Source of the DNA: Girardinichthys multiradiatus
Lineage: Eukaryota > Chordata > Actinopteri > Cyprinodontiformes > Goodeidae
Reading direction: 5' to 3'
NCBI RefSeq assembly: GCF_021462225.1
Contig: NC_061817.1
Location: 12,639,204 to 12,703,203, forward strand
Length of the DNA: 64,000 nucleotides
Shown: positions 1 to 64,000 of the stretch, piece by piece
Numbering within the stretch: position 1 is the stretch's first letter
Layout of the letters: each line of letters begins with the position of its first letter
The notes under the pieces: generated by a model
Databases searched by the model: none
What the model was told of the DNA's origin: nothing
What the model saw: the letters and a program-made list of their open reading frames with translations, nothing else
Made by a program: the position numbers and the translations under genes

Positions 1-825
1 TTAGGCTACATTCAGTTCCAAACCAGAGAAAACATTTGTTCCCGTAAAGATTGATAAAAAGCCAGCGCTGCACTTTAGCGAGAAAGAACTTATGAAACCG
101 CAGTAAACTGCAGCTTTCTGTGGACAAGGATCCCTCGGCTCTCCATGAACTGCCTGGCCGATGTTATGTCACCCTGCTGGGGATGCGGAGGCTGCTGCCG
201 CGGCGGGAGCCAGATGTGAGGACGGTGTTATCGCTTCATATATGTCAAAGATGGAAATGTTACCTTCTACATGAGTCGGTGACTCTCCCGCCACATCTGG
301 GGCTTCAGATATATTGAAATGGCAGCATATTTGTTCTCATCAGGCATTTTAAATCGCGTTGAGGGTGCAGCCTTCTGTAAATCTCCACCACGCAGCCCAC
401 TTCCCCCCGGGTTATGAAAACCAATGGAGAGCTGCCTGCATAAAGGGGCGTGATCAGAGAAATAACATAGGAGACACAGGAGCCGAGTCATGTTTCAAAT
501 CCACTTAAAGAGACCCGAATACAACGTAATAAACAGGCTGGAATAAAAAAAATAACTGCAATTGTTTCCATCAACATTTTAGATACGCCCAATAAAATAC
601 TGGAGAAGTCTTTTACATTTTCATGGATTTTTGTCCTGTACTGACTGGCCTTAGGCAAACAGTATGGTGGGTCCAGTTGCTATTCAGTGTCGGGGCAGAT
701 TTGTCCTGCAAATGTCACATAATGTTTCCTTGAGTTGTTGAACCATGTTGCCTTGATAAGCTGTTATGATTTGTTGTATGAACCTGTCATCGAGTCCTAT
801 ACTACGGTGGCCGGGGGGTGCAAAA

Positions 826-1379
826 CACTTTTACATTTCAGAAAACAAATTTACATTTCAGAAAACATTTTTACATTTCAGAAAACACTTTTACATTTCA
901 GAAAACATTTTACATTTCAGAAAACATTTTTACATTTCAGAAAACACTTTTACATTTCAGAAAACATTTTACATTTCAGAAAACAAATTTACATTTCAGA
1001 AAACATTTTACATTTCAGAAAACAAATTTACATTTCAGAAAACAAATTTACATTTCAGAAAACAAATTTACATTTCAGAAAACAAATTTACATTTCAGAA
1101 AACATTTTACATTTCAGAAAACAAATTTACATTTCAGAAAACAAATTTACATTTCAGAAAACAAATTTACATTTCAGAAAACATTTTACATTTCAGAAAA
1201 CAAATTTACATTTCAGAAAACATTTTTACATTTCAGAAAACAAATTTACATTTCAGAAAACAAATTTACATTTCAGAAAACAAATTTACATTTCAGAAAA
1301 CATTTTTACATTTCAGAAAACAAATTTACATTTCAGAAAACATTTTACATTTCAGAAAACAAATTTACATTTCAGAAAA
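826..1379 (+). repeat. 20-bp minisatellite, 28 units
   Basis: Units of 19-20 bp share the core TTTACATTTCAGAAAAC followed by a variable AAA, ATT or ACT. No unit contains a stop codon in any forward frame, which creates three overlapping open frames of 224-245 codons. These frames have low-complexity, frame-shifted versions of one repeat and are not genes. Confidence 0.95.
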
Positions 1380-1636
1380 TCAACCGGAAAGGGAATGTAC
1401 CAACACTGACCTGGAAGTTAGCCTCAGGGCTGCATCCTTCGAAGGCCGTATTTGTAGACCGATTACGTTACAGCGCGGCGACGAAGGCTGTCCCAATTCA
1501 TGAATCATGACTCCCTCCAAGACAAATGTGTCCTTATTTTGCCCGATTTGAAGGATGGGTCGTGAGTATCCTTCGCGGCCCATCATTTCCCATCATTCAT
1601 TGCGGGTCGAAGTGGATTGGTCAAGCAGGGGAAGCC

Positions 1637-1661
1637 ATGGCGGACCATAGCAACAAAAGCT
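1637..1661 (+). other. Left-arm copy of the 25-nt start-codon exon
   Basis: ATG begins an eight-codon stretch (MADHSNKS) that runs into a strong splice donor (T|GTGAGT) at 1662. The identical exon in the right arm is exon 1 of the Myb-like gene. Here it faces inward towards the transposase. Joining it to an acceptor at 2018-2019 (GATAG) would be in phase with the transposase frame (T plus AT). The splice is inferred only from phase and motifs. Confidence 0.45.
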
Positions 1662-1861
1662 GTGAGTAAATTGTGGAAAATTACACTTTCTGTGGCACAA
1701 ATTAACTTCTACAATGTTTTTAGTGCGGGAATATAACTATGTAGACGTGAAATATCTGCTTGATTTATGTAGACATCGCTTAATTTCAAACGTGCTCCGA
1801 CGGGTTCGGAGTTTTCCGTTCCCGGCGTAGTAACCGGGTCGCCTCGCCAGCCCTATATATA

Positions 1862-1878
1862 TAAGGCCTAACCCTAAC

Positions 1879-1935
<57 letters not shown>

Positions 1936-1942
1936 TAGATAG

Positions 1943-1987
<45 letters not shown>

Positions 1988-1995
1988 TATATAAA
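1862..1995. repeat. TA-rich microsatellite
   Basis: About 130 bp of nearly pure TA dinucleotide with a short GATA interruption. It sits exactly between the inner end of the left arm and the truncated 5' end of the transposase, and so marks the place where the 5' part of that gene is missing. A short CCTAACCC stretch just before it resembles telomere sequence but has only two partial units. Confidence 0.9.
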
Positions 1996-2019
1996 CAACA
2001 ACTTTCAATTTTAAGATAG

Positions 2020-3097
2020 ATGCTATTCGTCACCAGGTCATCTACCGTCTAAAGACCCCTGAGGACTTAAGGCAGTGTCCCGTGAGTTTGCAGGGCTGGC
2101 ACGCCACAGAGTTTTTCTTAAAGCTGTGGGTGCAATTGACGGCTGCCATATCCGCATCAGGTGTCCAAGCAGCCCTGATGGTCAGTGCTACAGGACCAGA
2201 AAACTCTTCCCTTCCATAATCCTGCAAGCAGTTTCTGACCATTGGAGCCATTTTATTGACACGTATGTGGGCTGGCCTGGGTCAGTGCATGACTCTAGGG
2301 TGCTTCGCCACAGCCCACTGTACAGTTTATCCTCCTCCAGGGCATTTTATCCTTGGTGATGGAGGGTACCCATGCCTCCAATATCCACTCCCCCTCATCA
2401 CTCCCTACAAGAGGACAAGACATGGTGTGGGAGCCCAGCGCTTTAACAGCCATCATTCCAGAAACACGCTCTATAACAGAGCCTGTTTTTGGAATGAAGA
2501 AAACCAGATTCAGGGCCATCTCCCTGCAAGCGCTGGAGGTGCACGACACCTTTGTACCTCACGTAAGTTTTGACCTAGATCCATTTTATATATACATTAT
2601 ACATAATATATACACATACACACATATGCACCCTCTTTTAAATTGTTTTCAGGTCATAACAGCATGCACCATCATCCACAACATCTGCCTTGGTGCTGGG
2701 GATGTCATGGCCCCAGAGGATGACCCAGAGGAGACTGTAGAAGAGGATGAGGGTGAGGTTTGGACTGAGGCAGTCAGCGTTGCTCTCTGGCAGAACCAGC
2801 TTTCAGCTGAGGTGTCCACCCTGGAGGAGGTACCACCAGAACATGACTACTGTGTCCAGCCAAGTATAATATTATAGATGTGATTCATTTTTGAGGGGTA
2901 TGACTAATTGTAATATTTTTTGAGAACCATCTTCTAATTCTGCATTTTTCCGATTACCTCTTAGTGATGTAGCAGCCGTCAATTCAGCCAGCCCTTTAAA
3001 CCCACTTGATGGACGATACCGTGGACAGCGGAGAGAGACATCACAAACATCTGCAGACCACCTGTGTGATGCTTCGTTCACCATCCAGAAAGACTAA
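2020..3097 (+). pseudogene. Harbinger DDE transposase (HARBI1-like), frameshifted
   Basis: The translated segments carry the family hallmarks: GAIDGCHIRI with the first catalytic Asp, GWPGSVHDSRVL, FILGDGGYPC with the second Asp, and the region EPVFGMKKTRFR with the Glu, followed by an ITACTIIHNICL helix. Three single-base frame changes are needed to read it, near 2070, near 2325 and near 2460. An intron with canonical ends fits 2563-2652. A last exon at 2973-3097 is in phase and ends in TAA. About 130 residues normally found upstream of the first motif are absent, being replaced by the TA repeat and the left arm. A poly(A) signal follows at 3364. It cannot make a full transposase as it stands. 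Confidence 0.8.
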
Positions 3098-3363
3098 CCA
3101 CAGGTCTCAGTTGCAGCATCCCATCCAAGTCTCTGACCTTGTGAGAGATTTAGCCACACCGCCAGACTTTCTGTTCAGAAAGACATCTGCCTCTTTGTTC
3201 TGTTCAAGAGGTTTTTCCAGGAACCAGTCACTCAAGTTGATCCTGTTGTCGCCGTTGTAAATACTTGTACATAGTTTTATTTTATGCCTTTTGTCTTGTA
3301 ATCTTGATCTGTTTGAATGTTTTCTTCCCCCATTCTGTTTAAAGTGCTGTTTGTATTTTTCAT

Positions 3364-3369
3364 AATAAA
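3364..3369 (+). terminator. Poly(A) signal of the transposase gene
   Basis: AATAAA lies about 270 bp after the predicted transposase stop at 3095-3097. It is about 80 bp from the opposing signal of the Myb-like gene, so the two genes end tail to tail. Confidence 0.6.
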
Positions 3370-3449
3370 TTCTGTTTATAACTTTAAATGAAGTTGATGT
3401 ATTGTTAGATCAAATGGAAATAACATTAGTGACAAAAACAATTTTGAAA

Positions 3450-3455
3450 TTTATT
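3450..3455 (-). terminator. Poly(A) signal of the Myb-like gene
   Basis: The plus strand reads TTTATT, which is AATAAA on the minus strand, 62 bp after the stop codon of the Myb-like gene at 3517. Confidence 0.6.
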
Positions 3456-3516
3456 AGAACACCTTAAAACTTTAAGAAACAATCTGAACAAAACTTAATA
3501 TTTCTTATGTAGCATC

Positions 3517-4986
3517 TTATTTTGGTGCCATTCTTTGGAAAACAGTCTGTCCATTCTTTGTGCCCTCATGTCCTCCCTGATCATCTCCATCATCTCTGTC
3601 CCTCTTTCTTTTCTGACCCCTTCCTGCTGGCTCACTGTCTTCCTTCTCCGTCTGGTTGACCACTGCTCCGCTTGGCCCTGGAGTGTCCTCAGGGATGGAG
3701 GTATTTAGGACAGGAGCTGTTGTGGAAGACCTCTGTCCCAACACCTCATCCATAAGGACAAACCAGGGCCAAGTAGCAGCAGTGGGCTTTTCACTGATTC
3801 CCTCTCCTGACCCTGGATACTTACAATCCTAAAGTTAGATTGAATAAAAAAAAGAGTTGACTAAACAGAGAAACCAACAAGACTTTTAGAAATATTTTTT
3901 TATTTGTGTGTGACATGAGAACTTCTGAACATACTTTAAATTCTTTTCTTTTTTCAAATTGTCCCACATTGTTTTGTCCTGCAAAGGGGGTGACCTTCCC
4001 CTGTTGGTCCATCTTCTCCAGAATTGTCCTAAACCGAAAAAAGTATGTTAATCACTGGATGGATATTTATGAAAGTTAGAAAGATAGGAGTTATTGAAAC
4101 TGGACAGAAACCGACTGCAAAGAATGTTGTTATTGTACCTCCAAGCCATGGTGGCTGGGTTTTTAGCTCCAGTAAAAAGGTGGTGGTTCTCACCCATGAG
4201 CTTAATAAACTGGCCCATCTGCAGCTTTGTAGCTAAACAAAATATGAAAATACCAACAAAAAAAAATCTTGCTTAATATCAGAGCAAAAATAAAGCCTTT
4301 TTTAATTTCACATTTGTCTTAATTTGAAGAAAATATTAAAATATTTCTATGCAAATGTCTAAAACAAGCTCTTTCAAACTTTTAACTTCTTTACTGAGAT
4401 TCACTTACATTTGGAGGTGTATTCCTCGTCGGGTTTACCTGGAATCAGAAATTATAATGCTAACTGAATTATAAATAAACTTTTAAAACATATAGCACAT
4501 TTCTTCATTAAAATTTAATATTGAAAAGCTTATTTATTCTCAATCACACTGTCCAGCGATACAGTTGGATTACATAAAATTGACCATTTATTCTGGTTAA
4601 CCTTAATATCACCTGAAATGTTAAATCGATTTTCAGTAACAATTAAAATAATAACATAAACTGTTAGAAATCACTTGTGTTAAACGTTCACTGTGATGAC
4701 TGCCAGCGGGAGCTTAGTGGCGATAGTCCGGTCAGATCTCTACCGAGCTAGCTCACCTCACCGCCGGTAGGGCTGGCAAGGCGAGCCGGTTACTACGCCC
4801 GGAACGGAAAACTCCGAACCCGTCGGAGCACGTTTGAAATTAAGCGATGTCTAGATAAATCAAGCAGATATTTCACGTCTACATAGTTATATTCCCGCAC
4901 TAAAAACATTGTAGAAGTTAATTTGTGCCACAGAAAGTGTAATTCTCCACAATTTACTCACAGCTTTTGTTGCTATGGTCCGCCAT
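3517..4986 (-). CDS. Harbinger Myb/SANT-like DNA-binding protein, 184 aa
   Basis: In PIF/Harbinger elements this partner protein binds element ends and helps bring the transposase into the nucleus. Five exons fit with consistent phases: 4962-4986, 4409-4438, 4139-4232, 3935-4028 and 3517-3828 (555 nt in all). All four introns have GT and AG ends. Recognisable parts are GQFIKLMGENHHLFTGAKN and EKMDQQGKVTP from the trihelix-type SANT fold, KYPGSGEG, KPTAATWPWFVLMDEVLGQR, an acidic stretch, and a basic tail KRKRDRD that is a likely nuclear localisation signal. The first exon lies inside the right inverted arm. About 16 residues in exon 4 (after KVTP) are out of frame relative to the family, and a second indel restores the frame before the exon ends. 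Whether the protein still binds DNA is uncertain. Confidence 0.7.
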
Positions 4987-6403
4987 GGCTTCCCCTGCTT
5001 GACCAATCCACTTCGACCCGCAATGAATGAGGGGAAATGATGGGCCGCGAAGGATACTCACAACGCATCCTTCAAATCGGGCAAAATAAGGACACATTTG
5101 TCTTGGAGGGAGTCATGATTCATGAATTGGGACAGCCTTCGTCGCCGCGCTGTAACGTAATCGGTCTACAAATACGGCCTTCGAAGGATGCAGCCCCTGA
5201 GGCTAACTTCCGGGTCAGCGTTGGTACATTCCCTTTCCGGTTGATTTTCTGAAATGTAAATTTGTTTTCTGAAATGTAAAATGTTTTCTGAAATGTAAAA
5301 ATGTTTTCTGAAATGTAAATTTGTTTTCTGAAATGTAAAATGTTTTCTGAAATGTAAATTTGTTTTCTGAAATGTAAATTTGTTTTATGAAATGTAAATT
5401 TGTTTTCTGAAATGTAAAATGTTTTCTGAAATGTAAATTTGTTTTCTGAAATGTAAAATGTTTTCTGAAATGTAAATTTGTTTTCTGAAATGTAAAATGT
5501 TTTCTGAAATGTAAAAGTGTTTTCTGAAATGTAAAAATGTTTTCTGAAATGTAAATTTGTTTTCTGAAATGTAAAAGTGTTTTGCACCCCCCGGCCACCG
5601 TAGTATAGGACTCGATGACAGGTTCATACAACAAATCATAACAGCTTATCAAGGCAACATGGTTCAACAACTCAAGGAAACATTATGTGACATTTACAGG
5701 GCAAATCTGCCCCGACACTGAATAGCAACTGGACCCACCATACTGTTTGCCTAAGGCCAGTCAGTACAGGACAAAAATCCATGAAAATGTAAAAGACTTC
5801 TCCAGTATTTTATTGGGCGTATCTAAAATGTTGATGGAAACAATTGCAGTTATTTTTTTATTCCAGCCTGTTTATTACGTTGTATTCGGGTCTCTTTAAG
5901 TGGATTTGAAACATGACTCGGCTCCTGTGTCTCCTATGTTATTTCTCTGATCACGCCCCTTTATGCAGGCAGCTCTCCATTGGTTTTCATAACCCGGGGG
6001 GAAGTGGGCTGCGTGGTGGAGATTTACAGAAGGCTGCACCCTCAACGCGATTTAAAATGCCTGATGAGAACAAATATGCTGCCATTTCAATATATCTGAA
6101 GCCCCAGATGTGGCGGGAGAGTCACCGACTCATGTAGAAGGTAACATTTCCATCTTTGACATATATGAAGCGATAACACCGTCCTCACATCTGGCTCCCG
6201 CCGCGGCAGCAGCCTCCGCATCCCCAGCAGGGTGACATAACATCGGCCAGGCAGTTCATGGAGAGCCGAGGGATCCTTGTCCACAGAAAGCTGCAGTTTA
6301 CCGCGGTTTCATAAGTTCTTTCTCGCTAAAGTGCAGCGCTGGCTTTTTATCAATCTTTACGGGAACAAATGTTTTCTCTGGTTTGGAACTGAATGTAGCC
6401 TAA
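4769..6403 (-). repeat. Right arm of the Harbinger palindrome
   Basis: This is the reverse complement of 1-1854, shorter only because the minisatellite has 17 units. On its inner side the sequence continues without a break into the first intron of the Myb-like gene, so this arm looks like the original context and the left arm like the inverted copy. Confidence 0.9.
5248..5583 (-). repeat. 20-bp minisatellite in the right arm, 17 units
   Basis: Same repeat as at 826-1379 in reverse orientation, flanked by the same unique sequence on both sides. The copy-number difference between arms shows expansion or contraction after the arms were formed. Confidence 0.95.
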
Positions 6404-6572
6404 ATATGTATAGCTATGGACGGTGTTAATCCAAAGCCCCAATTATGATCCAAAAACATGTAGACTGCGGATAAAGAGCAGTAATTGTGGCCCACAGAAG
6501 GTAATTAGGTAAACGATTTGCTGAATAGACATGTTAAACCATATTGTTTGAATAGCACCATCTGATAATTAC

Positions 6573-6686
6573 CTGCATACAGAGTCGGCCCAAGACATAA
6601 GCAAATCCAGCAGCTGCTTAAGGGAAACCAGCCCCCACACCAGCAGGTGGCTCCCAAGAGCATTAAAATGATCCCAGAAGACAGAG
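6573..6686 (-). other. Unassigned exon-like segment
   Basis: On the minus strand a 114-nt segment is bounded by a pyrimidine-rich acceptor (ending TTGTAG) and a donor (CAG|GTAATT). It is open in one frame for 38 residues with a helical look, including LGSHLLVWGLVSLKQLLDLL and ending MSWADSV. It does not match any gene I recognise. It lies between the Harbinger element and a Tc1 element, where an older gene could have been broken up. It may be chance. Confidence 0.3.
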
Positions 6687-6871
6687 CTACAAATGTAAGA
6701 GTAACAGAACCAAGATCGCTCATACAAGAGGAGTATTCTGTTCAATAACCATGCCAGGAATACCTTCTGGGCTCTAGAAGCATGGGACAGTTTCTATAAA
6801 CATTCAAAAAAAATATATCTTAACATTTTATACATGATAAATCTTGTTGTCATAAGTATTATCAGCATATA

Positions 6872-9018
6872 CAGGTCCTTCTCAAAATATTAGCATATTG
6901 TGATAAAGTTCATTATTTTCCATAATGTAATGATGAAAATTTAACATTCATATATTTTAGATTCATTGCACACTAACTGAAATATTTCAGGTCTTTTATT
7001 GTCTTAATACGGATGATTTTGGCATACAGCTCATGAAAACCCAAAATTCCTATCTCACAAAATTAGCATATTTCATCCGACCAATAAAAGAAAAGTGTTT
7101 TTAATACAAAAAACGTCAACCTTCAAATAATCATGTACAGTTATGCACTCAATACTTGGTCGGGAATCCTTTTGCAGAAATGACTGCTTCAATGCGGCGT
7201 AGCATGGAGGCAATCAGCCTGTGGCACTGCTGAGGTCTTATGGAGGCCCAGGATGCTTCGATAGCGGCCTTTAGCTCATCCAGAGTGTTGGGTCTTGAGT
7301 CTCTCAACGTTCTCTTCACAATATCCCACAGATTCTCTATGGGGTTCAGCTCAGGAGAGTTGGCAGGCCAATTGAGCACAGTGATACCATGGTCAGTAAA
7401 CCATTTACCAGTGGTTTTGGCACTGTGAGCAGGTGCCAGGTCGTGCTGAAAAATGAAATCTTCATCTCCATAAAGCTTTTCAGCAGATGGAAGCATGAAG
7501 TGCTCCAAAATCTCCTGATAGCTAGCTGCATTGACCCTGCCCTTGATAAAACACAGTGGACCAACACCAGCAGCTGACAGGGCACCCCAGACCATCACTG
7601 ACTGTGGGTTCTTGACACTGGACTTCAGGCATTTTGGCATTTCCTTCTCCCCAGTCTTCCTCCAGACTCTGGCACCTTGATTTCCGAATGACATGCAGAA
7701 TTTGCTTTCATCCAAAAAAAGTACTTTGGACCACTGAGCAACAGTCCAATGCTGCTTCTCTGTAGCTCAGGTCAGGCGCTTCTGCCGCTGTTTCTGGTTC
7801 AAAAGTGGCTTGACCTGGGGAATGCGGCACCTGTAGCCCATTTCCTGCACACGCCTGTGCACGGTGGCTCTGGATGTTTCTACTCCAGACTCAGTCCACT
7901 GCTTCCGCAGGTCCCCCAAGGTCTGGAATCGGCCCTTCTCCACAATCTTCCTTTGGAAAACAGTCTGTCCATTCTTTGTGCCCTCGTGTCCTCCCTGATC
8001 ATCTCCATCATCTCTGTCCCTCTTTCTTTTCTGACCCCTTCCTGCTGGCTCACTGTCTTCCTTCTCCATCTGGTTGCCCACCGCTCCGCTTGGCCCTGGA
8101 GTGTCCTCAGGGATGGAGGTATTTAGGACAGGAGCTGTTGTGGAAGACCTCTGACCCAACACCTCATCCATAAGGACAAACCAGGGCCAAGTAGCAGCAG
8201 TGGGCTTTTCACTGATTCCCTCTCCTGACCCTGGATACTTACAATCCTAAAGTTAGATTGAATAAAAAAAGAGTTGACTAAACAGAGAAACCAACAAGAC
8301 TTTTAGAAATATTTTTTTATTTGTGTGTGACATGAGAACTTCTGAACATACTTTAAATTCTTTTCTTTTTCAAATTGTCCCACATTGTTTTGTCCTGCAA
8401 AGGGGGTGACCTTCCCCTGTTGGTCCATCTTCTCCAGAATTGTCCTAAACCGAAAGAAGTATGTTAATCACTGGATGGATATTTATGAAAGTTAGAAAGA
8501 TAGGAGTTATTGAAACTGGACAGAAACTGACTGCAAAGAATGTTGTTATTGTACCTCCAAGCCACGGTGGCTGAGTTTTTAGCTCCAGTAAAAAGGTGGT
8601 GGTTCTCACCCATGAGCTTAATAAACTGGCCCGTCTGCGGCTTTGTAGCTAAACAAAATATGAAAATACCAAAAAAAAAGTCTTACCCATGATTGGGGTT
8701 TTGAGTGATGAACCAGGCTGGGAGTTTTAAAGGCCTCAGGAATCTTTTGCAGGTGTTTAGAGTTAACTCGTTGATTCAGATGATTAGGTTCATAGCTCGT
8801 TCAGAGACCCTTTTAATGATATGCTAATTTTGTGAGATAGGAATTTTGGGTTTTCATGAGCTGTATGCCAAAATCATCCGTATTAAGACAATAAAAGACC
8901 TGAAATATTTCAGTTAGTGTGCAATGAATCTAAAATATATGAATGTTAAATTTTCATCATGACATTATGGAAAATAATGAACTTTATCACAATATGCTAA
9001 TATTTTGAGAAGGACCTG
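6872..9018. mobile_element. Chimeric Tc1 element carrying Harbinger Myb-like exons
   Basis: Near-identical terminal inverted repeats of about 205 bp begin CAGGTCCTTCTCAAAATATT and are flanked by TA on both sides, the Tc1/mariner target. An ordinary copy of the same family lies at 14709-16241. Here 7951-8679 is not Tc1. It matches the Harbinger region 3534-4262 with scattered differences and replaces the stretch corresponding to 15712-15900 of the ordinary copy. Both junctions show only 1-2 bp of shared sequence. The ends are intact, so the chimera could be moved as one Tc1 unit if transposase is supplied. Confidence 0.9.
7149..8690 (-). pseudogene. Chimeric Myb-like/Tc1 transposase gene, two lesions
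   Basis: Exons derived from the Harbinger gene lie at 8555-8648, 8352-8444 and 8246 downward. The last continues in frame into Tc1 transposase and ends at 7149. The join reads NGQTVFQR then KIVEKGRFQTLGDL. The Tc1 part keeps the second helix-turn-helix (TSRATVHRRVQEMG) and the catalytic triad in DESKF, QHDLAPAHS and NPIENLW, but the first helix-turn-helix is gone. Two lesions are visible: a stop at 7767-7769 where the sister copy has Trp, and a one-base loss in an A-run that leaves the exon 8352-8444 at 93 instead of 94 nt. The Tc1 start codon at 8690 (ATGG|GTAAGA) would be in phase with the first Myb exon, but the implied 38-nt intron is too short for normal vertebrate splicing, so the start is unresolved. 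Confidence 0.8.
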
Positions 9019-9078
9019 TACTGTCATTTTCAATAAATTAGAATAGTATTTTAAAAAGTAACTCACTTCATATTATAT

Positions 9079-10781
9079 ACAGTGTTTCTTTTTTTACTTT
9101 TACAGAATTAAAAGCCTGAAGCCGGTCCAGGTCAAAGGAGGAGATGGATTGAGCCAATTACAGAACAAAACATGTTAGAGACTTGATAACAGCGTGATAA
9201 TTCAACTTCCAGCAGGACAACAACCCTAAACACCCAGCTTTAGCCACAGTGGGCTTGTTTAGATATAAAACTCCATTCTGTCTGACTGAAAATGGGCTAC
9301 GTTGCAAAGAAGTCTCTAGATGTGTGAAGCTGGTTGGAACATGCCCCACATGACTTAAAGCTGTGCAAACGGGGTTCTCCAAAGCATTGAATAAATACAA
9401 GAGCACACCTCATTTTTCAGATTTTTATTTTAAACTAATTTCAAAATCATGCATCATTGTCCTTCCATTTCACAATTATATACTATTGTGTAAAATCCAT
9501 TAGAGTTTGTGTTTACAAGAAGACAAACTGAAACAGATTCTTTGCAAAGCATTGTACACGACAAGCTCCAAGTTACAGTTCTGCTGCATAGATCAAATTT
9601 AAATTCAATCTTGATTTCATATTTAGCATGTAAAGTGCTCCACGTGCATGTTGAGTATAAAAGCCACATTTCTACAGTGCATACATTCCAGCTCCTATAG
9701 TTGCCAGGGCAACACACAGTCCTATGGTGAATTGCAGGATGGGTGACACTGGGACCCTGGTAGCTGCCAAGCTCCTTTTTGATATGTCCGTTTCTGTTGT
9801 GATGCTCAGCATTTTCTGTAAGTCATCAAAAACCTAATAGGAAAAAAAGCATGTTGGATAAACTCAGCAAGTTGCAAAATGCTTGCTCTGCATACAGAGG
9901 GTTTCAGTTCCTGCTTCTGCCAAATCTAAAGTAACGTGGAGGAGTTTATTAAGCTGTCACCGGTCAGTGACCTCTAACTCTAACTGGGAACCTGCTTGAT
10001 CCCTGTCTCCTCACCCGGATGTTCAGCTCAAACGCTGCCACGGCCTCCTCCAGAACGACCGCCTTCTCCTCCTCGGTCAGCTCCACGCTGTTCATCCGGC
10101 TCCTGTACAGCTGCTTGAAACGGTTGGGGCTGCTCACGCCGGGGAAGGAGAAGAACGACAGCCCCTCTTTGCTGCTCAACCCCAGAGATTTCTGAGTGAT
10201 TTTTCCCAATACTTGTCCGCCTGACAGATCGCCGAGGTAGCGGGTGTAGGCGTGGGCAACGAGTAGCTCAGGGTTGTCTTTGCCAATCTAAAAAAGGAGC
10301 CAAAGGGAATGCTTTTAAATTCAGCTTAGGTAGTGGAAATCTGTTGGTCCCTGAATACATTAGGGATTTTTTGACATGTGCAATGTGGTTCTTTACCCAG
10401 GGCAGCACAGTCTAGAGAGCAAAACAAAGGAAAAATTGCAGTTTTGATTAGCTAGTGGCAGTAGCATCCAGTCAGTGTGTAAGCATTGTAAGCACCTCAC
10501 TAATGATGCAGAGGTTGGTATCTGTTTTAAAAAAGAACATTTATGTCCTTTATTCTGTTTGTAAAAATAAATGGGGGGTGGGGGCTTAGGAGAGGACCAC
10601 CCAGGTTGCTATTCAAGCAAGAACCGCCACTGACTGCAGAACATTTTTACCCACCTTTCTCAGTCTCTGTTCATATCTGTGTGTGGCTGCAGGGACAATC
10701 ACTCTCTTCTTCCAGTCCTGGCCAAAGAAATACTCCAGATCTCTTTCCAGAGATTCCAAGCGGGAAAGTTCCTGAGGGAAG
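9079..10781 (-). repeat. Arm of the hmox1 inverted duplication (functional side)
   Basis: This 1.7-kb block covers the end of hmox1 exon 4 (second half of the 216-nt coding exon), the last two exons, the 3' UTR and about 340 bp beyond. It is repeated in reverse orientation at 16814-18517 with only a handful of base differences, including in introns, so the duplication is recent. Confidence 0.95.
9424..9429 (-). terminator. hmox1 poly(A) signal
   Basis: AATAAA on the minus strand, about 240 bp after the hmox1 stop codon. It is the first such signal downstream. Confidence 0.65.
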
Positions 10782-11241
10782 TAAATAGGCGCCACAGCTG
10801 GATGAGAGGAATTTCTGTCCAGCTCTTCTTCTAGAGCTTTGTAGATCTCATAAAGGGAGCACAGCAGGACCTATCGGGGGACATTAGAGGAATATACAAC
10901 TTTTAGGATGATGTGGAAAACAAAAAGCAGCAGAGAGAGCTGATCTTCAAATGTGATCATCTTACCTTGTATTGTGGCAGAGTAATCTGTCCCTTCTGGT
11001 AACTGAGCATCAGCTCTGTATTTTCAGCTCTGATATGGTTTTCCTTAGTGGCGGCTTTGATTTGCTCGGATAAGTCGCTAAAGACAGGCGGCAAACAAAG
11101 ATTACAATTATCCATCTTCTTTTTCACTAAATGCTGGAAAAACGACCTTTATTAAATCATTTCATTGAACAATTAAGACAATGGGTTATACCGGCCAGCT
11201 TCACCCGAGTCATCTTTCCTTGCACTCTTCAAGGTCTCCAT
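9672..11241 (-). CDS. hmox1: Heme oxygenase 1
   Basis: It opens the heme ring with oxygen and NADPH-cytochrome P450 reductase to give biliverdin, Fe2+ and CO at the ER membrane. Coding exons are 11192-11241, 10966-11077, 10655-10870, 10015-10287 and 9672-9833, together 270 aa, close to the family length. All phases and GT/AG sites agree. The proximal heme ligand is His31 in [11 protein letters not shown]. The distal-helix signature [14 protein letters not shown] and the [20 protein letters not shown] segment are intact. The C-terminus is a hydrophobic tail anchor from about residue 246 to the end. An acceptor lies directly before the ATG, so a short non-coding first exon precedes it. mcm5 lies about 9 kb away, and the two genes are also neighbours in human. 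Confidence 0.97.
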
Positions 11242-11325
11242 CTGTGTAGGTAACACTGAACTCTTTATGTTGCTTGTTAAAAGCGCCTTTAAAGCAACAA
11301 TAGTCAATGAAACAGATGGACTTAC

Positions 11326-11392
11326 ATTCAGTAATCTGCAGTCCTCAGTTCTTTCCCTAAGCAGAAGTTGTCTCTTCTTTGCGATGGCTCTA
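11326..11392 (-). other. hmox1: hmox1 non-coding first exon
   Basis: A donor (CTGAAT|GTAAGT) at 11325-11326 faces the acceptor that ends immediately before the hmox1 ATG at 11241. The upstream limit is estimated from the TATA box about 25-30 bp further out and is approximate. Confidence 0.6.
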
Positions 11393-11416
11393 CTGTAGCC
11401 TCTTACACCTCTCACA

Positions 11417-11425
11417 CTTTTTATA
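11417..11425 (-). promoter_or_regulatory. hmox1: hmox1 TATA box
   Basis: TATAAAAAG on the minus strand, correctly placed relative to the predicted non-coding exon and just inside the antioxidant response elements. Confidence 0.65.
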
Positions 11426-11443
11426 CCATCCTGATGTTGTAGC

Positions 11444-11514
11444 TGCTGAGTCAAACGGTAAGTGTGACCGCTGCGTCATGTTTCTAAACCAGCAGCAGCT
11501 CCACATGACAAAGC
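11444..11514 (-). promoter_or_regulatory. hmox1: Cluster of three antioxidant response elements
   Basis: The minus strand carries TGACTCAGCA at 11444-11453 and ATGACGCAGC at 11470-11479. The plus strand carries ATGACAAAGC at 11505-11514. All fit the ARE core RTGACnnnGC or the closely related stress/Maf element, sites known to bind NRF2-MAF and BACH1 in HMOX1 genes. They lie within 100 bp upstream of the TATA box, which predicts heme- and electrophile-inducible expression. Confidence 0.65.
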
Positions 11515-11885
11515 AGATGTGAACCCAAAGTGGCAAAAATGGTAAACCATGATAAGGCAAAACTCAAAAGAGAGAAGTTTGGAGTTACTTATATTGCTCA
11601 AATGTACGAAGGTGCTTCTGTAGAGTAGTTTTCCAGGGACGAGGTTGAATTATTTCTGGTTTTATATAATTTTATGCTTTCACAGCTTTGATTTCAAAGG
11701 TTTTTATTCACTTTTTTTAATTCACTTTTAAGTCTACTTTTTCTTGTTTTAAATAAGTACAGCAACTAAAATATCACAATGTTCCTCATTCATTGTTCCA
11801 TTTTGGTGCCCTTTTTTTTTACACCCATAGGTAACCCTAACCCTAGTTACCAGTTACAAATCATACATACAAAACATAAACAAAC

Positions 11886-12095
11886 ACTGACATTGCTTAG
11901 AAAAAGTATTCACACAGCTTGAACGTTTTCATGTCACAACCACACACCCTAATGTATTTAATTGTGATTTTAGGTGACAGACTAACACAATGTAGTGCAT
12001 AATTAGGAAGTCAAAGGATATTTTGTTTTAAGCATTTTTCATGACTTAAAATCTTAAAAAAGTGTGACATCCATTTGCATTCAGCTTCTTTGCTC
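11886..12095 (+). repeat. Degenerate Tc1-family fragment
   Basis: It starts with a fish Tc1-end phrase (AAAGTATTCACACAGCTTGAAC) followed by a diverged version of the segment mentioning unit-length TTAGGTGACAGACTAACAC. Related remnants recur at about 23.9, 31.8, 54.2 and 55.1 kb. No coding capacity remains. Confidence 0.6.
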
Positions 12096-12270
12096 TGATA
12101 CCTAAATACAAAAATGGCAGGAATTTATACATTGTTGAAAGAAAGGCAGAAGAAGTCCCTTATAGCCAAAAAGTTATTACGTGACACACCAAACGTGATG
12201 GGGCTTGGGTTGAATAAGACCTTTTTGGCCTGCGTGCAGAAAACTATGCCAGAAAAACAATGTACATCAG

Positions 12271-12582
12271 CTTTGGGTGGCTGTGGCTCAGGTGGTAGGA
12301 GTTCATCCTGTAACCAGTGGGTTGCTAGTTTGAAGCCCCGCTCAGTCGTTGTGTCCTTGGGCAAGACACTTCAGCTGACTTGTCTGCCGATGGTGTTCAG
12401 AGGGCTCGGTGGCGCTTGTGTTTTGTAGCATCACTTCTGTCAGGGCAGCTGTGGCAACAATGTAGCTTACCGCTGTCAGAGTGTGAATGGGTGGATGACC
12501 ATTGTAGTGTAAAGTTCTTTGGGGTATCTGGGGACTCGATAAAGTGCTATACAAGTGTAGGCCATTTATCAGTTTTACCATT
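12271..12582 (+). mobile_element. tRNA-derived SINE
   Basis: The head has pol III promoter-like boxes: TGGCTCAGGTGGTAGGAGT as A box and GGTTGCTAGTTTGAAGCCC as B box. The tail (AAAGTGCTATACAAGTGTAGGCC) resembles fish SINE tails shared with LINEs. It lies in the spacer upstream of hmox1. Confidence 0.7.
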
Positions 12583-13239
12583 ACATCACCCACACATTGA
12601 AACATGCTGTGGCAGCATCTTGCTGTGGATATTCCTTTCCTCTGCAGAGACAGGGAAGCTGGTCCAAATTGATAGGAAGTTGGATTGAACTTCGACCCTT
12701 GAAGAAAACCTGTTAGAGACTTAATGTTTATGTTTAGTAGCAAAGATGGTAAAGCTCAGAAAATAAATTTTTCCACCACAAGACTCCCATTCTTCGGACT
12801 TTGGTGTTTTTTTGAGAACCAACATGCTTTTCCAGCAGTTTTGGGATCTAAGCGTGCCTCGTCAACAGCATTTTTCCTTCCTTGTTACACAACTTGGTAG
12901 AAAAGTGAAGTAGGAAAATAGCAAGCTTGATGACCTGCCCACATTTCTTCTGTCGTTACAGATGTTTCTTTTAATACAAAAAGAGAGCATCCAAACAATA
13001 CAGTTAAAACGGGAAAGGAAAATACGCCACCATACTTATTTCTATCATGTCCAGTTTTGACCCGCCCATTGTGATGAAGTAAAAGAAGAAAGGGATTCAG
13101 AAAAATGGGTTAGTTATAAGCATAATCACCATAGCGATATTCAGCAACAGTATTGTCATTAAATTTTCTTATTATTGTGCTCAAGGCATATTAAAGTAGC
13201 CCAGGTTATATGGGGTTCCAAATGTGACAAAAATGTTTA

Positions 13240-13964
13240 GGGTGTATTCACACTTGCCACTTTTGGTCCGCTTTAAACAGACCAGAGTTCGTTTCCCCCC
13301 TTGGTCCGGACCTTTTGTGCAGGTGTGAATACACTCAAGCGAACCCTGGTCCAAACCAAACAACTGGACCCGAGACTCACTTTTTGAGGTGGTCTTGGGC
13401 CGCTTCCAAACGGACTCTGGTGCGTTTCGCTTATGGTCTGAATACAAACCGACCCCGATCCGAACCAACTACAAAAACGTACGTCTCTTTGGACATAAAA
13501 AGCCACCGTAGCCGCTAGCAAAGGTGTGTGTTGTAAGCTAATCATACCTGATAAATGTGTGTTGCTTAGCATCGCTACTGGCTTGTTGTGGGACACGTAG
13601 AGAACGGAACGGGGTTCCAAAATAAAAAAATTTAACGTCTCAAAATCTGTGTTGAATGAGCTGCTCTTCAGCCTCACAATAATGTTGCAAATGTAATGAC
13701 GCCATAAATATGCCGAACAGAGGTGCTGCACGCAGCACGTCTACAGTTGTTTTCCTAAATGTCCAGGTCTGCGCTCTGTCCCGCCCCCGTCATTTCTGTC
13801 CAATGGGAACAATGATCGTCACCTGCGTGGCTTTGTTTACAAGTAATAGTTCACTTGCAAAAAGTACAATGTAAAAAAAACTGCACCAAATGAAAAAAAT
13901 AATGTTTGCTTTAGGTCCGGACCAAACAAGTGGACCAAAGGACTTTCCTGGTGTGAATACACCC
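13240..13964. mobile_element. Harbinger-like MITE, 725 bp
   Basis: Terminal inverted repeats GGGTGTATTCACAC and GTGTGAATACACCC are flanked by a TTA direct repeat at 13237-13239 and 13965-13967. A 3-bp TTA duplication is the PIF/Harbinger pattern. The inner sequence is partly palindromic with repeated GGTCCGGACC motifs and has no coding region. Confidence 0.75.
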
Positions 13965-14464
13965 TTAGATATGTTCATATGTACACTGTACATGTCCCGT
14001 GATTAAACATTTGTCTACATATATGTAAGTTTTGACTGCTTCTGCTGTAATAAAAGTATTTTTGATTTGATGTGTCAAACAAACCAGACGTAAAATTCAA
14101 CATGGTCAGTTCTATTTTAGTCTATGCTGCTGTAGTCCTGAAATGTTGACCTGATGGGCTGTTTGACCATGTCGCCTGACTTAGGAGTCACTTGATGTCA
14201 TTTTCTTGTGTTGTGTTGAGGACATTGAATTTTTAAAACAGTTGTCATTGTTTACAGAAGGAGCTTTATAACTTTTTAAGAACTTTTAGAAGTCCTCCTT
14301 TATTCTATTACTGCTCAGGACAAATCTAATCAAGGTCACTCTTCTTCTTGCTCTGTTCACACGGTTTATCACTACAGCCCTCTAATGGTGACTTCACTTT
14401 TATTATGTTCACTTATCACTGCAATTAGGGTTGTAATGACACAACCTAACAGCAAATGGAGATA

Positions 14465-14706
14465 CAGTGGGGAGAACAAGTATTTGATACACTGCCAGTT
14501 TTGCAGGTTTCCCCACTTGCAAAGCATGTGGAAGTAATTCATTTTTATCGTATACACTTCAACTGTGAGTGACGGAACCTAAAACAAAAATCCAGAAAAT
14601 CCCATTGTGATTTGGAAATTTGACCAAAAATTAAAGACTTCTACATGCTTTGCAAGTGGGAAAACCTGCAAAACAGCAGTCTATCAAATACTTGTTATCC
14701 CCACTG
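14465..14706. mobile_element. Tc1/mariner MITE, 242 bp
   Basis: Long inverted repeats begin CAGTGGGGAGAACAAGTATT and end in the complement. TA flanks both sides. Its right TA (14707-14708) is also the left TA of the next Tc1 element. Confidence 0.8.
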
Positions 14707-14708
14707 TA

Positions 14709-16241
14709 CAGGTCCTTCTCAAAATATTAGCATATTGTTATAAAGTTCATTATTTTCCATAATGTAATGATGAAAATTTAACATTCATATATTTTAGATT
14801 CATTGCACACTAACTGAAATATTTCAGGTCTTTTATTGTCTTAATACGGATGATTTTGGCATACAGCTCATGAAAACCCAAAATTCCTATCTCACAAAAT
14901 TAGCATATTTCATCCGACCAATAAAAAGAAAAGTGTTTTTAATACAAAAAACGTCAACCTTCAAATAATCATGTACAGTTATGCACTCAATACTTGGTTG
15001 GGAATCCTTTGGCAGAAATGACTGCTTCAATGCGGCGTGGCATGGAGGCAATCAGCCTGTGGCAATGCTGAGGTCTTATGGAGGCCCAGGATGCTTCAAT
15101 AGCGGCCTTTAGCTCATCCAGAGTGTTGGGTCTTGAGTCTCTCAACGTTCTCTTCACAATATCCCACAGATTCTCTATGGGGTTCAGGTCAGGAGAGTTG
15201 GCAGGCCAATTGAGCACAGTGATACCATGGTCAGTAAACCATTCACCAGTGGTTTTGGCACTGTGAGCAGGTGCCAGGTCGTGCTGAAAAATTAAATCTT
15301 CATCTCCATAAAGCTTTTCAGCAGATGGAAGCATGAAGTGCTGACACGGCACCCCAGACCATCACTGACTGTGGGAACTTGAAACTGGACTTCTGGCATT
15401 TCCTTCTCCCCAGTCTTCCTCCAGACTCTGGCACCTTGATTTCCGAATGACATGCAGAATTTGCTTTCATCCGAAAAAAGTACTTTGGACCACTGAGCAA
15501 CAGTCCAGTGCTGCTTCTCTGTAGCCCAGGTCAGGCGCTTCTGCCGCTGTTTCTGGTTCAAAAGTGGCTTGACCTGGGGAATGCGGCACCTGTAGCCCAT
15601 TTCCTACACACACCTGTGCACGGTGGCTCTGGATGTTTCTACTCCAGACTCAGTCCACTGCTTCCGCAGGTCCCCCAAGGTCTGGAATCGGCCCTTCTCC
15701 ACAATCTTCCTCAGGGTCCGGTCACCTCTTCTCGTTGTGCAGCATTTTCTGCCACACTTTTTCCTTCCCACAGACTTCCCACTGAGGTGCCTTGATACAG
15801 CACTCTGGGAACAGCCTATTCATTCAGAAATTTCTTTCTGTGTCTTACCCTCTTGCTTGAGGGTGTCAATAGTGGCCTTCTGGACAGCAGTCAGGTCGGC
15901 AGTCTTACCCATGATTGGGATTTTGAGTGATGAACCAGGCTGGGAGTTTTAAAGGCCTCAGGAATCTTTTGCAGGTGTTTAGAGTTAACTCGTTGATTCA
16001 GATGATTAGGTTCATAGCTCGTTTAGAGACCCTTTTAATGATATGCTAATTTTATGAGATAGGAAATTTGGGTTTTCATGAGCTGTATGCCAATAATCAT
16101 CCGTATTAAGACAATAAAAGACCTGAAATATTTCAGTTAGTGTGCAATGAATCTAAAATATATGAATGTTAAATTTTCATCATGACATTATGGAAAATAA
16201 TGAACTTTATCACAATATGCTAATATTTTGAGAAGGACCTG
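14709..16241. mobile_element. Tc1 element, ordinary but defective copy
   Basis: Same family as 6872-9018, with matching inverted ends and TA flanks. It keeps the normal 189-bp segment that the chimeric copy lacks, so it serves as the reference for the swap. Its right end directly meets a fragment of the Harbinger arm. Confidence 0.9.
14987..15912 (-). pseudogene. Tc1 transposase, nonsense and 71-bp deletion
   Basis: Starting at ATG 15912 the product would be a Tc1 transposase with paired-like DNA-binding domain and DDE triad (SDESKF, QHDLAPAHS, NPIENLW). A stop interrupts the first helix-turn-helix where ISERIG is expected. A 71-bp deletion with a 3-bp GCT repeat at its ends removes residues between the first and second catalytic Asp. 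A few further codons are lost before it. Confidence 0.85.
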
Positions 16242-16243
16242 TA

Positions 16244-16813
16244 TAGTACGGTGGCCGGGGGGTGCAAAACACTTTTACAAGTACCGAAACAAATTTACAT
16301 TTCAGAAAACAATTTTACATTTCAGAAAATCAACCGGAAAGGGAATGTACCAACGCCGAGGCTGACCCGGAAGTCAGCCTCAGGGCTGCATCCTTCGAAG
16401 GCCGTATTCGTTGGCCGATTACGTTACAGCGCGGCGACGAAGGCTGTCCCAATTCATGAATAATTCCGAGCAAATGCTGCCGACAAATGTGTCCTTATTT
16501 TGCCCGATTTGAAGGATGGGTCGTGAGTATCCTTCGCGGCCCATCATTTCCCATCATTCATTGCGGGTCGAAGCGGATTGGTCAAGCAGGGGAAGCCATG
16601 GCGGACCATAGCAACAAAAGCTGTGAGTAAATTGTGGAAAATTACACTTTCTGTGACACAAATTAACTTCTACAATGTTTTTAGTGTGGGAATATAACTA
16701 TGTAGACGTTAAATATCTGCTTGATTTATCTAGACATCGCTTAATTTCAAATGTGCTCCAACGTGTTTGGAGTTTTCCGTTCCCGGCGTAGTAACCGGCT
16801 CGCCTCGCCAGCC
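16244..16813 (+). repeat. Third, partial copy of the Harbinger arm
   Basis: It matches 799-1854 of the left arm, but with only two clear minisatellite units. It includes the ATG mini-exon and donor near 16597-16621. Its inner end GCCAGCCC is the same boundary as in the two complete arms, and the next base begins the truncated hmox1 copy. The left part of this fragment is cut by the Tc1 element ending at 16241. Confidence 0.85.
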
Positions 16814-18517
16814 CTTCCCTCAGAAACTTTCCCGCTTGGAATCTCTGGAAAGAGATCTGGAGTATTTCTTTGGCCAGGACTGGAAGAAGAGAGTGATTGT
16901 CCCTGCAGCCACACACAGATATGAACAGAGACTGAGAAAGGTGGGTAAAAATGTTCTGCAGTCAGTGGCGGTTCTTGCTTGAATAGCAACCTGGGTGGTC
17001 CTCTCCTAAGCCCCCACCCCCCATTTATTTTTACAAACAGAATAAAGGACATCAATGTTTTTTTTTTAAACAGATACCAACCTCTGCATCATTAGTGAGG
17101 TGCTTACAATGCTTACACACTGACTGGATGCTACTGCCACTAGCTAATCAAAACTGCAATTTTTCCTTTGTTTTGCTCTCTAGACTGTGCTGCCCTGGGT
17201 AAAGAACCACATTGCACATGTCAAAAAATCCCTAATGTATTCAGGGACCAACAGATTTCCACTACCTAAGCTGAATTTAAAAGCATTCCCTTTGGCTCCT
17301 TTTTTAGATTGGCAAAGACAACCCTGAGCTACTCGTTGCCCACGCCTACACCCGCTACCTCGGCGATCTGTCAGGCGGACAAGTATTGGGAAAAATCACT
17401 CAGAAATCTCTGGGGTTGAGCAGCAAAGAGGGGCTGTCGTTCTTCTCCTTCCCCGGCGTGAGCAGCCCCAACCGTTTCAAGCAGCTGTACAGGAGCCGGA
17501 TGAACAGCGTGGAGCTGACCGAGGAGGAGAAGGCGGTCGTTCTGGAGGAGGCCGTGGCAGCGTTTGAGCTGAACATCCGGGTGAGGAGACAGGGATCAAG
17601 CAGGTTCCCAGTTAGAGTTAGAGGTCACTGACCGGTGACAGCTTAATAAACTCCTCCACGTCACTTTAGATTTGGCAGAAGCAGGAACTGAAACCCTCTG
17701 TATGCAGAGCAAGCATTTTGCAACTTGCTGAGTTTATCCAACATGCTTTTTTTCCTATTAGGTTTTTGATGACTTACAGAAAATGCTGAGCATCACAACA
17801 GAAACGGACATATCAAAAAGGAGCTTGGCAGCTACCAGGGTCCCAGTGTCACCCATCCTGCAATTCACCATAGGACTGTGTGTTGCCCTGGCAACTATAG
17901 GAGCTGGAATGTATGCACTGTAGAAATGTGGCTTTTATACTCAACATGCACGTGGAGCACTTTACATGCTAAATATGAAATCAAGATTGAATTTAAATTT
18001 GATCTATGCAGCAGAACTGTAACTTGGAGCTTGTCATGTACAATGCTTTGCAAAGAGTCTGTTTCAGTTTGTCTTCTTGTAAACACAAACTCTAATGGAT
18101 TTTACACAATAGTATATAATTGTGAAATGGAAGGACAATGATGCATGATTTTGAAATTAGTTTAAAATAAAAAATCTGAAAAATGAGGTGTGCTCTTGTA
18201 TTTATTCAATGCTTTGGAGAACCCCGTTTGCACAGCTTTAAGTCATGTGGGGCATGTTCCAACCAGCTTCACACATCTAGAGACTTCTTTGCAACGTAGC
18301 CCATTTTCAGTCAGACAGAATGGAGTTTTATATCTAAACAAGCCCACTGTGGCTAAAGCTGGGTGTTTAGGGTTGTTGTCCTGCTGGAAGTTGAATTATC
18401 ACGCTGTTATCAAGTCTCTAACATGTTTTGTTCTGTAATTGGCTCAATCCATCTCCTCCTTTGACCTGGACCGGCTTCAGGCTTTTAATTCTGTAAAAGT
18501 AAAAAAAGAAACACTGT
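16814..18517 (+). pseudogene. Inverted, 5'-truncated hmox1 copy
   Basis: Contains the second part of hmox1 exon 4 (16815-16940) and the last two exons (17308-17580 and 17762-17923) with intact splice sites, stop codon and 3' UTR including a poly(A) signal. The promoter and first exons, including the heme-ligand His31, are absent. Coding differences are minimal, for example Glu to Lys in FPQEL. It breaks on the left against the Harbinger arm fragment with 2 bp of shared sequence and on the right against LINE debris. Without the N-terminal heme-binding helix it cannot encode a working oxygenase, though transcription from the adjacent arm sequence is conceivable. Confidence 0.92.
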
Positions 18518-18589
18518 GTAGAGAAATCTTGAGTCCTGTGTTTCATGATCTTTGCAATCACGTCTCCCAACACCTGTTGTTGTTTTTCC

Positions 18590-18840
18590 CCCAAAATCCA
18601 ATTATTCTAAAACTGTTGGTGACTTTAGACCAGTAACTTCAACCTCAGTTTTAATGAAAATATTTGAAAGTTTAATCACATGTGAGATTTTAAAGCAGAC
18701 TGGGCATCTTTTAGATAGAAGAGCAGTGGATCCAACCCTCACTATGCTAAACTTGGATTCTAATGGGACACATGCCAAGCTTTTATTTGTGTTTTTTCCT
18801 CAACTTTTAACACAATTCAACCGCATATTTTAATCAAAAG
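18590..18840 (+). mobile_element. LINE (L2/CR1-like) reverse transcriptase fragment
   Basis: Translation gives FRPVTSTSVLMKIFESL and EILKQTGHLL, typical of the start of a non-LTR reverse transcriptase domain, with frameshifts and missing parts. A L2-like 3' tail (GAGCACTTTGAGAACTG) follows at about 19650 and may belong to the same insertion. Confidence 0.6.
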
Positions 18841-18856
18841 GCTCCACGCACAATTT

Positions 18857-19330
18857 AAGCAATAATTTGCTGGGGTGGATTCTGGATTCGCACTCCGCTG
18901 CAAAACGAGTTTGACGCAGCGGGGGTGAGAATCAGCTCCCCTAAGCGGAGCAATGGTTCTCAACTGGAAAAGGGTGGCTTGCCCTCTCCATGTTGGAGGG
19001 GAGTTCCTGTCTCAGTTGGAAAGGTCTTGTGCAGAATTGAGGGGAGAATGGAGCGGGAGATTAACGGACATCAGTGTGGCCACCACAGTAATGCGGACAC
19101 TGTACCGGTTCGATGTGGTAAAGCTGTCAAATTTACAGGTCGGTCTACGTGCCTACCCTATGGGCACGAACATTCATGACTGAAAGAACAAGATCCCAGA
19201 TAAAAGCGGCTGAAATGAGCTTCCTCCACAGGGTAGCCAGCACTCGAACCTTAGAGATAGTTTGAGGAGCTCCAAGTAGAACGGCTGCTTCGTCACATCG
19301 AGACGAGTCAGCTGAGGAGACTCGGACTTC
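18857..19330 (+). mobile_element. 3' fragment of a second LINE family
   Basis: Matches the end of the reverse transcriptase at 51130-52806: WKRVACPLHVGGEFL, then TVMRTLYRF, then RTRSQIKAAEMSFLHRVA in shifted frames. Heavily mutated. Confidence 0.7.
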
Positions 19331-19379
19331 TGTTCCATAGGAGGCAGTGTTCAAAAAGTCACATTAGCGGGCCTTCTCC

Positions 19380-20340
19380 TTGAGGAAACCGTGGCATTTT
19401 AATATTGTCCAAACCATATTTAACTTTTATTATCCTTTTTATCAAATCAGTTTTATCCCTTTTCTTGGTGTGACCGTTTGGTCAGAGAAGAGTTCCCCTC
19501 AACTAGACTGATTGGAGAGTACCAACAGTCAGTCACATTTGATTTATCAGGTCTAAAATATTTCTGCTTTATAAAGATTTTCTCATATATTTATTTTGAA
19601 GTCTTGCTATGCTTTTCTGTGTTCTACTTTGATTTGACTCATGGAGCTTAGAGCACTTTGAGAACTGAATGGTTCTGCATGTGTAACGATTTTAAATGAA
19701 TGTTTTGAACCACTGCAAAACAAATCTACCTATGGGTGGATTGTGTGGCGTTAGTTTTCTGCCCCTCAGTGTTTTAAATGTTCCTTCTTCTACATGCTGC
19801 TCCCCACCCCCACCACATGGCTGGAGGCAAATTGCAAACTGGATTTCTTGAGGCCTTTTTCCACTAGGCTGTCAAGTCCAGATGTGTGGAGAACATGACT
19901 AACAGTTATATTCTCCCACCTGAGCTATGATGTCTGCAGCTCCTCCATAGCTCTTTCAGCCATGCTCTCCTTAGCTGGCCATATTTTCATTTTCAGGTGA
20001 CGGGTTGAACACAAATGGACTTGATATGTTAACCAGGTGACTTCTGAAGGCAATTAATTGCATTTCATTTAAGGGTATTAAAGTAAAAGGGGCTGAATTC
20101 AAATCCATGCCATGTTTCAGATTTTTTTTGTAAAAAAGAAGTACTGCATCATTTTCCCACCACAGCACAGTAATGGACTACTCTATTTTGGTCTAGCACA
20201 TGAAACCCAATTACATTCAGTGACATTTCTGGCTTATTATGAAAATATGAATACAATTCAAGGCCTATTTATATGTTCACAGGGCACTTTATGCAGACTT
20301 CATGATAATCAAGCAATCTGTGCAGCCAGAACTTGTGTAT
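19380..20340. other. Spacer between the hmox1 copy and mcm5
   Basis: Contains a probable L2 tail to about 19700 and a diverged Tc1-type fragment at about 20060-20230. I see no gene. Confidence 0.5.
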
Positions 20341-20351
20341 ACAATTCAGTT

Positions 20352-20357
20352 TTTATT
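20352..20357 (-). terminator. mcm5: mcm5 poly(A) signal
   Basis: AATAAA on the minus strand about 135 bp after the mcm5 stop codon. Confidence 0.6.
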
Positions 20358-20492
20358 TGTTTAAACAGCATCTGCACCTGAACAGCGATGTTATTTTCAG
20401 AATCCATCCTCAAATATCCAGCAACCAGAACAACACAGACCAAAAGCTATTTACATAAACGACATAATGTGTGGCTGAGAGCACACTTTCCT

Positions 20493-27181
<6,689 letters not shown>

Positions 27182-27305
27182 AATGCAGGGAGCTGGATGG
27201 ACGCAGCGGCGCGAATAAAAATCCGGAGAGAAGAAGGTAGCTTTCCTTTGACAAAGAAAAACCGAGGCGTCTAACTAGCGGTGACAAAGCTGCACAGATG
27301 GTACG

Positions 27306-27488
27306 TTTCGCGGGAAAAACACTGGGTAATTTCCTGTCTGCTTTCCCGCGAACGTCCTTCGCTGACGTACTTCTGCTGTCTGCTGATTGGTGAAACCAAA
27401 CATCGGCTCCTTCTATTGGTGAAAAAAGCTTACAGGTAGGCGCGTCATAAGGAGGGAGGTAGGGCTTAACAGAAGGATGGCGCGAAAA
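27306..27488 (-). promoter_or_regulatory. mcm5: mcm5 promoter with E2F and CCAAT sites
   Basis: Upstream of the ATG at 27181 lie a palindromic E2F site TTTCGCGGGAAA (27306-27317), TTTCCCGCGAA (27342-27352), and GGCGCGAAAA (27479-27488). Two CCAAT boxes on the minus strand sit at 27386-27390 and 27415-27419. This combination is typical of G1/S genes. No TATA box is seen. Confidence 0.75.
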
Positions 27489-27499
27489 AGACAACGTGG

Positions 27500-29160
27500 G
27501 GAGGGGCTACAGAGCAACACGTGGTGACTGGGGTCAAATGAAAAGCTGTTTTCATTTATTAAGTTTGGAGCTTTTTAGGGAGATATGTTTGTCATGATCA
27601 AAGTAAAATGATTTTGCCTCATGTATGTTTTTAAAACCACTTGAAGGTTTTACAGTATAACCCATTCTGTGTAAATTCAAGATGTGCAATTACTGTTTGA
27701 ATAATATTGCTAAAAGTATTGGGTCAGACAACCAAATCAATGTATTCCGGTGTTAAAATCACTTTCATGGCTGCAGGTGTATAAGGTTTGGCGTGGAGAA
27801 ACTTGACTGGACTGCACAGAGACCTGCCAATAGTTTTAAGACTGACAGAAATGTAGTTTTTCACAAACGTTACTGGTTCAGTGTTTTTGTGAAAGGATTT
27901 TTTATTAAGAAACACTGTTGGTTTTTGATGTGGTCGATATGACTCAGTCCAGGGTGGCATTCAGCTGGGGGATGCAGGAACAACCAGTCAAATGTTGCAA
28001 CCAAAGTGAATTTTCTATTGCTACTCTGAATGTCCAGTCGATTACAAGAGGGTGCGCTCCCCTTGTGTTGTGCAGAGTGTAAGCCCTATAAACAACATTT
28101 AAACAAATACCACAACTTTCTAAGTAGATTAAAGCTGGAATCTGATTTGTAGCTTTTTATTGATGCTAAACTAAAGGGCAATTTCACAGATTTCTACAGA
28201 ATGTGGAATATGTTTCATCAGTTTTCTCAAAATCGTAAGACTGGTTAAATCTGAATTACATTATTCTACACTGAACATTCAATATCCAGGCATTGATAAA
28301 ACCTTTAAGAAACAAATTGTTTTTGTTCTTTAAAAATTTGTTCTTTAAAAGATTTGTTTTTTTCCAATGAACACAATATCATGTATTGTCTCATGAGCTG
28401 AATGGATTGTTAAACTCTGCTTTATTTGCAGTTATTAAGGTGGGGTTTGGTGTACAAGGAGGGGCCCATCTGGGTGTCATTCATACAAACCCTCTGCTGT
28501 TTAGAAACACATGGAAGTTTATGAAAAGTTAGGTCTAAATTGGGATTTATTGGAGAAAACAACTTCACTCCAGTCCCCTGGGGTCCAATCCATACCTCCT
28601 GCAAAATGTCATTCTATCCTTGATCTTCCTCTTGGAAACATGTGGCTCTTACCGCTGCCTTATCTGCCACCAGGCCAGTTTTCAAAGGTCTCCATCCAAC
28701 TGTGCAAACAAAAATACTGCCTGCTAGCTCTGTACTGGTGGCAACGTAATCCCTAGACATATCTAAACCTTTCCATGGCAACCCAGACTCAATACAAATG
28801 TCCACAATTAAAAATGAAAGCAGTAAAGTTTCTAAAAACAGGATCTGTGTCGGTCTCAAAATATTTGTCCCTAGCTGAATATTTTACATTTGGCTTACAT
28901 ACAGATACGTTTAATCAGACTGTATGAATGGTAAAATTTCCTCTACCTAAAAAAAAAAATGTACAGCTATTTAATATCCAAAAGATAAGTTTATTATATT
29001 AGTCAAGGCAACACTAAACCGGTCAAAATAGCTCCAGCAATCATTTTCAATCACATTCATGGACTGAGGAGAAACATTCTTTCTCCTATAAGACGTAGTG
29101 CAGGAGTAATTTAATTTTTAGCCCTTTTTGTCTTCAAATATAATCACCTACACTCCAGCA
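27500..29160. other. Spacer between mcm5 and gcat
   Basis: A/T-rich. A 78-codon open frame on the minus strand at 27724-27960 has no recognisable domain and looks like decayed repeat. Nothing else gene-like is seen. Confidence 0.5.
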
Positions 29161-29167
29161 AAATTAC

Positions 29168-29173
29168 TTTATT
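29168..29173 (-). terminator. gcat: gcat poly(A) signal
   Basis: AATAAA on the minus strand about 150 bp after the gcat stop codon. Confidence 0.55.
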
Positions 29174-29322
29174 CATCTACGAAAACAGAAAAACAACATT
29201 CATTTTAAATTGACCTATGAGCCTAAAATTTCAGTCATCATTATTCATCAGTAACAACCAGTGTCATCCATAAGGCCGAGCAGTTTGCTGATGTCTCCCG
29301 ATTCTTGCGTCTCTTCCTCCTT

Positions 29323-32300
29323 TCAGGAGATGACTCCGTGCTTCCTGCCCGTCTGGATGAAAGCGTCCAGGCAGCGATCGATGTCGCTGTCGGTGTGGGC
29401 TGCTGAAATCTGAACCCGGATTCTGGCTTTGCCCTTTGGCACGACTGGGTAGGAGAATCCAATCACATAGATTCCTGTGGAAGGAGGAAGATGGGTCGTC
29501 AGCTGAGGTTCTACGTAATATCAACCCCTGTGGTGTCACCTCAGGTACAGCATCTCACCATGCTTCAGCATGTCATCGGCCATCAGAGAGGCCAAACGTG
29601 CATCGCCGAGCATCACGGGACAAATGGGATGTGACGAGCCTGAGATGGTGAAGCCAGCCTGCGTCATCTTGTTCCGGAACCTGATTGGACGATGTTTAGA
29701 GTAGATTTAGAGCACCAATCACATGTCTCATGATTGCAATGTTTGTTCTCCATGAAAGCAACAAATATAAATCACTAAAGGAAGAGTTGTTATATTCTAC
29801 ATGCCACACCTTCCATAGGGCAAACGCACCTCATGGTTTTAGCCGTCATGCTCTGTGCGATCTCATTGGAGGCGAGCAGTAGCTCCACAGCCCGGGTCGC
29901 ACAACCCACCACAGGAGGTGGGAGGGCGTTGGAGAACAGGTAAGGCCGCGAGCGCTGCCTGAGCAGGTCAATGAGAGGCTTTGGACCAACTGTGTAACCA
30001 CCTGGGAGTAAAGGCATATTAGAGACTGCTATAGCTTTAGAAGGTGGGGGTGGGTAAATAGCCTATAGATATCATGACCACTGATGGAGAAACACAGTTA
30101 GCAGCTAAAAACAAGAAGGTGAAGACCTGCTAAAATGCAGGTCTTTAAACTTCAGCTTACACTTTCTAATATTAGAACTACATCCATAAGCTGGCCAAAC
30201 ACTGCTGCAAATCTGGTAGACAGCGGCTTGCAAAAGTATTCAAGTCTTGTGCAGCATACAGAGTTTTCAGCCAGTATTTAGTTCCATACATCTTCCCATC
30301 AACTGTGATCAGCTTCCCTGTTCCTCCTAACATATGTTGACGGTGTTCGCTTCAACTGAAACCTGGACTTCTCATGGCTTTCTTTAAAAACTGGAGTTCC
30401 TTCATAAAGGCCCGATATGTAGAGTTATTTGTAGATTGATGTTGCCAGATTCTACCCCCTGAGCTGTGAATCTCTGCAGCTCATCCAGAGTTACCATGGG
30501 CAGTTTGGCTGTTACTCTGATAACTGCTCTCCTTGCCCAGCCTGTCAGGTGGACGGCCATATCTTGGGAGGTTTGTGGCTGCGGCATTCTCTTTCCATTT
30601 TTGGATGGTGGACTGAACATATTTAAATGAAACATCCCATTCTTGTATCGAAGCACTGCTAAGAAGTGAGTGACTATTCCTGTGCTGGAGTGGACGTACC
30701 TGCTGCTCCTCCCAAGGCTTTTCCCAGAGTGGAGTTCACAATCTGAACTCTGTCCATCACTCCCAGGAGCTCATCTGTTCCTCTGCACATTGGAAGACAC
30801 AGAGGTTTAGTCAGCTTTCAGTTAGAATAAAAAAAAAAAAACTACTTTAAAAGAACAATCAGACACAGCGGTGTTGATCAAATTCAAAATATTTCTGATT
30901 TCCAACTTTCTCTGCTTCCAAACAGAGTAATCCATGATTCCAAATATCCTTGTATTAAATGTTCAAATCTAGAACGGAGTTGCATGTCACAATAGAAAAA
31001 AGTTAGGCTTTTACTGTATTTTACTTCCTCACCTGCCCCGAGGCCCCAGGAAACCTGTGGCGTGACATTCATCTATGAACACCATGGCTCCGTACTGTTC
31101 GGCGAGGTCGCAGATTCCTCGCAGGGGAGCAACGTCTCCATCCATGGAGAAGACTCCATCTGTCACCACGAGGCGCATTCGAGAAGACTGAAGAGGGAAA
31201 AACCCACATGTGATGGGGCTCGCAACCCAACAGGATCAACAGTAGTTAAAAATGAGAACACAAGAAATCTCTGCATCAACCTATCATTGAGCTTAGAGTG
31301 GCATCAGCGGTCTCCAGCAAGGCTGAAAGGTAGAAACGTTTTAAAGGGCCATTGCAACAACAAAAAAAGTGTCTCTTTAGCACACACCTGAGCCTCTCTG
31401 AGTTTCTCCTCCAGGTCTTTGAGGTCCATGTGTTTGTAGCGCAGCCTCTTTGCCCGGCACAGGCGAATCCCGTCGATGATGGAGGCATGGTTGAGCTCAT
31501 CTGACAGCACGGCGTCATCTGGGCCCAACAGGACCTGCAAAAGGTTACTTCATGCTTTACTGGTGTCACAGAGATTGCTTTTCTTTTGTGCTGGGGCAAC
31601 AGAGAGTAAATGTAGATGTACCTCAAACAACCCGGCGTTAGCGTCAAAACAGCTGGCGTAGAGGATGCAGTCCTCCCTCTCATGAAACTCTGCCAGCTTC
31701 TGCTCCAGATTTTTGTGAAGATCCTTAAAAAGGGAAAAAAATGAAACCCTTCCAGTCTTACAGCAACTCGCAGAAGTAACCGTAACAACCACAAGCAGGA
31801 TTGCATCTTAATGGGATTTTATTTGATAGACCAATTTAAAATAATGCATAATTGTTGAGTGGAGGTTTTTTAAAACAAATAAAATCTGCAAGGAAGAATG
31901 TGTTTGTATTCAGTCAGTTTACTCCCCCGAAATAAACGTGTGCACAACACCCAAAAAACACACAGTGCCTGGAGTGAAACATGGTAGTGGCAGCAATATG
32001 CTGACGGGATACTTTTTTATGCTGATTGAGGCTTAATACAGGGCAATTTCCCCCCATTTCACAATCATGCAAAGTTTTATGTTCATTCTATCAATAAATC
32101 CCAGTAAAATACACAGAAGTTTGGGGATATGAAAACTTTTGCGCGGGACTACATGCATTTAGCAGTTTACATGCTCTGAGCACATCAACCACCACCATAC
32201 CTGCGTCCCACAGATGAATCTGACAGAGCTCAGTCCAGCACCATGCGTCTTCAGGGCATCTATTCCCGCCTGGACTACCTCAGGGTGACTGGACAGGCCG

Positions 32301-34275
32301 AGGTAGTTGTTGGCGCAGAAATTCAGTATACCTGAAACGCAGCATTTTTCAGATCAAGAAGAAAATACTTATTTTATTTAAAAGGTAGATTATAAATAAA
32401 ATAATGAATTACTTTCACCTGCAGTAAGACAATAAACATTGTGACCAAGTCCTGAAATAAGAACGAAGAGTACAGCACAAACAATCCAGGAAGTATTTAC
32501 ACATGGTCAGTTTTGCACATGACAGGTCATGACCTAAAGCAAGTGGGGGCATTCATAAATCAGCAGTGTCAATGTATGGAAAGGGTTGCTGCTGAAATGT
32601 CAACAACTCAACAGAGGATCTGCTTGGCTTGCAGGACTGTAACAAGGTAGAGATTACAGCTTCCGCCATGCAGATCTATGTTAGGTTTGTAGCATATTTT
32701 ATTTTCACTGAGCGGTTAAAACTGCTCAGTGTAAGTATGGTTTCAAAACTAAGCATTAACTGGTGTAAATCAACTAAATACATTTTACAGTAAATCAGAG
32801 ATAAACTGTACTGTTTGAAGTAAAAGGAAAATTCAACTGCAGGACCCAGCGTTGCAAATACTGCAGAATTAAACAAGTTTACATGAAAATTTCAAAAAAT
32901 TGCACAGTAACATAAAAATAGCAGCCTTAAGGCCCAATATATACAGTTTATCTGCGAAAAAAAGTTGATTTGGGGTTTAGTTCCACTTCAAACTATGGTG
33001 TATCAGTTCATTTTTTGTTGTAGTTCAGCATGAATTATGGACAAAGATTTTCCACTCTATTCCCTTTTATTTTGGCTCTGATCCTCTTCTGGATCGGTCT
33101 ACTCCTTGAAAATATACCAGATAATGACTCTATATCAAATCAGAAAAACTAAAAGTAACCTTCCACTGGTAGACATTATTCATTGGAGACATATATCCAT
33201 ACTTCCTTAAGGAAAATAAACAAAAATTAATTTATTACCTAGAAAAGTCAGGTACAAAGTGATCAAAAAATCTGATCCCAACGCAATTCAGTCTATAAAT
33301 GCCCTGGAAAACTGCAGCCAACAATTAAGTGTTAACATTATATTTAACATATGTGGGGTTTTTCTTGTTTTTTACCAATGGTACCAATTGGCAAAATGAC
33401 CAACCCCTTGATTTTTGTGCCTCTTGTGATGTCATCAGCTCAGATACACATGAAGCATAATTAGCATTTTTTCCATTTGTTGTGTTTTTTTTATTACAAT
33501 CTATTTGTGTTTTTAGTATGTGTGTATTTGTTGATGAAAAAAAAAAAACAACAGTATCTGGCATTAACAGCATCTTTCGGTTTTATTCTCTTTCTCTTAT
33601 AGAAAATTAACACATTGAACTGTTTATATCTGAAAGTCTACAGTTTACATTGAATAAGACTTTACAGTTGATGAGAGCAAATGTTTTATTTTTTGTGCAG
33701 TGTTCTGTGGTATGTAGCAATGTTCAGATGCACAATTTAGGGCTTCTTGCATGGAAATGCAAAGACTGAAATATTTGTATCTTTTGATTTGCTCTTTGTC
33801 TTTTATTCATGTTTTATCTTAATTCCGTTTTTGATCTTAGTATTCTGCGGAGCCCTTTGAGATTTTTATGTGGAAAGTGCTATAAAAATAAACTTAACTG
33901 AACCAGAAGTAGTGCTCATGCTGTTGTGCAATCATGAATCCTTTGCCTAAATAAACGCATTAAAAATCTACCTTTCACAATAAGTAAAGTCTCCTTCACT
34001 GATCCACGTTTTTAAGGTTCCTTAACTGGGAATTCTGTGACGAACAAGAACTCACTCTCACGGCTGCCTTCCACGTTGATCAGCGGACCCTGCTTGGAGG
34101 TAATGATCCTCTCCGCCTTCCACGTCCCCGCGGCTCGGATCGTGTCCAGTTCGTGGTCCAGGACAGCTTTGGCCTCAGCGACAGCCGCGTAGCTCCGTTT
34201 CAGGTTCGGTTCCGATGACGCCAGCAGGCCCCGGGCCGGTTTAATTAAACTCCGAACGACTTTACTGAGAGACAT
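29323..34275 (-). CDS. gcat: Glycine C-acetyltransferase (2-amino-3-ketobutyrate CoA ligase)
   Basis: PLP enzyme of mitochondria that converts 2-amino-3-ketobutyrate plus CoA to glycine plus acetyl-CoA, the second step of threonine breakdown. Nine coding exons give 427 aa: 34056-34275, 32201-32331, 31622-31723, 31388-31534, 31033-31187, 30700-30782, 29830-30001, 29559-29680 and 29323-29474. Phases are consistent throughout. The N-terminal about 30 residues are basic and lack acids ([15 protein letters not shown]), as in a mitochondrial presequence. Landmarks are [40 protein letters not shown] and the PLP-binding Lys273 in [10 protein letters not shown]. The frame stays open upstream to another ATG at 34392. 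I chose the ATG at 34275 because it gives the presequence directly. Human GCAT is 419 aa. Confidence 0.95.
30220..30660 (-). repeat. Tc1-like remnant in a gcat intron
   Basis: Begins with a typical end phrase (GCAAAAGTATTCAAGTC) and carries a diverged transposase-like region. Not coding. Confidence 0.55.
31800..32160 (-). repeat. Tc1-like remnant in a gcat intron
   Basis: Contains TGGGATTTTATTTGATAGACC and a degraded HGSGSNM motif, matching other remnants of the same family here. Confidence 0.6.
33700..33905 (+). repeat. L2-type LINE 3' tail in gcat intron 1
   Basis: Ends in CCTTTGAGATTTTTATGTGG and GTGCTATAAAAATAAA, the usual closing signature of fish L2 elements. Confidence 0.6.
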
Positions 34276-34399
34276 GTCGCCGTAATGACTCTTTAACGTC
34301 ACGCTGCACTCCTGCTGAGAGCCGACACTATAACAGCCAGGAGCGATTGCGTCACCTAATGCTAATGGCTGTATCTGTTTTTGGCCAATCATATTTCAG

Positions 34400-35960
34400 G
34401 AAATTGTAGCAGGTGGGTCCTTTCGTCCAATCTCTCTCTGTCTCTATAGTATGTCTTGTTTTCTCCATTAAAATCATTTAAAGGTTTTTAGACATGTGTA
34501 ACTCTAAAGAGCAGAATAGCAAAAAGGTTTAATATTCTCCATGTTAAGAACTTGCAGGCTCTTCCTAAGTTTGGCAGGTCTTCTAAATTTAAAAATAATA
34601 AATAGATGTTATCGATTATTACACCTGTAACAACCAGTGTTTTGATATTTGTGTCAAATCATATTATGTTATACAGTTTAATTTTAAATGCTTAATACTG
34701 TGGAACGTATTATTATCATATTGTGAGGATCTCACCCTGGCCCATACCTGCTAAATACCCTAATAAATAAATAAAAGTTGTATCCAGTTGCTCACTAATG
34801 AAGGAAAATATATTTCTGTTAAGGAATTGCACTGAAATTTCTTTAGTAGTGTAGTTTTTTTTAAATATGTACAGTGAAATGTGGGTCTGTGTTGTGAATA
34901 ATTATAAAATACTAGATTTTTACACATTTGTTTCCTCAAATTACCTATATGGTTCTAAAAAGATAACACATTGTGTTATACTTTTTTAACCGGCTGATGG
35001 AGCAGTTGAATTGATTTTCATTGTGTCAGAAATGGACTAATTACTTGTTCATTTTGAAAAAAAAACCAAAAAACCACTATCCAAGGACAAAAAGACACAG
35101 AAAGTAGTTCATATTTTTTGGAAAAACCGCAAAGAGAAATAAAAAAAACCCCCCAAAAGACAGGAAATCTAAAAGGATAATGGTCATTTTCTTTTCTTTT
35201 ATCTTGACTCAACTTCTATCTTTGAAGATGCTTGGCCTGAAAACCTTTACAACCACTGTTCTAAAGTAAACCGCATTAACATCATAGTTTAAAATCAATA
35301 GCAATAATTTCAAGAAAAACATAGAAAAAACCTAATTCCGATGTCCAGTTATTTGGCTTTAGTTTAATATCTGGTAGCACTCTGTATCTGTTTAAATTGA
35401 TGCAGAGTGCATCAATTTAAAATAAAACATCATTATGCGGAAAATCTGGATGTACAAAATCTGGGATTTTTCCACATCCAACAACATACAGTAGATGTGA
35501 AGCATTTAAACAATAACAGTATGTTACATCAGAGCTTCACTTACAAGTTTACAGGGTTTTTTATAGTGGCTTTTTACCTTTCATGTTACCAATATATATC
35601 TATATCTATATCTATAGATATATATCTATATCTATATAGATATATATAGAAAGAGATATATATATCTATATAGATATATATAAATTTCACAGCAGTATAA
35701 TACATAACATATCCTGCAAAGTGTTTCTTAGTAACAATATCTTTTTTCCTTTAACTCCAGGAATGTAACCTTATAAAATGTGCAAAAGTTTGCCCACATA
35801 CAAACCCTCATGTTATCAAGTAAAACCATTTCCTTCCTTCAACAGCATGGTTTTCATCCAGTTACAAGCGAGTTTTCTCACCAGTGCCAAGTGTGTGCAA
35901 AAAAAATGTCCGACGTTGTTCCTTGAAGATGGAATGTAATTTCCACATAATACCCTCAAC
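34400..35960. other. Spacer between gcat and tom1
   Basis: A/T-rich DNA with a TATC/TA microsatellite at 35588-35690. The gcat promoter should lie in 34276-34450, but no clear element is seen. No gene found. Confidence 0.5.
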
Positions 35961-36037
35961 TCAATGATTTATCAGGATGACTTCTCAACGTTCTAGCTAA
36001 TGGCGCCAGTGCTTGATGAGCATTGTTAGTGCCTGGG

Positions 36038-38402
36038 TTACGACTCGGAGTAGTTGGCGTCCTGTGAGGAGCCTCGCAGGGATGGCAGGCGCTCAGCTGC
36101 TTTTGCTCTTTCTGCCAAAAACCGATCGAACTCTGCAGAGAGACACAAACATGATTCAGGGTTTGAGTCATTCAGGGATAATCTTGAAAAGGTTAAAAAG
36201 GTTGAAAAGGTTAAAAAGGTTTCAACATCAAGTATCCTAACTAGTTATTAATTATTCTAAAAGCTGTTGGATTATTTTGCAAAACTAAAGTTTAGAGCTT
36301 CCCATTTAGGAGCACTGTTAAAAATATTACATGACCCACTTTACACCCACAGGTGTCTCTAGTGCCACCTACTGTTAAAATACATAAATAACAGCAGGTA
36401 TGAACAGTACAAGACACATCAATTATTTCTACCAAGCAACAAACAAACTAGACTGTGCCCACTGCTCCAAAAATAACAATTTTATATGTATATGTAAACT
36501 ATGTATCTGAATGTATAATCAGAGAATGTTATCTATGTAACGGTTCCACATGCTAGTAAAGATGGTACCCTAATAATATGTTAGCTAACATCAGTTGGTC
36601 ACCAAACAGGAAATAAAATGTTTTATTCCTCACCTTCACTGGTCACACCGTCGGAGTCTTCAAAGTCATCGTACTGCATCACAGAAAAACAACACAGAAG
36701 AAACATTTTAATTCACCTACATGCATGCCAACATTCATGTTTAAGTGTTTTGTCAAAGTGCAGAGTTCTGATCACAGCTGCTGGTAAAGATGTGCAAAAA
36801 GCCTTCAAATAAATTCATCTTTTATTACAGCAGCACACTCACACAGTGAACATTTTAGAACACCCCAACCTTTAATTTGAGTACGTTAATTTAATTGGGA
36901 AACAAATCCCTTACTAAGACATTTGATCATATGTCCTGGACCACTGTGCTGCCGACAGAACCAGTTAGGACCAGTCCACCAGATTTTTATTGAAAACCTC
37001 CTGGTATTTCAGAGTTCACGATGACGTGCACTCTAACAAGGTCACCAGAGTTTTTGGTAGAGATCCAGGCCCAGACATGGTTTTTTTCTGGCATCACTCC
37101 CTAACAACTGTTTGGCTTGAAGGTGGTGTTTCATTTTTCTTATGGCGAGTTGGTGACCCCAAAATGCCAGTCTTTGCAGCAGTTCTCTAGCAGTGATCTT
37201 TAGCTCCCTTTACAGCAAACAGGATGGCAAAGGAAGGTATATTTTTCAGTGTGAGATTTTGCTGAAGCAATAAAAGATTAATTTATTTTAAGGCTTTTTG
37301 AAAATCCGTAACAGCGGTACCAATAAATACAATAGCTACTGTTAACTTTCAGGATATATATAACCTGTGTCATTTTATATGTCTTGTATGACCACATTTT
37401 TCACACAAAAGGTTTTCCAAGTGTACATCTCATTGTACAAACTTGCGCCAAATAAAATAGATTTTTTTAACATGACAAACCTCTATGAAAAAGAAAAATC
37501 TCATTGATTCACATGAACTTTTCTCCACACTTAGTGTGTTTAGTAAGTTAGAAAATTAGCTGCATCTACCAAACAGTCAATAAAAAAAAATTGAAAGTGG
37601 TCTCCTTTATCAGTACATCCACTTTGCGTGTTGGAACAGTCCCACTGGAAGCGAAGCAGCCCCTTAGCATGATGCTGCCACCACCGCACTTGACAGCTAG
37701 TCCAGGTTTGAAAGCTTGTCGTTGTGGCCAAATAGTTCAGTTCTAACTGGAAAACTTTTTTTCCAAAAACTCAGCTTGACTCAACAGTGTTTGCTGCTTT
37801 ACATGTTCGGAATATTTAGAGAAGACATATTTAGACTAAAGTGGATAGGTACTGTATACCAGGATAGTTGGAACATAGATGAATCAATTTCATGAATTCC
37901 AGTTACTAACCTCATCTTCCAAAGCTAGCCATTTCTCTATATCATCCATGACATTGGACTGATTGATGGGAATCTGAGAAAGAAAGTATAGCAAAGGCTT
38001 CGTCAGTGGAGCTAGAAGTAAAATGGCAGTAACATCATGCCACCAATCCACCGAAAACAAGCCAGCAGTAAAACAACAGAAAACTGAAAATGTATTGACA
38101 AACAAAGCAATGAATGGAGAAAACTTAAGAAGTGAGAAAAATGTCACGTCTTGGCTCAACACTTCCTAAAGAACACAGTCATGCTCTCAGAATCCAACAC
38201 CAACATGCAGACCATTGGGACTGAACCTTGATTAACTCAAACAAAAGTAACCCAAAACACAACATGTGTGAACAGCAGTCCAGGAGCAAAAAAGCAAGCA
38301 TTTACACATTTGCTTTGCAGTCAGACCCACCATTCCCCTCTTAATCATCCAATCTAACTTTGGCGAAGAGCTGCGTGTCGAGCTTGGACTCTCATCCTTC
38401 GT

Positions 38403-38447
<45 letters not shown>

Positions 38448-41400
38448 TTACTGAAAAGGAAACACTTAGAGAAGCATAACAATTCCCTCGAAATGCAGCG
38501 CTGCAGCTCACATATCCTCTACATCACTATGAACATCCTGTTTCTCTAAGATTAAAACCTACCTATAAGTCAAATGTTTTCAACCTTTTAATATTGTAAG
38601 CTGTTTCCACCTTAATGTTCACATGTGCTCAAAGGTCCCATGACAGACAAGTTCAATATTGTGACTAAACCTCTTAAATGGTAGAAATACCAAATGCCAG
38701 CGTGTTTCTTCTCACCAATCCAGTGGTTTGTAAACTCCTTTCCTTAGCTTGAGCCAGACCGTCCACTGTGACTTCATTCATACTACTGAAAACACAAGAT
38801 TTGCACATTATTTAACTGACATGAAAGGCCAGTTACATAAAAACTTTATGTTAAATTAGTCAGGGTAAAACTTAAAAACAAAGATCAACTATTTTAACAG
38901 AAAATGCAAAAATCTCTGGAACAATACTAGACGAGAAAATTACTGAATTTGCTTTGTTTCTATCAGTAATTTAAGAATCTTACATTATATACTTACAGCA
39001 TTTTCCTCACATGGTAGGAGTAAAGTAGTTATTTCTGTTTGATTTAGTTGAATGCTGTTATGCATTAAGACAGTTGGGATTCTTTCTCAAACAAAGGGAC
39101 ATTTTCAAATTTTTTCTGGCTGAATTTCTCAAGAAACTTTTAATCTTTTAGCTGCTGCAGGATGACGCATTACCTAAGCGAAAGATTTTATTAGAGATGC
39201 AGCAGAATGGGATTTTTAGCTTAACCTGCGCTGGCTGGTGAGACAAACAAACAAACAAAAAAAATCCAATATTTTACTGATCAGCAAATGCATCATACTG
39301 AGAGCTACCAAGTCACAACATAAGCAACACTCGTTAGTGTGGAAGCTGTTACAGAGAGGAAAACTGTATTTTCTAGGACATGTCCAGACATGTCTGGGGT
39401 TCAAGCAGACTAAGCGAGAGGAAACTTCAAGCAGATAACAAGAAGGTAGAACAGAGTAAATGCGGCAGCCTTTGGAAATCTGTGAAGATGAAGATTTGTT
39501 TTATCTAGCACATACAAACACTGCTCTTTTGGTGTTGCTAGCTAACATCCATTATTGCTAATATAAGATGCTAAAGACAATTTAAACTGTTAATTCTGTG
39601 ATCATTTGGTCTTTGTTCTTTTTTATTCTTATATTAAAATTCTTAAAAAGAAATTAGAATCAGCTAAAATCGGTATACGTAGGTCAAAGCTTAAAAAAAA
39701 ATAATATATATATTATAATTATAAAAAAATCTGAAATAGGGCCCAAAATTCAGTTCGGTGCATCGCTGGTTTTAGTCTTCAATTGTCACAAATCTACTGT
39801 TGATTTTTTTTTGTTTACCTTAATCTTTGTTGACTTGAGAAGTTTATTTTCTGTGATAACATGTCATCTGATTCACTTGTACCTGTGTAAAAAAAAGAGC
39901 AAGAAGCATTTTAAAATGACAAAATGAAAACAGTAGGGATTAATGGTAAATCCTTTTATTGGTTCCTCTTTTAGTTACTGGCCACTTGACTGGATGAGGA
40001 CCCATATTTATCTTGCTGCTACTCACTGTAAGCAGGAATGGCAACATAAAGCAAATCTACAGGTAAACTACAAATAACACACAAAAGCCTTTCCTGTCCT
40101 ACCATCACAAACATAAACATGCACAACCATACTGGAACCTTATCTGCAACTGTTGGCTTTGCTCAGATGAGACTAAGACTGAGCTCTTCACAACAAACCA
40201 CACAAATAAGAATTACATAGAAAAGCACCTCCTGCCCACTGTTAAGTACAGTAGTGGATGTGTCATGCTGTGGCCCCTTTTCTCTTACAAATGCCCTGAG
40301 AACCTTGCTACTAGAGCATATGGGATCGTGAACTCTTAGAAATCTTGAAGGAAAGTGAACTGAGAAGGGGATCCTGCTCGGTTTTCTCACCAGATATTGA
40401 TCTAAAACATGTGACTCAACACAGAAATGATTTAGGCTGCTGTAATAAAAAGGCTTTTGAAAGAAAAAAAAAAAAAACGAATGACACAAACTGAAACATC
40501 ATTGTCTACATCAAACAGGAGGCAATGTCATATGAGGGAGTTCAGAGAGCAAGGTACATTGAAAACACAATGTGAAACGGAGCACTTACTTAGTTTAGCC
40601 ATCTGACTGGACAAACTATCGGGTTTGGACAGACTGAGGGAGCTGTCGCTTTTAACTGAAGTGAAGCCTGATTGGTTGATGGATGAATCAAAATCTGACA
40701 GGTTTACATAGCTGGGACTCTGAAAGAGATCAAAAGAAAAGTGTACAATTTACCCATTTGACACTAGTATGAATGTGTGGCTGCTCTTTACCTTCTGCTC
40801 TGTGCTTTGACCATTCGTTAATCTTCTTTCAAACCTGTAATTAGCAAAACAACCAATCATACATTGGTGATTAAATAACACTTTCCAGCAGTTTTAATAA
40901 TGATTTAGTAACCTGTGGTAGCGAGTGAAGGCAGTGTTCATTTCATCGTTGGTGGCCAGTAACTCCTCGATCAGCTTCTCCTCACTGAGTCTGGGGATGA
41001 TCTTCACAATCCTGTCTTGCATTTCCTTACAAACAGTGTACAACTGCTAATGACACAATGAGACAAAGTATGTGTGGGTAGGGAAGGGGATTGAAGGGCC
41101 AGATGCAGCACAAAACGCATATAGTGCTAGATCAGTTAAGGGTAACGCAGCGTCAAGGAACAAGAGAGGAAGGGAATCCCTTTCCTGCAACAGTAAGAGC
41201 AAAGAATTTAGATGCAGTGAGACGGATCCATTTTTACCTCCAGCAGCTCCATGTCAGCTTGTTTCACTGTGACTGGATCCAGCTGGCTCATCATATCTGA
41301 CATGGTGGACAGGTTGTTTCGCACAACTCCCAGCTCCGTCTTCAACATCTTTACCTGCAACAGTAGGATTGTTCAGTAAATGGACCAGGCTATAATTAGA

Positions 41401-44400
41401 GATGCACCGAGCAACCAGTTGGTGATTGGAAGAGACTGATTTTTCAACTCCATCCACGTGGGATGAGACTTCAGGGGATGACAGGAGGTTGAACGTTTTA
41501 CAGCAAAGCAGTTCTGTTTGTCACGTTCTGTAGATGTTTGGGTTTTGGTTTTCTTTTTGGTTTAATTTCTTGTATGTTGCTTATGGATTCTTTTTGTTTA
41601 TTTTCTGTTAGATGTGTAAGATTTTTCCCCTTGTGTTTCTGTTCAGCTTAATTTAGGTTTATTTATTCCCACAGCTGTGTAACACAGACTGCACTCTCAC
41701 ACACACAGTTTGACATCACCTCTACTCCTAATGTAGAAAAATAATGTTCAATCCCAGGCTTTCTGAAGTTTCTGTACAGTTACACTAAATCAATAAACAA
41801 TTTAACAATTTAAGACTTAAAAGAAAACCAGAGCTTTTTCTCTTAAAAATAAACTTGGACACTGTGGTTATTTATTTTTGAACGAAATTTGAAAATACTG
41901 AATACCTTATATATATACAGTACAGACCAAAAGTTTGGACACACCTTCTCATTAAAAGAGTTTTCTTTATTTTCATGACTATGAATATTGTAGCTTCACA
42001 CTGAACACATCAAAACTATGAATTAACACATGTTGAATTATATACTGAACAAAAAAGTGTGAAACAACTGAAAATATGTCTTATATTCTAGGTTCTTCAA
42101 AGTAGCCACCTTTTGCTTTGATTACTGCTCCGCACACTCTTGGCATTCTGTTGATGAGCTTCAAGAGGTAGTCACCTGAAATGGTTTTCCAACAGTCTTA
42201 AAGGAGTTCCCAGAGATGCTTAGCACTTGTTGGCCCTTTTGCCTTCACTCTGCCATGCTGGTTCAATATGCCTTCAATTTTGAATAAATCCACAACAGTG
42301 TCACCAGCAAAGCAACCCCACACCATCACACCTCCTCCTCCATGCTTCACGGTGGGAACCAGGCATGTAGAGTCCATCCGTTCACCTCTTCTGCGCCGCA
42401 CAAAGACACGGTGGTTGGAACCAAAGATCTCAAACTTGGACTCATCAGACCGAAGCACAGATTTCCACTGGTCTAATGTCCATTCCTTGTGTTCTTTAGC
42501 CCAAACAAGTCTCTTCTGCTTGTTGCCTGTCCTCAGCAGTGGTTTCCTAGCAGCTATTTTACCATGAAGGCCTGATTCACACAGTCTCCTCTTAACAGTT
42601 GTTCTAGAGATGTGTCTGCTGGTAGAACTCTGTGTGGCATTGACCTGTTCTCTAATCTGAGCTGCTGTTAACCTGCGATTTCTGAGGCTGGTGACTCGGA
42701 TGAACTTATCGTCCGCAGCAGAGGTGACTCTTGGTCTTCCTTTCCTGGGGCGGTCCTCACGTGAGCCAGTTTCTTTATAGCACTTGATGGTTTTTGCGAC
42801 TGCACTCGGGGACACTTTCAAAGTTTTTCCAATTGTTCGGACTGACTGACCTTCATTTCTTAAAGTAATGATGGCCACTCGTTTTTCTTTACTTAGCTGC
42901 TTTTTTCTTGCCATAATACACATTCTAACCGTCTATTCAGTAGGACTATCAGCTGTGCACTGTATCCACCTCCTGCACAACACAACTGACGGTCCCAACC
43001 CCATTTATAAGGCTTTAAATCCCACTTATTAAACCTGACAGGGCACACCTGTGAAGTGAAAACCATTTCAGGTGACTACCTCTTGAAGCTCATCAACAGA
43101 ATGCCAAGAGTGTGCGGAGCAGTAATCAAAGCAAAAGGTGGCTACTTTGAAGAACCTAGAATATAAGACATATTTTCAGTTGTTTCACACTTTTTTGTTC
43201 AGTATATAATTCCACATGTGTTAATTCATAGTTTTGATGCCTTCAGTGTGAAGCTACAATATTCATAGTCATGAAAATAAAGAAAACTCTTTGGGAAGGT
43301 GTGTCCAAACTCTTGGTCTGTACTGTATATATATATTTTTTTAGGTATTCAAAAAAGCAAAAGGTTAAAAGGAGATTAAAGTAGGAGAAGAGATATGCTA
43401 TAATTATTTATGGTTGGATTTTATTTTAAACAGTGCTGTAAAAAAACATTGGCCCCTTATAGATTTGTGATGGTTTGTAATGTCCTTAGGAAAGTTTAAT
43501 ATCAGAAAAAGATAACCTGAGTAAATACAATATTTTCCATTTATGACTTCAACAGCTATTTCTTTGAGCCATTCTGAGGTGGACCTGCTGATGTCCTCTA
43601 GATCACCCTCCTGCTGCATAACTGGTGGACTTGTGCTTGAGGCTACTGACATTCTGACATTCTCCTTTAGGATTTTCTGCTAAAGAGCAAAATTCATGTC
43701 CCCATCAATTATGGAAAGTCCTCCAGGTTTTGAAACAGCACAGCAGCCCCACACCATCATTCTACCATCACCATTTTTAACTGTTGGCATGATGTTTAAT
43801 GCTGTGTTTAATCAAAAGCAGATAGAATGGGACACGCACTCTCTAAAAATGTTCCACTTCTGTCTCTTCAGTCGATAGACTATTTTCCCAAAAGTCTTGG
43901 GGATCATTAAGATGCTTCTATCAGCAGTAGATTTGGCCTCGGAACTCTCCCATGGATGACATTTTGCCCAGTCTCTTTCTTACTGTTGACTTATGAACTC
44001 TGACCTTACTGAGGCAAGTGAGGCTTGCTGTATTTTAGATGTTCTGGGTTCTTTGTCACCTCCTGGAGGAGTTGTTGATGTGCTCTTGGATTCATTTTGA
44101 TAGGACGGCCACTCATGAGAAGGTTCACCACTGTTCTATGTTTTCTTCACAAATCAAACATGGAATAGATTGAACTGCGGTTAACCAGAGTCAAAAAGTT
44201 CAAAAACGAACTGGCGCTGTAGCCCTTTCCAGGCAGATAGATGTTAGTGACTTTCTTTCAGAACTATTCTTAACATTCTTCACATCAGGGCATGGCGTGT
44301 TATTTTTTGAGACCTTTCAGCCTACCTAATGTTGTTAGACAGGTTCTGTTTAAGTGGTTTTTTGATTCTACAGAACTGACGGTTCTCAGGCATGGGTGCG

Positions 44401-47400
44401 GCTGGGTGGAATTGAGTGCAGCTTTTGTTTTTTTAATGTTTTTTTTAGGCACTAGTGTGCTTTATTTTTCTCAGTATTTTTAGAAAAAAAGCTGGCAGGA
44501 AATAGGGTGGAGAGAGTGGGAAAGACCTGCGGCAAACGTCAAAGGGCCGGGACTCATACCCGCGACAGCCGCGTCGAGGAGTAAGGCCTCTGTACATGGG
44601 TCGCACGCTCTATCCCTGCGCCACTGCTGCCTTCTGAGTGCAGCTTTTTCTGATTGATAACAGTGAACTTTATGGGGGGAGTTGGATTACTTACTATAAA
44701 CATATTATTGTTTAAACAGGTACGTTTTTAACTGAAGCAAAAAGTAGAAAAAATCAGCTGAAACTGGTATGCGAAGGTCAGAGCTCTAAAAAACCAGTCA
44801 ACCGATATCAGCCACAAAAACTCAAATTTTTAGCGAAAGGAAATAATGATACGTGATACAATACTAAGTGAGAAATAGAAATGATGAGCAGTTGTTAAAC
44901 CAGCATAAAGAGAGTGAAATTATAAGAGGAGTGGAAGTGAGATATAATCTTCTAGCTGCATCACCTGGCTAGGAGTAAAGACACCGGTTCCCTCCAGGGC
45001 CAGTTTGAGCTCAGAGGTGTGAGCTGGGATGAGAGGTTTAGAAGACAGGCGCACAGCAGGGAAAGCAGTAACAGTAGGCCCATTCTCAGGTATAGTCTGC
45101 CACGCAGAGAGGCAGCGAGAAGACAAGAGAAAGGAATGAGCAAAGATAAGAGAAAGCACACAGATGTCAGCAGCAAACCAAAGTGCACACAACACCGCCT
45201 GCACCTTTTTTGGAGCTTGAGCCAACAAGTAACCGTCGAGCTGAGCCACGGGGAACTCCAGTCCCTTCCTTCGCAAGTCTTCATACACTGACACCACGCC
45301 CGTCAGGTCGGGCGAGCTGCGGAATGCGTCGGCCCATGCCTTGACGAGCAAAAACCAAAAATTACTGACAGACAATGAAGCTACTGAGTCTGTGCCCAGC
45401 CTGAGCTCTTTGTTTCACTCCGCCGCAGCCTCAGCCACACCTGTATGATGGCGAGGACTCTGTCATGCACGACTTGCGGAGGGTTGTTCCTCGGGATGAT
45501 GGAGCGCACCAGAACCCCCTCAATAAAGTCGCGCGTTGTCACCAGAATGTGAAATCTGTACCCGCAGTTCTTCACGCAGGTCTCAAGAACCTGCAGTCAG
45601 AAAGAGGATGAAGGGAAATCCCACAGGAAAAAAATGCCAAACAGTTAACTTTCCCAAAATTTTGCAGTGACTAATAGGACCAACACTCACAGTAAGTGTC
45701 AACATGATCTCCTTGAAGTTCTTGTTTGCAACAATCCTCTTCTTTATGGCTCTGACTGCATCTCTGGGCCTGTAAATCAGAAAGTTTACAACAAGCACTT
45801 AAACTCCAGGGAAGAACGTGTTTCTGATGATGACAGATAAATCACACACACACACACACCCTTCCTCTGAGCTGTTGACAATGTCACAGATTTCCATGTT
45901 GAGTTCCCAGTCTTCGGAAGGTGAACTGGAGTTAGTGGCACGCTCTGTAAAAAAGAATCAGATATTACGACAGCTTACTATTTTATGCTAAATTAATTAC
46001 ACTTTTCATTCAGACCATTAATAGCAGGTCATCAATTTTTTTTCTGTAGTTAAAACATTTAGTAACTCTTCTAGATATTTGGAAGTAATTGGAACAGATT
46101 TACTTTAATTTAAATTCAAATAAAAAAATATTAAAATTAAATTAAGAATACAGACAAAACAACAATATTCGAGGTAATAAAATGTAATAAAAAAAACAAA
46201 AGGAGGTAAAAAAAACACAGCTTTGTTGTTTTATGTGACAGGATGTGTTTACGTTGCATTTTGTATTTTTTGAAATGTTGACCTTAACTAAACCAGAGAT
46301 CCAAAGACCTCGGCTGGAGGCTGAAAATAGCCGTGCCAGGCCAACATCCCACCTTTTTCCAACTAGTGAACGCACCATACATAAGCATTACCAGGTTGCG
46401 CTAACCTGGTAATGCTTACCTGGTGAGGTGTTTAATATGATGTCAGATGAAGCACAGACATATTTAAAAGGAACATGAATTCTTTATGGAGGTGTGTCGC
46501 TTGCAAGGAGTCACAATGGTTAGCCTTGCAGAAAGAAGGTTCTGGGTTCAAATCCCAGCATGGGGCGGCTTCTGCGGGGAGTTTGCATGTTCTCTCCATG
46601 TGTGGGCTTTCTCCATGTACTCCAGTTAGGCCCAAAAGCATTACTGTTAAGTTAATTGATCTAAAAGGAGCCATCTGCCACACCACATTACATTCATACC
46701 CTTCTTGGGGACGTGCTGTCAAATTTGGCAAAGGAGTAAGGTGACCTGCAGCCGATTTCGGTAGATAACAGGAAGGTTGAATGTATTACAGAAAAGTTGT
46801 TCAGTTATCCTTTTGATCTTTTAACCTCTGTCTGAGATGGATTGTGTTAGATTTGAAAATGTTGGTAGTCCATTGAAGATCTTAGAGTTTAGATAAGGGT
46901 CACCATTCTCTGTAAACAGAGATTGCTTTTAACTGCACTAATGCCCCTTTTCCATAAGTATCTACTCTACTTGACTCGCATTGGGTTGGCTCTACACGGT
47001 TTGGTTCACTTTCCATTACAAATGAGTACCATCTCAATGTGGGCAGGGTTGTAAACAGCAAGGTGTGCCCATAGTCCAAAAAAAGTAATGTGATTTGTCA
47101 CACAAACAAAACAACGACCTTGACTGCTGCTGTGAAAGAAGAGCCAGAGAAGGCTGCAGGCGGCAAGACGAAGCCCTCTGGATCAGTACAGGAGAGAGAG
47201 GGAAGCTGTGGAGCGGTACAAGCTAGGGGACATGTGAGGGTCAGCTAACACTACAATAAACAATAAAACACATTAAGCCCAGTGTACAACAGTGTATTAA
47301 AATATGATGTGAATAGTAATACCGCCCCCTACCCAATCAGTGACTGACAGACTTCTGACATGGCGTTTTCAATACGGGTCGACTTGCTTGGAATTGCAGG

Positions 47401-48976
47401 CAAGCAGGTACTAAATACAGTAATGGTTCGACGAAACCGTTACTAATGGAAAAGCCTAAAAAGCGAGTAGAGCCGTACTAAACCACACTGAGTAGGGACC
47501 AGTGGAAAAGGGGCATTCTAGCGCAGATTGCTATCATATGCAAAAAAATAATAATTTTATGTCTACTCCAAATTTTTGTCTTTGTTGAGTTTTACAGTAA
47601 TGGACCCCTGACACACAGTGTGACTTCGCCTCTACTCCAAATACAAATGATAAATGATCGACAGGCTAGAAAGAGGAAGTTCTCAAAGAAAAATCAAAAA
47701 CAACTAAAACCAGTATTGGAAAGTCAAAATTTAACAAAACCTTGTCAGAAGTAATGAGCCACAAATCTCTGATGGGTCCATCTCCAAGCTAAATGTTGTT
47801 TGGTTGTACTTTGAATGGCTCTACCTTGGTTTAATTTATTTGTTTTTCAATTTTAATTTAGATTTTGGGCCTGGAATGTTAGTTTTACAGTTGTATTGTA
47901 CTTCCACAGGATGTTTTGTACCAATCATGTGTCAATTGGTATCCATCTTGGGAACAGTTTGTACCCACTTTGACAACAGATGACTTAAAGTCATTTTCTG
48001 TAATCCATTCATAGTCTACTGTAAGTAAATGTGGTTATGTGACACCAATACATCATATCTACCCGCAGGATGTCGCTCAGAATAATTTTGGTTCATAATC
48101 TGTCGTAATTTGTTTATCAACTGGTCCACATTGGGTGTTATATAAAACCTTCAGAATAATGTACAAATAAATTAAAATGTGTATGTTATTCGAGGATTTT
48201 ATTTATCTGCATAATGAATCAATATTCTTAAAGATAAAAAATAAATAAAGTAGTACACAGATTTGTAGTTGTGCTTGTCGTTTAGGATCAAATGCTGTCC
48301 TTCCTAGTGCCTTTTCTTTTGTTTTTACAAAATAATACTACACCAGACACAATATGCAAGACAGTTATGTAAAGTAAAGCAAGCATGTTGCTTGTTTGGT
48401 CAGTAGTACTTTGTGATGAAAAACAGATGTATAAGTTGCATAGTCAATGTGATTTACTTTAGAAGGCTTAATGCCATTGTTGAGATGCATTTCTTCATTC
48501 TGTGGGATTATTTTTAGCTCCTAGCTGCTCAAATGAAGGATAAATGATTTCCTGTTTGATGCCAAAACCTTGTATCTTGCTCCTCAAAGACAGACTGGAT
48601 GACATAATTTTGAAGAACTCTAATCAGCCATGATGACAAAAATCCTAGATGTGCGCATTTATGTGTGTGCACACATTCCCCTTTGGTATTTAAAGGCAGC
48701 ACACTCCTAGCTACCTAAAAAAAAAAAGTAAAAATTGGCACCAAAAAGGGATTTGCCAGTTTTTTTTTTTTTTGGAGTGGGAGTCATCTGGATGAGGTGA
48801 GAGAGAGCGAAATAAAGGAAAAGCTTGAGTCTGACTTCAGTTGGCAACCCTGGTTTAGGGGAAAAACTACATATTTAGAATAGAATTGTTTATTTGTCTC
48901 TCAGTGGGGAAGATCCCAAAGCACAGGAGCATGTTTGAAAGGCAAATAGAAGCACACTGGTACATCCATTAAAATC

Positions 48977-49007
<31 letters not shown>

Positions 49008-49896
49008 TGATAATAATAATAAAACTACAACAGACAAGAATACTGATTGGCAAACCTATAATTAAATACATATGAATTTTAGATATTTTAAAACGAAATT
49101 ACACTATATATATTTAATATCCCCAAATTAACATCATTTGAAGAAGGGTGAAAACGAGCGCACTAATAATGTTGCTGGCTGTTTGGTGGCCTGTTGTGTG
49201 GATGGAGAAAGCCCAACTGTTTACCCTGAGCATTATTTACAGGTGCAACATTAGGAAATGTCAATATAGGTGTATGTGGTTCCTGGTTCCCAAGGTTACT
49301 ACAGTCAGTACAATAAATGGAGATAAGCTCTTTAAACATTTATTAGAGGTTCTTCGGATTTCAGTAATTCGCATTGCTACGGAATATTTATTAAAGCTGC
49401 CAGTTTACTTTATATTAATGAGAGGCACAGAAAGCCAGGGTGATATATGCATGTAGTGCAGCCTTCACTCATTTGGGTCAGATGGGGTTATGATGGGGAG
49501 GGGGTGTCCGGATCAGCTCGGTGCAGGTTAAAAACAGACCCAACAGGGACCAATCGGTTTCCCCAACACCTCCCCCGCCTAATCATTGTCTGCTGAGGGC
49601 GGCAGTCACCCCTGTAAGCCGCTGTTCCTCCATCCGTGTTCATGCATTTAACTTGGGTCTTCCATCAGACCGGCAGCAAGCCTTGACCGCATCGTCCCTT
49701 GGAATAAAAATGAGGCTACAGAACAGCCTGGATGGCAGCTCGGCGGAGCTTTAATGGGTGTCTGCGGGCGGAACGCTTGAGCGAAGCCTGTAATAACCCT
49801 AATCATCACCACTGTAATTTTACGTTGCTTATTTTAGAGCTCACCGATCCGCTGTCCCACCGGCGAGCTGAACGGGTTCCCCAGCAGAAACTCCAT
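36038..49896 (-). CDS. tom1: TOM1, VHS/GAT endosomal adaptor
   Basis: Links ubiquitinated cargo to endosomal sorting, with partners such as TOLLIP, ubiquitin and clathrin in the known family. Fifteen exons give 462 aa: 49845-49896, 45860-45944, 45691-45769, 45441-45590, 45205-45339, 44965-45096, 41238-41354, 40913-41046, 40792-40834, 40590-40719, 39819-39882, 38716-38785, 37911-37973, 36634-36673 and 36038-36132. The VHS domain spans about residues 15-150 ([40 protein letters not shown]). The GAT domain is about 212-305 ([24 protein letters not shown]). The conserved C-terminal pieces are [13 protein letters not shown] and [19 protein letters not shown]. The central linker differs from human TOM1 and TOM1L2, so ohnolog status is open, but VHS residues and gene order favour tom1 over tom1l1. 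Confidence 0.92.
36840..37260. repeat. Degenerate Tc1-like fragment in a tom1 intron
   Basis: Runs of transposon-end-like phrases such as GGACCACTGTGCTGCC and GGCATCACTCCCTAACAACTG. No open frame of note. Confidence 0.45.
37600..37830 (-). repeat. Degenerate Tc1-like fragment in a tom1 intron
   Basis: Contains CATGATGCTGCCACCACC, the reverse complement of the HGGGSIM codons of Tc1-like transposases. Confidence 0.6.
38402..38441. repeat. CA dinucleotide microsatellite
   Basis: About 20 uninterrupted CA units inside a tom1 intron. Confidence 0.95.
41918..43325. mobile_element. Tc1 element in a tom1 intron
   Basis: Terminal inverted repeats begin CAGTACAGACCAAAAGTTTG and are flanked by TA. 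The inverted repeats are long (about 210 bp). It is a different Tc1 family from the elements at 6.9 and 14.7 kb. Confidence 0.9.
42198..42914 (-). pseudogene. Tc1 transposase with central deletion
   Basis: Starts [12 protein letters not shown] with the paired-like HTH ([20 protein letters not shown]), continues through the basic linker to the first catalytic Asp in SDESKF and to [13 protein letters not shown]. It then jumps from IEGILNQHG to [16 protein letters not shown]. The missing segment normally holds the second Asp and the third acidic residue, so the protein is catalytically dead. Confidence 0.88.
43430..44200 (-). repeat. Degenerate Tc1-like element in a tom1 intron
   Basis: Begins GTGCTGTAAAAAAACATTGGCCCC and holds transposase-like phrases such as CACACCATCATTCTACCATCACC. 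Many stops. Confidence 0.6.
44490..44640 (-). mobile_element. tRNA-derived SINE
   Basis: On the minus strand TGGCGCAGGGATAGAGCGT and GGGTATGAGTCCC form A- and B-box-like pol III promoter motifs. G/C-rich against an A/T-rich intron. Confidence 0.6.
46490..46740 (+). mobile_element. tRNA-like SINE common in fish
   Basis: Has GGTTCTGGGTTCAAATCCCAG as B box followed by GAGTTTGCATGTTCTC and CATGTACTCCAG, the typical body of a widespread fish repeat. The tail reads TTAAGTTAATTGATCT. Confidence 0.75.
46942..47515. mobile_element. MITE, 574 bp, superfamily unresolved
   Basis: Ends TGCCCCTTTTCCA and TGGAAAAGGGGCA are perfect inverted repeats of 13 bp, with further imperfect complementarity inward (TACTCTACTTGACTCG against CGAGTAGAG). 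No clear target duplication is seen and there is no coding region. Confidence 0.7.
48976..49022. repeat. TAA trinucleotide microsatellite
   Basis: About 15 units with one interruption, in tom1 intron 1. Confidence 0.95.
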
Positions 49897-51120
49897 GGTG
49901 GTGGGCGGTGAGAGGGTCCAACGTCCCCTGGCCCCGCTGCTGCTGCTGCTACAGAGCTTTCTCCAAAGTGGGGCACTAAGTGCGTCAGGCTTTAAAGGGA
50001 AAGCAGCCTGCTCCTCATCAGTTGCTGGCTGTAATAATGTTAGTGCGTTGTAACTGCGCCCCGCGGCGGCTGCTAGGATTTCTGCTCCGTGTAAACATCT
50101 CAGGGAAATCTTTGCATTTGCATAAAGTGAATGTATACATTAGAGTGCAGAACTGCCAGAATTATAGAACACAGAAAATGATCACCTCACATAAAAACAA
50201 AAAAGACTCTCTTACAGCTGCATGTATTTATTCCTGTGTAGCTATTTAGAAATGAAAAATCTAATCCAGTAGTGCGTAATTGTAAGGTAAAAGTAGTTTT
50301 ACATTTTTACAATGAAAATCTAAAGTGCGGACTGCATTTGTATTTAGCCCCCATTATCCTGGTGTCCCTAAATAAACACCAGTGCAATAAACTGCCTTGA
50401 CGGGCGTAGTAACAGTCACTAAGGGGGCGGGGCTTTTGCGAAAGGTCAATTGCCTGTGTGTAAATTAATCTGAGTATAAATGCAGCTTTTAGGCCTAAAA
50501 CAAAATATTAATATTTATTTTTTACATAATCATGTATGTGAAAGTTGTGAATATGTCATTAATATAAATGTTCTTAAGGTTACTTTTCTGTTTTCCTCTT
50601 AATTTCTCAACCGCTGCCTGGATAGGCGTCTGGTCTGCTCTATTACTGTAATGCACCTTGAATGCGCGAAACTAATCTTTAACAGAGAGCTAACGTCAGC
50701 TGGCGTGACGGTCGGCTCACTCGACCGCAGTAAACTGTGCTGGGTGACACCAAAAACATAACAGCAGTAACCCCGATGGTTATGCCAGGCAGCACTAAAG
50801 TCTTGAGCATGCATTCTGCATATTCCATGCGGACACGGTGCTCAGTGGCTCTTACAAGATAACACCTGTTTGCTTCTACACCTGCAGAAACATTCATATT
50901 AACCGTTTTTTACCAAAAAGTGCACGGTACTTATGAATGCAAGATGTATTTAGTGGTAAATGTGACTTAATATAGAACATTTGTGTATCTGTTAACACCT
51001 GAATCTAAACACCTGTGGGTCTGAGTTATCTATTATTTATTGTCGTAGATGTCAGAGTCTGAGTCTGTGTGTGTTTTAGTGTACTTGTCTACATAACCAT
51101 TCAGTATTTCTCAGTTGGTG
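49897..51120. other. tom1 5' flank and spacer
   Basis: The first 200 bp upstream of the tom1 ATG are G/C-rich with GCTGCTGCT and GGGGCGGGGC-like stretches at about 50425, consistent with a TATA-less promoter. The remainder shows no gene. Confidence 0.45.
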
Positions 51121-51129
51121 CTGGAGCTC

Positions 51130-52806
51130 TCAGGTGCGCTGGATGACGGGTGTCAGAACCCGGTGGTGGACACCGGCAGTAAGGGATGCTGTTAAGCTGA
51201 AGAAGGAGTCCTATTGGCTGTGGTTGGCTTGTGGGACTCCTGAGGCGGCTGACGGGTACCGTGAGGCCAAGCGTGCTGCGGCCCGGGCTGTGGCAGAGGC
51301 AAAAACTCGGGCCTGGGAAGAGTTCGGTGAGGCCATGGAGAAGGACTACCGGTTGGCCTCGAAGCGATTCTGGCAAACCGTCCGGCGCCTCAGGAGGGGG
51401 AAGCAGTGCTTTGCCAACACTGTTTATAGTGGGGGCAGGAGACTGCTGACCTCGACTGAGGACATTATCGGGCGGTGGAAGGAGTACTTCGAGGATCTCC
51501 TCAATCCTGCCATCATGCATTCCACGGTGGAAACAGAGGCTGGGACTCTTTCATCACCCAGGCTGAAGTCACCGAGGTGGTTAAAAAGCTCCGCGGTGGC
51601 AAGGCTTCGGGGGTGGATGAGATCCGCCCAGAGTACCTCAAGTCTCTGGATGTTTTATGGCTGTCATGGTTGACACGCCTCTTCAACATTGCGTGGCGAT
51701 CGGGGACAGTGCCTCTGGACTGGCAGACTGGGGTGGTGGTCCCCCTTTATAAGAAGGGGGACCGGAGGGTGTGTTCCAACTACAGGGGGATCACACTCCT
51801 CAGCCTCCCTGGTAAGGCCTACGCCAGGGTATTGGAGAGGAGAGTCCGACCGATAGTCGAACCTCGGCTTCAGGAGGAGCAGTGTGGTTTTCGTCCCGGC
51901 CGTGGAACACTGGACCAGCTCTATACCCTCTACAGGGTGCTCGAGGGTTCATGGGAGTTTGCCCAACCGGTTCACATGTGTTTTGTGGACCTGGAGAAGG
52001 CATTCGACTGTGTCCCTCGTGATGCCCTGTGGGGGGTGCTCCAGGAGTATGGAATCGGGGGCCCTTTATTAGGGGCCATCCGGTCCCTGTACGAGCGGAG
52101 CAGGAGTTTGGTTCGCATTGCCGGCACTAAGTCGGACCTGTTCCCGGTGCATGTTGGACTCCGGCAGGGCTGCCCTTTGTCACCGGTCCTGTTCATAACT
52201 TTTATGGACAGGATTTCTAGATGCAGCCAAGGGCTGGAGGGGGTCTGGTTTGGGGACCAGTGGATTTCGTCTCTTCTTTTTGTGGATGACGTGGTCCTGC
52301 TGGCCCCCTCTAGCCAAGACCTACAGCATGCGCTGGGATGAGGATCAAGTCCTCCAAGTCCGAGGCCATGGTACTCGACCGGAAAAGGGTGGCTTGTCCT
52401 CTTCAGGTTGGAGGGGAGTTCCTGCCTCAAGTGGAGGAGTTTAAGTATCTCGGGGTCTTGTTCACGAGTGAGGGAAGAATGGAGCGGGAGATCGACAGAC
52501 GGATCGGTGCGGCTGCCACAGTAATGGGGGCGCTGTACCGGTCCGTTGTGGTGAAGAGAGAGCTGAGCCGAAAAGCAAAGCTCTCAATTTACTGGTCGGT
52601 CTACGTTCCTACCCTCACCTATGGCCATGACCGAAAGAACGAGATCCCGGATACAAGCGGCTGAAATGAGCTGGAGGGACTATGTCTCTCGTCTGGCCAG
52701 GGAACGCCTTGGGCTCCCCCTGGAGGAACTGGAGGAGGTGTCTGGAGAGAGGGACGTCTGGATAAGCGGAAGACGACGAGTACGAGTACATTTTTGTGAT
52801 GAATAA
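51130..52806 (+). pseudogene. LINE reverse transcriptase, internally deleted
   Basis: Encodes a non-LTR reverse transcriptase core over two frames: VVVPLYKKGDRRVCSNYRGI, LLSLPGKAYARVLERR, EEQCGFRPGRGTLDQLY, CFVDLEKAFDCVPR, VGLRQGCPLSPVLF and the catalytic box LLFVDDVVLL. One frame change is at about 51540. Two deletions remove codons after DLQHALG (52339) and after LTYGH (52628), so the thumb and connection regions are damaged. The clade is not resolved here. The same family left a fragment at 18857-19330. Confidence 0.85.
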
Positions 52807-52809
52807 TTT

Positions 52810-54150
52810 GTATTTCTTGTCTGAATTTGAAATGAAATAAGGGTCAGGAATTTATTGATCAGAAGAATGCCGTGGGTGAAACATTGTTTTTTTCCACAAT
52901 GTGTAGCTTTTTTTAGTCACCATTGTAGTAGTTTGTGCCCCCTGTGATAGCTCATTGTGAAATCTGAGCTCCACAGCAGTTTGTGGCATAATCTCATATA
53001 TCAGTCAATGGCCACAATAAAGGTGTGTAAAGCAGCAGACGGGTGCTGGCCAATCATGGATTGTCAGAGTAAAAATCTTTAGTGTCTGTGTGTTGACACT
53101 GAGCTCTGGAAATTCACGTATCATTTATTCTTCTTAACATTTCTCATACTGTGACTGTTAAACCACATAGCCCAAATAACTCCATATTAATGTGTCTCAG
53201 GTGAAGATCAGCCGAGTTCATGTCTGAAGATTAACGCAGTTCAAGTGTCTGAATTTTGGAGGAACAGCAGCAGGCCTGCTGTTCTAAACCTCTCGCAAGA
53301 AAATAACGGTTTAAAAGTTTCATACTTTCCCCTTCTTTACAGACATACAGTAAATACTAATGGTAAAGATTTAGTTCCTTAAATCTAGAGTTTATTTTCA
53401 AATTCTAAAGCTATTTAAGAGGAAACAAATTTAAAGACATACAATAGAGAGAGAGCTGCATTGAAAATAAATATAATTTATTCAGCACATAATGCAATAC
53501 AGCCCCTGGAACTGGAAATTACTCTATACTACTTGCAGAAGAACTTTGACTCAGAAAACGAAAAGTAAGCACAAAGTTGATAATTGGCAAATCTATTCCT
53601 TCAGGAACTATCAGCCAGGACTACATGCAGAAACAAACTGATTCCTTTCTTGCTTCTAATTAGCGTAGGCTGGCTGTATACTCGTCTGTATTCACAGCTC
53701 GTAGCCCACTGATTGCTCTCAGCCTGAAAACTGAGGACAGTGGAGAATGCTGCACGCCTCTGACCACATCTGTTTGTAAGCAGCCAGCTGCGATGGCCTT
53801 TAACAACTACCATGATAGCAGAACAGTGAAGCACAACACATTTTCAAGCAAAAGAAAAACGGAAAACTTTACCCACAAAAAGCAGAGTCCTTTAGGAAGC
53901 ATTTTCTTGATGGCGGTCCAGTTTGTGGTGCAATTAGGCTGTAACTTCTCAGCATGAGTCATCAGTGGGTTGAGGCAAAAAACATCTGAGGTTGGAACCG
54001 AAACCATTTGGTTTCATCATCATTAAAGAGAACGATACTCCCAGCCAACACCACATACAGAATACCTTCTAATCCCGTTGTCATGGCAGTAAAGATGTAG
54101 AATGCCAGTGGACAGTTCACTGTTTTTCTTTGTGTATTTAAGTATTCATA
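52810..54150. other. Spacer without recognised genes
   Basis: A/T-rich sequence with short random open frames only. No repeat family identified. Confidence 0.5.
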
Positions 54151-54154
54151 TCCC

Positions 54155-54650
54155 TTGACCTCTTTCATATTTTGTCATGTTACAAACACAAACCCCAATG
54201 TATTTTAATTGGGTTTTAGGTGAAAGGCCACTACAAATTAGTGCATATTTTTGAAGTGGAAGGAAAAGGATACATAGTTTTAAACATTTTAAGAATACAA
54301 ATTAGAAAAGTGTTTCCTCTATTTATGTTCAACCCCCTGAGTTAAGAGTTTGTAGAACCTACCTGTTCAGCAATAAATGCATCACAAAATATTTTTGCCA
54401 AAGTAGTCTGCTTTTTTTTAGAAATCGGATGTGTAAATCTTTGTGGATCTGAAACATGAAAAAGGCACTCACATGTTTGCCCTTTTAAAAAGAAAGGTAT
54501 TCACTGTCCTATATTTTTTGGTTCGAATGTTTATAATATTTCCATCTAGGAGTTTTTCTGGCTGTATTGTCAGCAATAAGAACAGGATGTAGGCGCATCC
54601 TTCTTGAAAAAGCTTGTTTTAAATGGGTGTCCCCAAGTCTGCTTTTGAGT
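54155..54650. repeat. Degenerate Tc1-like fragment
   Basis: Has the end phrase CATGTTACAAACACAAACCCC and AATTGGGTTTTAGGTG, as in the remnant at 55.1 kb. Confidence 0.6.
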
Positions 54651-55094
54651 AAAAAGCCACAAGAAATCTAAGAGAAAAAACAAATGCAGAATGCAGAAAA
54701 ACAACACAAAGATGAAAATATTATGTTAATAATTCCAATAATCATTCCAATCATCATTTGATCTTTTTAAAGACAAAAACTATAAGGCATTTACATAGTT
54801 AAACAAAATAATACCCAGTTATTTCATTCTTATAATTTAATATTCACTTGAAAGAATTTGAGATTGGTTGGAGTGTATTCCTCCCTCAAGTGTTCTACAC
54901 TTACTCTGTCTAATACATTACGAATGGTTAATTACACTGTGAGAACAGCCCTAATCAGATCAACTCACTTTAACTAGAATGAGGGTTGATTAGTAATGAA
55001 TCCAATAAGCATCACTTCTGCAAAACATATTGTATAAAATAAACATTTTACAGAAACCAATCACAGGCCATGTGTGTCCTATGCATTGCCTTTA

Positions 55095-55970
55095 TATATA
55101 GTGATTCATTCAAACCCCTTGAACTTTTTCACATTATGTTACCTTACAACCACAGAATTCACTGCAGTATAGTTGGATTTTATGTTTTAGACAATTTGCA
55201 CCAAGCTGTTTAGGAGACATCGTAAACGCAGAAGAAAAGAAGGTGCTCTGGTCAGATGAGAGCAAAATGTAACTCTAAATGCAAAACACAACATGTGGCA
55301 GAAAACTAAACTGCATGATGGACACGGTGGTGGCAGCATCATGCAATGGGGATGCTTCTTTCAGCAGGGACAACAAAGCAGGTGAGAGTAAATGGGAACA
55401 TGGATGGAGATGAATGAAGGATAATCCTAGAAAACATGTTAGAAGCTGCAAAAGACCTGAAACTGGGGTGGAGGTTCACCTTCCAACAGGAAACCAACCC
55501 TAAACATACAACCAGTAGTGCAATTAAAGGGCTTAGATTAAAGCATATTCATGTGTCACAATAGACCAGTCAAAGTCCAGTCCTAAATCTAATTGAAAAT
55601 TTGTAGTAAGACTTAATAATTGTAATCTTCACAGACAGTCTGGATCTAATTTAACTGAACTTGAGCTATTCTGTCAAGAATGGCCAATTTTAGTTTTTCA
55701 GTCTAGATGTGCAAAGCAGGTACACTTTAATTGCAGCAAAAGGTGGTCTCTACAAAGTATTGACACAGTGAGGCTGAATACAAATGCACACCACACTCAT
55801 ATTTTATGTGTATAAACTTTTAAAAGCCATGCATCACTTTCCTGCCACTTCACAATCATGCGCTACGTTGTGTGTTTTCTATTCATGAAATCCCAATGAA
55901 ATACATGGAAGTTTGTGGCTGTAATATTATAAAAGCTCAAGGGGATTGAACACTTTTTCAAGGTGCGCTA
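55095..55970 (+). repeat. Degenerate Tc1-like element, nearly full length
   Basis: Inverted ends are recognisable (CAAACCCCTTGAACTTTTTC on the left, GCTCAAGGGGATTGAACAC on the right). Between them is the transposase-derived phrase GACACGGTGGTGGCAGCATC and diverged downstream codons. Many stops. Confidence 0.7.
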
Positions 55971-55983
55971 TATTACAGAATCA

Positions 55984-55989
55984 TTTATT
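55984..55989 (-). terminator. Poly(A) signal of the bmerb1-like gene
   Basis: AATAAA on the minus strand, 76 bp after the stop codon. Confidence 0.6.
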
Positions 55990-56064
55990 ATGAAAGGAAA
56001 ACCACAGAACAGATACACAAAAACACTGAGGAGCAACATGCAGTGGCCTCCAGTTTTTACTTCT

Positions 56065-59000
56065 TTAAAGGATGGAGCAGGAGAAGCCGCAGCAGTCTTT
56101 CAGCAGCGTCAGTCCAGTTTTAGAGATAAACGGATTAGATGTCTGCTGGGATTTGGATGCAACCTTACGATCTTGCAGAGCACCTGAACGACACAAAATA
56201 ATGGAAAACACACTGGGCCCGATCTTCAAAGATTCCAAATAAGTGCTACATTGCACGTGCAACTGGTGGACGTGTTGCGGCTGATCTACAAAGATTGCTT
56301 GCGCAATGGAAACCAGGTATAAAAGTGGTTTGGACGGCCCTATTTGGATGAGAAAATTGCGTGTGCTACTGGCTGTTACCTTGGAGTGTGTTGGAGAGCA
56401 CTGCGGTCATAAAAGAAAGATGAAGTTAGAAGCCACGATGTTGGAGGTAATAATAATAAATACAATAATAATAGTAAATTGCATTTATATACAGTAAGTA
56501 TCTCAAAGTGCAACAAAACAACAGTAAAAATATTCAAAAAGATGAAAATACTAGAAACTACAGTTAAACCATGAAAGTATAGAAAATTATATTTGCATAT
56601 CCTCCTCCCACAAATTTGAGAGTTTGAGTTATTATCTTATGTTTTGCATTTTCATGAAGGCAAACATTTGTAGATCAGCTTTGCGTACACATTCCAGTAT
56701 GCACATGTTTTTGTACACGCAAACCTTTTGAAGATGAGGCCCTTAGTCTATAAAATCTGAAGTTCTATATTTGTAGAATGTAACTTCTTGTAGGGCTGCA
56801 TGATATTAGGAAACACACACAATAAGTGATAATATTGGTCAACTCTGCATATGCGGTGTGATTTGGTGAAAATAAACAATTAATTAAAAAGCGTTACTGT
56901 CCTTCTGCATGGGGTTCATTGCCAATAAAGAACAAAGAAAAAGAGTAGTCCATCCAGCAACTGGAAGATATTGAAGAAAAAAATTATTTATTAACAAAGG
57001 TTTTCTTAAAAAAAATTGCAGCAATAAAACTGCTTAGTTGGAGTTTCTTAACATCTTAACCACCCGAGAACCTCTTTACCTTCTAAAACGTTATGCAGCA
57101 ATAAATAACTAGTGTAGCTAAATGTATCACAGGTATAGAGAGCCTTAATGCATTAGTTAAAAAATTATCAGACATTTATCGGAGTCCGGGCAGTTCTTTG
57201 TGATATGCATACTGTGTACAGTGGTAATGCGATAATGATAAATATGCTATATATTGTACAGTACTTTCTTACTAAAAATCTAACACGACAAATCTTAGAA
57301 GTCTTCAGTGCGGCCAAGCTGAAGGTACAAACAGGAGTCAGAAAGCTTAATTTGACACAAAGAACTTCACTGATCATTCTATTCTTTCATGCCAAATTCA
57401 TTGTTGAAGATAAACAATTAATTTTCATACAATTTTTAAAGTTTGTTTGTACATTTTCTGTGTTCTAACTACATTGCAATATACTTCATTGCTTTTTAGA
57501 AATTGAATGTGCTACCTGCTGCCTTCTGCAGAAAAACGCATCTCTATGCACTGATTCTTACCAAAACAAACAAACTTCAAAACATCTCTTTGGGGATTTT
57601 AAGAAGGAAACCCTACATCTAAGTGGGATGTTTATTTTGGTGTAATTGAACCCAACGTTTTATACGATTTATAATCTGTATCTGTATTAACCTATAACTA
57701 TTTGGTATACAGGTAGAACCTCATTAAACAACATTGCAAAATTCACACCTTGACATATCAGTGGGACTCAGTGACTTGTTTAACTCACCTTTTTCAGCCA
57801 AACCACTGGAAAATTTTGACTGTAAGAAGGCTGGCATCTCCGTGTCTTCCTCTCTTTCCCTGAGGACAAAATTTCCTTCATTTTATTGTTCTAGGACATG
57901 TTTTTAATGCTTTATTTGATGCACCGATAACTTAAGACCACAGACTGGACTGATACATTCATTCTGTGAATGCTGCATCTGTACAGCTCTTTTCTCATTT
58001 TTTTCATTTTCATATCTAATATTTACCGGAGATGTCTGTGCTACCTCCCACCTGACATCCTAGTTTGTGAGGAATAAACTGTCACTCAGTTATTTCTGAT
58101 CCTCAGCTGCTTATCAGCAATGGCAGCTAATTTGCACCATAAATAAACAGCCGGAGTGATGTAGGATGTACTGTTTAGATCCTGTACGTGATAAAACCAA
58201 GAACACATAAAAAGCAAAGCAAGTTTATTTCTATAGCTTCCTCCATTCATTAGCAATAAAACAGTACCTTGGAGCAGCCAGAAAGTACATTAGAAAAATT
58301 ACATCAAGAAAATAACATTAAATTGCATGTATTACATAGCTAATAACTGATAAAACAAACTGTCAATGTAAGCTTAACCCATAAAGAAATGTTGCAGAAA
58401 TCAATAAAGTTTTCCATCCTAAATTAAAGCAGCCAACAGTTTCCTCACACATTAGGCTTTCAGGGGCTTGGTTTCAGAGTTGAAGAGGATGCTGACTCCC
58501 ATGATTTAGTTCTGATCGTGGCAACAATAAGTAAACAGTGTAGGAACTCTCTGACAAACTAACTCTGAGACATATTTAGGCCCCAGATCATTCAGTGCCA
58601 TTTTAAAATATCACAGGAGTGAGACATTTTCTGTTTCCTGTGTTGGTGAGGACTCTGGCAGCAGCATTTTGGATAATGTACAGATGTGGGATTTTTATTT
58701 GCTGAATCTTAAGGCATTATTGAAATAATCTAGTCGACTGAAAATTTAAGCATGCAGCAGTTGTTACATGTTTTGTTTTAAGAGGAATTTCACAATTCTT
58801 GCAAAGTTTCTCAAATGACAGCAGGGTTTGTTCGTTCCATCCATCCATCCATCCATCCAGTCGCTTGTGTATCCAGGATACAAGCAGCCCTGGTGGAGTC
58901 AAGTCTACAGTAACAAGCTTGACCATGTACGAGAATGTGAGCACAGGTCTTTGGTTAGTAATACGTCTTGTTGAGTGTTGATCTCCAACCTTGCACTTCT

Positions 59001-60535
59001 AGGCTAAAAATTAATTACTTCTGTAGGAAATTGGTGTCTTGTGAGAAATATAAAGATGTGTGTCATTAGCATAGTATAAGAGAAGTAATACTCTAAACAA
59101 TCTGAACTAGGGAGGACATGTACATATGGAATAAAAGTGGCCCGAGAATAAACCCTTGAGGAACCCTACGTGTGAACTTTATTTGGTCAAATTATAATGC
59201 AAAATGATACCCAGTTATCAGTTCAGTATCATATGATCAACTATATCAAATGCCACACTCAGACACATTATTAAAAAATGGAAGGTTTCGGTCCATCACT
59301 TTTAAGATGTAAGTCTGGTGATAATTTTACAAGAGCAGTTAGAGGATCAGACTAAAAAGGAGTGACGTGAATGAACAAAATGCAAAGAGATAGATTTTAA
59401 GAGAGGGGACAAAAAAGACTTCATGTAAACAGCTGATTCAAATACAGGTACTTTTCAGAGTGCAAAAGTCATCTATTAGGAACATTTCACTACACTTTGT
59501 GAAAGATTCTGTCACCAAAAGCGTGATCCAAAACATGCTGAAATACTCAACTCTTGTAGTTAGCTTATTTAGTGAAATCAAAAATCTGTATTAAATATCT
59601 TGCATCTCTGCCAAATGATGATCTTCTACATTTATAATGTACATTTTTAGGGTGTTGGGAAAACATCACCACTCAAAGTCCTCTTGGTTCTTTAGTCTCA
59701 CCTGAGCCTTTCAAACTCCACATCATCCACCAAGAAGTCTCTGGTCTCCACCAGCTTGTTAATCTGCTTCAGCAGCTTCTCCTCCTTCTCTCTGTCTTCT
59801 GTGGACTTGTCTTTGTCTGTTTAACAGTCACAAGATGGGCCTCATAATTTGAAACAGTCCTATCTATTTAAATGAAAAACTACAAGTAATTTGGGATTAT
59901 TTTGTAGGTCCAGTAGACCTTTGAAAGATCCTTTATTTAGATCTATTCCATCGCCTTTAGAAAAAAAAAATTACTTACTTTAGTTCACTTACTTTCATGT
60001 TAAAACTCTAAATAAAATCAGCCTTGTGGTAGTTAGACTGTTAGGCTTCATCGATCATTACGAGGTTTTTTAATTTAAGAAAATACTTTTACTGATCTTT
60101 TCAGTAGGTGCAGCGACTGTTTAGTATTATACCTTAAACTCAATAACTTGAAGAGTTTCTTTACTGGTCTAAAATTTTAAGGCACAAGATTTAATAAAAT
60201 ATCAACTCAAGGTTAAATGAGAAAAAACCCTTGAAAAAATAAATCTATATTTAAAGGTCCTGTTTGTAGAATGTGCTGAAATTTACACCTGTCCTCCGAA
60301 GGTAATCACTGTTCACAAGCACACAGATCTTCATTAGAGATTAGAAAATCAAAAACTGCATTAGCTGGAAACCTTCTGAGAAAATGTGGGTGGGTCGGCA
60401 ACAATGTGGGAAATCGCCACACACAGAAAGAGACGTTTTCTATAAATATTTTTCAATTTACCTGGAATTGTGATGAGTTTCTGCAGCTCCTGTTTCAACC
60501 GTGTAATTTCTTTACAGAGCTGAATGTCATCCATC
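56065..60535 (-). CDS. bmerb1: bMERB-domain protein 1-like (C16orf45 family), 3' part
   Basis: Four exons with consistent phases are visible: 60462-60535, 59702-59816, 57789-57859 and 56065-56183. They encode about 125 C-terminal residues. MDDIQLCKEITRLKQELQKL, then INKLVETRDFLVDDVEFERLR, then REEDTEM follow the second half of the bivalent Mical/EHBP Rab-binding helix bundle. The end is KTGLTLLKDCCGFSCSIL, close to the family C-terminus. The last four residues CSIL form a possible CaaX prenylation motif. The 5' exons must lie beyond the right edge or in the unsearched 3.4 kb, where I found none. It could be a paralog rather than bmerb1 itself. The family is linked to microtubules and neurite growth in published work, but that role is not visible here. 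Confidence 0.82.
56214..56744. mobile_element. MITE in the last bmerb1-like intron region
   Basis: Imperfect inverted ends TGGGCCCGATCTTCAAAGAT and CCTTTTGAAGATGAGGCCC, with inner GCGCAATGG/GCGTACAC motifs common to fish MITEs of this type. It contains no coding region. The left end lies 31 bp from the last exon. Confidence 0.6.
58440..59420. repeat. Probable old retroelement fragment with CCAT microsatellite
   Basis: Phrases such as GGCAGCAGCATTTTGGATAA and AATAAACCCTTGAGGAACCC recur in fish interspersed repeats. A pure CCAT run lies at 58836-58859. The family could not be named. Confidence 0.4.
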
Positions 60536-63500
60536 CTGAGTGAAGAACATAAAACAACGGCGTTGGACATGTGCAGAAAAGTCAGCTGTGTGTAAACTGG
60601 ACTTGAATGTTTTTGATACTGAAGTGAATGCTTGACTTCAGCATTGCACAGTCTGTTTATGATATATTCAAAAGTTCAACATTAACAGATTTTAATTTCT
60701 TTCTATTATTTTTCTTAGAGGAAAATTAGTATTTAAATTTCTAAAAGGGTAAATATTATATTTGATCAATTTTCTAAATAAAATGAGTTAGCCTTTAGCA
60801 GATTTTTCAGTGGTAAATTAAATGTTAAATGAATAAAAGATAACTGTTAATAAATATTTAACGATTTAAAGATAATTATTACATGTTCATGACTTGGATT
60901 GGAGCCACCTCTAAATACATCAGCCAAGAAATGAAAGCTTGGGAACAAAATGGGTCTTCCAAATGGACAATAATCCTTAATATACGGCCACATTGGCGAC
61001 AGAGTGGCTGAAGGAGAACCGAGTCAATGTTCTGTCAGTAGGAATGGACCAAAAGTAATGCAAACCTTTAGAAGAAGCTTGTGGAAGGAAACAAAAAACT
61101 AATTATTTGCTTCATACACTTCGAAAGGAAAAAAACTAAGGAAATGTATGTATACCTCTGAATTTGAAGAAAGTTTAACAAAACATCTTCTCATTTTTCT
61201 AGTATTAAGCAAATATAAATAATAATAAAAAGTTAACTTTTTTCTGATTTAAAGGCAGACAGGGAGAAAAAATGTTTACGTGTCTTTCTATACAGAGTGT
61301 ACATTTATGGGTTCAACTGCACAGTATGTGGGTTTAATAGCTGAAATATCATCACCATTCTGCCCTCTGTGTATAATCCTACCTGACACTTTAATGTCAG
61401 ATTTGACCTTCTCAATAGTAATAGCTCATTTAATGGGGCTGGCTGCATGTGGAAATTGGACTGTTTGATACACTTTGAGCTTGTTTAATCTAACAGGCTT
61501 TACGTCAGCTGTACATATAGGAGTATGACTCATGGGCTCACAGAGAAGTGCTTTTTTAAGATATTGATATATAAATGTAGGAGATGGATTGGAGTAGGAG
61601 TTGGGCAGACACATGACAGGCTATGTTTGTGGAAAAACCTGGAGGATGCACATAAAACATAAATATGAATTCCAGTGATATATTCTGAAGAGTAATAATC
61701 TCAGTTACCTTTATTTTGTAGATAAATGTAATTCTTAGACTAGTGTTCCTGCTGCACACCTTGTTCTCTTACTGAAGCTGCATTTGGGGATGCATTGTTT
61801 AGTATTCCAACTGCATTAGGAGTTGTAATAATGAAAGATTTGAAAATACAGAAAACAAACACTTAAATCCTACTGTCACCAAGCCAATGGGGATAATTGC
61901 TTTCATTTAAAACTGAAAAGCAACAACTATTTCTACTGTGGTTAACATAATATAATGCTGGGATGAGCAGTTATCGCATTATCTACATCAGGGGTTCCCA
62001 CACATTTCAGCTTGTGACCCCCCAAAAAACAGTACTAGAGACTGGTGACCCCCTATTGGTGACCTGGCGATCCCCTAAAAATACATATAATTAATTCACT
62101 CTATATTTATTTATTAAATAAATAAGTATATAGTTTAATAATTTAATGGTATGTCTAATTATTTAATAATGTATTAAATAAGTAAATGGTTCAGTTAAAT
62201 TATGTAATAATCACCTCCCCCGGGGACCCTACATAGACAAGTAGTTATAGATGATGGATGGATATTTCCAAACAGCCAAATTTGTCCTTTAGGTAAGAGA
62301 GGGGAAACTGTGGTAGCCTTTTCTATCAGCCAGCTGACTGGCAGTGTGCAGCAACCAGTGGGTTAGGACCAGTGCTGTGCTACCCTTGGTTCCATACAGC
62401 CAAGACAACTCTGGTTGTTCCGGTGGTTTCCATCTCATTAACATGACCTTAAACTATAGGAACAGTAAAAAGAAGGTTTTTTGCGATTTTGACACAGTTC
62501 CTTAACCTTTCGGGACCTATGGCTATCAACTGTTTTATAAAACCCATGTCACCATATGAGTGCCTATCACATGTCAGTAATGTGCATGTAAAAGCGAAAT
62601 CTGACAAGAAAAGGTACATTCTCTGTCAGGCTGCGCCTCCACTACACCGACTCCAACACGCTTCCTAATTATCAACTGCCTCCAACCCTTCTCCCTGTTG
62701 CAATGTGTCAAAAATAATGAGGTGTCTACAGAAAAAGAGCAAAATAATTAAAAACTATGAGAGGGTTTTGGCAGCCTGCTACAGTTTTAATCATGCTTGT
62801 AGTCCATTTTGCCATCGTGCACATGGCTGCGCTTGCTGCTGCTTGTTGTGCTCCTTGACTTATTCCTGATGGACAGCTAGGAGCATCTTGGAGTAATCAG
62901 AGGATTATAATACCATGTTTTACTGTGCTCGAGGCATTAATAGTAAGAAGATAATTAAATGACACCAGAAACATATATTGTCAATCAAGCCTATATCTAA
63001 AACAGAATGCCTTATGTCTAAGCAGGGGGTCAACTTAAAGCAGATTTTGGCTGCATTTATTTTTCTTTCACTGTGAGCTTGAACAGCTAAATGTATATTT
63101 TGAAATAATAATGATAACAAGAATGATTTTTACTTAAATTGTTTGTCTATGTTGTACTTTTTGGAATTTTGCTCACATTTTGACGTTAAATCACTTCTAT
63201 GTAGGCACATCTTTTTATGCTGCAGCAAAGATTATCTTTATAGATGGCACAATTTCAGAAGGCTACACGTAATAATTCCCCTGGTGAGAGAAAAAAAAGC
63301 TGAACTTACTTTGGCATTTCCCTAATGGCTGGAATGGTGTTTCTGCAGAGCATTATGATGTCAACAAGAAGGTGCCTTTTTGGGAGGAACATTTAGTGCT
63401 TCCACTTGGTATATTTTGGGGAGATTTTATATGACAACAAAATGCACAGTTGTGCAGTGGAAGAGAGATTTGTGTATTTTGTTTTTAGGAATACAAATCT

Positions 63501-63650
63501 AAAAAACCTGGTGTGCATTTTTAGTTATTCTGATACCACTAAATAAACTCAAGTGCCCTCAGAAGTCTAATTAGTACATACTCTGCCTGTGAATAATTTA
63601 ATCTCAGTATAAATCCAGCTGTTCTGTGAAGACCGCAGAGATTTGCTAGA
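60536..63650. other. Upstream intron of the bmerb1-like gene, no exon found
   Basis: The preceding exon must end in phase 2 (two bases of a Met codon), but no matching donor with a bMERB-like helix was found. A CAGGGGTTCCCACA motif at 61987 with ACCCCC repeats resembles the end of a hAT-type repeat. The rest is A/T-rich. Confidence 0.45.
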
Positions 63651-63654
63651 GAAC

Positions 63655-64000
63655 ATTAATGAGCAAAAAGCATCACAAAGACCAAGGAAACACAGCAGAC
63701 TGGTCCAAACCTGGTAGGACACACCAAGTATGTGGAAGAAGTGCTCTGGTTAGATGAGACCAAAGTGTAACTTTTTGGAAAGCACGCAAAACATTAAAAC
63801 AAACAAAAATCTAAATCCAAGTTAAACTCAGTTAGAACCTTTGTAAAACAGGTCCTGTTTATAGACATTCTCCATCCAATCTGATTGAGCTTAAGCTATT
63901 CTGCAAAGAACAACATGCAAATAATCAGTGTCTATATTTAAGGAAAGCTGCTAGAGGCATATCCCCAAAGACCTCCAGCTGTAATTTTAGCAAAAGGTGG
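63655..64000 (+). repeat. Degenerate Tc1-like fragment at the right edge
   Basis: Contains GTGCTCTGGTTAGATGAGACC and the closing AGCTGTAATTTTAGCAAAAGGTGG found in fish Tc1 remnants. It runs off the window. Confidence 0.6.

Follow-up and report, generated by a model that had tools for sequence, protein, structure and literature searches.

A transposon whose transposase gene has been rebuilt with coding sequence from another superfamily may be either a new protein in the making or a dead product of DNA repair, and this is the question raised by an element of the fish Girardinichthys multiradiatus in which Tc1 and Harbinger sequences are joined. The element lies in a 64,000-nucleotide stretch of contig NC_061817.1, which was analysed at its full length and is referred to here as the window. 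It is present on two chromosome-scale sequences, C24, which contains the window, and C25, and its two versions are spoken of below as the window (C24) allele and the C25 allele. The structure itself, in which Harbinger Myb-gene sequence stands in for a portion of the Tc1 transposase N-terminus, is confirmed. With high probability the element is a dead Tc1 copy, restricted to a single locus, bearing a filler patch that was derived from a neighbouring Harbinger element through local repair.

Structure of the chimeric element and its surroundings

The 200-bp ends of the element are 100% complementary when rounded (one mismatch in 202 by BLAST), and each is bordered by a TA dinucleotide (Table 1). 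An empty site, GACAG-TA-TATGCTG, with one TA, no Tc1 and matching flanks, is found at window positions -486..-447 in the other arm of the palindrome, and the TA flanks of the chimera are therefore a true target-site duplication. The intact Tc1 ends and TA flanks described in an earlier note on this DNA are thereby borne out. The translation, read with X at the stop, retains Tc1 domain sequence in the form of HTH_Tnp_Tc3_2 (PF01498, E 1.7e-11) and DDE_3 (PF13358, E 2.5e-19; both by Pfam), so that by its terminal inverted repeats, its TA duplication and both of these domains the element belongs with the Tc1-like transposons. The uninterrupted transposase frame of an autonomous Tc1 is missing, as there is a stop in both alleles and a frameshift in the window allele.

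Between the ends, 189 bp coding for the N-terminal part of the Tc1 transposase have been replaced by a 726-bp segment of a Myb/SANT-like gene from Harbinger, close to the figure of about 729 bp first proposed. The insert corresponds to exons 2-4 with their two intervening introns at 3535-4262, in agreement with the three exons and two introns recognized previously, the exon borders being those of the splice model used in this analysis. Both joints display overlaps of 1-2 bp (CT at the left joint, A at the right one). The fusion, likewise claimed to be in frame, is so at the C-terminal junction, and the last exon of 366 codons with a single stop is recovered as described, provided that the terminator is included in the count and that the stop is understood as the internal TGA.

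Table 1. Features of the chimeric element and of two related copies in the window
Feature	Position	Strand	Remarks
Chimeric Tc1 element	6872..9018	- (coding sense on minus strand)	2147 bp
TA target-site duplication, left copy	6870..6871	.	empty site with single TA
Tc1 terminal inverted repeat, left	6872..7071	.	pairs with 8819-9018
Tc1 part still present: 3' end and the region coding for the second HTH (HTH_Tnp_Tc3_2) and DDE_3	6872..7952	-	99% to ordinary copies; PF01498, PF13358
Fused last exon: Myb C-terminus in frame to Tc1 second HTH and DDE	7149..8246	-	366 codons including terminator
Premature TGA, codon 129 of native Tc1 transposase	7767..7769	-	changed base in 10/38 ordinary copies
Captured Harbinger Myb-gene fragment, exons 2-4 with two introns between	7953..8678	-	borders uncertain by 1-2 bp overlap
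Myb exon 3, with indels disrupting the recognition-helix region	8352..8444	-	lacks one base beside 8365 relative to C25/neighbour
Myb exon 2: helix 1 without leading Trp, helix 2	8555..8648	-	protein alignment, splice model
Hypothetical 38-nt intron GTAAGA...TTTAG	8649..8686	-	would join Tc1 ATGG in frame with Myb exon 2
5' end of the Tc1 still present, including its start codon (ATG, 8690-8688)	8679..9018	-	match to ordinary copies
Tc1 terminal inverted repeat, right	8819..9018	.	pairs with 6872-7071
TA target-site duplication, right copy	9019..9020	.	empty site with single TA
Probable donor: homologous Myb-gene stretch in neighbouring Harbinger element	3535..4262	-	98% to 7953-8678
Ordinary, internally deleted Tc1 sister copy with native N-terminal region	14709..16243	-	sequence match

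The recipient can be compared with its ordinary relatives in the searched genome (1.15 Gb in 72 contigs), where a family member measures 1610 bp, as judged from five copies with both ends located. Forty of 2527 candidate places were scored as whole elements, chosen by likeness to the chimera; the insert is spanned by two of them, and the other 38, all non-chimeric, constitute the set of ordinary copies used here. Their identity to the chimera is 99% over 6872-7952 and 98-100% over most of 8679-9018, the 189 bp lying between both parts, and a 334-aa frame is intact in 21 of the 38.

Two large inverted duplications lie side by side in this part of the window. The first (-492..1164 and 5241..6897, 98.1%) surrounds a Harbinger-like element at about 803-5607, its ends placed by eye, in which a repeat of ~20 bp (TTTACATTTCAGAAAACA) forms long subterminal arrays within the ends, at 798-1425 and 5186-5620. 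The second (9079-10781 and 16814-18517, 99.5%) surrounds an internally deleted Tc1 copy together with a Harbinger end fragment at 16246-16815. Farther along, a second and different Tc1-like element (41955-43292) has 235-bp inverted ends and a transposase-like ORF at 42198-42923 that looks truncated by eye, and ORFs at 51134-52341 resemble, by eye from their translations, a LINE-type reverse transcriptase fragment.

An apparently single locus and a probable neighbouring donor

The exact 37-bp left junction of the chimera is also present on C25 and is thus no isolated error of single bases. A search of the whole genome with this pattern, allowing up to 3 mismatches, returned two matches, the window on C24 and C25:13124156, and no further chimera locus beyond this pair, while the control search with the pattern read backwards returned none. 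Over 5148 bp the two places differ by a single indel, and the collinear stretches in which they are embedded add up to about 100 kb, with 98.8-99.4% identity. Among the 38 ordinary Tc1 copies, 20-bp flanks are common to two pairs, L026/L027 and L048/L049, and to no other; both are C24/C25 pairs and keep the same order on the two sequences. The paired Tc1 insertions between C24 and C25 sit about 4 Mb apart. Judged from these alignments, C24 and C25 are most likely the two homologues of one chromosome pair, possibly an X and a Y or two haplotypes of one chromosome. Given the collinearity and the confinement of flank-sharing to C24/C25 pairs, the chimera is counted as one locus, and a multi-copy chimeric family, having one locus by the left junction, is rejected. 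The search for several copies sharing the junctions in this genome, which the earlier note had proposed, thus ends at one place for the left junction. Of the possibility raised there that the chimera exists only once and without a target-site duplication, the first half stands by the left junction, whereas the second does not, as the element has a duplication of its own. Uniqueness is here a property of the left junction and of the two insert-spanning places among the 40 scored, and a partial form carrying only the right junction is possible.

The source of the insert is indicated by its likeness to other Harbinger copies, of which 40 of 937 candidates were scored. The best non-self match among these is the Myb-gene stretch of the neighbouring Harbinger element, located 3.7 kb away in the same orientation, along with its C25 twin (98%, 1243 bits), followed by a copy 208 kb away with its C25 counterpart (97%, 1196 bits) and then by copies at 94-96%. 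An alignment of the insert and the neighbour (both alleles each) with the 7 next copies, from which the C25 counterpart was left out, contains 29 columns in which insert, neighbour and the majority state among the 7 further copies are not all alike. Insert and neighbour stand together against this majority in 15 of them (14 bases and a gap), the neighbour alone departs in 9, the insert departs in 4 (one in the C24 allele only) and 1 is unclear. Seven bases are common to insert and neighbour and absent from all 7 further copies; in the reverse test, the insert exclusively shares at most one base with any further copy (one each with L057 and L063, none with the other five). An origin from a distant Harbinger copy is rejected in view of the best scored match and the 7 exclusively shared bases, and the neighbouring copy is the probable donor. 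Insert and neighbour nevertheless differ by 12 mismatches in 726 bp, and the donor may have been a close relative that has since been lost.

The account that best joins these observations begins with a Tc1 of the young 1610-bp family that inserted at a TA near the Harbinger element. A break would then have arisen inside the Tc1, most simply through failed excision and gap repair or through stalled replication at this palindrome-rich locus, and repair synthesis would have switched template to the neighbouring Harbinger before the product was joined back into the Tc1. A pseudogene fragment, its Myb sequence degenerate already in the donor copies, would in this manner have landed in a dead element, with no sign of later spread. 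Excision-gap repair and replication-based switching are both compatible with the joints and the nearby donor, and the palindromes around the locus are compatible with a history of template-switch events. Set against local repair are the in-frame C-terminal junction and the in-frame splice option discussed below, which are what a functional gene would show, together with the weak Myb match of the C25-allele protein and the extent of sampling, at 40 of 2527 Tc1 and 40 of 937 Harbinger candidates.

An alternative is that a Tc1 of the Pack-TYPE kind captured the Harbinger fragment elsewhere and that the carrier then jumped to its present position. Such a history accommodates the fragment inside intact Tc1 ends, the true TA duplication and the known empty site, and plant Pack-Mariner elements are described in passages of PMC8903248. 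It is considered unlikely, however, as the left junction reveals no second locus and as capture elsewhere does not predict that the closest scored donor would be found 3.7 kb away in the same orientation. Less likely still is an assembly artefact joining Tc1 and Harbinger reads. Misjoins are common in repeat-rich, palindromic regions, and the region is of this nature, but the same junction occurs on two chromosome-scale sequences (possibly not fully independent assemblies) that differ by one indel over 5.1 kb, and with 12 base differences the insert is no plain copy of the neighbour.

Coding capacity of the fused gene

The premature TGA in the Tc1 part is present in both alleles, at a site outside CpG context, and cuts the protein before the catalytic (DDE) domain. 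A stop private to the chimera is rejected, since its base is found in 10 of the 38 ordinary copies (9 of 36 when each C24/C25 pair counts once); for the same reason the stop, which appears to circulate in the Tc1 family, was probably inherited by the chimera. The four-gamete test failed for 438 of 1596 non-CpG site pairs among 36 Tc1 copies (drawn from L003-L008 and L025-L056, with one per C24/C25 pair removed), mostly for pairs less than 200 bp apart and possibly with alignment errors included. These failures hint at sequence exchange among copies and suggest that the young family is mosaic, and because of this mosaic appearance the stop may instead have entered the chimera by conversion after capture.

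The captured Myb part is degenerate. It is devoid of exon 1, and hence of the leading Trp of helix 1, and its helix 3 reads GQNNVGQFEKRKEFK in the C25 allele versus KKKWDNLKKKYK in intact relatives, so the third-helix motif is absent; W[DE]N[LM] occurs in 68 of 122 Myb relatives, some of them partial. The C25-allele Myb gives a weak full-length match to PF13837 (Myb_DNA-bind_4) of 14.3 bits (E 0.057), under the cut-off of 27. The intact fish relatives P0004 and P0008 score 45.3 and 51.7, and P0001 and P0003, both from Ameca splendens, fall just under the cut-off with 26.3 and 24.5. At the protein level, the Myb gene has its nearest relatives in the goodeid fishes Ameca, Characodon, Ilyodon and Goodea. 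With helix 3 scrambled and the PF13837 score under the cut-off, an intact Myb domain in the chimera is rejected. A DNA motif with an apparently extra base ahead of helix 3 is found in all 8 donor-type copies checked, namely the neighbour and 7 others, and the damage to helix 3 is therefore older than the capture. The window allele, in addition, is one base shorter than C25 beside 8365, which puts its spliced Myb exons out of frame; the spliced model is open for 104 aa in this allele versus 223 aa in the C25 allele, and the C25 product ends before the DDE domain.

Translation of the fusion from the Tc1 start would also require an unusual splice. The only in-frame link found runs from ATGG over GTAAGA...TTTAG to CTACAAAG and needs an intron of 38 nt, and vertebrate introns are usually longer. 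An in-frame C-terminal junction and an in-frame splice option are each expected by chance in one case of three. Twelve fish proteins of fusion-like length that match the Myb region, retrieved with an approximate query, are all listed without DDE_3, and a Pfam rescan of 7 of the 12 likewise found DDE_3 in none; Myb-Tc1 fusion proteins in other fishes are rejected on this ground.

It is extremely improbable, then, that the element represents a functional swap in which a Harbinger Myb domain replaces the first paired-like subdomain of a Tc1 transposase and confers new recognition of ends or targets: although its C-terminal junction is in frame, its ends and TA duplication are intact and a splice option leads in frame from the Tc1 start codon, it occupies one locus by the left junction, bears before the DDE domain of both alleles a stop shared with 10 of 38 ordinary copies, has a scrambled Myb recognition helix under the Pfam cut-off and a frameshift in the window allele, requires a 38-nt intron, and has no counterpart with DDE_3 among the 12 fusion-length proteins. 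The proposal in the earlier note that the chimera could change target recognition is not supported in view of the single locus, the stop, the degenerate Myb, the window frameshift and a donor only 3.7 kb away. The chimera is predicted from its sequence to encode no complete transposase and to be movable in trans alone. Truncated transposases of other families can repress in trans, and a comparable role for the C25-type 223-aa protein, in which a degenerate Myb and the second Tc1 HTH would bind Tc1 ends and repress the young Tc1 family, is scarcely to be expected.

Comparison with known systems

Passages of PMC3878927 describe how the gaps left by excision of Tc1 and other elements are repaired by a homology-dependent route (SDSA), and incomplete repair is also proposed there for Ac/Ds derivatives. 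Like the derivatives of incomplete gap repair in Tc1, P and Ac/Ds, as far as those passages portray them, the chimera has an internal segment replaced, its ends intact and overlaps of 1-2 bp at the joints. Unlike them, it has taken up, in addition to the loss of 189 bp, a patch of 726 bp whose source is a nearby element belonging to a different superfamily.

That TIR transposons of plants can take up foreign coding DNA between their ends is described in passages of PMC8903248, and the Pack-TYPE elements treated there (Pack-MULE, Pack-CACTA and Pack-Mariner) share with the chimera foreign coding sequence enclosed by intact terminal inverted repeats. The chimera differs in that it keeps most of its own transposase gene, its cargo comes from another transposon and one locus was found. 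Captured foreign DNA does lie between intact ends, but movement of the carrier with its cargo was not seen, there being one locus by the left junction and a likely donor 3.7 kb away. Among the papers listed by literature searches, judged on titles and abstract openings, none deals with a Tc1 element that carries part of a Harbinger Myb gene.

The second ORF of PIF/Harbinger elements is Myb-like. The two-ORF layout of these elements is described in passages of PMC9179366, and the insert represents part of a separate Myb-like gene of this type, whose intact fish relatives contain PF13837. In contrast to these, the fragment is without exon 1 and has its third helix scrambled, as in the donor-type copies checked. 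Several intact copies would have meant a natural swap of DNA-binding domains between two transposon superfamilies; the chimera is instead a well-resolved case of sequence exchange between nearby transposons, in which about 10 kb hold the recipient, its probable donor, the unoccupied target site and the two joints with their overlaps of 1-2 bp. In host-transposase fusion genes, a DNA-binding region is joined in frame to transposase sequence. The chimera resembles them in the joining of a DNA-binding region and transposase sequence, but both of its partners are transposon sequences and its frame is broken, and it cautions against equating an in-frame junction with function.
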